Shown piece by piece: positions 1 to 64,000 of a stretch of DNA of 64,000 nucleotides. The notes under the pieces are model-generated. The model did not search any database, was not told where the DNA came from, and saw nothing but the letters and a program-made list of their open reading frames with translations. Source of the DNA: Conoideocrella luteorostrata (Eukaryota; Ascomycota; Sordariomycetes; Hypocreales; Clavicipitaceae). Where the stretch lies: the NCBI GenBank assembly GCA_032433595.1, contig JASWJB010000088.1:1-64000 (forward strand). The letters run 5' to 3'. The position numbers and the translations under genes are program-made. Positions within the stretch are counted from its first letter, which is position 1. Every line of letters starts with the position of its first letter.

Positions 1-30
1 GGGTTCGTTATCTAAGAAGAAGAAAAGAAG

Positions 31-1260
31 TCATAGTGGAAGGCGCGGTATCGCCGTATAAATATCGTGGCTTGAAGGTGACCACGTGACAGGCTTTGTG
101 GTGCTTGGCGGCGATATTCCAACAGTTCCAATGTTCCAGTACACGTACGGGATTGGCTTGCCATGCGGCGGCAGCGAGAGAAGGGCAAAATCATTCGCTA
201 TGATTTCAGGCTGCATAGTTTGGATGACCTCGGGTGCCCTTCTCCCGTAATATCCCTCCAATGACTCCGTGAATTGACTGGTTGCCTTGATATCGTTGTC
301 AACTGATGGAGTACTGGAAGATGTCCGAATACGAGGATCGACTGGACATCCCAGGGCTTTACACTTATCTAGTATAGCGCCCTTTACGGCGGCTGTGGCA
401 AGCGTCTGGGTGCGCTTGGTGTACGTACGTACGTCAACAGTGAAGTCTGCGTATTCGGGAATGACGCTGGGATCAGTGCCTGCGTGGAATTTTCCGCAGC
501 CTATCACGACCGGTTCTTTCGGATCCATCTCGCGGGTAGCAATTGTTTGCAGATGTGCGATGATAACGGCCGAAATCGTGATGGGATTGATCCCAAGATG
601 GGGCGTAGCACCGTGCGCGCTGCGTCCATAGACACGGATATCCAACGAGTCTAGGCAGCCCAGGACGCGCCCTGGCTTGACCGCAATAGTTCCGCTCTTT
701 GTTGGAACGCAATGTTGTGCCAAACACACATCGGGCAACGGTATCTTGCCGAAAAGTTTGTCTTTGACCATTGCCTTAGCGCCAAGAAGTCGCTCCCCGT
801 TGGGCTGAAATAAAACAATCAGAGTGCCTGACCATTTCCTGTGTGCTTTTTTTAAGAGCACGGCAGCCCCAAGCAAGCAGGTTATATCCATATCATGGGC
901 ATCAGCATGCATGACTGCTTTCTTGATCCCGTCAGCATCGACTTGCTCGACCTTGCTGGCGTAAGGTAAACCAGTCTTCTCTTTGATGGGCAAGGCGTCA
1001 AGCTCAGACCGGAGGAGCACATTCCGTCCATGCCCATTTTTGAAAATGCCCACCACACTGTGGCCGCCAATTTCAATTTGCACATCGTAGCGTATCGCTC
1101 TCAAGAAATGTGCTACACGCGATGCAGTGTCCCTCTCTTGGCATGGAAGCTCTGGGTACTTATGGAACTTCTTGTACATCATCTCGCAGTCTCCAAGCTT
1201 GGGGAAAAATTCTCTAATGACTTTTTGTCGTCTCATGTTCAATGACAAGGTGGTCTCCAT
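31..1260 (-). CDS. M20D-like amidohydrolase (hippurate hydrolase / amidase type), altered active site
   Basis: A 409-aa reading frame without introns. I start it at the Met at 1260; the frame stays open further upstream, but that part shows no family similarity. The M20D layout is visible: a histidine/aspartate metal motif at residues 117-125 (MHADAHDMD), the FQP segment about 35 residues later, a Q-H pair, and the dimerisation-lid motif GRSAHG. Family members normally read HACGHD and FQPAEEG. Here the metal-binding Cys is Asp, and the first Glu of the EE pair (the general base in characterised members) is Gly, in FQPNGERL. The C-terminus stops at the point where the last ligand-containing motif (usually NHSP) is expected and reads SSHD. 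Relatives hydrolyse N-acyl amino acids or other amides. Activity here is doubtful: it could be a divergent enzyme or a decaying gene. The stop lies near the window edge. Confidence 0.75.
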   Translation of the reverse strand: METTLSLNMRRQKVIREFFPKLGDCEMMYKKFHKYPELPCQERDTASRVAHFLRAIRYDVQIEIGGHSVVGIFKNGHGRNVLLRSELDALPIKEKTGLPYASKVEQVDADGIKKAVMHADAHDMDITCLLGAAVLLKKAHRKWSGTLIVLFQPNGERLLGAKAMVKDKLFGKIPLPDVCLAQHCVPTKSGTIAVKPGRVLGCLDSLDIRVYGRSAHGATPHLGINPITISAVIIAHLQTIATREMDPKEPVVIGCGKFHAGTDPSVIPEYADFTVDVRTYTKRTQTLATAAVKGAILDKCKALGCPVDPRIRTSSSTPSVDNDIKATSQFTESLEGYYGRRAPEVIQTMQPEIIANDFALLSLPPHGKPIPYVYWNIGTVGISPPSTTKPVTWSPSSHDIYTAIPRLPL

Positions 1261-1638
1261 CGTGAACGTTCGGAACAGTACCCACGAGGAGAATGGGGAA
1301 AGTGGTAAACGGAAACTCTCAATAGATAATGAATAGTCCAGGAAGTTGGTTGATGCTTTCTCCAGTGGGCGGCATTGGTCAAGAGGTTTGACATGATACC
1401 AATAGCACCGACGCACGTGTATATATATGTAATTGGAAAAGGGGTAGTGAATAGAAGAAGGGTTGGGTGGCCCGGCTGTGTACTTGATCGGGTAGCTGCG
1501 CTTGTTCACTGGATTGTTTGTTGTATGCAGGTATTTCAGCCATATCAAGAGAGAAACACTCACTGGTTCCACACCATCTCTTTTAAAGAGTCCCTGACCC
1601 GAGTTCTGAAAATCCACCTGCTCTATCTGAGTGCGCAA

Positions 1639-3080
1639 AGGAGAACAGCCTCATGTGGGTTGGGAGCGATTCTGAGGATGCAAAAACTCGAGACTTTTGG
1701 TCATCTTGAAACCTTACAATAAACGCTCGCATTATTTAAGAAATGCCCGCCTAGATAATCTAGTTGCGATTTCTTTCGATTTTCATTCGTTTTTTTCCCA
1801 ACTCGGTATTATTTCCAACAAAGAACACCCATCTCACACGTTTCGGTTCGTCGTATCGCAGACATCATGACTTTCCCAATGGACTCCAAGTCAAGCAAGC
1901 GTCTAATAGTCCTAGAACCTAAACATATCAAAGAATGGACGGCAGATGAGTATCTCTAGAATGAAAGAACCGTGGAAGAGGGTTGGCATCGTCACTGTCC
2001 CCATCTGCATGCGGTGATGTAGGCCCCTATTACGTTTGACTCTATTGCGGATAATATGCTGGATATTTGGAAGACGTTGGTGCTGGTGGAATCGAGACTA
2101 CACTCGAGACAGCTATAGACTTTGCAATGGGTTTGGAAGCCCGAGAGGCCGCTGTGTTTGGTCTCCAGCCAGATCCAGTGGCAATATGGGAACCATTTGT
2201 ACCGCCGCCCGAGATTTGGGGAGAAAGAGAGCCGCTGTTCGGGCCCTGTTCTCGGTTTGTGGACACGAGCAAGTACCTAGAATGGTCAGGTGAGGGAGAG
2301 TGGGAAGAAAAACAATCGTATGCCAAAATTCGAGAGATGGGCCTTTCGGGATTTTGCACGCTGGGTAGAAGAGAAGAAAACCGGTCTAAATAAAGGTATA
2401 CATTATTAGAGTATCAGAGTCCCCAAAGCGTAGAAAATCTGTACAATATCTAAAAAGGTACAAAGTAGTTGCATTCTCAACCCACAACTCTCGAAATGGA
2501 TATTACTCCCGGTGAAAAAATAGCCCATAGACTTGATTAATACATACATAACCCGTGATCGTGCTGCCCATTTTAAATAGTAAAAAGTAGAATCATTTTT
2601 AATGCAAAATTTTGTCAAACTCTCGTTGTTTCTCACGTGCCCAGGTATGCATAGCGTAATACATTCTATCGTCAGAAAGCTGCTCGTAGTCTAACCCTAA
2701 AATCTCTCCTACCAACGGTTTTTGTTCAGAATGTCCGCAAAATACTGTAGATCCAGAGAGTGAATTGGCTTTGGCATTGGTAAATGACCGCGACGGGTGG
2801 TGGGTAGCGAGCTGTCAGGAGTGGAAGGAGCTATCGAACAGAAATCAGGCCATGACGCGAGACGTTGGCGTAGCTTATGTCAGTAGTTAGAAATGCAGAA
2901 TGTACATAGCTGAAGTATTTCGACTTTTTTCTCTTCTCTCTTCAGCCTTCACCAAAGCAAAGGTATAATCCCCCTTTCTGCTCCCTCTCGCACACCATAT
3001 CTACCCTATGCTGACCGTTCATATCTGCCCCGTTTCGAACACTACATGTTTCTGCTGTTTCACCTGATCTTATCGTCTCT
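1639..3080. other. gene-poor stretch with one weak ORF
   Basis: No convincing gene. A 108-aa plus-strand frame at 2067-2393 is acidic and methionine-initiated, and a short frame starting at 1867 lies upstream, separated by stops. I cannot link them with a convincing intron or assign a family. They may be remnants of one small gene. Confidence 0.3.
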
Positions 3081-3089
3081 ATTCACTGG

Positions 3090-3530
3090 TGTCTTTCTTT
3101 CTCCCTTTGTTTTTTATTTGTTTTCATTCCCAAGATGTCTTCTTATTCCCGTTGGATTTGTCTAAACAATATACTACTGAACAACACGGTCAACCATGCC
3201 ACCATGCCCTAACCAGAGGAACAATGAACGACAGCAGGACAAACTTAATTTACTTTTATTTCATTCCATCACGGGCGTTAGTCGACTGAACCATTCAGAG
3301 GATATTATGCTAACAATTGTGCTAGATGTCAAATCCGAAATAATCGGGGCTATGGGCCAAGCTGTGTAGGATATTGTCCACGCCGGCAGCGGCAGCAGCA
3401 GCGGCAGAAAGGGAGGTGGGATTAAGAAATCCGAGGACGACAATTCAAAGCCCAAAGTCGAGGACGTCGAAATTTTGGACCTCACCCAATATATCGGGTG
3501 CATGGTGATAGACTGGACAGATTAGTTTTT
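3090..3530 (+). repeat. decayed gene copy, plus-strand arm of an inverted duplication
   Basis: In the plus-strand frames this segment reads a series also found on the minus strand at 5796-5390: an FPL(A)LDLS motif, then TRGTMNDS (SRGTMTDN in the other copy), then a run with EDIMLTIVLDVK (EVITLTIAIDIK), then a Gly/Ser-rich run ending GGIKKS (CGIKKS). In-frame stops interrupt both copies. A pyrimidine-rich tract ending CCAAG precedes both and looks like a conserved 3' splice site. The original function is not recognised. Confidence 0.55.
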
Positions 3531-4960
3531 TTTTTAAAAAAAGTTTTAATGATAATGCTTTTGCTCTGAGTCTTCCCATTTCTCATTTGCATAATCCTGT
3601 GCCTCGGTAGTTTCGTGACAACGCTCCCTTGAAACAAATCGTCCCACTCCGGTGTCTTTGAAGCTTGCACCGCGTTCATAGCACTACCTACCACGAGCAG
3701 CTTGTGACAAGACTAGCTATATCGTGAGGACTCGCAGCAGGCCTTAACTCCTATTTTTACGGGTGAATTCTCTATTGATGATGATTATGGCTCACGCGAG
3801 CAAGCAGGAGAAAGCGCAGCTTCTATTCAATGGTAGTATCAGGTAGAGACCCAATCCAACTTGTAGAGACCTTCCAGACGCTAAGACAGAGGGTGAAAAG
3901 AGCAGGAAACGATTGTTCAACACTCGTACAGGGTAATTCATTAATCCATGGTGGATCCTTTTGGCCCACACGCTACCAATGCCTCAAAGTCTTGAAAGAA
4001 ACATGAAACTAAGCGACGTGTAAGGAGGAACATGGTAAAGCAAACGAAAGGATTGCAGAAATGACAAACAGTCTCGCCAAAGTTTTGCATCACCTCAACC
4101 GGTGGGGAAGCAGGGAGTGCTAACTTGGCCGCGAAACATTCCCAGCTCTGATGAGCGGTGTTTCGAAACAGTCCGACCAGACGACGTAGCCCTCAGGGGT
4201 CCCCAGACCCTCGGCGCCGACCTGGGAATCAGAGACCCTACCGTCATCTGACCATGGGCATGGTTGTTTCTTCCATGTTTGGACCGGACTCCGGACAACA
4301 ACTACAACCCTCCAATCGCCCCTCACATTCTCCAAAACACAACTCAGAACCACATCGCATGCAAACCATCTACCTTGGCCAACACAGATGTCACCGTAGC
4401 TCTCCAGTGTAAAACGACTTGCGTCCTTCCCTTCAAAATGAAAACCCCCATTGCATCCTGCATCGCGCATCCTCTGACACTACATCGGCTCCTTCACACG
4501 GCATTCTTGCCCCCAACGTAACGAAATCCAGCACCATCTCCTTTCCAGCCTTTCTTCTTCACCTACTTGAAGACATTCTTCCCAACGAAGGTATTGCATT
4601 TAGAAGAGCTGTTTGTTGATTTCCTTGTTTGCAAGCCCGTCCGGCTCCGACAAATTTCAACGACGCTTTGGAAAGCAACTTCTTATGCTGCCGAAATTGT
4701 TTTCGTAATGGGCTGGACGGCAGAACTGGTGGTATTGGAACTGGTGTCGATGCTACCTCCATATACCAGCAAAGCGACGAATGTGTCTCGTTATGCCTAA
4801 AAACCCCAATTTTGGCATTTTTCGGCAGCCAAACATTTGTGGACAAGTAGCTAGCATTCTTGCCACGCCCTTGCCATTGTCGGTATCTACAAGGCGGGCG
4901 AAACGCTTCTCGTTAGCATAGTAATAACAACAGATCATAGATCTGTCGAATAACATAAGT
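3531..4960. other. intervening sequence, no supported gene
   Basis: Lies between the two inverted copies. A 116-aa minus-strand frame at 4120-4470 contains five cysteines but has no signal peptide and no family I recognise. Minus-strand frames at 4559-4956 may be the 3' part of the decayed gene that enters from 5796. Nothing else stands out. Confidence 0.3.
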
Positions 4961-4962
4961 GA

Positions 4963-5796
4963 TTACAACTTACTGAATGAACACTTTGCCACTTTGGTGC
5001 AGTGGTATTGAATTCGACAAGATCGGCCGCTAGCATTGATGTAATTTTGGTACGGAGGTATCGCACCAGTCGATGCGCCGGAATGGTGAACTGTGACCGG
5101 CACAAACCGGCCGTCAAAATATCCTGTGCGTTGGAGGGCTTCCTCTTCCCATCCAGCAATAGATGGTAATTCCGGCACTTCCATTCGAGTATGGTACCGT
5201 GGGATAATATTCATCGTCGTCCTCGACTTTGGGCTTTGAGCCCCGGCGCCCAGATCACTGGGTCACCTTGTAGCCAGGTTTGCCACACTGTCATGAAAAT
5301 GAGCGTTAGTACAGAGCATACATACATATATAGTCAATCAAATAGGCAACAACTTACCGAACAGTACACCGCAGCTCGGGATTTCTTAATCCCACATCCC
5401 CTCCTGCCCCCGCCGTTGACAATCTCTGACACCGCTTGGCTCGGGCCCGAATTTGGTCAGGTGATAAGTTTGATATCTATCGCAATAGTTAGCGTAATGA
5501 CCTCTGAATCATTCAATCAGTCACTGCCCGTGATAAGATAAAGGGAAAGAAATCAAGTGCGCCTTGTTGTCGGTCATTGTTCCTCTGCTTAGGGGATGAC
5601 CGAGCGTATTGTTTGTTTGCATATTGTTGGACAAATCCAACGCAAGTGGGAAGCCACCTTGGGGATCAGAACAAAAATTGACAAAAAAAAAAAAAACGCA
5701 AACGAAAAAACTGTCAGTGCATAAAGATGATAAAATCAAATGAAACATAGCAGAAACAACTCGTATTTGAATCGGAGAGGATATGAAGGACAGCAA
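4963..5796 (-). pseudogene. decayed small gene, minus-strand arm of the inverted duplication
   Basis: The homologue of 3090-3530, longer at its 3' side. Reading leftward, the shared motifs are followed by an intron-like segment with GTAAGT and ACTAAC...CAG signals (about 5364-5294) and then by a frame holding a CGKPGY motif and an 83-aa tail ending at 4963. Stops interrupt the frame. I do not recognise the family. The Cys-containing motif after the intron faintly recalls a zinc knuckle, but a ligand is missing. Confidence 0.45.
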
Positions 5797-7472
5797 GGAA
5801 TGGATATGGCGTGCAAGGGGGAGCGGGAAGAGGGTTACAGCTTTGCTGTGATGATGGGAGTGAAGAGATTGAAGAGAGAAGAGGAAACGTCAAAATTTTC
5901 CAGCTATACATCCCATGTTTCTAAATACTGACGTAAGCTACTCGTGTCATGGTCTGATTTCTGTCTGGCAGCTCCTTACACTTCTGCCAGCTCGCTACAC
6001 TCCTGCCAGCTCGCTACACTCCCAACAGCCCGTCGCAACTTCCGGCAGCCATTCACCTAATGTCAAAGTCCAGCCACTCATTAGGGAAAGCGGAGGTTTG
6101 CCTGAAATTTGCGATTGAGCAAGGTGACAAGTACGGAGAATCGTAGCTTCATCTTTAATGAGCTGGCACAAAGTGGATATCAATTTATTGCCTCTCTCTG
6201 ATTAAATTAATCCGCTAACTTATTCAGCTATTGGTCAATAAAACTTGTAATGTATCGCGATGTATTATATTGCGAAGATGTAGTGCCAAGGAACCCTGAT
6301 GTACAGAAAAGAGGCGGTAAGATCCTGCTTTGCAAGATACTCGCCACGGTCAGCACCAACGTTAGTAGCAACATCGTTAGAAAACAAGACTCTCATCCAG
6401 CACCAGCACCATCACCAGCGGGATCATTAGCAGCAGCAGCATGATCAACAAATCCGAAACTCTGCCCATGTCTATGACGTCGACCAAATCGGCTTGCATA
6501 AGATCTTGTCTCTCTTTGTAACATACAAGCTTGCTGGAACTCCCATCCTAGTAGAAATTAGCGGGCAGTATAAGTACCCTTGATGCATCGCTTCCAATTG
6601 GCTACAAGAGGTGAGCCTTGCGGTCATCAAGAGATAAGGGGGAAGAGGGAAAGGGGAAAAGGGAAGGGGAAAAGGGAAGGGGGAAGGGGGAAGGGGGAAG
6701 GGGGTTTGAGAGGCCATTTGAATTATTTTGGAGCTATCACAGATCCTTATTTCTAAAGCACTGTAGATTTGTGTTCATTTATGCACCAATAATATCCAGG
6801 CACTTTTACATTTACATCAGAATTAGCCGTAGCTCAGGACCAACACTCTGGCGGCGGACTGGATGAGGAACAATGATGCCAGTGCTTGGAGCTAACCTGG
6901 CAAGGATGAGGCGGGAGATCCTATACGGTTGGAGTCCAAAGGTTGATGAAACACAATGTGTAACACAAATTTACAAACTCATGCGGTCGTATTATATTGT
7001 ATGACGGTGATCAGTAGATTAGAATTGCTTAACAATGCACTGTCAAATAGCTACGAGACGCCACTATCTCAACATTTCACGCGCCATTGGGCTCTGATAC
7101 TAGCTCTTAGTGCAAATGGTGCGACCCCTCCAAAAGCTGCCCTTTTCTTCGCTGCATAGTTCATTTCGTATTGCCCAGAACATTATGTGCATGACTAAAA
7201 CCAGATCACCGTCGTCCACGCTCCTCTAGGTAGCAAGTTACCGAGAGAGCCGACGAATAAAGCCTTGGCATCCACGGCACCTTCTAGCCATCACCAGATA
7301 CATTCTCCGTTGGACGCCGGCAAATAATTTCAGGCATCAGCTCCTTGTTATCAGACTCGTAGACCGGCCAATCGTCAGTAAAGCGCCGATCTGGATCGAG
7401 GCTAGCTCCTTCTGTGCTCTTTATTGAGCGGTTCTCGATTCGGACCTTCGAGTACCTCGGCCTGCAACATGG
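5797..7472. other. gene-poor stretch with low-complexity tracts
   Basis: Contains a short tandem duplication of GCCAGCTCGCTACACTC (about 5986-6022), one copy of a dispersed repeat (6228-6515, listed separately) and a G/A-only tract at about 6636-6706. No gene is supported. Confidence 0.4.
6228..6515 (+). repeat. dispersed repeat, copy 1 (partner at 57130-57400)
   Basis: Closely resembles the reverse complement of 57130-57400, for example ATGTATCG(C/T)GATGTATT followed by TTGCGAAGATGT in both, and a shared trinucleotide-rich tail. Many differences are C/T or G/A transitions, as expected for RIP. No coding capacity remains. Confidence 0.7.
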
Positions 7473-8421
7473 TTAAGAATTGAACATTGACCAATCGCCG
7501 GTAAGAACGATCGGAATCTCGGCGTAGGACCGCTCCAGCTCAACCTCTGTCGTCGGCTCTGGCCGATATACTTCTGGCATTTCCGGTTCGTCTGGCTCTA
7601 GCGTTTCCTCTTTTTGGCACTCTAGGTCAGGCGCTGGCATCACAAGGGCAGTCTGTTCGCGCGCATCAATCTCTGGAGCCGCTTCGATCTCCAGAGCCTC
7701 TTCAACCTCTAGAGCCGCATCATTGTCTGGAGTCGCGTCAAGGTCCTGGGATGTCAAGACGTGATCACGGATTAACGCGACCATATTCTCGAAGAGCAGG
7801 TCGCTTACTGACAACGTTTGGCGCCCACTAGCCGATACAGAGCATTCTAACAAATCTGACGGGCTCTGGAAAATCGCCTTCAAACCGCACTTCAGATAGT
7901 CGCTGAACCAAGTGTCGTCTGCGCTTGGATTTGGATATACACTCCGCACCAGGTCAAGGATCGCAGGAAATCGTAGTCCCTTTCCAAGCCTCTCAATTTC
8001 AAGTCTAGTAAGACGTTCTAGAAGTATTGATCCCAATTCTCGAGCAAGGATGTAAACCCTGATGCTCGTCGTGAATTCAGCAATCAGTTTGTCATGAGGA
8101 GACACGCCTTCTGGTTTAAGGCACTGATAAGTGTCGGTAAAAAGGTAATGGACAAAGGTATGCCCAATGTCATAGGAAATATCTAGGTGTATAACTCCAC
8201 CCAGTTCAGACGGTGGCGGTAGCTTTGGGCACTTGGGAAGTAGAGAGCTTAGGATTGTGAATTTGCTCTCATCCTGCACGTGCAACCAGACGTGGGGGGC
8301 TGTATACGGCCTGATGGTTTGTTAGTGTAAATCTCGTGGAGCAAGCTGTAACCACTTACGATGTTTCAGCTCGCGCATTGACTTCCTTGCTTGGCTTTGT
8401 TGTTCCTTTCCTCTTCGCCAT
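7473..8421 (-). CDS. BTB/POZ-type fungal protein
   Basis: Two exons: 8421-8360 encodes MAKRKGTTKPSKE and following residues, then a 49-bp intron (8359-8311, GTAAGT...ACTAACA...CAG), then 8310-7473. The model gives 299 aa. After a short basic N-terminus, residues of about 55-150 follow the second half of fungal BTB proteins: the VHYLFTDTY strand/helix, then a helix-rich alarm of the type 'IRVYILARELG', then the L.FPAILDLVRSVY segment. The C-terminal 100 residues are very acidic (many E, D and P). The N-terminal part of the BTB fold is short and divergent. The 3' end is uncertain: an open frame with a CTTAAC...CAG acceptor lies downstream (to about 7285), so a third exon starting from GTATAT or GTCCTA inside the present exon 2 is possible. 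Such proteins usually act as adaptors or oligomerisation modules; the specific role is unknown. Confidence 0.7.
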
Positions 8422-11223
8422 GCTGTAAGTTAAGTGACGGGTCAGTATGTGAATAACTTGTGGCGATAGTCGTCTGTATTTGCGATTACTGGCCACTACG
8501 GTGGAATGATGACGAAGAGTCAAGATGAAATCAAGTCGCGGTATGTCTCTTATATGTTCAACGGCTAGAGTGCGGGATGCCACACTCGCAGCACGGTAAT
8601 GTGATTCGTGAGCCATACTTCATTGATGATTCACATGTATATACGCTCTGAGGGGATGTGCCTAAAGTCAGCTTCATTCAGGCCCTCTCTTCATTCACTC
8701 ACATGCCAATTTACATCATATGTGAAATACGTTAATCACACGTCGACCAATATCTTGCTTGCGTTCCGAATCACGGAGACGCCCCACGGAGACGCCCCAC
8801 GGCTCAGGTCTGAACTTTCCAATTCACTTCTGCCACTTCAGCTCCAACGGATCACAGAACTGTATCATCTGCATAAATTCCAGCCCCACAAGTGCTGAGC
8901 AAAGACTCGTTTCTGCAGCGTTCTGTCGCCAAATCTCCATGTTTCAGCAGGATAGTAACAGTTATGACCAAGGCGTACCCTTTCCTCGATGTGTTACCCG
9001 TTAGGGTTTGCGTAAGCAGTAGCACTCAATTTGACATTAGAGGAGACGTACTTTGTCAGGAAGAAAAGAACACACCAAACACCCAGTGAACATGGTTGTA
9101 CTATTCAGTATCAATTGATCAAATGGTTCGTATACTCAGGTTGTCTTTGTCGTATGGCCCGAAGCAACTATATAAGTGCAAACGGGTTCGCAGTCCAAGG
9201 GCAATAAACCGGACTTGTAAGGTGTTAGGTTGCTTCTCAATTGAGCCCGTAATCTTGTTCAATTATATCTGATCAAATAGTTCATGTACTTAACTAGTCA
9301 ATATCAAGTAATAATAAGCTTTCAAAGGCAAAGTCAAAATCCCAAAGTGTTAATTTGCTTCACAAAGAAGGCGTGGTTTTCTTTTATTCTGAAGGAATAC
9401 TACGTTAAATATAAATACACCATTGTGGGCTGACTAAAATCATCCTTTTGAAAGAAAATCTTTTCCCCGCGCAGCTACCCTACGGGTGCTTAAATTCCCG
9501 CACAAAGTACTTCTCTATCAAAGGTCACGGAATGGCTTGGAAGGGCGAATAGAAAGCTGTACCGCTATGACGTAGCTACCATGATGCTTTAATACCAGGT
9601 TACACTTCCAAGTTCTGAAAAGGCCAGGTATTCAAATTACACTTGCCACGTATCTTGCATTCCTCAGCCGTCCGATCGCCATTACCCCAAATAGCCTGTC
9701 TACCAATGAAATGAAAATAAGAACGGGTAAGTGGAATATATTTCATGTTGGCAATATCTGCGTCTTCTTTTTCCTTTTAAATAAGACTTAATAGTCGGCG
9801 CCAACAACTACTGCAGAGGCACATATCGGCTAATGAAGAGCTGTAAAAAGAAAGTGCTCTTGGCCCATCCTGTTACTATAGCAGTCGGGAAGTCAAAGCT
9901 GTCATGATAAACGAGGAGGGGGCGCTAGGAAAGGGATATATGATATGATCTGCATGGCGCAAGCCGGAGCAAACATCCCGGCTGCGTATGTACAGCCACC
10001 TAAGCCGAAGTCCGGTCAATGTAGAAAATGTGGCGCCGTTCCATGTCGCAAATTTGTTTTTTGGGGGGGATCATAAGTGACATGTCACAATGTTTGGTCA
10101 CTTTGGCCCGACAGGGCTATTTCCCACCCGTAATTTTGTTTTTGACATTTCAATGGCGTGACTGAGGCCAATGTGACAGGCCAGTCTGGCTCAGAAAGAT
10201 CTAACACATTTTCCGTTGTCCGAATCGCTGGAAATCTCGGCCACGACTGACTAGCAGGCCTTACCAGCTTCAGATCAATCGGAATATGTCGCAGTATATT
10301 CCATACTTGTCAGCAGACGGGTCCGGGCGAGCTGTTTTCTCAAAAAGCGATAGAGGATCTCTCAGTTATGTACGGAGTACGCTGCGCATATGATGCAGCT
10401 GCATCACAGATCAGTATTGAAGCGATCGTACAACACGTTTGCCGCATTAAGACACAACATCTTTTCGTCTGTACCGGTAGATGCTTCCTTGTTATCTGTC
10501 AGATAAGGTCCATGTGTCTTTGTAATGTGTAATACTGAAGGCTACCCATCCCATGCGGGGGACAAAATACGTGACCCTGTGCAGCGTGGTTGGGTTAGCC
10601 GTGAAGGGTCACGTAAATTGTCTCTTGGGTGCCTTCGTTCATGTTTTACCCCCAGTGTTACCCACTAACAGGACCGGGATCTGCTTTACTCTTAATAAAG
10701 TAACCCTCACTTCTCACAAATGTGACAGGAATGAGATCCAAAGCAAGGGGGAGGCGGATGTTTCAATTAACGCGCCAACGGGTAAGACTTGCCAACGGTC
10801 GGCAGTGCTATCAGTGCACTGTTTTTGTGTGATCTGCACCACGGCAGTGGAAAGAGGCGCAGATTGTGCCGCGTAAGCCCCCTAGCTGGTGCAATCTACC
10901 TGTCTTGGCATCCGTTAATAGGCATGGATGGGGCCGATTCCTCAGCCGTACGTCCAGCCTCGGACTTGGGACCCATCACGTTCTACCGCCGACAATAACA
11001 GTGAGATGCCAAATCACCCGCGGGATCCCACTTTGGGTTTAACCGATCTCGCATCAATTCAATTATATCATCTAGAACGCTATCGGACCGCTGCTCCTTC
11101 CAGAGTAAGCGAATTCATTTAATGTATTCATCTTGATGGCATGCTGTGTGACTCTGCAGGAGAAGTATGAAAACACAGGTAGCGACTCCAAGAATTTGCT
11201 GTCTCACCACGTACTCCTAGCCA
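8422..11223. other. gene-poor stretch
   Basis: No supported gene. GGAGACGCCCCAC is tandemly duplicated at about 8776-8801. Two imperfect copies of TGATCAAAT(G/A)GTTC(G/A)T lie at about 9117 and 9270. Small frames at 10553-11122 have no recognisable family. Confidence 0.4.
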
Positions 11224-12092
11224 ATGCGCCGGGTGGAAGCGCGAGATGTAGATTTGGATCCGGACGCAAAGCAAAGCCTAGACCGCAAGGTCCCGAAAGT
11301 TACGCAGCATGCCAAACAGGGAAACCATAAAGACGGGAACATGCAGGCCCAAAAAATACAAATATGTAACTGCCTGGAGAAGTGTGGAGGATATTTACCT
11401 GAGCCCTGCGCGTCGGTAAGCTTCCATTCTGTCGCGTCCATGATATACATGCTCAACATGGAAGCCATCGCAGCTCAGGTATCCGATTTCCGCGGCAATT
11501 ATGGAGACGATTATCTTTACACACTCTATACTAACAGAAATGGCAGTCTTTTCACCGGCATCCGGTAAACTTCTGCGATTGGCAGTTAGACTACGACAAT
11601 TGCGTTACCCACTTCGTTCATTTCTCCCAGCATCACCCGAAGATTCAAGCGATAGCAGCGTACGTCAACATAAGACTTCCGCTCCAGGAGCGCAACTCGA
11701 TCGGGCCATTTTATGAAGCACCAGCCTTGTGGTCAGCATATAGAACGAAGAATTGCATAGCATGTAGACAACCAGTTAGCCTCATTCCTTATATCCGTCG
11801 TCTGGTCGTAACAGGCTTCGACTCAGCGCCGATATTACGTGCCTTCTTTGGTGAACAATGGCCAGCTGGGATAGGCCACCATCTTGATGCCGAGCGGTTT
11901 AATTATCTTTTTGCGGCAAAAAGCGATAGTTGGCTGAATGTTAAGTCTCACTATGATATGGAAAACGGACAAAGCGTGCCTTTCCTGGTGTCTCGATCCG
12001 ATGTTACAGAGGAGCAGATTGTGAAGGCTGAGAGTAGGTGGAGCGAATGGCTTGCCATGCAAGACTGGATGATAGGGCCTCGAGCTCCCTGA
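11224..12092 (+). CDS. conserved fungal protein of unknown function
   Basis: Two exons, 11224-11478 and 11538-12092, joined across a 59-bp intron (GTATCC...ATACTAACAG), keep frame and give 269 codons plus stop. Splicing in phase 0 turns three overlapping fragments into one frame. From about residue 86 the protein has the pattern of a common ascomycete family sometimes labelled 'Ilp is an apoptosis inhibitor' in annotations (from memory): a KWQSFHRHPVNFCDW start, a RLPLQERNS stretch, VSLIPYIRRLVVTG, FFGEQWPAGIG, ERFNYLFAAKS and a WSEWLAMQDWM ending. The first ~60 residues do not resemble the family, so the true start may be the Met at 11458 or an unseen upstream exon. The function of the family is not established. 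Confidence 0.65.
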
Positions 12093-14780
12093 CATGTCAT
12101 GTCATGCAGGTTGTTTATACCACAAAACATGGCACGATAGACAAAAGAAGGAAAAATCACCGAAAAAAAAAATTGGGGGATAGTGCCATTGGTCTTGCCC
12201 AGTATGAAGTTTGGCTCGAGAATAAAGTTGACACTGATATCCATGTCTGCAACCGCCAAGATATGCGCTGTCGTGTTCAAAAAGGGTTCTTTCACCTGTT
12301 GAGACGAGAATATCTCCATGTCAGGAGGATCATGATAGAATGCTAGGAGGCGCCGAAGACTAGGGAATGCTGATAGGCTGGGGAAGGCCGTAGCCTCGGT
12401 GAGGCCGATGATGAGAGGAATAGGTGCCAGAGGCAGGAAGAAAAGCAAGCATAAAAGGAAGCTTATGGACAGGAATTGAAAGGAAGAATCAGATCATCAA
12501 TCACTTTCATCAGTCATTTATTAAATTAAATCCTTCTATTTCTGCCGATTTCCACTGTTGCAAAGTGCTCTTACATGCTCATGAAGACACATAACGCAAC
12601 ATCATCACTGAAGATCCGCTCTAGATCATTAAGAAAGTCCATACCTTGGATCAAGAGGAGTCATTGACGATGAGATAAGGCTATCCCGTGCCAGCCCTAA
12701 CGGGATGCAACGAAGAATCCACAGCTTAAAATGCCGCCCGAGATGATTCGTGAGAGTAGCGGTTAACGTCAGTATGCACATGAAATAGAGTCGCAGAGTG
12801 GAGCGGAACAACGTCTTCTTCGGTCACGGCAGTATAACTTGGTGTTTAGCGAAGAAGAAAAGACAAAATAATGAAAGGAAAGGAGTAGACTATGCATGAA
12901 AACAAAAGGAATATAAAGGGGAAGAGGCAGATCGGTCCACAATCAAGAAACAAATTTTGGCTTCCTTCCGTCCGTTTATTCTTGTATCTACATCTTACCT
13001 TTATGTTACAAACGCTCAGTTAGCGCGGCCGACCTGGAATGAAAGCAGCCAAAGAACCACCAACGGGGAACCACGAGAAAACAAAAAATCCTTTGCCAGC
13101 CTCCGAACCTAGTCCAAATCTCCATCGCCGCCCATTCACTGTTCTAGCAGAGCTGCGTTCTGAGAAAATAATCTCCACGTATTCCAAGCAAAACATCCTT
13201 CTTCCGCATTCTTTAGTTGTAACACCGCTGTACATGCCATGTGCCCACGTTAAACTAAGTGCTAGATGTCTTCCAGCCCGCGGCCTACCCCTTCCAGAGT
13301 AATGCTTGTGTTCTTCGAGGCACTAGTTGGTTCAAAGGACAATCCAGGCTCATTGACCGCCGAGAACGGAGGCCCTAAAACCTCGCGGAAGGGCTTAACA
13401 GGGTCCGGATTTGACTAGTGGCTGTGGTGGTGTGTCATTGGCCGGCAGCTAAATTTTGTATATATTTTCTTTTCATTGCGCGAGACAAAACATTGGGGTT
13501 TAAATGCATTAGCTTGAGACGCAATGCATGCATGCGTCGCTACGTGAGTTACCGTAACACAACATATCCCACAGCCGGCACAGCTTGACGCGCCGTATGG
13601 CTACTTACTAACGACACAATACTTATCTGGCTGAATAGAAGGTTCTTGTAGCCGACGATAAGTGATGTGCTTTCGTTCTGTCGCCCTCTAACTCCGTACA
13701 AGGCTGAGCATCACCCGGCACACCCTCAATTATCTTCACAGCAGACACTGAGCGGGGTTTTGTTTGGTCGCATGCGCTACTGTTCCTCATGTCACGTAAT
13801 TGCGGAGAAATTACGCCTCCCAAGGCAAGTTTCAGCTTGACAAGAGGGCGCTTTCCCACAACTAGACAGATGGCGTGGCTGCAAGAGAGCATGTATGTAT
13901 GTCTCTGGCGGGCAACCAATCCGGCGTAGTGTCGCCCGCACCACGTTTTTTGCTGAGTACAGCTTCCCTGCAGCCAAGGGAGCGGCATCGGTTTCCCCGG
14001 ACTGCCATGAGAACAGAACTGGAAGATAATTGGTTATGTTCTGCGCCGGTTGTCTTAAAACCCGCCAAAAAGCCGTTGAACGGGCCGGCCCCAACCACTG
14101 AGCGTTGGCTGACACTAGTGTAGCTACACCAAATTTAGTTAGAGCGTTTCTCATTTTTGATGTCTACCAGCTTTTATCCATTCGGCAGTTGTTTTCGCGT
14201 ACTAACTTCAACGGGGCTTCTCTGCGAGCTTGGGTACCGGTGCGGACATGTTGCCACTCGTCTACCGATCAAGCAACACGGGCCTGGCTTCGTGGATGTC
14301 TAGATCCAAGGACATGCTCCGGAAGAGCGGCGTAATCATTACCAAAGCACACTTGAGACACAATGCAACTCTGGTCAGACTCGAATAAATCTTGAAGCTC
14401 ATTTCAGTCTCGATAATTACCAGGATTAGAACTCCACGCGTGCAATAATGCCCGAGTGGATACAATGGGCCCAAGGCAGGAAGTATTCCGTTCTAAAAAT
14501 TAATACAACGAACAACGTCACGAATATACGCCTGCGGTTGCTTCATGCTACCAAGTTCGAAAGTTTGTTTTCCGCGGCACAGTAGAACCATGCGACCCAT
14601 ATGCTCATTAGTGAGGTTGCGGCTCAGAATATTAGAGCTAACCAGAGGCCTCTTCAAGCTATGGCATCAAACGGTGTCGTTGTTGCCCCGTCCAGCCAGT
14701 TGTTTTCTCCGACAATAATGTGAAGGTCATGCTTGCAAGACGCGCGCAGGACCAGCACTATTGGCGTCATGACGCCTCCG
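12093..14780. other. gene-poor stretch
   Basis: No supported gene. Short frames on both strands (for example 13623-14154 minus, 13792-14154 minus) overlap in several frames, lack introns or domain patterns, and look like chance ORFs. An A/T-rich segment with short palindromic GCATGCATGC sites lies at about 13520-13540. Confidence 0.4.
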
Positions 14781-15666
14781 TTACGAGTAGCCCTCCGTGC
14801 CATCCTCATTTTCACCTATCAAGAACCGTATATCCAAGCGAGTCGACTTCGTATGGCGTGGACACACAACCTTTTCAGAGGACCAACCTTCTCTTGCTTG
14901 GGTTCGAAGAAGTGGTGACTGGCACCTAACAGGCGATGGCTCAAATCCCTTCAAGGAGCCAATGATTCTCGTCTCGACTGGGGGACGTTGCTGCAAGTCG
15001 TTGGGAAGTCGATGTGGAAACGGGAAGTGTGATGGGTTCGCGCCCACTGATTGTACGACACGATCGGTACACTGCTCCGACGAAGGGTAGCTTGAGTAGC
15101 TGGGCCAGTCGCAGCTAACGTCACTCCCGAGTTCAGGTCGGCCACTTTGAGAGGATGAACGAAGCGCGGACAAAGCATGCGCAGAAGTCGGGGGCATTTC
15201 GGTAGAGGCTTCAAGCTGAACTTTTGCGTAGCTTGCATTTCTGCTGCCTTTAAGTCTCGGCCTGCCTCTCTTTTTTTGTTCCAAATCTATGCATTTGTGA
15301 TCTATGCCTCTGTTACTGCATCGGAAGCAGGGTCGGGTAGCTATCAAAAGCATCAGTATTTTGAACATCATGCCCGATGGCCCTTATGAACGTCTATTCG
15401 TCATCGCTTGCGGCGGCATCGTGTGGACGAGGAAATAAAGTTGCAAGAATAGAGTCCGAGGCAACATACGTACCGTTGCATCTAATCGTCGTTAATATGG
15501 TGATGACACGCAATAAGATAGCAGACGTGACTAACCGAATATGAGCTGATTTGCAAGGCTCGCATGCCGACGACACGGCTGTTCTAGTCCCCCGAGATTG
15601 CTTGGACGTCGTGATAGACATAGACCTAGTATCGCGAGTGCGATCTTCTTGACTGTCGCCGAGCAA
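14781..15666 (-). CDS. short Zn2Cys6 (GAL4-type) DNA-binding protein with micro-exon
   Basis: Predicted exons are 15666-15536, 15481-15474 (8 nt) and 15340-14781. The introns are 54 bp (GTTAGT...TTAACGACGATTAG) and 133 bp (GTACGT...GATAG). Together they give 232 aa. Exon 1 ends in CEPCKSAHIR; the micro-exon supplies the third zinc Cys (C, N); exon 3 continues with TRPCFRCSNRGIDHKC and a basic KKRGRPRLKG tail. This restores C-x2-C-x6-C-x5-C-x2-C-x6-C. Without the micro-exon the third Cys is lost. No fungal-specific TF middle domain follows; the rest is Ser/Pro-rich, so this is either a truncated regulator or the 5' part of a longer decayed gene. It sits alone in a gene-poor region, though a PKS relic lies about 5 kb downstream. 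Confidence 0.6.
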
Positions 15667-18600
15667 AGCCTACGATATGGTGTACCCAGCGATTGGAATT
15701 ACCGTTAGAATCTCCAGGGACCGTCAATTGATCAAATAGACTAGAGCTCGTGCTGCTGTCCCCGCCGCGCCTAAATATATAAGAACCAGGTTGTGCGGGC
15801 TCGATGCAGTGAGCACTTGGGCCGCAGTCGACACTAGTGCAGAGCATCGGTATTGTTGAAAAGGAAAAGAAAATGACAAAAAAAAGAAGAAAAAAAAAGA
15901 CAAGAAAAGAAAAAGAAAAGAAGAAATGCCGCGCAGAGAGGCGGAGGGCTGTCTCAGCATTGGTTCAAGTCATTCTTTTGCTGTCGTGTAGGCAGATTGA
16001 CACGTCAGTTGAGTTACACCAAGCGAGGCTTTGGGCGCCACTTTGGTCAGCAGCGGCACCAGCTCCTTATCGACCTACTCGGCCATCACCGAACTCACGC
16101 AGCTACATCCGGCTTTTTCTTATCGCTGCACCTATTGTACACGCACACAGATTGCAAACGAACAAGCAAAGTGGTGTAAACGTCTCCCGGGAGGGTGTGG
16201 GCGGCAGCTAGGGACACCCTTGAAGTGCATCTCAACCGGGTTTGACAGATCACATAAAAAAGCAAAGACTACGGAGTACACCAGCGGGGCCGATTATCAG
16301 TCTTTCTGTGACTGCGTCGACGAACATATACCTTGCATTGGTTTCGCCAGGAGGCACTAGGAGGAGGATCATCTTGAGCCAGACAAGAATACCGCTGCCA
16401 CGTTTACTAGTGTGCCGTGGCGGCGCCTCCCTGTCTCGGCTTCTCAGCCTCCGGTTGTACAGAGCGGCACGGTGGGATTGTGTTACCACCTTGCTGCCCG
16501 TATCGAATTGCGGGCCGAATGCTCATTATCGCCCGTGTTAGGCATGTCGGGCGCTGGTGTAAGAGGGCAAAATCCCCTGTACTGGAGCTAAGAGGCTGCA
16601 CAGCATGCATTGGCTGGCTTTGAATCATCACGTTGGCCATCACAGAATCCCAGCAGCTGGCAATATTGAGATACGGCTTGGCAATGGCAGGTGCTCTATT
16701 GATACTCCGTGCCTTGAGAACGTGTCGATAAGACCGTTGTAGGAGATTGGCCACCAAGCTTGGCTGTGGCTAGCCTAACCGACCCTTGTGGATGTGTTGG
16801 GCAACAGCATTCCTGCGAGATGCTTCAGCAACGAACAGCGCATACAATAACAACAAAGAGTCGCCGCGCAGATGACATCAAGAGACAATAAGTTATGCGC
16901 TCCCACAATTTTGGCCTATGAATTGACGGCTCGAGAATTCCTCAACACCGGCGTATATAATATTACGCCGTCCGACAGGCAATGCAAGCATGCGTCGTTA
17001 CATACCTACTAAGTCAAATCAACACTGCACGCTGCTTGTATTTATTCTGCACATGTCGTTTCTCAGCCGCTGATTTTGCACAAAATGCTCGACCCTCAAT
17101 GCTGCTTTTATTGTTTGACTAGAAAGCGACATTCAGCAACGCGGCTTCATCACGAAGTTCGTTCTGCGACGTTCGGCACGCGTGGACTTCGTTTCATTTA
17201 CTTGGAGTATCCAGTTTCAACCTCTGCAGTCGGGTAAGAAATCCATAGATAGAATTTCATACTGATTAACAAATATGTTTATGCTAATATTTCGATGGTT
17301 CAGCTTCCAACATGCAGCATGGCTCTTCCTATAGCTCGGTCCATTTTGGACAAGCCCAAGCAGAATAAACAGGCGAGCAGCAGCTATACAGTACTACTGC
17401 CTATATTTTATATAAAATAGTTGCTTATTCACCTTCCAGTCTGCTCCGGTTAACCCGACGATGTGGCTGTGGCTACGTTCAGACATATTCGAAGATTGGT
17501 GAGCAATTCCCGGCCTCGAACGGCACAAGGCGACTATAACTAATTGCGGGCCTGTTAGTGAGCAGCTATTCGCAAGTATCGATCAGCTACTCATGGCTGA
17601 GTTCTCTCAAAAGTACCATTCTCACGGGGAAAATCGACGAAATCGAAACCTGGGCGACAAATTTTTTAAAATTTAGAAGAGCGCTCAAAGAAAGCCATTG
17701 GTCAGAGAATCCTGCTATTTATCTGGCTTTCGCTTGTTCATAGAAGTGCTACCTATGGTTGGGAGGGGATGAGCTAAGGTAGCACCCGCATTCGGTAGGA
17801 ACATCTGCTAGACTTTCCGTCAAGATTGCAACGGCTTTGACTAACACACACCATCGTCAAAGTTCAATCTCTCACAAAGGATACACAGTGTTTGTTATAT
17901 GCTGTTGACTATAAATATGACCTTGTCATCATGCACTCTGGAGTTTTTGGACATGTAAGCTTTATAAGGCGCTTGATGGCTATATTTTGGTGGGCTTAAA
18001 CGAAGATGTGTGCTGTCTGGCGTCTGCTCTTGCCTATGCAAGACTTCCCCGTAGATGGATTGCCGATGTGGCGAGACGAATATACTAGATTCGCGCGATT
18101 CACACCCCCGGTCCAGAAGGCACGGTCGGGAGCTGCTGGCAATTATTGGTTCAGTCCATATGATATCATAGTAATACTAGAAAGAACCCCAGCACCACCG
18201 CCAGCCGAGCCCCGAGCATCAAGCCGCCAAGCTTAACCTACCAATGATCCGCCCTCCCAACGGCGCATTGCAGATGACTACGCTACTTCTGGGGTTTCCC
18301 GATGAGGCAACGTCCGTTTCGGTCTTGCAATTAGAGTAAGCCCTAATACATTACTGGCATCCGCGCGCGAGTTCACTGATGATAAGCTATCCCACGGCTC
18401 GGTAATGCATCTTTTAGGACAATAGAGGCTCCACTTTTTTAGACAGACATCGTGGTGGCCGTTCTATCGTTCCTGAATTCGGCCTTGATCGTCGCGAAAG
18501 ATCTTCACAGGGCGCATAGGTAAGCTGAGTAAAGTGATCTGAGGTGTGCATAGTCGGAAATTGGATAGACCGGACTGAGTTTCGGGGCATTAGCTGCCGG

Positions 18601-19663
18601 ACAACCACCCCCAGGTTTTCCCGTCAGCAAAACAATATATGCTCATGCTGTGTTCAGCCAACTTCCAGCTTTAACAGATGATATATATTAGTTTTCGACA
18701 CTCCAATGGTTAGCTTAACCGAGCAGGAGATGGAGTGTGACAAATAACGGATATTTCTGGGCCCAGCTTTCATCGCTGAGGAGTTACAAAGTCGAGTCAG
18801 TCCAATTCCGTCAACATAGGAGATTAGTCTCTGATAGGTGGTTGTTCAAATACGTTATTTCGCTGCTCTTTCAATCATGGACTCACGCGCTTCTTCTCCA
18901 TTGGGAGTGAGGAATGTTTCCCGCATGCCTCTGTGTATGTATACATGACAATGTCGTCCGATGTAATGGTTGAATCAAGACCGTTTAACTCCACCAGCCC
19001 CCGAGCGCCAATGCAAAATTTGTTTCTGTCTAATTATATATAGCCGCAGAGTTAATTTTCGACTATCCAATGTTCACGGATCCGATGATGGTATCTCGAC
19101 ATCTGCAGACCAATTTGCCTCGCGTACATCTTGCTTCTTATTGCCCTAATGCTTTCGACAATGAAACTGTATTCATTCCATTACATTGACGTTCATGCTC
19201 ACTTATGGTAGGCCAGGTACGACTTGGAAACAAGCCTAGCCACAAAATTGTAGTTGTGCGTGGTTGATCTTGAGCCAGGCGCTAACTAGTGTATGCAGTA
19301 GTCACTATCACCATGCATAGTCTAGCTATTATATGAAACGAGCAAGGTCAACACGTCAAAGCTTTTGTCACAGGGAGAATATGAGCCTATTTAAGGGTCA
19401 TAACTACACATGAAAAGTGGCTTCTGGCTACGCCATTTTTTGTGTGACAGCTTTGAACGAAAGCTATCAGTTTCATGTCGGTAACGTCTATCTATCGAGT
19501 TGTCTATATATTAAGATATATAACGCTTGCTGGCGGACGGAGCCATCCGTGTCCACTGGAAGAATAAAAATGGAGCCTCCAATAGCTCACGGTTCGCAAG
19601 ATAGGCTACCATTACTAGGAGAAATTTATCAGCTCTCCGCCAGGAGTACAGACAGCCCCGCGG
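15667..19663. other. long gene-poor stretch
   Basis: No supported gene in about 4 kb. Contains an A/G-rich low-complexity run (15860-15930), which creates artefactual Lys/Arg-rich frames, and several short ORFs (for example 16407-16757 minus) with no recognisable family or introns. Confidence 0.4.
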
Positions 19664-20057
19664 TCAAGACGATGGCACTTCTTTGAGCAGTCTCGGATAA
19701 TCTGCAGCCACTGGATCGTCCAGCATCTCGATAAGCGCGGCCACCGCAGGGTGCATGCCATTGGCAATGGCCGTTACGATCCACTGGTCCATGGGAAGTA
19801 CATCGTACAGCCCTTGCTGACCTTTCTCCTCCTCTTTCTCAGCGTCGATATACTCTCTTCCCTTTGGAAAGCAATTTCTCGGAGGCGGTCCACGGGATGA
19901 CACGGTCGCCAACTTGATGAGCATAGCGAACTTCCCTCCTGTCCTTCTCTGTCGGCGGTGCCATGACGCGAGCCACGAGATCGGTGCACGCCATTTGCGC
20001 CGATACCAGGTCCAAAGCTCCGCTATTGTGCCTGATCTCGGGTGCCGCGCGGCAGCG
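19664..20057 (-). pseudogene. unidentified coding remnant beside the left solo LTR
   Basis: Two minus-strand frames look partly protein-like. One runs through ALDLVSAQMACTDLVARVM and VGDRVIPWTASEKLL, then shifts frame. The other (86 aa, ending at 19664) carries PMDQWIVTAIANGMHPAVAA. They suggest a frameshifted gene. If the solo LTR at 20058-20295 is removed with one target-site copy, the first frame joins an open frame in 20296-20492. I cannot assign the family. It could be a further piece of the neighbouring PKS gene or a separate gene. Confidence 0.35.
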
Positions 20058-20295
20058 TGTTGGATTACACGTGTGTGTGTGTGTGGATATGTGGATACAG
20101 GGGCTGTAAGAGAAAGGTTGCGTGGCCTCTGGGCCTAATACAAGAATTCAGGACGGAAGTGTCTTAGATTATAGGGGTATTTATAGGGGGGTTTGGACGG
20201 GTCCGTCAGACGAGGGATTCTGCATCCATCATCACAGTAACACTGCACATCCCATCAATGCAAACAAATTTAAACCTCTCTCTTCTATTCCAACA
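20058..20295 (+). mobile_element. solo LTR (left), Ty1/copia-like ends
   Basis: About 238 bp, beginning TGTTGGAT and ending ATTCCAACA, the TG...CA ends with short terminal inverted repeats expected of an LTR. Nearly identical to the reverse complement of 20493-20728. Flanked by CAGCG on the left and CAACG on the right, a 5-bp target duplication with one G/A difference. Holds a (GT)n tract and a TATTTATA box-like site. No internal retrotransposon sequence lies beside it. Confidence 0.8.
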
Positions 20296-20492
20296 CAACG
20301 GTGCGCTTGGGTCAGCAGGGCGTTTACCCAGTCTCGCTCTGCCGCCTCGCCGACTGCATCCCGTCCCGAGCGGATTATGGTTGGTGGACGATGTATGTAA
20401 ACGGGCCAGCCTTCTTCAGTATTCGCTGCTGCTTTTCGTTCTTGATTTAGTGAGTTATATTCATATTCTTTACTAGTGATAGTAACAGAACC

Positions 20493-20728
20493 TGTTGGAA
20501 TAGAAGAGAGAGGTTTAAATTTGTTTGCATTGATGGGATGTGCAGTGTTACTGTGATGATGGATGCAGAATCCCTCGTCTGACGGCCCCGTCCAAATCCC
20601 CCTATAAATACCCCTATAATCTAAGACACTTCCGTCCTGAATTCTTGCCTTAGGCCTAGAAGCCACGTAACCTTTCTCTCATAGCCCGCGTATCCACATA
20701 TCCACCCACACACACGTGTAATCCAACA
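20493..20728 (-). mobile_element. solo LTR (right), same family, opposite orientation
   Basis: 236 bp, nearly identical to the left LTR in reverse complement, with TGTTGG...CCAACA ends. Both sides carry the exact 5-bp duplication GAACC (20488-20492 and 20729-20733). This shows an independent insertion followed by LTR-LTR recombination, which removed the element body. High identity between the two LTRs suggests fairly recent activity. Confidence 0.85.
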
Positions 20729-20733
20729 GAACC

Positions 20734-22360
20734 GTGGTCGCCACCACCGCGGGTGGTCTGCCGCGAGCTCCCTGTCGAACTTGCGGAGGTAGAACGTCGC
20801 GATGCGCTCAAGCAGCCGCGATCTGTTACGGGTTTCCTCATCTTCCCATAGGCCGTGTGCCGCGGCGGCCCCGTCAGGCTGTAGGAGGAATTCAGTGCCC
20901 CTTGCTGTAAAGTAGACAGTCTGGCTCGTGTCCGCCAGGGCCTCCCAGGGGCACAAAGGCAACCCCTTGCAGCTGTACCGAAGCGCACAACTCTGGCATA
21001 CCGACAGCTGTTGATTCTGGCATATAGAGGTTGATGGTGAAATTCTCCATTTCCACCATACGCGCCGTTGCCCCAGCGGCTTCTCCAGCTGATGAAAGAG
21101 CCGCCTCGAGAGCAGTGACTACGTATCCCGCAGCCGGAAATACCGGCTGGTCCAGCGCACCGCGTGGCCATTCAGCCAGTCCAGCTCGCGCGGCCTCAAG
21201 AGGTGCCGTCACTACATGTGGTATCGGGAACTGTCAGGCATTGCGTGACCCAGCAGCGCGTGCACCAGTTTTGCCCGCTAGGGTAATTTGCGTGACACGC
21301 GGGACTTGTGCCAGTATCTAGCTACGTGGTTCCATAGGTAGGTTAGGAGCTCCTTGACGATGCGCGGAGTTCGTTTCCTTGACCGCTGCTCTTTTTCCTT
21401 GCTTGAGCCAGCAGCTAATACATGTATAGAGCGCTCAAATTTCGACACGTCGATGAATTCTTCTCTGAGCCGCACCCACAAAAACCCTTTTGTAAAATAG
21501 ATCGACTGCTTAGCGTTTTTGCCGCGCTGCAAGGTTCCATGATAGGGTAGATGCTTCTTTTCCAGGACATGGCGGACTGTCTCTACCACGCGCGCCCTCA
21601 GAGCAGGATGAGGTCCCACTTCCACGGCAAGGGCGTAAGACTCATATTCAAGCGCGGCAGTCACTGCTTGTGAGAACAAGACGGGGCTGGTAATGTTATC
21701 AGCCCCGTACGTCGCCGCCAGCCTCTGCATCATGTCGACATCATCAGTTGCCACCGGTTTTCCACTGACGTCGACGCTGGAGAACCAATGGCAGCGGCGG
21801 TGCATTATCTCATGGAACCTTCGCGCTTCGATTCTTAGTTTCTCGAGGGCTTCGACGTACGGCGCATAGCAAGGGCGTATGTGGTTCGAATGGTAGGCCT
21901 TGTCCACCTTCAACCGGCGGTGGAATTCCTCTTCGTCCTCGAGAACATCCTCCAGTTCCGCGACGGCGTCCTCATCGCCGGAGACCGCAACGCTGACGAG
22001 CGAGTTGCTGGCGGCGACGGTCAGGCGGCCCGCGAACGCATCGTCGCTGCACCGCTCCTTCAAGTCCTGCCTCAAGCTGCCGACCGCCACCATGGCGCTC
22101 CGGACGTCCAGGCCGTTGAGGCTCCGGGCCGGCGACGCGTACACGCCCCGGTAGTGCGCGATCCACATGGCGTGGCACGCCGTGAAGTATCCGGCCGCGG
22201 AGCGGAAGCCGCCGCACTCGGCTAGCAGGTCTACTAGCATGATCTGCACCGCGGTGCATACCGGTTGCGCTATCTCGGCCTCGCCCACGCGCGAGGCCTC
22301 GGCGCTGGTGAGCAGCAGGCTCATCAAAGACCAGGAGGGGCGGTGCTGCTCGTCCGGCAA
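20734..22360 (-). pseudogene. highly reducing polyketide synthase relic (AT and DH fragments)
   Basis: Reading leftward, 22360-21278 encodes 360 aa of an acyltransferase domain. It has QPVCTAVQIMLVDLL, then the YRGVYA segment, an AYHSNH motif and VEVGPHPAL. The expected nucleophile elbow GHSxG is absent because about 20 residues are missing between LLAECGG and the following helix. Frames at 21212-20892 and 20962-20734 continue with a dehydratase-like part (VFPAAGYVVTALEAA) and the linker helix LLERIATFYLRKF typical after DH in these enzymes. The DH catalytic His is not in its usual place. KS, MT, ER, KR and ACP are missing and the pieces lie in different frames. The relic cannot make polyketide. 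The ACP-end relic at 40.5-41.0 kb may come from a related gene. Confidence 0.8.
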
Positions 22361-22504
22361 TGGGCTTCGAGGGGTTTGGGCACAGTATCGAGCTTCTCAG
22401 CAGTCATAATCCCGATGGCGACGGCGACGACGACGTAGCCCAGAGCAGTACGTACTCGCGCAGAGCAAACCCGCAGCTCTATGACCAAGCCCCCTTCTAG
22501 AGGG

Positions 22505-22660
22505 ATGAGGTGCAGGACGCGTTGTATCTAGGCCGCATCGTGCCGCACCCTATGCGCGAGCTCGTGGGTAAGTGGGAAGGCGTGGGCGAGGGGCTGGACT
22601 TGATGCGGAGGGGCGAGGTGCGCGGCAGAAACTGGTGGTTGCTGTTTCATAGGACATTGG
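22505..22660 (+). pseudogene. possible zinc-type alcohol dehydrogenase / enoyl reductase C-terminal fragment
   Basis: A short plus-strand frame reads IVPHPMRELVGKWEGVGEG followed by LDLMRRGEVRG, the pattern seen near the C-terminus of medium-chain dehydrogenases/reductases, where it precedes the last strand. Nothing upstream extends it. It could be the remnant of a tailoring or trans-acting reductase that once accompanied the PKS. Confidence 0.3.
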
Positions 22661-22980
22661 GCATCTATCTATCTCTTTCTAGTAGGTTTGAGTGTCAGAT
22701 CACTGTCGCTGACCGCATTAGTCACATCTAACGTGGTGCCATAGTAGTCAAGCAATCAAGAAGCTATAAATAAGGTCACTGGTCTTTGATCAGAACAGAC
22801 GTGGTCCATCACGACAACATCCATACAACAGACAAATGCGACCGACCTCATCTTGTAGGATTTGCTTATTTAAGCTGCATCGGAACTGGACATTCCCTCT
22901 TGCCCCTTTCGGTCAACCGACCTTCAGGTTTGTCCATGCAATAGGTCGGTAGATAGAGTAAGAATATGGAGTAGGTGTCA

Positions 22981-24111
22981 TCACCCCATGTATTCCTGGA
23001 CCTTGTCTTGGTTCCACTCCCAGAACTTCTGCGCATTTCCGTTACCTCCTTCATTGGTTGGCCGCGTTGCCTTGATAAGGTCGGGCCGAAGGGGGGCAAT
23101 ACGACCAAAGGGGATGACTGCATGCATCAAGATAAGTCAGCAACTAACGTGGCCCCCCCAAAAAAAGAGAAGGGAAAGAGGAAATGCCAAGGGAGGAGGG
23201 CGGAGAGTAGGAATGGGCTTATAGGCTGTATATTCCTTACCCCAGTCTTTGGTGTAGTCGAACCGGGTAGCGATTTCGTCGGAGAATGAGGCGAACAGCT
23301 GGGTGTAGACGCCACGGATGACGGGGTAGACGATGGCGCCGGCAATGAGCTTGAGCGCGATGCCCTGATGTCTGGCTAGCTCGGTGCGAATATTGCCCGG
23401 GTTGATAGCGACGCTCACGATTCCGTCAGCCATGTGGTGGCGGCGGGCGTACTCGACGGCCAGAAGCCACACGCCTGCCTTGCTGATGCCGTAACGGTCG
23501 ATGGCAGGCTTGGGGTCGTGGTAGTCGAGGTTGTTGAGGTCAACGCCGCGGCCCTCGGGGGCGAACTGCTCCAACCCAAAGGATGATAGCCATACCACGC
23601 GGACCGTATTTGCAGGCTGGGCCTTAGCGGCTTTCGCCAGGGCAGGGGTTAGTAGCTGGGTAAAAAGGAAAGTGCCAATGCAGTTAACCCCCAGCGCCTC
23701 CTCGAATCCCTGTGCAGTGTTACCGGAATTGTCCCCTACCATAACTCCGGCATTGTTGAAAAGACCGTGTAGCATCAACTCGCCGGCAAGGAAAGCTTGT
23801 GCCGCTGATCGCACCGTTGACAAGTCGGCCAGATCCATTTGCAAAGATACAAGCTCACCACTCCCCTTGTCAGCCGATCCCGCTCCTCCGATATCAGCAA
23901 TTGCCTTCTGAGCTTTTTCCTCGGTGCGGCAGGTGATGTAGACCTTGGCGCCCTTGGTATAAAGAACGCGGGCTAGCTCTTTGCCCATGCCGGAGTTGGC
24001 GCCCGTCACCAAGTAAACCTTTCCCGAGAGACTTTTTGGGATATTATTGTCAGTGAAGTGTGGTTTTGGGGGGAAGAACTGCGTCCAGGAGAAGCTCTTG
24101 TTGGGTGCCAT
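22981..24111 (-). CDS. short-chain dehydrogenase/reductase (retinol dehydrogenase-like)
   Basis: Two exons, 24111-23241 and 23117-22981, with a 123-bp intron (GTAAGG...GCAG), give 335 aa. Splicing joins FDYTKDW to VIPFGRIAPLRPDL, which restores the usual C-terminus; the unspliced frame runs into low-complexity residues. The Rossmann motif TGANSGMGKE begins near residue 33; NNAGV and the catalytic YGISK (Y-x3-K) follow, with a Ser in WLSSFG upstream. The arrangement fits classical SDRs of about 330 aa acting on hydrophobic alcohols or ketones with NADP(H). I chose the Met before APNKS; the frame upstream is not family-like. It is intact although its neighbours on both sides are relics, so it may have a role outside the former cluster. 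Confidence 0.85.
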
Positions 24112-24529
24112 GACGCCAGTGATATGATCTGACTCGAATGTTTTGCTACGTTTTCTGCAAAGTAGGTGGCTAGGCAACGATTAGGCACTCAGGGGTGTGT
24201 GGGGGATTTGGTGATTAGATCAACATGGAGAGTGAGCGTGTTTTTGAGAGAGAATTGAATGTCAGAGAGCGTTCAGACTTCTGTAGCCATTTGTAGAATG
24301 CCGATGTGAGACAAACTGCATGGAAAGGCCTAAACGGATGGGCGGGGTTTGTCACGGTCGTGTTGGTAGCGCAGGCCAACATTGCAGGGCCAACATGTAA
24401 CTTACTCAGCCCCCGCGCTCCCTTTGCCGTGCAAGGCATCTACGGAGTACGGAGTACTAGTACTAGTACGTCATTATTTTATAAAAGGTAGGTGCTCCGC
24501 TAGAGGAATGCCTCGTCTATTGCAAGAGC

Positions 24530-26233
24530 TCCGACATTGAATCCCATGATGCCGCGCCGTTCTCTGGGTCTTACAACGAAACAGCCTGCCAGGGCCTTGT
24601 AGAAGGGTGGAACCTGGCTACTACTTTATACGAGCAGTTTATCCAATCGATCCCCCTTTTGTTGGTTCCTATGGCTCTTCGCTATCTCAAAGCCTACCGC
24701 ACCCAGCTGAATTTATAAACCTGTACCTCCAGAACCAAACATGCGCCCCCTTCACCCCGAAGACACAAACTTGCGAACTGGGAAACTACGCATCCTATTC
24801 CATCAACGCCACCAAACCTGAACATGTTGTTGCGGGCCTCGAATTTGCCGAAACGAAGAACGTGAGGCTCGTCGTCAAGGCCACAGGCCATGGGTAAGCA
24901 CAGACAGGCAGTTACTTCCCCAGCTTTCCCCGTTTCACACTGAGTGGTTGACGAAACAATGCAATGCATGTAACTGATGGAGGGATGTGTTGGTTGACGC
25001 TTTTGGGTAACAGCTTCCTGGGACGATCCACCGGCCATGGTGCACTCTCCCTCTGAATGTGGAATCTCAAGACGGCCGCGCCAGACCTGTACTACTCGCA
25101 ACCCTGGTATTCCGGCCCAGCCATGAGGCTCGGCGCCGGCCTGACGGGTGGCGAGGCCCACAAGGCGGCCGCGCCGCTGGGGTACCGCATCGTGGGCGGC
25201 GAGTGCGGCAGCGTCAGCATCGCCGGCGGCTGGAGCCAGGGCGGAGGTCACTCGATACTGAGCTCGGCGTACGGCATGGGCGCCTACCAGGTGCTCGAGT
25301 GGGAGGTCGTCATGGCCGCCGCCGACGACAGAGAAGGCTCGCGCGCCGTCGTTCTCTCGGTGACAGTCAAGATGCATCGCGACGGGCCCATCGGGGGCGG
25401 TTCCCTGAGTTTCGCCAACAACGGCGGAAATAACAACGCGTCGTCGGCGTACTGGCGGGCCCTAGTGCTTTAACACCAGCGTGCGCCAGCGCTTGTGGGC
25501 GACAACAACACCGTCATCTACACAGTGCAGAACACGGGGTTCTTGGCATACGCCATCACGCTGCCGGACCGGCCGTAATCGGCGCATGAAGGGCTGCCGA
25601 CGCCGTTCCTGGATGACGTGCGGTCGCTCGGCATCGCGTACGACCTCAATAAGACCGACGCGGCCAACTAACTGGACCACTTCAACCGGTGCTACGGCCC
25701 CACGCCCTACGGCACCCAGCTGCCGACCACGACGCTCATGAGCCGGCTGGTGCCAGCCGAGGTGGCGAGAAAAACGGACGCGACAGCGGCTTTCGTCGAT
25801 GCGCTACGCCTCATCGTGGCCTACAGGACATTTCTGGTGGACTGTCTCCTTCTCAACGCGTTTCCTTCGCCTTCTACGTCGCCCCATCCCGACAACGCCG
25901 TGTCCCGAGGCTGGCGGAACGCCTTCGTCGGCTGCAACATGAACGCGTACTGGAACTTCACGGCACCCTTCGCGTCTAACCTCGCGACCAAGCGGGAGAT
26001 GGTTGAGCGCTACATCCCGGCCTGGGAGGCCGCGACGCCCGGCGGCGCCATATACCTGAACGAGATGGACCCCTGGTACCAGGGCGACTGGGAAGGGGCA
26101 GATCTACCAGGACAAGTACGAGCGGCTGTTGGGGGTTAAGAGGGCCTACGACCCGTCCCACTTGCTTTGGGGACGCTTCGCCGTTGGAAGTGATGAGTTG
26201 CTGTTGGATGACAGGGGGAGGCTTTGCGGGTAA
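24530..26233 (+). pseudogene. BBE-like FAD-linked oxidoreductase pseudogene
   Basis: Pieces in several frames follow the berberine-bridge-enzyme-like family. The N-terminal Cys-containing part (NYASYSINATKPEHV) leads to LVVKATGH, the flavin-linking His motif. After an intron (GTAAGC...TAACAG, about 24896-25013) come FLGRSTGHGALSL, then GGECGSVSIAGGWSQGGGHS with the second flavin-linking Cys, then the substrate domain and the terminal WGRFAVGS element. Disruptions are clear: TGA where the family has Trp (after GALSL, about 25054), a missing ~30-residue loop before VVLSVTVK, a frameshift at about 25470, stops at about 25576 and 25668, and a further frameshift near 26095. The Trp-to-TGA change is a typical RIP outcome. 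Such oxidases are common tailoring enzymes in secondary-metabolite clusters. Confidence 0.85.
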
Positions 26234-26726
26234 GGGCTTCTAAACAACCTAGAGGTTCACAACTTAATATTGGCGAGACAGGAGTTATAGGTAGTCATAA
26301 GTTGTTAAGTTCACAGACTAGAGTGCTGAATACGTTAGAACTTTGCTTGCGATCAACCGAAACTTGAACATGACAGTATCTAATCTGATCCTGCGCCACA
26401 ATCTCATGTCCTCGCACATATCATTGTTTTGGGCCAAGTACCTTTACTGTTCCAAAGGGCCTTCCAGCTCGCCATCGAATCTTCAAGTCCCGGTCCGGCG
26501 GCATAGATCCCGCCCCGCTATCAGTTGCTCCGCGCCGGTCCTACAAGGGACGCAGTTATTCAGGCCGGTTTGACTACCCCTGGGAACTGTGAAGCTATGG
26601 CTAGCGCCTGGGAGGAGTGGTCAGGTAACGACGAAGCTACTCTAGCCATGATGTCAGGCGAGATTATTATAGAGGAGTGAAATTTACCAGTCTATAAGTG
26701 TGGTCACATTATTGCCCAAACTATGC
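26234..26726. other. short intergenic stretch
   Basis: No gene or structured repeat seen between the oxidoreductase relic and the convergent phosphodiesterase gene. Confidence 0.4.
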
Positions 26727-27983
26727 CTACATGCCAAGAGCCCTCTTCACCTGTGTCCGAGGGGAGCCCCTCACAAGTCCGGTTACTACCTCCCCCACAA
26801 CGACCAAGAAGTTGATGATCAACCACAAGATAGTCTGTTTCGCGCTCAGCCTGCCACCAGCCCCGTCCCGCATCTTACCGTTTGGCGACGACCACTGCTC
26901 GCATACCTCTAGGAAGCGCTTGGGATCGTCCGTGATGACACCGTCCACCTGGTTCTCGAGGCTCCTCACCATCCACTCGTCCGTGTTATCGGACCAGGAA
27001 AAGATCAGCCGGTCTTGCTTCAGGGCACGCCTGCGGAAAGCCAACCCCCGACTCGTTGCGAAAGAGTAGTTGTACAGGTTGAAGTTCAAGTTGTGGACAG
27101 CCAACATGGCGGTGGCGTATGGTGGCGAGAAGGCAATCAGAGCCATCGGGAAACCCGGTAGGTATCGCAGGCAGCCACTAACCCACTCCGCCTATAACAC
27201 CGCGGATGACTCCAATCAGCAAGCGCCATCGTGAAGAGCACGTACATGGTGGCACTCCTTACGTTCCAAGGGCCCAGTATTACCCGGTTCTTCCAGGGCT
27301 TTGTAGTCGGAACAGAAGCCAGGAGCTCTGCGAGCTGTCCCAACAGCTGGGCCTGATCATCGTCGGTCTACAGCCCCCATGTTCTCTGGTTAGTTTGCCA
27401 ACCAACACTCCTCTCCCACGTCAATAGCATGGAGTCATGGATGCAATTCCTCATACCTTGACATCGAGCAGTAGCCAGATATCGTGCTGCTCTGGCTGAC
27501 CGAGATACTCAAGCAGGTCGAGCAGGCGCGGCATAGACTGGCTGGGTTCTTTGAGCGTGCGAAGGGTTTTTAGGACCTCCCAATCGCAGTCGGCGACTCT
27601 GCGGCTATCTCCGAAACAGCGCTTGAGTGTGGCATCCTGGAATGAGTTGATCGATAAGTGAGACGGATCAATAGATGGACTTGAAAGATAAATACAAACG
27701 TGAGTGAGCACAACGACGCCATCTTTGGACAGGTGCAAGTCGGTCTCGAGAGCGTGCGTGCCGGCCGCGACAGCGCCACGAAAGGCGGCCATAGTGTTCT
27801 CGGGGAAGGCAACCGAGTAACCGCGATGACTGATGGTGTGCGGCAGCCGGCTTGGCGTCCCGGAGTGTTTGCGCGCCGCGGCCCATGGTGACGCTGTTAT
27901 TGCATTAGGTTACCCTTTCGTCAATCCAGACCTTCCAATAGTAGTATCTGACGACCGGGCTCACCTGGCAGACTGCTGTCCAT
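26727..27983 (-). CDS. glycerophosphodiester phosphodiesterase with C-terminal membrane anchor
   Basis: Five exons fit without leaving a stop: 27983-27965, 27893-27700, 27636-27457, 27367-27246 and 27177-26727. The introns are 71, 63, 89 and 68 bp, each with GT...AG. The product is 321 aa. Catalytic elements of the GDPD TIM barrel are in place: HRGYSVAFPENT, then ETDLHLSKDGVVVLTHD (metal-binding Glu/Asp and the second His), LLLDVK, a LPGFP segment and DGVITDDP near the end. A hydrophobic helix (ILWLIINFLVVVGEVV) close to the C-terminus suggests anchoring in a membrane, as in the phosphatidylglycerol phospholipase C (Pgc1)-type fungal members. Likely substrates are glycerophosphodiesters or phosphatidylglycerol. 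The start is a 19-nt first exon, chosen because it is the only ATG that reaches the HRG motif in frame. Confidence 0.85.
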
Positions 27984-28533
27984 TCTTCCTTGATGCTGAA
28001 TGTTTTAACCAGAAATGAAGGGGCGGGTGGGCGTCTGAGCTTGGGGTTTGCTCTCTGAGGAATCACATAGAACTATTGTCTGCGCGTGTTTGGGACGAGC
28101 TTTATTGGTGGACTTGAGGTACACGACCAACACCAGTGGCAAGGGGAGTATGCAATTATCATAACGGGTTATTCGCCTATCCATCGTACAGTAAATATTA
28201 ACCTTCTACGTATGCAATATTAAGATATGGCACATTTGCACAGACCAGCCAGTCTTGCATGCGGAGAGAACAGGCGAATTTTCTATGACAATGAGCCAAT
28301 GTGGCGCGATTGACTAGAAGAGACAAATCATTCAACCACATTTTGCTGATAAGCATTGGACATGGGAGTAGATCTGTAAATATTGAATCTTCTATGTGCT
28401 AAAGAAAAAGGCCATGCTGGTGAATTTGGACAACCTCAGTTGCTCTTGTCTATGGCTGATCCTTGTACACTCAGTTCTGTGAACTATTCTTGAGTTTTAA
28501 ACGCAACCCACTATGTTCATTCTCATTGAAAGG
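27984..28533. other. intergenic stretch
   Basis: A/T-rich spacer between the phosphodiesterase start and the end of the small secreted-protein gene. No ORF, repeat or RNA gene seen. Confidence 0.4.
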
Positions 28534-29112
28534 CTACTTCGAAGTTTGCGTGGGCTGGGGAGTAGTACTCCCTGTAGCCGTAGCCGTCGAGCCCGTCACA
28601 GATGCCGTGACGGTGACGGGATGATCTGCAGCATAGCATCCTGCAAATGCAATCGTATCATTGAGCCAGCCAGCGCCGCCGGGCATTGCGTGCATAGCTC
28701 TATACCACCTCCCGGGGCAGTAAGTCGCATAGTCCACCGCCTCAGAGGCATAGCGCGACCACCAGGACGAGGCGCTGCTGCCGTAGGCCGAATAGCTCGA
28801 CATGAGCGTCTTCGGCATGGCGGTGGTAATTGCGCACCATTGCGACTGGGGGGGGAACGCACAGATTGGTTTGCCGATGATGTCGGTGCCAATGGGCGTG
28901 CAGTTGTCGATGAGTTTGTCGCCGTAGTCGAGGAGCGCTGCCAACAGCTCGCCAGTTGGCTTGGGCGGGTCGAAGTACTTCTCGAGCACGGCTGTTGTGC
29001 AGGGCCACGGATCCTTGGTGATGGTAGGGCTGGTGGTGGGAAGAATCGTGTCAAAGATAGATGCCAGGGCGGCTGTGGCTTGCAGGGCAAGCAACGTAGC
29101 GATTGATCTCAT
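28534..29112 (-). CDS. small secreted protein with Thr/Ser-rich tail
   Basis: A single exon of 192 aa from the Met at 29112. The N-terminus MRSIATLLALQATAALAS is a good signal peptide. The mature part has six cysteines, an alternating Ser/Tyr helix region (SSYSAYGSSASSWWSRYASE) and ends in a short Thr/Ser repeat region that could be O-glycosylated. The overall pattern resembles ascomycete 'infection structure specific protein'/DUF7735-type secreted proteins, a family of unknown function; that match is from memory and is weak. No transmembrane helix or GPI signal is seen. Confidence 0.65.
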   Translation of the reverse strand: MRSIATLLALQATAALASIFDTILPTTSPTITKDPWPCTTAVLEKYFDPPKPTGELLAALLDYGDKLIDNCTPIGTDIIGKPICAFPPQSQWCAITTAMPKTLMSSYSAYGSSASSWWSRYASEAVDYATYCPGRWYRAMHAMPGGAGWLNDTIAFAGCYAADHPVTVTASVTGSTATATGSTTPQPTQTSK

Positions 29113-30336
29113 GGCAAGTGAGATGTAGTTGACGATGCGGGAATGTTTGGTGTTGGAAGATGGACAACGGCAGACGCACACGGGTAGCCCTTCAACCGGA
29201 CTGTTTTCTGGCAACGCAGCCCTCCTTCTTGCATGGGAAACGCCGGTATTTACTTCCCTTGAGCGAAAAAAATAATATTCAGGACTTGGCAGCTGGAGGC
29301 ATGGTGGTTCCCGTTGGGGTCCAGAGCGCCACAGACCACTTTTGGTGTTGATCCAGGATAGCGCCGTTCCCGCTTCTTCTGCAGGACCCCTATTAATTAT
29401 AATCTAACCGGCTAGGACCGGAAAATGAGACATCTGCAAGGCATGGTGTCGGCTGCCCTACTGCCCTACAACGTGATCGCAGCTCGAGTGGGTTCTTTTC
29501 GAGCTTGCAGCTCACAAAATGGGGCCGGACACTTGCGACGAGGGGGCCGTAAGCACGGCATTGTCCTAGATTAGAAAGGCTCCGGGCTATAAGGCCCGAA
29601 CAAGCGCGAAGGAAACTCGGGAGTTCCACAAATTGTCCTGTTTCGTTTCCTCTTAGCTATCCAAAACACACTTTAGACTGACCGCAAGTGTTGCCAAGAC
29701 TATCCGCGCTGGCATCAAGGCGGCGAGCCCCAGGACTCGACTAGATGTGGTGAACATGGAAAAAATTTTCGCGGTTCCTCTCTGCTGACTGCCAAGACCT
29801 CCTCGGAGATTGAAAATGAATCCTGCGCGGTACACTACATGGTTACCCCCTGAAAACTAGAAGAGTCGAGATAGGGCCTAAAGTCCGCAGGCAACCCAAT
29901 TGTGGGAGGCGACAGTCACGATGTGTGCGGCTAATGACGGATTCTGGCCGGAACAAGCGTAGTCTGGGAGACGCGGAAGAAGTTTTTTTTTTTTCTTTTT
30001 CGGAGGGGGAGCAACCAGGGACCGTAATGAGGCTCGCTAAACGTGAAGCGCTGTGGGGATGTCCGGCTGTGATGCTACTTGCTAGGTTGAACGAGCTATC
30101 CTGCACTCTGTATGCCTATCATTATCCGTGAGTCCCTGCATGTGGTTGACCCAATACAAGCAGGGGTTGAACGAACCCGCTCCTCATGAGTAAATACCTC
30201 AGCATAGCTAAAAACTCTGTGAGACTATGGCAGCGTATATAATCGCCATGGCGTCTACGCGAGACTGGCTGCCCGGGAGGTTTTGTGTACAAGGGCTAGC
30301 CTTCCAACGTAACAGACATTCTGATAGGACGCAGGC
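29113..30336. other. intergenic stretch upstream of the chitinase gene
   Basis: Holds only short frames without family resemblance. A T-rich run at 29983-30001 and a TATA-like GTATATAATC at 30234 lie about 100 bp before the chitinase start and could be its promoter region. Confidence 0.4.
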
Positions 30337-33300
30337 ATGAGATCTCTCTTGCTCTCGTCCCTTGCGTGGGGGAGCTGCCTCAGCCTTGTGCAAGCAGCTA
30401 TCAACATTGACGGCTCTCACGCAGTCAAGCCTGCAACGGAGGACCATGATCCCTCGCCGATTGGGGATATCGATGCGTACGACCCAGACCAACATGACTG
30501 CCCCTTACCTTGCGAAGACTTTGCAAATATGCATAGCTGGACTCCATACGTATCTGTCGAACGTCTGAACAGATGCAAGGATCCCATGCTTCTGCAATTC
30601 TCCGTCACACAGCCTCTTGATGATCCCCAGTCCAGCATCTACATCCGCAGTTGCACAATTAACGGAAAGAACAAGGTCTCTACCTTCTCAGCAAAGACTT
30701 CGAATGTGGACAACCCCAAAAAGACAAAGAATCTGTACGAGGGCGGCAGTCTTCGCTTCGCGCCAGCATGCGCTGTCGCTGGCACCGAGGTTCGTGACCA
30801 GCTCCAGCTCGCGGCGAGCAGTGGCGGCGGCAACGGCAATGGACGCGAGGCGGCTGCTCTGCTGCAGGGCATGGCCAAATTCTTCAAAGCCAAGGACAAC
30901 TGCAACGAAAAGTTCCTCTTTGCCTATCACAAGCAGACCGTGGCCAGCGTGTACATTGGCGCTGGTCTTGGGAAAACCACAGCATCTTCAGCTCTCGAGG
31001 CTCTCGCGTCGACTCTGCAGTCCCAGAGCTCCGTCGCCAACCACACCGTTGCCGAGCTCTGCAGCAGCAAGCGCAAACCTCAAAGTGTGTTTGGTATCTT
31101 CGTAGATACCTCGGGAGACCTCGCTGCGGTGCAGAAGTCGGCCTTGGCATGGAGCCAGGGAAGCTGTGCTATCGCCCAAGGAGGTGACCTCAAGATGGCT
31201 GGGGATCTGACCGGCGTCAAGGTGATGGACATTGCTGGTGCAAACACGACATTCACTGGCAACAACACATCTACGGCTGCTCAACGGCTGACAAGACGCA
31301 TCCTGGGCCGGGACACCATGTTGCACTCCCGCGCCGTCTGTCGGCACGAGGAAGTTCAATCTGGCGACGGCTGCGCCGCCCTTGCCTCGCGTTGTGGTAT
31401 CTCTGGTGCGGACTTCACCAAATACAACCCAGGCAAAGACTTCTGCTCCAAGCTGCAGCCTGGTGACTACGTCTGCTGCTCGGCTGGTGATCGGTATACA
31501 CCCCCTAAGCCGGACTCACCAAAGCCAGGGGCTGATGGCACCTGCGCAACTCACCTTATCGAGAACGGAGACTCCTGCGACGCATTAGCTAAGCAGTATG
31601 GCATCACTACCAAGGACATTGAAAAGTGGAATAAGGGCAAGACATGGGCCTGGACAGAGTGCCGCGACATGCTGGTCGGGTACAATATGTGCTTAAGTGA
31701 CGGCACGCCGCCCATGCCGCCGCCACAAGAAGGAACTGCCTGCGGACCCCTAGTCCCCGGCACAAAGAAGCCAGCAAAGGGAACCTCCCTGGCTGACTTG
31801 AATCCCTGCCCTCTAAAAGCGTGTTGCAGCAACTGGGGTTTCTGCGGCGTGTTCCCTGCGCACTGCGACATCCATGCACCCAAGGACGGTGGGCCCGGCA
31901 CCAAGGAGAAGGGCTTTCAGAATACCTGCGTGTCCAACTGCGGAAACGAAATCAAGAAAAACTCTGGTCCACCAGCTGAGTTCCAAAGAATCGGCTACTA
32001 CGAGTCTTTCGGTCTTGACCGCGAATGCCTGTGGTTGAAAGCCAAGAACGCCAACACTGACGGCACTTACACCCACATTCACTGGGGCTTTGCCGGCATT
32101 GACCAGAATACATGGAAGCCAACAGTGAACGACTCGCATAAGCAGTGGGAGGACTTCAAGAACCTTGATGCCAAGAAGATCTTGTCTTTTGGTGGCTGGG
32201 CTTATTCCACAGAGCCAGCCACATATAACATCATCCGCTCCGCCATCATCAACAATCGCGAGGCGTTCGCGACTAACCTGGCACAGTTCGTCAAGGATGA
32301 AGGCATTGATGGAATTGATATCGATTGGGAGTATCCAGGTGTAAGTCAGAATAAGTTTGCCTGAGCAGCTCTTTGCGCTGAAATTATGCTGACACTTTGC
32401 CCACTAGGCTCCCGACATTTTCGTTGGTGGCTCTCCTATCGGCCAGAAGAGTGATGGAATTGCCTATTATAAGTTCCTCACAGTTCTGAAGCAAAAGCTG
32501 GGTCCCGATAAGTCAGTGTCCATTGCAGCTCCGGCATCATACTGGTACCTCAAGGCCTTCCCAATCGACAGGATAGCATCTGTCATTGACTACATCGTGT
32601 ACATGACTTATGACTTGCACGGCCAATGGGACTATGGCAATCCAAACGCTTTTGACTCTTGCGGCTCGGGGAAGTGCATCCGAAGTCACGGTAGGCGACG
32701 GCTCCTGACGCGAATGGCTGTATTCAACGCCCAACTAACAGATGGACTCATTAGTAAATTTGACCGAAACACGCAATGCACTCTCCATGAGTATGTCCAA
32801 CTCCTTCCGTATACAACCCGCCAGCTAGCAAAAAGCACTTGAACTAAACTGTTATCTGTAGTTACGAAGGCCGGTGTACCAAACAACAAGATCTTCGTCG
32901 GCGAGTCCAGCTACGGACGTGCTTTCCACATGGCCCAAAACGGCTGCTGGGGACCGGACTGCGACTTTACTGGATCCAGGACTCAGTCTGATGCTGCGCC
33001 TGGAAGATGCACCAAGACCGGAGGGTACCTCTCAAACGCCGAGATCAACGAGATCATCACACGGGGCGACGGTGTCGAGGTGTTGCACGACGGCAAGTCC
33101 AACACCGACGTTCTGCTCTACAAGGGAGACTATGTTAGTTACATGACGCCTACCACTAAAGACACGCGGCGCGAAGACTGGAAAGGCTTAAATTTCGGGG
33201 GCACAATTGATTGGGCCGTCGACTTGCAAGAGTTCACCAACGACGATTTCGACAACTTCCCTGAAGACAAGAAGGAGAATGAAAAGGGCGAGGTATGTGT

Positions 33301-35324
33301 CGCAGGAGAAGACATCAGTGCTGATTCTGGAGATCTTTGTGAGTTTACCTGCGAACTGGGCTTCTGTCCGGAGAGCCACTGCGAGTGCATCACTTGGGGC
33401 AGTCCTTCGTCCCGACCCAAAGAGGACCCCACGAGCAATGCAGTTGCCAACGACGGGTTCGACGTGGACCTGAACCGCCTCTGCAAGTTTGCTTGCAAAT
33501 ACGGCTTCTGTCCAGAGAATATATGCCAAGCTGCTCCTCAGGACTGGACCGACCAGGCGCCCGTGGAGGTGGGCGACGATCCCAACTACTTTGACTACGA
33601 GGAAGCCCGCTGGCAGAACGCGCACCACTGCTTGATCTACAAAGACCCCGAGTACAGGGACGCCAGTGTGAACCAGTGCAAGCCGATCTGTCAACAGGCG
33701 CTCGACGAAGCAGCTGAAGAAAATAGAATCTCCAACTACGGCTGTGTTGGCTTTTTCCCGCTGGCAAAGGAGATCCCATGGGAGCGGTATCCCGGAACTA
33801 AGACCATGGTGGCCCCGGGAGAGTGTAACTGCGACAATATGCTGGTCAACGAAATCGCCCAGTTCGTCCTGGACGCCATGCCCATCATTGCTCAGGTAAG
33901 ATCCGAGCCTCCTATGTTTCACACTGACAGATCACACCCACTGACTAAAATTAAAAATACAACAGATTGGCTGCTACATCCTCATGTCTTCGTTCAAGTT
34001 TGTGCTCGATGTTGGTGCGCAGTTTATCCCTGGCGTTGGAAAAGCTCTTGACGCAGGCTTGGGTACGTAATCTCCGAAATAGATGTCCCCGTCGGACGGC
34101 AAGCTAACACAGCGCATGTTAGACATGGCTACAACGGCAGCACAAATGGCTTCGTACATCTACCCTGAGGAAGAGGATCCCGAGGCTGCGTTCTCTTGGT
34201 GGCTGAGCCCTTGCGGCGGAACCGACCTTGTGCCAGATGACATCAAGAAGGTGTTCAACATTCTCAACACCGTGGCTGACGGTGTGTCTAGCTTCAAACC
34301 GCCCAAAAATATCAAAAAGGGCAGTGGCAAGAAAGGTGACGATGGAAACCCCAGATCCCCGACAAAGCCCAGACCCAACACAGGAGGCAGTGGCAAACCA
34401 GGCAACGGCAAACCAGGCGGCGGTGGTAAGCCGGGCAACGGTGGTATTCCCAACCGCAAGAAGAAGTGCTTCATCCCTCCGGGTAAGTCGACGCAGCGAT
34501 TGGGAGGTGGCCACACGCTCCGCATGTTGTCTTGTGACAAGGCCAGCAAGACGCAGACGACGGAAATGGTCATCACGTCAGTCAAATACGCCAAGGCAGT
34601 GCCCACGCAAATCACCGCGCACTGCGAGGCGAGATGGAACCAAGCCTGCTACCACTACAGGTCCGCCATCAGTGTAAACACACAGTGGGAGACGCTGACG
34701 TGCCCCCAAGAAGCGGCCACTGTCACATTCCGCAAGAACGCCAAGGCCACGGGCAAATGGCTCAGCGAGCACAGCGGGAAGGGGTGGAAGAAGGCATCCG
34801 AGAAGGACAGGGCCTGGCAAGCACCCTGTGACATGGACGAGTATCCGCCGGCCAACCTTTTGGGGCTCAACGATCCTGCCAGAACCAATGCCGGTCTCAA
34901 CAAGAAGAGCCAGCGTGTGCGTCTGCTGCCTCACTCGGAGAATCGTGGCGCGGGCTCCATGTGGAAGGGAACCTGCTTCAACAAGCCGGTGGAGGCCCTG
35001 TCAGACAAGGAATTTGCTCGACAAGTTCTCACCGACAAGAAAAAGAAGTCGGTCAACAAGAAGGGCGTGCAGCAGACTCATGCGACGGCAACGGTCGACC
35101 AATGGCCCGAGTTCACCATTACCTCATGGGGAGTGCCGAAGAATACCAAGGACGATGCCCTCTGGGACAACAAGTGCTGGCCCAAGGGAATCGCGGCCGG
35201 TGATCCTGGGTACACACTGTTGTCACTGGATGACTGGTATGATACGAATCCTCCTAACCAGAATCCTCCCGGCCCCAAGTACAAGTACAACAAGGAGTAT
35301 AAGAAGGGCTCAAATGGTTCGTAG
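30337..35324 (+). CDS. killer-toxin-like (subgroup C) chitinase: LysM2-CBM18-GH18 with nuclease-like C-terminus
   Basis: Six exons: 30337-32340, 32408-32690, 32755-32790, 32862-33895, 33966-34062 and 34123-35324, with introns of 60-71 bp. All phases agree and the product is 1,551 aa. Order: signal peptide (1-20); Cys-containing N-terminal region; two LysM modules (about 332-386 and 398-450); a CBM18-like Cys-rich module (about 468-530, CCSNWGFCG); the GH18 barrel (about 550-900) with the complete DGIDIDWE motif and catalytic Glu at 665; two short Cys repeats (GFCPE); a hydrophobic segment; a Gly/Pro/Lys linker (about 1220-1264); and a final ~290-residue domain with CDMDEYPPA and a MWKGTCF motif, like NucA/NucB-type nucleases. 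The architecture parallels the alpha chain of yeast killer toxins, where the chitinase helps a nuclease enter target cells. Secreted action on other fungi is the likely role. No disruption is seen. Confidence 0.85.
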
Positions 35325-35901
35325 GAGACTTTTGGAGCTGCGCTGCGAGGCTGAAGAAGACTCAGAAGCGAGCGATTCGCTGCGGAGATACATATTAGTG
35401 ATACCAAAATGGTGCATCAATGTAGAAATCAAAATTTAGAGCAAATATATTAAAGACTATAAGAGGCATTCAAAGGTGACAGAAGCTCACTTCATGCTGG
35501 TTGGACTCATTCGTGCAAGTGTGTCCATGCTCGTCCCACGGAGCGGTGCTTACTGTGTACCTGCGCTAGCGTCTTGGCACAGGGGTTTCGGCGCTAAGAG
35601 TCGGGCTAGACCCTTGTAATAGCTGCCTGGAAAATTGCCAGTGCGCTGTAGCGATAGTAGACAGGTGCCTTGGAGCCCCCTCCTCCGCTCAAAAAGTCCT
35701 CGCCCCACTCAAGTCAGAAAATTCCAGGTTTCCAGATTGCAGTGGGCGGGCTGGAGCAATGTATCTCAAGCTTAATAAAAATTTATATACACATTTCTTG
35801 CTCATGTTGCTTTGTGCATTTTCACCTTTCTTATCAGCCCTCTTCTATTTCCTTCTTTTTTTTTTCGAACAGGGTGAAGATAAGTAATTTGTCCCCGGGC
35901 G
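35325..35901. promoter_or_regulatory. intergenic region between chitinase and ankyrin genes
   Basis: About 580 bp between two genes on the same strand. A CT-rich/TTTTTTTT tract at 35848-35866, 40-55 bp before the next start, is typical of a fungal core promoter. No TATA-like box is obvious close to the start. Confidence 0.4.
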
Positions 35902-38900
35902 ATGGGAACCGCAAGCATACCACTTCTGGCTCTGCCAATCGAGCTCGTTCTGCATATTGGCCGCTCCGTTCCCTCGGACTGCGATCTCAACCATCTCGCG
36001 AGATGTTGTCGTCTTTTGCACCATCATCTAAATGCGGTTCTTTACACCCGCGACAAAGAGCACTTTGGCGGTTCTTCTTTGCGGTGGGCTGTCTCGCGAG
36101 ATGTTCCGGAAACAGTGTATCTCGCCGTCCGCTTCGGGAGTGACGCTCGGCTTGTCAAGCCGTCGCTGCTTCACTATGCTGCCATGCGAGGACATGCCCG
36201 TGTCATGGAGCCGCTGCTGATGCATTGTCATCTCGATGTTGCCGCCCTAGACGATCGAGGTTCCACTCCTCTGCTACATGCTGTTACGAGAGGCGGAAAC
36301 CCAGAAGCAGCCCGCATGCTGCTGAAGCATGGCGCAAATCCTAATCAAGCGTCTGATGAGGGCGAGACTCCTTTACACGCAGCGGCACAGGCTAATCTGG
36401 TAGAAATGGCTGCTCTTTTACTCCAACATGGTGCCGACATGACGCTGCGATACAAGTCAAACCGCACCCCGTTGCATATCGCCGCCAGCTGCGGTCACAC
36501 AGAGATGGTCCAATTGCTGCTGGATGATGGTGCCGACCCGGCACTTGTAGACTCTGCAAACCTGACTGCCTTTGAGCTAGCGATATACTGTGGGGGCCAT
36601 GTAGACGCGGCAAAGGCGTTGGTGAAGAGGAAATCTAGCATTGATGAGGGCTCCGACTCAGGCTTGCGCCTTCTTGTTCGAGCAGTGACAGATTGTAACG
36701 CGAAACTCGTTCAATTACTGCTCGAACATGACGTGAGCCCGAATACCAACGATCCAAAGTCGGACCATGTACCTCTCTACAAGGCTGCTTGGAAGGGCGA
36801 TGTCGATATTGTGAGATTACTTCTAAAGCATGGCGCGGAGGTCAACATAAGATGTTGGGCTGGTGACACACCACTGCACGAGGCGTTGCGTTCCAAGCAC
36901 CTGGATGTTGTGAGGCAACTCCTGGAAGCTGGCGCGAAGCCTACTGTTGCTAACGATGAAGGAATTCAACCTCTGCACCTTGCCGTTGACTTGGGCGACA
37001 CAGCTATCGTGAAGGAACTGCTGAGTAGAGGAGCTGATGTGGCTGTCACAAAAGAAGATGGATGGACGCCGCTGGCAAATGCTGCCATGGAGGGCCACAA
37101 TGGACTGTTGAAAGAGCTTCTTGAGAACGGAGGAGACGTACGACAAGTTACTCCCCATGGTCCTCTGCTGTGCGCGGTCGCTGGGGCAGGAAATACAGAG
37201 GCGGTCCGTCTTTTGCTTTCTCATGGCGCTGACGTCTCGGAGGCGGACGAAAATGGCCGCACAGCTCTACAAGATGCAGTGGAGGATGGAAACATTGATA
37301 TGGTCAAGATGTTGGTCCAGCATGGAGCAGATGTGTCGGTCGCTGATGTGGATGGGTACATGCCTCTGCAGTTGGCGGTGCAGGGTGGTAGTGTGCAAGT
37401 CGCCAAATTTCTCGTGGAAAAGGGGTCCGACATGAACTGTATTACCAAGGGATGGACTCCCTTGACGATGGCGTCGGCAAACGGAGGCCTGGATTTAGTT
37501 AAGTGTCTGCTTGAAAAAGGTGCTGACGTCGAATTTGCGAGCGACAACGGCAATACGCCTCTGCTTGTTGCTGCGGAAAACGGGCACATGGAAGTGTTCC
37601 AGATGCTGCTAAAACACGGTGCGAACATCACCGCTCGTAATGCCCAGGGCCACGGACCTGCACACCTGGCAGCCATGCGCGGCCATTCTGAATTTCTTGA
37701 GGAACTGCTTCGTGGCGGGCAGATTGAGGCCGACCAGCAGGACATTGACGGCCGGACAGCGCTACATCTTGCGTCTATGCGTGGGAACTTTGACGCGATC
37801 AAAGTGCTGCTTAAAGCGGCGCTTCGTCCAGCTGTCAACGTCAAAGACAGATATGGAGCAACAGCTCTCATCATGGCGGCGCGAAATGGACACGCCGATG
37901 CTATCTCGATGTTGCTTGAAGTGCATGGCCTCTCAGTAGACGAACGAGACAGCTTTGGCCGCACAGCCTTGCAATGGACCAGCCGATGTGCCGAGCCAGA
38001 GGCACAGACGCTGCTTGTCTCGTTTGCTGGGGAGTCGAGCAAGAAGCTGTCAGAGGACGAGGAAGAAGACTGCGCCAATAAGGATGTAAACAAGGTTGAG
38101 TTTCGGAGCGACTCTTGTTTCTGCGATGTATGCGGACGATGCACCACAAATGAGTCGTACGGCAATGCCCATGAGTGTCATAGCTGCTGCCCTGGCGAAG
38201 GAGACTATCTGCTTATTTGTTCGGAATGTGCTGAGGCTGGAATGAAATGTCGCAGCGCGGAACACGAATGGAGCCCCCACGAGTGCAGCTGCGAAGAGAC
38301 GAATGATTCCGATGACGGAAGCCATAGCAGCTGCGCAGACACCAACGATTCGAACTCAGGAAGCTATACGGCCCAGGAATTCGGCGAAATCTTCCGCGAC
38401 TTCTATTCTTTTTTGACCACGCTGCACTATGATCCTGCCAAGTTGAAGCTGCCTCCCCCGGATGGTTGGCCTCACATGACAGATAAGTATTGTGCGGGCT
38501 TCAAATCTGACTTCGTCATCGACGTCATGCGCCATCTCCCGTACTTCCAGAGAGACAGTGAGTCTGCAGCAATACACTACAAATCCTGGTTGGTAGACTA
38601 CAGCGCCTGGAGCACCAAGGCTTTCAAGAAGGGCGATCAGGCCGTGGACGAGATGGCCTTCGTCGACAAAGATGGCGACCCTGTCGATGCGCAGGATGTA
38701 TTCTACTTCGCTGAGGGGCGCGAAACCTACGGCCGGTACATGTGGCTGATTCCAAGAGATGGCACGGTCGTAGAGGAATTGGTGCGCTCCAACGATGAGG
38801 ACATGGGTGACATCAAGTCGTACTTTGAGGATCTTAAAGGGAAGTATCAGAGTCTGAGGCTCATTCCCTGTGTGGGGCGGATCACGATTGAGGCTGAAGA

Positions 38901-39117
38901 GGTGGAAGAACATGAGGAGGAAATTACCAAGGAGGAGGTCTACGCACAGGCAGAGGAGTGGGGAACCGACCTGGACATCCAATTCGTGAGGCAGCTGTAC
39001 CGGCAGTTTGGCTGGCCCATGTCCTTTGACAAAGATGCGGCGAGGGGGGCAGTCGATGAGCTGTTTGAAGAAATGCCAGAGGAACGCGGTTCCTGGCAAA
39101 CAGATGACTATTGGTAG
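35902..39117 (+). CDS. F-box-like / multi-ankyrin-repeat protein with Cys-rich module and unknown C-terminal domain
   Basis: One exon of 1,071 aa. Residues of about 5-50 (LLALPIELVLHIGRS...LARCCRLLHHHL) fit an F-box. Residues 60-715 hold about 20 ankyrin repeats with the usual TPLH/AA..GH...V..LL..GAD pattern. Residues of about 735-795 form a Cys/His-rich module (CDVCGRC, CHSCC, ICSEC, final HECSC) resembling a ZZ-type or related zinc finger. The last 250 residues (from FGEIFRDFYSFL) form a domain I do not recognise by name, with PPPDGWPHMT and RHLPYF motifs and a long acidic helix. Fungal F-box/ankyrin proteins typically recruit targets for ubiquitination; intracellular action is expected because there is no signal peptide. 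It lies 580 bp downstream of the toxin-like chitinase on the same strand, so a functional link is possible but unproved. Confidence 0.8.
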   Translation: MGTASIPLLALPIELVLHIGRSVPSDCDLNHLARCCRLLHHHLNAVLYTRDKEHFGGSSLRWAVSRDVPETVYLAVRFGSDARLVKPSLLHYAAMRGHARVMEPLLMHCHLDVAALDDRGSTPLLHAVTRGGNPEAARMLLKHGANPNQASDEGETPLHAAAQANLVEMAALLLQHGADMTLRYKSNRTPLHIAASCGHTEMVQLLLDDGADPALVDSANLTAFELAIYCGGHVDAAKALVKRKSSIDEGSDSGLRLLVRAVTDCNAKLVQLLLEHDVSPNTNDPKSDHVPLYKAAWKGDVDIVRLLLKHGAEVNIRCWAGDTPLHEALRSKHLDVVRQLLEAGAKPTVANDEGIQPLHLAVDLGDTAIVKELLSRGADVAVTKEDGWTPLANAAMEGHNGLLKELLENGGDVRQVTPHGPLLCAVAGAGNTEAVRLLLSHGADVSEADENGRTALQDAVEDGNIDMVKMLVQHGADVSVADVDGYMPLQLAVQGGSVQVAKFLVEKGSDMNCITKGWTPLTMASANGGLDLVKCLLEKGADVEFASDNGNTPLLVAAENGHMEVFQMLLKHGANITARNAQGHGPAHLAAMRGHSEFLEELLRGGQIEADQQDIDGRTALHLASMRGNFDAIKVLLKAALRPAVNVKDRYGATALIMAARNGHADAISMLLEVHGLSVDERDSFGRTALQWTSRCAEPEAQTLLVSFAGESSKKLSEDEEEDCANKDVNKVEFRSDSCFCDVCGRCTTNESYGNAHECHSCCPGEGDYLLICSECAEAGMKCRSAEHEWSPHECSCEETNDSDDGSHSSCADTNDSNSGSYTAQEFGEIFRDFYSFLTTLHYDPAKLKLPPPDGWPHMTDKYCAGFKSDFVIDVMRHLPYFQRDSESAAIHYKSWLVDYSAWSTKAFKKGDQAVDEMAFVDKDGDPVDAQDVFYFAEGRETYGRYMWLIPRDGTVVEELVRSNDEDMGDIKSYFEDLKGKYQSLRLIPCVGRITIEAEEVEEHEEEITKEEVYAQAEEWGTDLDIQFVRQLYRQFGWPMSFDKDAARGAVDELFEEMPEERGSWQTDDYW

Positions 39118-40300
39118 CGAGCTGTCAGGGGTGAAGTGATATTGACTGAACTGGAGGTCTTAGACGTTGCTTGCTAGATGCGGTTGCTACACAGAACAGA
39201 TCTTGATGTCCTTTAAACCCTCTCCGCCGTTCTACTGCTCTGCCACTGCAAGGGTTGTGGTCTCTCTCTTGTCTTTAAGACACGGTCATTGCATATGAGG
39301 GAAAGCTTAGATAACAATAGCTGGTATGGGGACATATTGAATGACATACACGCGCAAGAGGCGTGCTGTCTCCTAGAGTTCTGAGAGGGTTAGGCTCATA
39401 GAATGTATCTGCAGGGCCAGCCTGCCAATGGAGCCTAACAAAAAAGAGTGTACTTCACTTCACAAACCTCCTGTTTCTGACTTACTAAAGGTCCTTGTAA
39501 CCCTGTCGTTGCGAAACATTGCCGCGTACTTGCTAGGTTTTCGATAGGCTTCACTGATCACCAGAAAGCCAAAGCCACCAGCCAAAACGCCTGGGATACA
39601 TGACGTGATGCCCTCGGAGTTCTAAGGGCCGTGCTAATGGAAAAAAACATCCATAAAACTACGTCCACGCTAATTGTTGCAACTTGGCCTGTATTTGGCG
39701 GGAAAACCCAGCATTTTGCATCGCTGCCTTTAGAAACCCTCTCAGGCACTACGTAGGCGCTACTCAGGGTTGGCTCAGTGGGCTATATTTCGCTCCGTGA
39801 GCATGTTCTGCGCAAAACCCACTCCGCCTTGAGCTACAGCTGGTCCTTGTGCAGTTATGCAAGAAATAGTATAAGGGTATGTATGATTAATGCCAGATAT
39901 GTATTACGTTGTGCAATTGCAAGATTATTAGTATTGTTATTGTTGTTGTCCGTCTCTAGCTACGGGCTACAGCAAAGGGGTAGCCAGCGACAAGGCCTGC
40001 GTTGTCATCTCTTGTGGCGTTGTGGAAGAAGACATTATGAAGGTAAGAGATCAAGGCTGCCTCGGTGGTAATATTAGACTGAAACAAAACAACACAGCTC
40101 CCTAGAGCCTTAGTTAGTTTATTTGTCAGAGACCACCACTTCCGATAACCAGCGCGGAGCTGTAGAACTTGCGAAGTACCTGAGGCTATCAGGGAGAGTA
40201 TCATGCAGCTAGCAAATTCTTCACTGCGGGGTAGCAACGAGCATAAATAGAGAGAAGATGACTAAATCTATAGGGAAGGTCAGAGATTAATACCGTCAAT
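39118..40300. other. gene-poor stretch
   Basis: No supported gene. Small frames around 39778-40071 are not family-like. A/T-rich, with GTTATTGTTGTTGTC-type trinucleotide runs at about 39933. Confidence 0.4.
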
Positions 40301-40309
40301 AATTAGGTG

Positions 40310-40480
40310 CTACCTTGTTGCTACGTTGTCGACCCAAAGCACACACCCACAACTCACGTATACTAGTGTCTGACACACAACCAGCAACGCTCCGGTAACT
40401 TCTGTGGAGGGTCCACGCTGAGACCTTCCGTAACTCGTAGATAGTACTCGAGTGGCTAGATCAAATGATCCAGCAGCACT
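40310..40480 (+). repeat. short dispersed repeat, copy A
   Basis: Shares GTCGACCCAAAGCACAC and ACACAACCAGCAACGCT with 59870-59960, ACGTATACT(A/C)GTGTCTGACA with the minus strand at 58090-58290, and AGATCAAATG with both the latter and 52950-53075. Probably a fragment of a short non-autonomous element or LTR. It lies directly beside the PKS-ACP relic. Confidence 0.6.
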
Positions 40481-41022
40481 TTCAGAGCTCCAAGAGGTTT
40501 ATCTAGGTCGAGGAGGCCAAGTTCCTATCCCTGCTCGACATTTGCTGCGATCCGTCGTACCGCCCTGGCGCTCACCGGTGCCAAGTGGTCGTGGGCCTAG
40601 AGACCCCTGCCAGCCTCCTCGCACGATCGCTCGAGCCGCCCGACGTCCTGTAGAGGCCGCATACCACCCGTTTTAGCCAGCTGCTGGGCCGGGCCGACGG
40701 CGGCTCTTCCGCCAGGCTGAGTCGGCGGGCGAGCGCGTCCAGGTGGTCGTCGAGGCTCTCGAAGCGGCTGGCACGGCCACTATCGATCAAGCTCGAAGAC
40801 ATCGACTCGCTCAGCGCCGTCGAGCTGCGCAGCTGGCTGAGAAAGGAGTTCACGGCCGACGTCCCTATCTTGGAGATCGTGAGCGGCAAGTCGGTCATGG
40901 CCGCCGGGAAATTAGTAGCCAAGACGACTCGAATAGAAAAGAGAGCGTATGGACCAGACATAATATGGAAAGGCGGCTCGCGATTGTGCTGCACCGACCC
41001 TTATGGAGTCTTTTTTACATGA
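40480..41022 (+). pseudogene. highly reducing PKS relic (post-KR linker and acyl carrier protein)
   Basis: One plus-strand frame reads FLSLLDICCDP, then CQVVVGLETPASL (both typical of the linker after the ketoreductase), a TAG stop at about 40652, then LARPLSIKLEDIDSLSAVEL, the acyl-carrier-protein helix with the DSL serine that normally carries phosphopantetheine, and ends at about 41020. Compared with the family, about ten residues just before IDSL are missing. A second in-frame stop lies upstream at about 40505. No KS or other domain is nearby. Its orientation is opposite to the AT/DH relic at 20.7-22.4 kb, so rearrangement or a second PKS must be invoked. Confidence 0.75.
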
Positions 41023-42163
41023 GGTCAAGGGATAAAGGAAGCTTAACCCCAGAGGCACTACTAATAATTGACCAGTAGCTTTAGTAGTAATTAAAGTTAA
41101 TAAGCAGTGAAAGTAATACTAACTAGATAAACTAGTGTTCCTAGGATGTATATACTAAATAGATAGGAGGTATAAGGTGTTGCGAGACAGCACCTACGCA
41201 GCACCAGCATAGGCCGGGTTCTGCCTGTAGTTTACCTGTGGTGGTGGGCCGGGGCATATTTTGGCTGCTGAAAGGATCCATCCCTGCAAGCACTGCGAAC
41301 CTTTCACTATCAGAGTATACTGAGGTACCCAGGTAGCCACTACCGATCAACAAGACCTTTCGACTTGGTGCGTTATGCCATGCATCTGTACCTAAGTGTC
41401 CAATCCAAAAAAAAAAAAAAAAAATGGCAGCGATAAGCAAAAAGTTATCCAGATGTTGGTGAAGTAAGTGCAAGGAATGAGCGCCGGCATGCGGCCTTGT
41501 TTTAGGGGCTGCACGGCACGCTTAGGGTCTGTGGGCCCCCTATATGTGATGGGTGTACGGAGTATTCACATTACATACTCAATCAAGTTGCTTTGAGGTG
41601 CGTGGTATTGAGAGAGATCCACGGTTCGTTACTCCGAGAATCTGCTACAGAACGTATCTCGAGAGCAGAATCTTGGTGCAAACTAAGGAGCACAGCGATG
41701 CTGTATGCAGCAGTCACCGACAGCATAGCTACCACCGACATAGGAGCAAGCTCGAGTTACGCGACACCCAGGCGCCTACTGAACGGCGTATCGACACTTG
41801 GCTTGCTCTGTCGTGGCAATCTATCTGATTGGGTATGTGAAAAGGAGTCCGCTGATACGAGATGCTCAATTTCCCGAAGCCGTCCATTTGACAGCTTGAG
41901 ATGTCACTCTTCTGGAATGGAGATTCGGGTATTTACTTCCCCTAGCTTGTATTTTAAGACACACATCTCACCACAAATCCGTTACAGAGGAATGAGAAAA
42001 GCCAGAAGTGGCATGTACAGTTTGAAATGGGAAAAGACAGAAAAACGAACCTTATATAAGGCAGACGTCCTTTGCCCAGAGATTCCTGAACCGGAAAAGT
42101 TGTCGCAATTCATCCTGGTAGAAAAGAGTCTATCCACACTATAACTTGTAAAAAACGAGCAAA
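41023..42163. other. gene-poor stretch upstream of the hydrophobin
   Basis: An A18 run at 41408-41424 and short frames only. The last 300 bp form the probable promoter of the hydrophobin gene; TATATAAGG at 42052-42060 is a good TATA-box candidate about 105 bp before the start codon. Confidence 0.45.
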
Positions 42164-42575
42164 ATGAAGTTCACTATTGCATGCCTCTTCGCCGCTGCCG
42201 CAGTCGCCGCTCCTACCGACTCCTACGAGCCGTGCAGCAAGGCCGGATTCTTTGGCACAAGGGCTACGTGCTGCGCTTTCAACATTATTGGCGCAGCTTC
42301 TCTAGGATGCACACCACGTTAGTCTACCAACACTAATACAATACTTTATTACAAGGCCATCTGAAGCTAACGTCGATAGCGGCGCGAAACCCTCGAAGCC
42401 CAGCTGAGTTCGGGGCCCTTTGCGGAGCCAAAAAGCCTAGGTGCTGCTTCGTCGACCCGGCGGTATGTTCATGTTGTGGATGCAAAATGCAAGGTTTAAG
42501 GTGCAAAATCTTGATGCTGATTATGTTTAGGGCGGTATTGCTAATGCTATTTGCCCTACCCCCGTGGGCTTTTGA
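42164..42575 (+). CDS. class II hydrophobin
   Basis: Three exons, 42164-42317, 42380-42462 and 42531-42575 (introns 62 and 68 bp, the first with GCTAAC near its 3' end), encode 93 aa. A signal peptide (MKFTIACLFAAAAVAA) precedes a mature part with exactly eight structural cysteines in the order C-CC-C-C-CC-C: spacing x11, then x11, x16, x6, x12. This is the class II pattern, although the x6 and x12 gaps differ from the usual ~8 and ~10. Such proteins self-assemble at air-water interfaces and coat aerial hyphae, conidia or fruiting structures. The gene is complete, with no disruption. A TATATAAGG box lies upstream. Neighbours are relics, so it appears to be independently maintained. Confidence 0.9.
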
Positions 42576-44175
42576 GGATAAACCAGGATTTTGAGATAGA
42601 TATAGCCGTGTGGTGGTGCTCTACCAGAGTAGCGAATTGTTTGAGAGATCAGAAATAGACTTGATTATGGCTACTGTGGTTCATGATCCCTATAAAAAAT
42701 TGCCTGCGACCTATGAGTATGAATGAGCGTGGCTGAAGTGACATGTCCAAGAAGGACCAGCCGATACCGTGTTGAGGCTTAGTGGCTAGATTTGTTGGGC
42801 ATAACGTCCAGGTCCCTTCAAGTTCCATTTTCGACATGTGAGCTGTCTAGAAAAAGCTGGAAGTGCAAAGACTCAGGCTTGTCTGGTACCACGCCGAGGT
42901 CACGATGATGGCGCTGGAACCCCAGTATCACACGTTATAACGAACATGATTGGTTACGCTACATCAGACTGAGAAAAAGACAACCAACTCGACGAACTCT
43001 GTTGTTCACGATTGCTATGACCGAGCGATGTGCCTCGACTCTAAGCTCTATGCTTAGGTGGTAAAGCCTTGTCCAAAGATCCAGTAGACACCGGAGTAAC
43101 GAGGTAATACTTGTTAATGCATACGATCTCACAGAAGGCAGTGTTATCACTGTAGCAAGTTAACCGCTATTCCTAGGCATAAAAAACATTCCAACGCCGG
43201 AGAACCAGTACTTAGGCGACACATGGCAATATCCGAACACATGGGGTTAAGGACACCTTGAACAACAGCAACACTGTTTAATAGCCGCCACCCTACTACG
43301 GATCATAATTGCAAAACAAAACCTCGTCACATATGAAGAAGCTATAAGAGTAACACGCGAAATGACTACAAAACGCATTGTACGACAACGGGTTGCGAAA
43401 GCGGACGTATCCATTGGCCAATAGTTCTCTATTTTATTCATGCAGCAGCTATAATGTTCAGAGTATTGACCACAACGTCTCATCTTCCGGCAAGTCGCAT
43501 GCGGAAACTCGAGTCGCCGATCAGGCTACGTCGACAAGGAGGTCGTCTGACAAGTTTTACGAGAAACAGGACTGGTACTTCTCTCCACTTTCAAAATTTT
43601 GTGCTTTTCCTCAGCGCAACTATTTGTTGAACAAGGGCGAATCCACATTTTACGCCATGCAGGAACTCGGCTTGCCTACGTACGTTTAGTCATGGCTGAT
43701 ACCGTTGTTGGGTTTCCAGAAGAAGAGGGCCACGGCGGGCGGGTTTGGATCCCGAGTCAACTAGTCTCAGATCGCCGAGCTATTATCAGCGGCAGTTATG
43801 CCCACGTCTCACACAGGCACAGTATTAGAGGCTGTGATCTAAATCTCAGATAATTTAGCCGCGTCGTACGTCGCGTTGCACGCAAAGTCTTTCCCTCGAG
43901 ACAGCAGAAGCTCATATCAAAACTCTTTCGCATCTTTTGTTTCCCCCAGGCCATTGACAACGAAAGTTTACCTTCATAGTATTCCGTGCTGCAGTTAAAA
44001 AAAAAAAAAAAAAAAGGCAAAAGCCTAACAGGAAGTTCATAATTGAGACTCCAATCGATTCCCTATAAGTATTGGAATGGCTGGTATGTAGCAGATAGTA
44101 CCTGTTCAAGCTAAGAGAGAAATTTCGAGAACCTAACATCTCGAGACGCTAAAGTCTCCCTCCAGATGCCAGTGG
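42576..44175. other. gene-poor stretch
   Basis: No supported gene. An A18 run at 43997-44014. Small plus-strand frames at 43378-43853 overlap in different frames and show no family pattern. Confidence 0.4.
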
Positions 44176-45852
44176 ATGGTTTGCGTTGGAGTGTGGACTG
44201 GCTTCCAGGAACGACGGATGATTGATTGCCTAAATGTAAAGAGCGCGCGGGGGTTCGTCGAGCCAGGACAACATATTCAGGGTCAATCTATCAAAGTTTA
44301 TGAGTCTATGGACTTGTTTGAATGGGTGTCACGTTGCTACGGCGTGGTCGTCGCGAACACCACAATTGATACCGAAGCCCGTTGCACCAGCCTTAATGAA
44401 GCGCTTAGCAAGCGCGTGTCGTACTCTTGGATCTCTACGAAACCTATACCAAGAAGACACCTCGCGTTCGTCGGCGCAAGCCCCCTGTGTATACCCGAGG
44501 GCTACGCCAGGGCAGCTGCGTCTATGAATGCGGCCCTCGTCGTGCTGGATATGCTGAGGCACGCCGTCACACGCGACGAGTATGCGCATCTCTTGGAGGA
44601 ATTTGCGCCGGTTGATATGACTCCAGATAAGACCTTGATCCAGCGCCTAACCAACACTTTGTCCCAGATGCAGCACAAAGGTCAGCACTTGGACGGCATC
44701 GTGTCTGTTGATGAACATCTTCTTGAAGTCATCGCCCGTGCAGCAACGTTGCTGAACCTCCCCGCGCATCCCCTAGCGCAATCGCCTTGGCCCAGAATAA
44801 GTTCAAAAAGCCCGTCAACTCGCGACCAGCCAGGTTATAATCATTTCGTGCGTTTCGCTGATTTGTAGGTGCTTCTTGCTCGGGGCGGGCCGCCGCGGCC
44901 ATTCCCGCTGATTATCAAGTTCGTCCGAAGGCGTCTCAAGTGTGTGCGACGAGGAAGTGCTACGCACGAGAGTGCATGAGCTACGGTATGATCTCTTCAT
45001 TGAATAGCATGGCCATGAAGAGTTGATCGAGAAATATGTCAACGGACCCGAGGTTGACGCCAACATGGCGCTTGTAAATGGGCAAGTCGCCTTCTTCGAG
45101 GCCAACGACGACTTTCCCAGCTCTGCTGACTACGTACATGCTGACGACACGGCGGCGCGGCCAGCTCCCTTTGTCGAGACTTCAAGCATGGTACCTTCAG
45201 CGTTGCCTGCCGGAGAAAGAAAGACTCTGCAGCAGAGACTTCACAAGATCGCTCTTGCAGTCGGGTTTCGCGACGGGGTTCTTCATACGGGGGCAAAGCG
45301 GAGCAACTCAAGCAGCCGCCTCGTACAGGTAAAGGGTGCTGAGTCCGAGGATATTGTCGATTTGGACCCGAAACCTGAAGTGACCTCGGCGAAGAACCGC
45401 GACGACATCATCCTCATAGAAATTAATCCCCGGGCTCCGGGCTGGCAGGAGGTCGAAGCTACGGCGCAGGCGTATGGTCTCTCGTACTACAGCTCGGCGA
45501 TTGCCAATGCCATTGACGATCGGGAGCAATTATTGCATTATATATACCGTTTATAGGCAGTATTCATTACCACATGCAGCTCTTGTTTGTTCCGGCGCTC
45601 ACGGGCGGCATCTACAGCCAAGAAGAAGTTACTACCACTGTCCTAGATCGGGCGCAACATTTGCGCCAACACGTGATGAAACGTACGACGCTGATGGAAC
45701 AAAGTCAAGAAGTGCCAAACCCCAAGACCGGTAAGGTATTTGACAGCTTTACTGCCTTCTTCTTAGTTATTTCGCGCAATAGTCGCCTCGAGGCGTTGAG
45801 GATTGGTCATGAGATTGAACAGCTGGTTAGAGTACATACGAAGGGATTCTGA
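44176..45852 (+). pseudogene. ATP-grasp ligase pseudogene
   Basis: Three plus-strand frames (44176-44868, 45023-45556, 45574-45852) together follow fungal ATP-grasp enzymes related to carnosine-synthase-like ligases. They hold an N-terminal alpha/beta part with LDGIVSVDEHLLEV and AATLLNLP, the ATP-grasp core IEKYVNGPEVDANMALVNGQ and FFEANDDFP, the metal-binding IEINPRAPG motif, and a C-terminal LLFVPALTGGIY segment. Damage is clear. The lid region between 44800 and 45000 is frameshifted and shortened (FPLIIK jumps frame to EGVSSVCDEEV). A TAG stop sits at 45005-45007, where the frame otherwise continues, and a further frameshift lies at about 45556. Members make peptide-like or amide bonds in secondary metabolism. 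The PTR-type transporter relic 700 bp downstream suggests a former small cluster. Confidence 0.75.
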
Positions 45853-46577
45853 ACTGTTCTTGGTGGATTATCAAAAATTATTCCTTCATGGTAGAAAGTA
45901 ATAAAGGTCCTCAAACTTCGTTCGCTGTCAGTCACACGACGGGTTCTCCACGTGTCCTCCCCATCTTCATCTCTTGAAGGGTGCTTTTTTACAGCAGAAT
46001 CCAAGGCTACGTCAGAGAACTACAAAATCTCGTCTTTAAAGATGAACGGCCGACACTCTGAACATAGCAAATAGTGAGGATCGTGGTTAATAAGAGAGGT
46101 CAGCCTGCAGATGATGGCGGGTCCAGCGAAGCATGCATACAGATCATCTCGGGCTTTGTGGCTAACATATTTTCTCTTTACCGTTTCTCTCAGTGATATG
46201 TTGACTCGGAGCCATGAAGAACCTTAAAGACCTGCGAAGTGGAGCAGACCACTTTCATTTCGTTTTCCTCCCTGCCCCAAACTCATAGATAGTCCCCGGA
46301 GCGCCGCAAATGATGAAAATTACTCATTTGCCCACCCGTTCTTCCGATCTCAAAGGGTTTTGATCAAGTCCTGCGGCAAATTGTCCCATCCTTACTCTAC
46401 CAATCTTTCACTCTCCCCGCGCTTGTGCTCTGTGCATGCCGATATTCTCAAAAATTGAACATCCTCGTTCCCACCACAACCAAGTTACTATCTCCCAAGT
46501 CACTGTCGCCATTGAGGCCGCAAAACAAATTCGTGCTTGTCTTCGATGAGTTGTTTCAACATAGGCAGTCCTCGACT
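45853..46577. other. intergenic stretch
   Basis: No gene seen. The CT-rich stretch at about 46380-46430 could be the old promoter of the transporter relic. Confidence 0.4.
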
Positions 46578-48046
46578 ATGGCAACTCGCTCAGAGAATGA
46601 CCTTGAGACAGTCGAGGTGGCCGGCCTAAAAGATACCCCAACCGAGAAGAGTAGTGGCTCTCAACAGCAGTGCGACGATGCGGAGAATCTTCGTCGAACA
46701 GCCACCCAGATACCCAAGTATCATATCTCATGATGTTTTTGACCATAGCTTAGCGCTTCTCGTTCTACGGTATGACGACGCCGCTCATGAATTATATGCA
46801 CAACAGTCGCAGCGATCCGTCGCGCCCGGGAGCTCTTGGATGTGGCCAGCCAAGGGCATCTCAAGTGTCCAATGCTTTGAACATCGTCCGCCGGTCGACG
46901 CCGATGTTGTCGGGTGTCGTGGCTGATAGAGCTTTGGGCTATTACGGCACTTTATGTGTCACCCTTCTCATCTACCTAGCAGGTGCGGTTCTACTGTTCC
47001 TGTCTAGTCTAGACGTCCTGATTGAGCACTCGACTGGTCACTTTATCACATCGCCGGCCCTCATAGCACTTGGAATGTTAGGGGCCAATGGCCTGATGGC
47101 TGCCTTTATTTGCGATCAGTTTACCGTCGAGGATGGCTCAGTCGTCGAAACCAAACACGGCGAGCGTATCAGCGTTAATCGTACTCAGACGTTGGAATCT
47201 ATACAAATAACACTATTGGTATGTCCACATCGGCAGCTTATCAGAGCTCGCCACGCCAGCTCTGGAACTGCATGAAGGCTTCCGGGTAGCCTTTCTTTTG
47301 CCACTATGCGCATTGTCCATGTCAGCCCTGTTGCTCGTTGTCAGCCGTTGTCATCTCGCCATTGTACCTACGCAACCGTCAGCACTTCCCCATCTTTGTC
47401 GCGGTCAAATTAGCAACGATCTCATATCCCAGGCCGCCCAAATGAGTACATCAGGTATCCTGAATGACATGATGTATAAAGCTAATCCAATCTTGCAATC
47501 ATCCTACTACCTCTTAATGACTATTTCGTCTTCCCTTGGCTACGACGCCGTGGCGTTTCCATTAGAGCCTTGCCACGCCTAATGGCAGATCTTACCTTTG
47601 AGACCATGGCGATGGCTATGGCTGACGCGACCCAAAAACTCATATACGCTTCGCCCGCTCGTTCCAACGTACCACTCAACTGCGCAGCTTCCAACGCCGG
47701 CGCTATACCGAATTCTGACAGCGTTTTGGTGGAGTTGCCTGTGTATCTGCTGGAAGCTCTGTCCGAGATTTCGTCTTCTCTCGCTAGCTGGGAATTGGCA
47801 TTCAGTATGTCCTGGCAGTGTGAAGAGCTTAATGCAATCTGGCTTCGTGACAACTGGTGCTCTTGGCGCTGCGATGAGCATCGCCATCAGTCCTTTGTAG
47901 GAGAACCCTCAGATGCTATGGGTATGAACATCTTTGACTCTTATTATGGCAGCGGTAACACTTTTATTTTATGTTATGAGGAAGACGGCTTTCTTGAACA
48001 GTTTTCTAGAGACTCTCACATAAATTTCGTGCGTAGTGTAAGATAA
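46578..48046 (+). pseudogene. POT/PTR2-family peptide transporter pseudogene
   Basis: The first frame (Met at 46578) encodes an acidic N-terminus ending ENLRRTATQIPK. Next, in another frame, comes FYGMTTPLMNYM and PGALGCGQ, then GVVADRALGYYGT, hydrophobic helices (LLIYLAGAVLLFLSSL) and FICDQF. A later frame has ISNDLISQAAQMSTSGILND and the last includes LPVYLLEALSEI, with GALGAAMSIAISPL in yet another frame. These match proton-dependent oligopeptide transporters in order, but the first two helices are partly missing, several frameshifts separate the segments (about 46735, 47270, 47580, 47830), and the final helices are absent. Such transporters take up di- and tripeptides. This copy is not functional. 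Confidence 0.75.
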
Positions 48047-50700
48047 TAGTCGTGGCCTGATACATTGAGTGAATCTCGGTGTCCAGATATAGCTGAGAGA
48101 CTCGCTGCCTGTTCCCTGCTCGCACAAGCGACTAGATATCGACGAGCAGAGAAGCACAGTAGCCAAAGGCTCGTTTAAGCTTGACGTATTATGGCTTATT
48201 TGTGACGAAGGACAATCCTGTGATGTTTGGTGCACCGTTAGAACGCCGGTGCTTGGGTTAGACAGACTCTCGCTTCCCGGGAGTATATGGGCACCGGAAA
48301 GCATCCCAACTCCCACTTTTTCGTGCGTATGAGGCGACTCGGCAGAGCGCCGATTCTCGAATAACCCATAAAGCTGTGTTTCAAATGCCCTCCTCGACTG
48401 CTCCCGAAAATTATCGATCGTCTTGTATTTTCTTTGTTACGAAGACCCCACTCCCAGCTATGACCCAATGCAGTACACTCGTCCTTGTGAGGAACTTTTG
48501 CACCAGTCGCGTCTTATAGCTCTGCACATTGATCAGTATCTATGAAGGTTTTCAATGTCTTGAAACACATTGTGTTGCTGCCACATACTTCACCAACTGG
48601 TCACCGGGTCCTCCTCTTTTGGGCAAATTCCAGTTGCTCATAGATGCAGATCAAAAAGCCATAAGCCAAGCGCATCTGCTTCTACCATATGAGTTTCTCG
48701 GCAAGCTATGATATAATCCATTCTGCCCATAAGGCATTAACCGCCGGACCGACGCAGCCCGTTGAACTAGCCGAATCATTTCAGGATCTTCGGCAGGGCC
48801 TCGAAGAAGTGGCCAAGATGACATTTAAACTACCTTCTTAGTCGAAAACGAGGCCATCTAATCGCGCCATGGGTTTCCATTACTGGCATAGGTGCTCATG
48901 TGGGTAGAGAGCAGCGCCAAAGTATTTTTCGGCTCACTGGCCTCTCAGAGTCGTCCATCTTAGCATGTTACGGGGACAGCAGGTTCAGGCAATTACCTAC
49001 GAGGTGCTGCATGAGTACGTACTGTGACCACGTCTTCGATGGCAAATTGTCCCTACATCCTTTATAACATCAATTACACTTGTTCTACCTTCACACAACT
49101 AACACTGTATACACAGCGGAAGGCGACATAACGTGTCGCGGCGGTAGATAACTAACTAGACAACTACTGCTCTCTGTACTCCGTAGTGGGGTCTGATGAG
49201 GGGAATCCGGATTACGTACCTTAACTTATCTCCACACACGCGTGCAAGTTAGAGGAGAGATCATCAATAATAACCCATCATTCCCGATGATCTAACTTAG
49301 GTCCAAATTTAGCTGTTTACGGCTGTGCACCTTGTTCTTGTCATGCAACTCCGTACAACGGATACCCGTTAGATACAAAAACGCCTAGCACAGCCACATT
49401 AGCCACAGCAACCCGGCCATTGCTGTGGCCAAGGTCGCAAAGAAAATCCGCGACGAGGAATTCCGTTTCCACTGTGTTTAATGAACTGGATTCAAGTTAA
49501 ATATTAGTTACGGAACCCAACAAAGGCCGAACAGTAGCCCGCCTCGCGATGTATAATTCAGATGCTAGTAAAAAGAATTTGGCCCTGTCCACTGGGGACA
49601 TTAACTCCAGATGTCCTTGCTTCCAAGTATCTTGCAACAGCTAATTACAGCTCTTTGCGTGGCGGAATCTTCGCAAGTCCGGGATCTTTGTCATAGTGCG
49701 ATTCGGGTTCCTAGTATTATTAATAATAGACCGAGATAATACAGCGCCTACCTCATGTTCTCATGGCTTAATTAGCTTGACATCCCTGGGGTATATTTGA
49801 CCAGCTCCTCGGGCATGAAGCAGGGAGAGTTTCGGTGCCGGACGAGTCAGTGTGGCAGAACGTTGAAGGTGGATTTTGCAGCTCTACTTTATGTCCCCTT
49901 GAACCCCATTTACTAATATATTTTTACTCCTCAAGATCCACTCATTTTGTTGACGGCATCCTCAGAATAAAACTGTTAGACACATAATGCTGGGTGTACA
50001 TAATTAACGAGAAACTTAGCCGAGTTGAACAGCTTCGTCGTATTTCGTGTTTGCAGCTCAACACGTTAGCGTCGCCTCACGTGCCCGTATCCAGCGCCCA
50101 CGTGACTTGCCCTGGCCGAGCTGTTTTCCGTGTGGTCCTCGATTCCGCGAAACTTTTTTCTTTCTTCACAATATGCTACTCCTAGGCTATCTCGCTTGCT
50201 CGTGGAGCACCAAGTGGTGTACAAGTACTTGAATCGATTGATCTCTCCACGAACATCTCTCCACCTCCTTTGTCTTTTCATCTCGAGACGCGGCTCTGAC
50301 CCGATTGCTCTGCTACGCGTGAATCGTAAGTTCATATTTTACCCTCGCCTTCACAACGCACCCCTGACTCCTCTGATGAACGGAATTCACTCGCCGTACC
50401 GAACCTGCAATGTGGATGTTTTTCCTCGGGCAAATGGTTTCGCCTGTCTCTGATTTCGAGTTGTCAAAGCAAATATTCTTACCGTTCACAATACGCTGGC
50501 TGCCATGCTAATCGATGTCGATGCCTCCAGGTCTATTCGTGATATTTCCGGTCCTCTACCATCCAATCATAGATGCAACTAGTAACCCAGCAGGCTATCT
50601 TGATAAATAGCTCGCTAATACAATTCATATCGAAAACCATTGATCCCGTCGAACGTGTTGACGTGTTGCGTGTTTTTGCTATGTCCGTCTTGTAGACCGT
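48047..50700. other. long gene-poor stretch
   Basis: About 2.6 kb with only short, unsupported frames. A/T-rich around 49650-49950. No repeat pairing within the window was noticed here. Confidence 0.4.
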
Positions 50701-52269
50701 TTATAACAGGAGGGCACATATTCCCATCGCCCTCATTCCTTCCTGCCAAGTCCAAACTTGTCCCGCATTGTCCTCTTGATATTGCCAACACCTTCGTAAA
50801 ACCTCAAGGACAGTTCCGCAGTTCGTAAAACCCGGTCCAGAGGTATCCAGGACGCTTTGCATGGCAGCTTCAAAAAAGCTTTGCTGGTCTGCTGTAGCTA
50901 CGGACCCAGCCGTTGCAATCGGCCACGCCAAACCACGAAACGTAATCCCTGAATGCAAGCCAGTATGCGTCTTGAGGGCGCTTCCTAGCGTTTGCAACTG
51001 AACCAAGGCAGCTGTTGCGAAAACGATGGTAATGGCGTAGCTCCACGGTGGGCGGTTCTCCTGCAGCAGTACATGTCAGTGATGGATCATGGGAGGAGTC
51101 ACCAGTATGCCACGAACCGCACAAAGCCTCATTCTCTCTATGCCCTCTTCGAGTATCTGTTCAATAGCTTTGAGCTGAAGTTCGTCCGACTTCAACGGGC
51201 CAGTGTCAGACTGGCGGCCAGCAATGGTCGAGATGTCTCCAATCGCCTTCATGACCCAATTCTGACACCCCATCACCCTCGACATGTCAATCTGATCTAG
51301 CTCCAGCCACTTCTGGTATCTGGTTTGGGGTCCCATGCCCGTCGCTGTAGACGCAAGAATGTCCAGCCAGAGCACTTTGGTGACCAAGAACGGCTGGGCC
51401 CTATCCACGCCATCCGTAGGCTTTTGAGTGTCTGTGGACGGGTGCGAGACCAGAATCTTATTCACCACTGACGTGAGGGCATGCAGGTGAGTCTGCCAAT
51501 TGTCCAAGCCGGCCCGAAAAAGCTATCACTCCATTAGTCTCCCTTCCATTGAAACCGTTTCAGCTTGTAGACTATCTACCTCGAAGCTGATCAAAGCACA
51601 GCCGCACGCCAAAAACTCCACCATCTGCTCCCGACTCTCTGCGAATCGATCCATGTCGCAATCTCGAAGGACTTGTCTCAGTCTCTGCAGAGCATTGGTA
51701 TGATACTCTATCAGTTCGGATTCCCGATCCACCGACGTATTTGCATCCTGAGTATGCTGGTGTAGTGCCGACAGCGTAAGGACAGCTTGATGCAGAGGCC
51801 CCCTCTTCATGAGCAGCCAGAATAGCCAGCCTCGACCGCCGAGCGCGGGCTGGTCTTGGTAATACGGATACTGCAATGGGAAGATGTAATCAAGATAATG
51901 CACCAGGAGCTGCGCCTCCCGGAAGGCCATTTCGGTACCACAAGAGTCGGATGATTCATTGTTTTGCGGTGAAGAGACCGCATGTCCCTCAGTGAGACTC
52001 TGATGAGCAGCCGCCTGACCGTCGGAATGCTGCCCTGGAGTGCACCTAGTTTGTTTCTCTTTTGCCTGCCGAAACTTGGTCTTGACGGTTCTTTTGATCC
52101 GCGATAGCTCCGCCTGCAGCTTCCATTCATCGTCCATCCATTTTGGCTTGGGTCCGTAGCCGTGACACGGAATGGTTCGGTCGCTGCACTCGCGGCATGT
52201 GGGCTGCCTTTCGTCGCATTTCCTGTGGCGAATGCGACAAGTCCAACAGCCGCCGCTGCTTCGATTCAT
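50701..52269 (-). CDS. Zn2Cys6 fungal-specific transcription factor
   Basis: Three exons, 52269-51580, 51522-51103 and 51060-50701, with introns of 57 bp (GTAGAT...GACTAATGG...TAG) and 42 bp (GTGACT...CTGACATG...CAG), give 489 aa. The second intron could instead start 15 bp earlier at GTTCGT; both keep frame. The zinc cluster near the N-terminus, CWTCRIRHRKC then CRECSDRTIPC, has canonical C-x2-C-x6-C spacing. A basic/coiled linker follows, then the fungal_trans_2-type activation/regulatory domain with LNWQTHL-like and FRGLAWPIATAGSVA motifs and the closing WTW element. I started at MNRSSGG because the frame upstream is not family-like. Targets are unknown. It is the nearest intact regulator to the cell-death-type genes to its right, but nothing in the sequence ties it to them. 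Confidence 0.85.
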
Positions 52270-52765
52270 AAAGCCAATAGCAGTCCCGTCAGTTGGGATG
52301 AAAGCATTTTGAGTTGATGCGTGTTTGCGAAGCACTGAGAGGCTTTGGAAAATCTGGTGGTGGGAACTGGCGAACGCCCCGCTTGTCCGCGCTACTATCG
52401 TGAACAGCCCCCGAAAGGGAGTAGTAGGCCAGCCAAACATGTGCAAACATGCATCGGCCCTCATCCCCCCAGCCTTGGTGTTAATCAGGATTGGCGCCAA
52501 GTATGCTTCGAGTTGCTGACCATTTGCTGCAATCTCGAACTCATATCTGCGTATAACTTGTACACTTGTTGGATCATTACATAACTAGCATAAATACGAT
52601 CACTGAACAATATTTCGTAGCACCAGAGGCGCCGAAGCAATTGCCTCAAAACTTCCCCTACGCAGCGCGGTATTAGCTTTAAGTGGTGGTTACTATATCG
52701 CATAAAAGAACAGAGTGTTGCCGTAAATATGCTATGGCGGTACCGAGAGTGGTGATCATGAATTT

Positions 52766-53440
52766 CCGACGTGTCAGAGCTATTTATTGAGAACAATCTG
52801 AACATGTTGCAGTCTCGAAGTTGGTTCACACCGGGCCCGGTCAGCGCATCAAATATAGTCTGTTTAGCATCACTACTGTATCGAACAAGGAGCGAACGTA
52901 TACTGAACGCACAAGATAAAGAAGGCGTTACTACTTTGTTGGCCCAAAACGAACACCCCCCACACACGTACACTCGTGACGGTAACTTCAATTCTGTAAA
53001 GGACTTCAATCAAGTCCAAATCAATTCGTAGACCTTTTGTGCATGTCCAGATCAAATGGTCTGTCCATCAATTCGTAGGAATAAGAGAACGGTTGCTTAT
53101 CGAATACAAGGGATAGGCAGGATAGCTGTCAGAGACTACCACTTGTGAGGGCATTCAGGGACCACGCGAGGTCGTGGAGCTAGTAGAAGATCATTTTCAC
53201 CCACAAACTACTAAATAAAGATAGCGTCGCAACTATTTAATCCTCAAGAGGCGCCTGTTTATATCCACTATATCCGACGTGTGAGAGCCATCTATTAAGA
53301 ATAATCTGAACATGTTGCAGTCCTGAATATAACTCACACCAGGCGTAATCAGCGCGTAAATAATACTCTATTCAGTATACTGTATTGAACAGGGAGTAAA
53401 TAGATACTAAACACACAGGAAGGCATTATTACCGAACAAA
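52766..53440 (+). repeat. two direct repeat copies, AT-biased
   Basis: The segments 52766-52930 and 53276-53440 align through GACGTGTCAGAGC / GACGTGTGAGAGC, AATCTGAACATGTTGCAGTC and AGGCGTTACTAC / AGGCATTATTAC. Nearly all differences are transitions toward A/T in the second copy, as with RIP. A third partial copy occurs at about 63320-63385 (AACATGTTGCGGCCTCAG). CTCAAGAGGCGCCT also occurs at about 53243 and 53533. Not coding. Confidence 0.65.
52940..53075 (+). repeat. short dispersed repeat, copy B
   Basis: Contains GTACACTCGTGACGGTAACTTC, shortened here to its core, plus GTAGACCTTTTGTGCA and AGATCAAATGGTCTG, each found in the copy on the minus strand at 58090-58290 and partly at 40310-40480. 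Confidence 0.5.
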
Positions 53441-53721
53441 GGTAGCGTGGTAGTAAATCACTAAGCTCAACAAAGGCCATGATAGTACAGTAAATATAGA
53501 AAGAAACATTATTCCCAGGACTATTTAATCCTCAAGAGGCGCCTCTTTATATCCGCCATGTATACATTTGAGGCAGGAACTTTCTGGATTATCGTTCATA
53601 ATTATACACCATTCTCATTTGCTTCTCTGAGGTATACAACCTGTGATTTATTGCTGACCGAGGCATTATATCAAGTCTTTCTTTAAATTCCATCCCTCAA
53701 CAAAACATTTAGCGCGGCGAA

Positions 53722-56700
53722 ATGGATTGGAATGACATCGATAAGCTCGTCTCGCTGTGCGACCAATCCTTTCAGAGAATTAAGTCAGATCAGGAGCCAA
53801 CAATCGACAAGTTTGTCGACGATCAACACCAAAGGTTTCGACGATGGTCATCTCGAATGGGCATTTTCGCCAAAGATCCACCGCGCCTAGACACGTTTCG
53901 AAGAACGGTGTTGAAGCTACTATGGATAACGCAAGCATATCTCGAGCCTGGTGCGTCTATTTAAGAATACCACTTTATGTTCCTACTGACAGTAATACTT
54001 GTAGTCATACCATTCCACCTACGAGAACCATCGGATGCCTCGCCTAGAGATAGACAGGTTTTTGTTGAACTAGAGCAGTATCGCAAACATGCACCTCCTC
54101 TCATCGGATATCTCCATCGAGTTGAATGGGCTATAGATTGTTTACTTGGACTCGAAGTAGCCATCCGAAAGTGGTCTGCTAAAACTCTGGCGAAGAGGAT
54201 AGTGGACTTCCAGGCAGGTGAAGATGATCAAATCTTTGCAGATATGGTCTACGCTCGGCTCAAAGGCAAGTTCGATGATGAAGTAGACTGCAGTTTACCT
54301 GAGGAGGCTGCACCGGGTAGTGAGTTTTGCGATGCAAACTCCTTATGGAAGCGACTCGCGGCCTCCGTTTCCCATCAGTACTTCAACCTTCGTTTTTACC
54401 AGCTCCCACGCTCGACACAACTTTACGAGCTAGCTTGTTTTAGTCCCGATTCTGCCACAGCCAAGATGTTCACTGTACCCAATAGTCACCCCACCAGAAC
54501 AAATTTCGCGGACCCAGCTCTGCCGGAATACTTCAATGTCCCCGGGCCGCCTGAGATCATTTCTGCGGAGCAAGGTGCTCGGTGCCAATACTGTCTCCAG
54601 TGGTTCCATGAGGACAAGTACAGCGAGAAAGGGTGGTGGCAAAAGCATATCTATGCTGACATCAAGCCTTTCGCTTGTATTTACGAGGAGTGTCGAAATA
54701 TACCGCAGTCTTTTGCTTCATTCGAAGATTGGAGAACACACATGGACACACATGATCCGAACGGGACAAGACTCGACCACACGCATCTCAGATGGCACTA
54801 CAAGCAGGAATCCAGCCACTTCAAGCAAGCATCCAACAATGAGCATCAATACGACGAGCACGTCAAAACTTGTCAGCCCGAGTTCAGCTCTGGATCCGAT
54901 CTGGAGGACATGAAATCTCTACATAACATGCGGATGCACAGAGGAAAGTTTACATGCCCCTTATGCAATGATGCCCCCAAGAACTTACGTAGCGCAGCTT
55001 CAAAGGGGTCTCAACTTTCAGATGTAGAGGAGCAAGATTATAGAAATGAGCTCCTAAAGCATATTGCGGGACACTTAGAAATGATAGGTTTCTGGGTCGT
55101 AGAGTACCTAGATTATGAGAACAGAGAGAACAGTGGGGAAAAGGTGAACAGAGTGAACAAAGAGAACACAGTGAATAAAGGGAACAGAGTGGAAGGGAGC
55201 AGAGTGAACAAAGAGGACAGAGTGAAAGGAAACAGAGTGAACAAAGAGGACAAAGTGAAAGGGAACAGAGTGAACAAAGAGGACAGAGTGAAAGGAAACA
55301 GAGTGAACAAAGAGAACAAAGACAGCAAGGACATCAAGGACAATATGAACAACAGATACAACAAAAATTATAAATACGACGAAGACAGCGAAGACAACGA
55401 AGATAACAAAGACCTCGAAATGAGTGTTTCGAACTTCATAGTTGAGAAGATTCTGCGACAAGGCTTGCAAAATGAAAAGCAGCGGAATTCACCATTGGAT
55501 GTCTTATCATATTTGCACTGCCTTGGAGAATGTCTCCTGAAAAATAATGGGCTAGACTTGGCCGAGCTTATATTTGTTGAAAGACACAAGAACTGCGTGG
55601 AGTATTTTGGTGAGGCACATACGAATACGACCGAAGATTTGGACACTGTCATCAGCATCCTGTCTTTGCTTGGAAAAGTCAACGAGGCAGGACGCCGCAG
55701 ACTCTACTACCAGCAACTCGTGGCCGCCCACAAATCTATCCCTCCCAGCACAGAATATTCATTCCAAATTCTGTCTAGCAATGACCATGCGGAAGTTGAG
55801 TATGTTGATACCCCCGAAACGTCTGAAGAGAAGAAAGGCTGAATATAATAGCATCGTAACCGTGCACGGGTTAGCAGACTTCACCTCAGGTTTGGTACGG
55901 CGAATGAAGAGTATTCTGCTCAAAGAATCCGATCAGAGTGACATAATTAACTATCTGAGCGGGCAACTTCCAAACATGGTTCCTTGTCGACTTCTAGCGT
56001 TCAACTTCAAGTCGAGCTATACTTCGGACGGTCCCAGAGGTCGTCAACATGGGATATCACGCTCGCTACTAGACAGCGTACAGCGATTGCGAGAAGAGAC
56101 TGGGGTCAGTATTTCCACAATCTTGCAGCTCTTCTCTTTACTGATATTCGTCTCTCAACAGACCACAGAGCGACCGTTAATATTTGTAGGAGAAGACTTC
56201 GGGTTCGAAGTGATCTCACAGGTACATAGCCACCTCTGGTGCTACAGCCTTTCCATGCAACTAACTTTTGCGTAGTGTGTGATAAGTGCGTACAGTAAGC
56301 CATTGAAATGGCCAGATTTCGCAAGCCCTACCACTGAGATATTTGTTCTTGCTGTTCCTCCACAAGCGATCGCACAAAAGCTCCCACAAGGGCTATTACA
56401 AACGTTCCTTATGGGACCGTTTATAGATTGGATGGAAACCGGTCAGGGACCAATATTGAACATGTTAGAAGAGAATGGGACAGCGTGGAAGCTTCCAACG
56501 AACCGCAGAATGGTTTGTAATGTACTATCCGCTTGCATCTAGCATCTTCTAATCGTTTTTTTTTTTTAGACTAAATCCGAAATCCGCTTCGCTATTGCCT
56601 TATTATTGAGCAAGCGTGCGGAGTGGAACGCAATACAAGCCGCAAACCGCAAACGCACTGCAATGACGGCAATCCCATTGTCACTCTATGCGGTATTGTT

Positions 56701-56803
56701 CATGTGGCCCACTACTATTGAGTGGCTTCTATGGCGCCCGGAGATGATGTGGATTACAGCGCTTCTTATTGTGGTTTACGCAGTGACAATCTGGTGGATG
56801 TGA
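53722..56803 (+). CDS. C2H2-finger / tandem-repeat / SERAC1-like hydrolase protein with C-terminal membrane segments
   Basis: Six exons: 53722-53950, 54005-55799, 55852-56104, 56162-56221, 56276-56512 and 56570-56803 (introns 52-57 bp, several with CTAAC/CTGAC branch sites). All phases agree and give 935 aa. Residues 1-180 are helical, as in the N-terminus of fungal C2H2 proteins linked to NLR-type architectures. Zinc-finger-like motifs are at about 268 (CQYCLQWF) and 391 (CPLCNDAPK...KHIAGH). Residues of about 453-517 are an 11-aa repeat (VNKEDRVKGNR-like, Lys/Asn/Arg/Asp-rich). Residues of about 550-672 look TPR-like. From 675 a SERAC1/lipase-like alpha/beta-hydrolase begins (IVTVHGLAD), but the nucleophile elbow reads GEDFGF instead of GHSxGG, so catalysis is unlikely. 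Two hydrophobic segments near 890-935 could anchor it in a membrane. Related modules occur in fungal incompatibility proteins. Confidence 0.75.
55135..55325 (+). repeat. coding minisatellite, 33-bp unit
   Basis: About five imperfect copies of a 33-bp unit beginning GTGAACAAAGAGGACAGAG, in frame, giving an 11-aa repeat. The inner copies are nearly identical and the outer ones decay, as expected of recent slippage or unequal exchange. Confidence 0.8.
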
Positions 56804-57129
56804 AGAGAGTAGACAAGGACGTCGTACTAGTGTTGCGTTGTGTGCCTTCATGTGTGTGAGGGAGCAATTTGCAGTGGCAATCGGCAGGAGTAGATGGATC
56901 CGAATACGAATGAATTGAAATGAAGAGCCTTGAAAGTGATGACTGCTGACGATGATTGTCGATGATGATGCCTCTTCTGAAGAACGCCATAATCCTCTTA
57001 TATAGTCCAGAAGCCGGAACATTTTTCTTGAATTTAGTGGCCCAAGGCCTATTTTCCTTGACATCGTGCCACCTGCTTTCACTATCGTACGATTCTAACT
57101 AATACGAGGCCTCGATGAAATTCCGAAGG

Positions 57130-57400
57130 AGCCACTCTAATCTCAGATCTCATGCCAGCAGATTTTATCGATATTATAGATGCAGGGAAAGCCTCGGATA
57201 CTTAATTATGCTACTGCTGCTACTTATGCCGCTGATAATGCAGCTGCTGATGAGGATCTTGTTGTCTGACGACGGCGAGCATCTTACAAGGCAGAATTCA
57301 CCACTTTTTGTCCGCATATTAGGACTCCTCAGCACCACATCTTCGCAACACAATACATCACGATACATCATAAATCTCATGAACCAATCAAGCAATATGA
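57130..57400 (-). repeat. dispersed repeat, copy 2 (partner at 6228-6515)
   Basis: The minus strand reads GATGTATCGTGATGTATTG then TTGCGAAGATGTGGTGCT, paralleling the plus strand at 6228-6515. Copies are 50 kb apart in opposite orientation and differ mainly by transitions. Confidence 0.7.
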
Positions 57401-58089
57401 AGATCACTTCCAACAGAAACTGCCCCGGTGTCACAGAAACCATCTGACGATTCCGTAGTTGCTATCTTCCCATGCTGGATTGTAACGATCCAATTCCAGA
57501 GACTTCTTCTCCGCCAGTCCGACGTCGCTGATGTGCACGACTTCTAGATACCTTTTCTAATCTGTGGCATGATGGCTGCAAATGCTGCAGCCCCGCTGGG
57601 GCAAGAAACTGGTTCGAACCGCGGAGGCACAGAAAATTTTATGGGAACTGAGTCTTGGCTCCCCATGACCCACAGCTCATGGCGATGTTGTGGTGCAGCG
57701 TGCAGTGTGCAGGGCGACGCAGCCACAATTATAAAATTATTGGCAATGGAGAGGAGACAGGCAGCTGCCGGAGACTAGTCATAGATGGACCACAAGTGGA
57801 TGAGAAAATCATGGTAAGCAACGCGATCCTTCGACATTGTGAATGGAGATAGCTGCTGTGTGGGCGGAAAGGAGCCTCTAGGGTGGCCCGAATTAGTTCA
57901 TGTGAGGTTTTGAGCTTGACCGAATTGGTCAGATCAGATGAGATAGCTATAAGTAAGGGGCCTATCCTTCTCGTGGGCAGATCATCATCGAATTTAATTG
58001 CTTTTCCCCGCGTTCAAGAGGTGCGTCCTTAGCAGGAGCTTTGCTCTGCTACCTATCATGATTGAATTGCTCTCTTAGAGTGTGAAGTG

Positions 58090-58290
58090 GCTCAATAATT
58101 GCTGAGCAACCAGTCAGACCATTTGATCTTGCTGCAAGACAAAAGGTCTCTGCAAGGACCTTTCACAGAGTTTACGAAGCGTTCCTGGTTGTGTGTCAGA
58201 CACGAGTATACGTGAGTGGTAAGTGTGTGCATTGGAGTGCCGCATGTGCGTGCGTGCGGTTTGTGCGCACTACGTAGACAACTCGCAAGA
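58090..58290 (-). repeat. short dispersed repeat, copy C
   Basis: On the minus strand: CTCACGTATACTCGTGTCTG, then CACACAACCAGGAACGCTTC, then GAGACCTTTTGTC and AGATCAAATGGTCTG. The same blocks, in the same order, occur at 40310-40480 and 59870-59960 (plus) and partly at 52940-53075. Confidence 0.6.
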
Positions 58291-58554
58291 CGAGTCAAAT
58301 TTATGGGAGCATGAGTCGATAATCAGATTCAGCTAAGCTACGAGGGCATATTCCCTCTTCTAGCTACAAAACAATTGAGATCAAACTTTTCTTGGGCCAC
58401 TAACCATACCTGCGTGTGCGAACCAGACCCGAATTTCCGACCACTAGGACATGTTGAATGCACCTAGATAGTCATGCTGAGTTCCGTTGGAACTACATAT
58501 CAAAACTTCAACCCTCGGTCGGTGCTTCCAGAACACCACTACACATGCTCTTCT

Positions 58555-59364
58555 TCAGCCAGGAATTTCCAAAACTGTCACTTCATCCGTTAACTCATCC
58601 ACATCCACTTCGCAAAGTCCTTTGTATCGTGGGACTATGTCCCCCGTGTGAGCGGGAACGCCTCCGGCGCCAAGGAGAGCCCCTTTAGTGTAGTCGTCCC
58701 CCAGCCTATGTCCAAATTCCTTAGAGTAGTTGATCTCTTTAAGGCGGTAAGCAAAATCGCAATCCTTTAGATCGGACTTCCGGACCGAGCTGTTAACCTT
58801 ATCATGTGAGGCTGTGATTCCAGACCAGTCAGTGCCAGTCGCATTTGCGCGTAGAGAACCAGAGGCTTGCGCTGTTCCCGACCGCGTTTCCTCTAGATGA
58901 AGCCTGTCCGCAGTTGCAACACCAACAACCACATACAGTGGTTCCTCCCAACCCGTTTTTCTGATGTACTCTTCCACTTCCCTACGTCGCAGAGCTTTGT
59001 TCATGTAGTCCTCCGTCGGTATGAACACGGTGGCTTCAGCATTCTTTGCGATGACAGAGGTATTCACGCCACCCACCCGTTTCCCTTCCACATTTCCGGT
59101 GATTCCAAGAAATGAGGAGATTGATAGGATTGCCCTAAAAGCAAACCCTTTGTCGGTCTGTAAGTTCTGTTGGGCCGGTCCCGTAGACAGCTGGTGTTTA
59201 TACGTGCTGGAGGCTGGGATGTCCTTCTCGCCTTGGAGGTCTAGACATGATTCGAGTTCGCCCGGCCTGGTCAAAATGGTTCCCAGCTTCATCAACGTTC
59301 CCTTATTTGGAGGATACCGGGGTACCAACCATTTCAAGACACCAGCAAGTTGTCCGCCGCTCAT
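58555..59364 (-). CDS. gasdermin-like pore-forming protein (RCD-1 / HET-Q1 type)
   Basis: One exon of 269 aa from the Met at 59364. No signal peptide and no transmembrane helix. The overall pattern fits the fungal gasdermin-like family: a short basic N-terminus leading to a GTILTRP motif, a Gly/Ser amphipathic stretch, EATVFIPTEDYMNKAL, LYVVVGVATADRL, an alternating Gly/Ser/Ala region and DFAYRLKEI, ending in a 35-40-residue acidic tail (EVDVDELTDEVTVLEIPG). In characterised members, for example Podospora HET-Q1, a protease removes a short C-terminal inhibitory part and the N-terminal domain then forms membrane pores and kills the cell. The length matches HET-Q1-like proteins. The next gene upstream on the same strand is a subtilisin-domain protease, the known partner type, which supports the call. 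The assignment rests on motif memory, not on a search. Confidence 0.75.
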   Translation of the reverse strand: MSGGQLAGVLKWLVPRYPPNKGTLMKLGTILTRPGELESCLDLQGEKDIPASSTYKHQLSTGPAQQNLQTDKGFAFRAILSISSFLGITGNVEGKRVGGVNTSVIAKNAEATVFIPTEDYMNKALRRREVEEYIRKTGWEEPLYVVVGVATADRLHLEETRSGTAQASGSLRANATGTDWSGITASHDKVNSSVRKSDLKDCDFAYRLKEINYSKEFGHRLGDDYTKGALLGAGGVPAHTGDIVPRYKGLCEVDVDELTDEVTVLEIPG

Positions 59365-60201
59365 TTCGGCTCTATATTCTCTTTCCGATGAATGTATGGG
59401 ACTAAATAGACTATAATCGTTTCAATTTGTTGAAAAAAAAATGTTTCGGGTACTGGGTTGTGTGATCAGGTGCTTTGTTCGACAAGTTGTTGCAGGAGAA
59501 GAAGACCATGGACGCAGAAGACAATGGAAGAAGGGGAGGGCATGGGCCGCAATGAAGACTCATTTTACGACTCACCGCTCGTTCTGTACAACGTGAGTAA
59601 AAAATGAACACTTGCTCTGGTCTTGCCGTGGAAGACCATGGAATCCGATGGAAACTCATTCTACGCTGCTGTACAACGTCTGGCGCCGGGGCACAACAAA
59701 CCAATATTAGCTCAGTATTCCGTATCAGTGCATTATGTGTGTTATGGGTCTAAAATTAGTGTTTTCCAGACTATCAAATCGATTCCTTTGCACTTCGTAG
59801 CGCCTCCAAGCATACGGCGAAGTGAACCCCTAGTTTGTCTTTCATCTATACGGAGCTGACTCGCAATTGGTATCTTGTCGACCCAAAGCACACGCATACC
59901 GGTGTCTAAAACACAACCAGCAACGCTTCGTAAACTTTGTGAAAGGTTGTTACAGGGACGCCCGAGTACTGCGTACTTCAATAAGCAATTCAATTATAGT
60001 AGGCAAAGGAGCAAGGCTCCAGACAAAGACACACTCCGTGAACACGGGGGGAAACTTTCTTGATTCGATGATGGCTCACAGCAAGAGGGATAAGCCCCCT
60101 ACTTATAGCTATATCACTTGATCTGACCAATCCCGTGAAGTCCAAAAACTCACGGAATCCATTCCAGCCACCCTAGAAGCTTCTTTCCACCCACGCAATA
60201 T
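59365..60201. other. intergenic region between gasdermin-like and protease genes
   Basis: Two imperfect direct copies of a ~50-bp segment (GAAGACCATGGA..., then CTCATT(T/C)TACG...CTGTACAACGT) lie at about 59500-59600 and 59628-59685. Short repeat copy D is at 59870-59960. The 59365-59460 part should hold the gasdermin promoter; A9 at 59432-59440 is the only tract noticed. Confidence 0.45.
59870..59960 (+). repeat. short dispersed repeat, copy D
   Basis: GTCGACCCAAAGCACACGC, a shortened GTGTCTAAA block and ACACAACCAGCAACGCTTC match copy A at 40310-40480 and copy C at 58090-58290. Confidence 0.6.
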
Positions 60202-63192
60202 TTACGACTTCAACGCTGTTCTAATTTTACTCCAGGCATGCTTATATGCCATATCCATATTCATCTCACGGACCTCGTAATCATGCCAAAACATCTTGCT
60301 GGGTATCCAACGATAATTGCCGACGGGGACACTCATCTCTTGTAACACTTTGCGCATCCCCTTTGTGGTTCTCAGGTCTTGCAAATTGTATTCCCCATTG
60401 ATTCCGTCTCTGTTCTTGTCGCACTTTGATTGAAAAGCAAATGCGAGAACCAAGGAGCCGACCGCAGCCGCGACTGGCGTTGCAAACGACGCACCAGAAG
60501 CGTAACAGAAGCCGCCACCCTCGAACGTTGTGAATTGCGATACTATTCTTTCCCCAACGATCATCAAGTCTTGCCCCATAGTAGGCGATGCTGCAAAATC
60601 CGCTGCTTGTTTGCCGTGATCCGTTGACGGATAAATGCCGATAGCAAGGTCGCTATTATTTGCTGGCCATGCTATTTCTTCATGGAGCCCCTGGTTGGTC
60701 GTCGCTGCAAAAACAATCTTATTTCTATTCGCTTCCTTCAGGGCCTTCTCGAGGTCCTCAAAGGATTTGCCTTGAGACACTCTAAACTCCAGTGACATAT
60801 TTATAATGTCTACCTCTTTCTCAATCGCCCAACGGATTGCCTTCGAAGGGTGTTGTTAGCGGGAGGTAATCGAAATGTACAACATTGAAGATATTTATTT
60901 ACCTTTTCCACTGCATCAAGGCTCGGCTCCGATTCGCTTCCTTCGCAAACACGTGCAAAATAGGTATCAGAGTTCGGATTGAGCCGCAAGATGATGCCTG
61001 TGACTGCAGTTCCGTGACCATGAAGGTCTTCGACAGATTCCGAGTCTCCATCCGCACCGAAGTTCTTCCATTCCTTAATTCTGTCCCTCTGCGTGGAACC
61101 GTAGAGCTCGGGGTTGGGATTAGTGTCATGCGTTCCTGTGAACTGCTTTGTTCTGGCTTGCTTGAAATCAGGATGACCCAAATCAATCCCGGTATCAAAT
61201 ATGGCAATCTTGATTGGCTTATCACGCCTTTTTACATACTGAAGATAGTGGTCCACGGTTTCGTTTAAAAATTGAAAAGTTTTGGTCGAAGCGTACCCAG
61301 GCGACGGTTTGTTATCATGTAGATGAATGGGGCGGTATCCTGTGAGACACTGTATTAGAGAACCGTTATGAAACACGGTTAAAAAAGAAGCGAGTTGGAG
61401 CATAATTTGTTTGGCTGGTTTCGCCGAGGATGGTCAAAATGATTCATCTCCAAGACTCTAAAGAGCAAGTCAAGAAAACATGAACTACTCAGTACCAAAA
61501 AAGTCAAAGAGTGGCTACTTACCTAAATTGACTTCTCTCTTATACTCCTCTATCCCACTTCCAGTTTTAAGAATCCCGCCAAGATTAAGATTTGGACTTC
61601 CGCGGGAGGATGCTCTCTCATCGATATCGAGTTTCACAGATTCAACGATGCGTTTCAAAATGGCATCTTTGAAGTGTTGTTTTAGGCTCTGCTCTCAACA
61701 GTGCTTCAAACAAGCTGTGGAATTGTATACATGCCATCAATGCACACCTGCAACCATTTGGTAGTTTCGATCCATGATCCTCGATGTGCGCATATAACGC
61801 ACGTACAAGGTGGCCGGTATCTATCAACTTTCGACACTCGGCATCGAAGCCACCATGCAAATCTACAATAAGCTTTGCAAAGGAGAGGATAACGGGGAAC
61901 GTATGACTCAAATCCAACGAGCCCACAGATGGAATGCTTTCGGATAATTCGCAGCTGATATACGGCTGGTGAAGATTGTACACCATTTTGGTTTCAGCGT
62001 CGAACCCGAACAGAATATTTTCCGGTGTCCAGAGGGTCTGGATCCATGGTCCGCCATAAAGGCACGATAGAGCTTGCGCGAGCGTATATGTCAAAACACT
62101 TCTGTCCATTTCAGAAAACCTGGAGTTATGTTTCATAACTCCAAGCTTCAGGAGTTGATCCAGGGACAGCATGGAAGGTGCGGGAGAGTATGTTGTGTTC
62201 TGAGGGAGATAGAAATCGGACACCTTTCTAAGCTTGTCCTCTGTTAGACAGATTTTATACACCTTCCCTTCACTATGCAAGTCCTGGGTAAGTTTACAAA
62301 TGTTGACAGGAGAGTTGTTGCTGGGTGCGCGGATTGGATGCTCAGAGCACAACACATGCTGCCAGATATTCTGTCCCAAACAAGAGGATAGCAGCATTGA
62401 CATTTCGAGTTTGCCACTATCCGTACCCTGGCGCACAGGTCGTCTGAGATGAAGCCTGACGGTATGGACACCTCCCTTTTTACTGCATGGTCGCACATGA
62501 TGGACCATAGCTTCAAAAAGCCGCGTAGGAAAACTTGAGGTGTCGGTAGGAATCATATCTCGTGCAATGTCCTCCATTTTTTCGTAGAATCGATCCAGGC
62601 AGAGCGAGAGGTTCTTGATCTTGGACAAAGTTTGCTCTAAAACAATGAATATGCCTAACGAGGAAGAGATGTTTCTATTTTGAGGCTCTATTGGAGTAGC
62701 CAACTTGACTAGCCTCGGCCAGTGTTGGATGCAATTCAATGTGTAGTTGCTTTCGCCAGTGATCTGGGCAGTGAGTCGCAAAGAGGAAATATCTAATATG
62801 AAACCCTCAAGATCTGACAGCAATATACGAATTTCTCGAATGAATACTTCGCGGTGTTTGGCAAGCAAGTCGTCATGCAGTAAGGGTTCCGCCAAGATGA
62901 TAGCGCTAGAGCGAATAATAGAGTCGGTATAGTTCTCGATCAAGGTTTGATTGGCGCCATTGTTCTGCACAAAAATAAGTCAATATCGATGTCAACACGG
63001 CGGAATAGATGATGCAGATATCAGCGCCCGAAGCTGCGAAACAAAGCAGAAGCAAGAGAGTAAAGAGAACATCATCAGACAACCACGTACTGGATCTTTC
63101 AACTTCCACTCTATGCGACGTTGAAATAACGGCAAAACGCGTGTCAGGAGTTCCCAGTGCGATTTGACTTCAGTCATGCCCTCATCGGCCAT
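60202..63192 (-). CDS. DUF7580-like / subtilisin (S8) serine protease, probable gasdermin-activating partner (HET-Q2 type)
   Basis: Predicted exons: 63192-63091, 62964-61523, 61339-60903 and 60840-60202; introns 126, 183 and 62 bp. The N-terminal ~500 residues are helical and match the fungal DUF7580 pattern late in the region (LAQALSCLYGGPWIQTLW, ILFGFD, YISCEL). The C-terminal ~355 residues are a subtilisin domain with all three catalytic residues: Asp in IAIFDTGID, His in DLHGHGTAVTG, and Ser in ASGASFATPVAA. No signal peptide, so it is probably intracellular. Near 61680 the frame changes: MACIQFHSLFEALLRAEP is in one frame and KQHFKDAILKRIVESV in another. Either one base is inserted (inactivating, or a sequencing error) or a 61-bp GTGTGC...CAGAG intron is spliced out; both give the right phase. 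It lies 840 bp upstream of the gasdermin-like gene in the same orientation. Confidence 0.75.
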
Positions 63193-63270
63193 CTTTCTTT
63201 CGTTCTTTCGTTCTTTCGTTCTTTCGTTTTTTGTTTCTTTTGTTTCTTTTGTTTCTTTCGTTTCTCTTTA
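63191..63270 (+). repeat. microsatellite (TTTCKTTC-type) at the protease start
   Basis: A pyrimidine-rich run of TTTCG/TTCTTTCG units followed by TTTTGTTTC units covers the 5' leader of the protease gene just upstream of its ATG on the minus strand. Length variation here could influence expression; in most fungi such tracts are simply part of promoters. Confidence 0.7.
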
Positions 63271-64000
63271 ATTACTGCACACCTCTGTAGGTCTCTCAGT
63301 GTGAAGCAATAAAGAGGATTGACGTCTCAGAACTGAACTTGTTGTTGAACGAACTAACCAACATGTTGCGGCCTCAGAATAGGCATTTGACACGCACAAC
63401 ATACAAGGGCAGGATGACTGAACAGGGATTCTCTCTCCAGTATCGGTCAACATCTTTGTGACGGCTATCAGGCCACACTTAGGTTCCTGACAGGGGTAAG
63501 TCACCAATCAAAATCAGAATATTTTAAGGTACTTATATCGTCTGCTGTTTAATACTACAATAAAAGTACCAGCAAGAACCAGTTTTACAAAGAGCTACAT
63601 TACATCTCTCAGAGCACTATCTGCTCTAAAGGTCACTGTAGGTCACCCGTGATAGCAGGAGTCCCCGTGGGTCCCGGGACGAAGATGCGGTCTTACGGTC
63701 ACCAACGGATAGCAAATGGGAACACATTCACAACAGCAATCAGACACGATAGCGAAGGCTCTGCTACTATCCCGCATGCAGAATTGTGCGGCCAGAGGCG
63801 AGCTTTCACCGTATGTTCCAGTGGGAGGCATTACGTTGCGCAACACCACCACCATCAATAGTCCGTAGAGCAAACAAAATAAATGCTCCATTCTTTGTGT
63901 ATCAGCCTCCGGCTTTTGTTGCTGTCTGTTTCTATTCAATGGGGCATTGGGTCAATCAAATTCTGAAGGATCCTACCATTAATTCATGCCAGACTTCCTT
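63271..64000. other. right-edge stretch, no supported gene
   Basis: Contains the partial third copy of the 52.8/53.3-kb repeat (about 63320-63385). Frames at 63268-63939 have no recognisable family. A gene may lie beyond the window edge. Confidence 0.4.

Follow-up and report, generated by a model that had tools for sequence, protein, structure and literature searches.

A gasdermin gene and a DUF7580–subtilisin protease gene form a probable regulated cell-death module in Conoideocrella luteorostrata

The analysed stretch of DNA (the window; 64,000 nucleotides, positions 1 to 64,000 of contig JASWJB010000088.1, here C88) carries a gasdermin gene on its reverse strand and, upstream of it on the same strand, a protease gene (60202–63192) with a DUF7580 domain and a subtilisin (S8) domain (Table 1). 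Conoideocrella luteorostrata is a scale-insect fungus of the Clavicipitaceae.

Table 1. Features of the gasdermin–protease locus, in window positions
Feature	Position	Strand	Remark
Gasdermin gene (fGSDM, HET-Q1 type)	58555..59364	(-)	269 aa, single exon, stop included
C-terminal tail, residues 214–269, presumed inhibitory	58558..58725	(-)	Position fits HET-Q1
KGALLGAGG, residues 227–235, candidate protease site	58660..58686	(-)	Likeness to paralogue tails
Last protease exon with S8 Asn (codon start 60696) and Ser (60489), stop included	60202..60840	(-)	
Protease exon with S8 Asp (codon start 61196) and His (61016)	60903..61339	(-)	
Second-frame continuation	61523..61694	(-)	Ends at GTAAGT donor (61522)
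Junction with change of coding frame	61645..61806	(-)	Frameshift or intron
Protease exon 2, frame 0	61690..62964	(-)	Holds DUF7580 at about 61690–62526
IQTLWTPENILF, at the position of the kinase catalytic loop; lacks an HRD motif	62008..62043	(-)	
Protease intron 1, GTACGT...GTGCAG	62965–63090	(-)	
Protease exon 1 (MADEGM...KLKDP)	63091..63192	(-)	

Judged from its sequence, the 269-aa protein belongs to the fungal gasdermins and is of the HET-Q1 type. Compared with the PDB by phmmer, it matched the HET-Q1 pore (9uv9) over residues 6–218 at E = 4.6e-28. A profile built from eight gasdermins of the same genome recovered HET-Q1 (8.9e-28), RCD-1-2 (2.2e-21), RCD-1-1 (3.7e-20) and bacterial gasdermins (7.5e-5). 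The gasdermin identity, which the sequence-only reading had drawn from motifs in a single-exon protein, is therefore the result of a test and not of motif resemblance. The single-sequence PDB search did not reach RCD-1 at E ≤ 1, no Pfam family matched the protein at E ≤ 1, and the first protein-database search, which includes fungal proteins and needs shared five-letter words, returned only the protein itself. The fold is read from sequence, because AlphaFold prediction from the single sequence gave a pLDDT of only 27.6 and no usable model.

The S8 protease should remove the gasdermin tail, by analogy with HET-Q2, which cuts HET-Q1 at F238 with the loss of about 40 residues (PMC10989679). Past the conserved domain, from residue 214, the tail comprises 56 residues with 11 Asp/Glu and 5 Lys/Arg. 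It had been described as short and acidic, and it is indeed short, but its acidity is only mild. KGALLGAGG lies near the place matching the HET-Q1 cut and resembles KGAFLAVGD and KGAFMTESG in the tails of two paralogues; it may serve as the protease site. A block search across nine tails, meant to detect a conserved cleavage motif, picked an acidic block only, and not KGALLGAGG. That block scored 403, whereas the best of 20 shuffles reached 393; this difference is weak, and weaker still given that the shuffles had fewer restarts.

The protease gene retains the catalytic motifs of an S8 enzyme. DUF7580 was recognised as PF24476 (E = 9.3e-37), and S8 as PF00082, split over two exons (E = 2.1e-9 and 7.9e-11), with its Asp, His, Asn and Ser in the motifs FDTG, HGHGT, ATTNQG and GASFATP, respectively. 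These matches bear out the earlier claim that an S8 protease with intact Asp, His and Ser precedes the gasdermin on the same strand. Its intracellular location, claimed as well, is plausible, with no signal peptide seen by eye. Exon 1 and the first GT-AG intron are plausible, as are the GT-AG introns that begin at 61522 and 60902, although for these two other choices have equal scores.

The coding frame of the protease changes between DUF7580 and S8, a point that the sequence-only reading missed. Frame 0 is open to 61645, and the continuation lies in another frame, open from 61694. Both stretches that look like the end helices of DUF7580 can be read, each in its own frame; the first helix has a Cys that never varies in DUF7580 alignments of 16 and 43 rows and an Ala that is nearly invariant in the 43-row alignment. 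These features argue for a frameshift, which we slightly favour and place within about 61694–61645; if real, it is probably recent, because no other lesion was seen in the gene. Assembly error is a less likely source of the frame change, because the published assembly combined Illumina data at 51.6x with Pilon polishing (PMC12352038), if the window belongs to that assembly. For strain ARSEF 14590, the published draft has 47.39 Mb in 864 scaffolds (PMC12352038), and these totals differ from those of the assembly searched here (46.4 Mb, 620 contigs).

Splicing offers the other explanation. A GT-AG intron at 61689–61806 (118 nt, donor GTACGT, score 6.0) would restore continuity and excise conserved DUF7580 residues including the invariant Cys, and an alternative 253-nt GT-AG intron from 61802, which would likewise restore it, scores higher (7.2) and would excise both helices. 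Leaving out the stretch up to 61807 costs just 3.8 bits of the DUF7580 score (122.7 vs 126.5 bits), and downstream of the junction the gene stays open throughout, given plausible introns. Comparison of the two frame pieces with relatives by BLAST was uninformative. DUF7580 and S8 share one open frame in the paralogues on C492 and C221, and the annotated C221 protein (P0049, 944 aa) has a short stretch of open frame dropped as an intron while both domains are kept. With this evidence on both sides, the chances are about even that the protease copy is a recent pseudogene, in which a frameshift parts the sensor from the protease and leaves the gasdermin intact but deprived of its own activator. 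Because of the frame change, the assembled protease gene may not yield a protein that extends from DUF7580 into S8, and the activator of the pair may be defective in this assembly. If the frameshift is true, an executioner without its trigger represents one half of the situation needed by the published model of het-Q incompatibility through pseudogenisation (PMC10197012).

One possible but unlikely reading of this pair, which we analysed in one strain, is a heterokaryon incompatibility (allorecognition) locus comparable to het-Q of Podospora, its alleles being polymorphic in the population; general defence is another possible role. The closest characterised relative found, HET-Q1, is itself an allorecognition protein. 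Against this, the literature describes just two incompatibility systems with fGSDM, although some 1900 fGSDM genes are counted (PMC10197012, PMC12881547), and HET-Q2 is much shorter than the protease in the window (PMC10989679).

The adjacency of gasdermin and protease genes, which the sequence-only reading had seen at one locus, recurs across the genome. Used as the query against the whole genome, the window gasdermin had eight matches, six of them at E < 0.01 (C88, C171, C23, C269, C30 and C203) and two weak (C130, E 0.148; C4, E 0.265). An iterated search of 20 loci confirmed C4, where two overlapping frames occur, and added C291 and C221, both found only by looking around DUF7580 loci. The C130 match had no S8 match near it and was taken as chance. 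All nine accepted gasdermin loci lie near an S8 match, at 1.0–3.4 kb from the middle of the gasdermin to the S8 match; the distance in the window is 1.5 kb, on the same strand and inside the 10-kb cluster criterion. Gene orientation is tandem on C88 and C221, divergent on C171 and C203, and convergent on C23, C269, C30, C4 and C291. Seven of the nine loci adjoin a DUF7580–S8 gene, and the S8 partner on C171 was taken as an ankyrin–S8 protein (P0101).

The strong whole-genome matches are the sole unbiased sample for this adjacency, because the C291 and C221 gasdermins were sought near DUF7580 and the window had been preselected for its pair. All six strong matches, the window gasdermin and five others, have an S8 match less than 3.5 kb away. 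The share of the genome within 10 kb of an S8 place is no more than 3.8% when 88 places are counted, picked by hand from the S8 exon matches with the intention of omitting further exons of the same genes, or 4.8% when all the exon matches are counted. Although the genome has many S8 genes (111 exon matches), it is extremely improbable that gasdermin and protease are unrelated chance neighbours, since five of the five strong matches other than the window gasdermin sit beside S8 against at most 3.8–4.8% expected per gene.

Many fungal genera besides Conoideocrella have DUF7580–S8 proteins. Ten DUF7580–S8 genes are visible in the present genome (C88, C5, C492, C291, C30, C23, C203, C221, C269 and C587). 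A gasdermin lies beside seven of them and none was found at the other three, two of which (C492 and C587) are near contig ends. A protein search with five DUF7580–S8 proteins, in which the best 7996 candidates were scored and genomic context is not given, returned at least 77 proteins, 26 of them with both PF24476 and PF00082. The two-domain proteins include members of Trichoderma, Metarhizium, Fusarium, Xylaria, Alternaria, Penicillium, Aspergillus and Diaporthe, all of which we take to be Pezizomycotina. The name DUF7580 was not found in the literature searched.

DUF7580 is likely to be a degenerate kinase (pseudokinase) domain, as profile comparisons suggest. A profile of all DUF7580 sequences (16 rows, three of them HeLo-linked) reached the PDB with a best E of 2.5e-6, and the best 60 of its 156 matches were all kinases. 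With the S8-linked DUF7580 alone (10 rows), nine of nine matches were kinases at a best E of 0.51, which is not significant. Alignment to eight kinases with hhalign gave 3.1e-4 (probability 39%) for the 16 rows and 0.026 (probability 1.9%), in register, for the 10 S8-linked rows, compared with 0.47 for a gasdermin control and 0.089, out of register, for another DUF7580 set. The 43-row alignment, made with 42 of 124 found proteins picked mainly for missing most of S8, matched mostly subtilisins through its S8 row ends; over DUF7580, among the best 60 of 63 matches, it found only the PERK kinase at E ≥ 0.34. By eye, an HRD motif was present in none of the 16 aligned rows. A long alignment of full DUF7580–S8 proteins was set aside for the fold question, as the window exon end was misaligned with an S8 motif.

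Three HeLo proteins of the same genome carry Pfam DUF7580. A broader reading would make DUF7580 one pseudokinase switch common to two fungal death pathways, leading to gasdermin firing (pyroptosis-like) when fused to S8 and to MLKL-like killing (necroptosis-like) when fused to HeLo, with the switch just cut from the protease by the frameshift in this locus and the executioner left without its own trigger. We regard this combined reading as tentative and rather doubtful.

The locus is very probably a two-gene regulated-cell-death module consisting of a tail-held gasdermin and a DUF7580–S8 activator. Both proteins belong to the families concerned, the S8 motifs are in place and the adjacency is repeated in the genome. 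From these observations we infer the following course. The gasdermin would be kept inactive by its short C-terminal tail, and the protease would sense something via its N-terminal DUF7580, a degenerate kinase-like part that is probably no enzyme but a switch working through conformation or dimerisation. Once activated, the S8 domain would cut the tail, whereupon the N-terminal portion of the gasdermin would form pores that kill the cell. The published function of fGSDM/protease clusters is reviewed in section 15 of PMC10197012 and section 21 of PMC12881547.

The activating stimuli of such proteases are described as a major open question (PMC12881547). For the sensor half of a class of fungal gasdermin-activating proteases, our analysis supplies DUF7580 as the Pfam name and pseudokinase as the hypothesis for the fold. 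A single genome with at least seven parallel DUF7580–S8/gasdermin pairs is useful for tests of pair specificity, and the window offers a natural case in which the activator may be broken and the executioner intact.

The locus is a further member of the published fGSDM/Q2-like two-gene cluster (PMC10197012, PMC12881547). About 80% of fungal gasdermin genes cluster with protease genes, and Q2-like (Q2L) proteases are named there (PMC10197012). To this known type we add DUF7580 as probably a pseudokinase shared with HeLo proteins of the same genome, the DUF7580–S8 proteins of other genera, and a protease frame that is interrupted between DUF7580 and S8, be it by a frameshift or by an unusual intron. 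The earlier description as a HET-Q-like pair holds for the kind of system, which fits published fGSDM/Q2-like clusters, but probably not for orthology of the protease. The HET-Q1/HET-Q2 pair of Podospora anserina also consists of a short-tailed gasdermin, the one matched at the PDB, and an S8 protease; HET-Q2 has 388 aa (PMC10989679) and the window protease carries DUF7580 ahead of S8, so that, judged by the published length, it appears not to be an orthologue of HET-Q2. Multidomain Q2L proteases share the fGSDM–S8 two-gene cluster and an extra N-terminal part; the ankyrin–S8 partner on C171 is such a published architecture, and fusions to "other predicted kinase-like domains" are mentioned (PMC12881547). 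Unlike the Q2L proteases as described, the window protease has its N-terminal part assigned to Pfam DUF7580. RCD-1 of Neurospora crassa belongs to the same gasdermin family by the profile matches, but its activation depends on allelic variants pairing with each other instead of on cleavage (PMC12881547). HeLo-kinase/pseudokinase proteins of MLKL-like architecture are alike in that DUF7580 stands on three HeLo proteins of this genome, whereas in these proteins the HeLo domain itself is the presumed executioner and there is no separate gasdermin.

A ~380-bp dispersed repeat occurs on both sides of the gasdermin gene. The two flanking copies lie in inverted orientation and are 74–84% complementary, and inversion of the gene between them is conceivable. 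With 40 of 163 candidates scored, this repeat has at least 41 matches in the genome, including at least three inside the window.

Features of the window and of related loci in the same genome
Feature	Position	Strand	Remark
Dispersed repeat copy, one side of gasdermin gene	57857-58235	+	~380 bp repeat
Dispersed repeat copy, other side of gasdermin gene	59891-60197	-	~380 bp repeat
CT-rich tandem tract, 8- and 9-base units	63192-63264		immediately upstream of protease start codon
Gasdermin copy in two overlapping frames	L022:4182-4996 = C4:324181-324995
DUF7580, then effector-like stretch	L029:4258-5910 (C450)		stretch judged by eye

The split of the gasdermin on contig C4 over overlapping frames points to an intron or frame change in that copy too. 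Beside the DUF7580-S8 gene on contig C5 (locus L024), no gasdermin was found within the 9 kb examined there.

The presumed sensor domain DUF7580 also occurs in other proteins. On contig C450, the stretch that follows it resembles a nucleoside-phosphorylase-type effector, of which Pfam gave no confirmation. Furthermore, DUF7580 is present on HeLo proteins of this genome at L033 (C512), L034 (C54), and L035 (C555), a combination that constitutes an MLKL-like arrangement.
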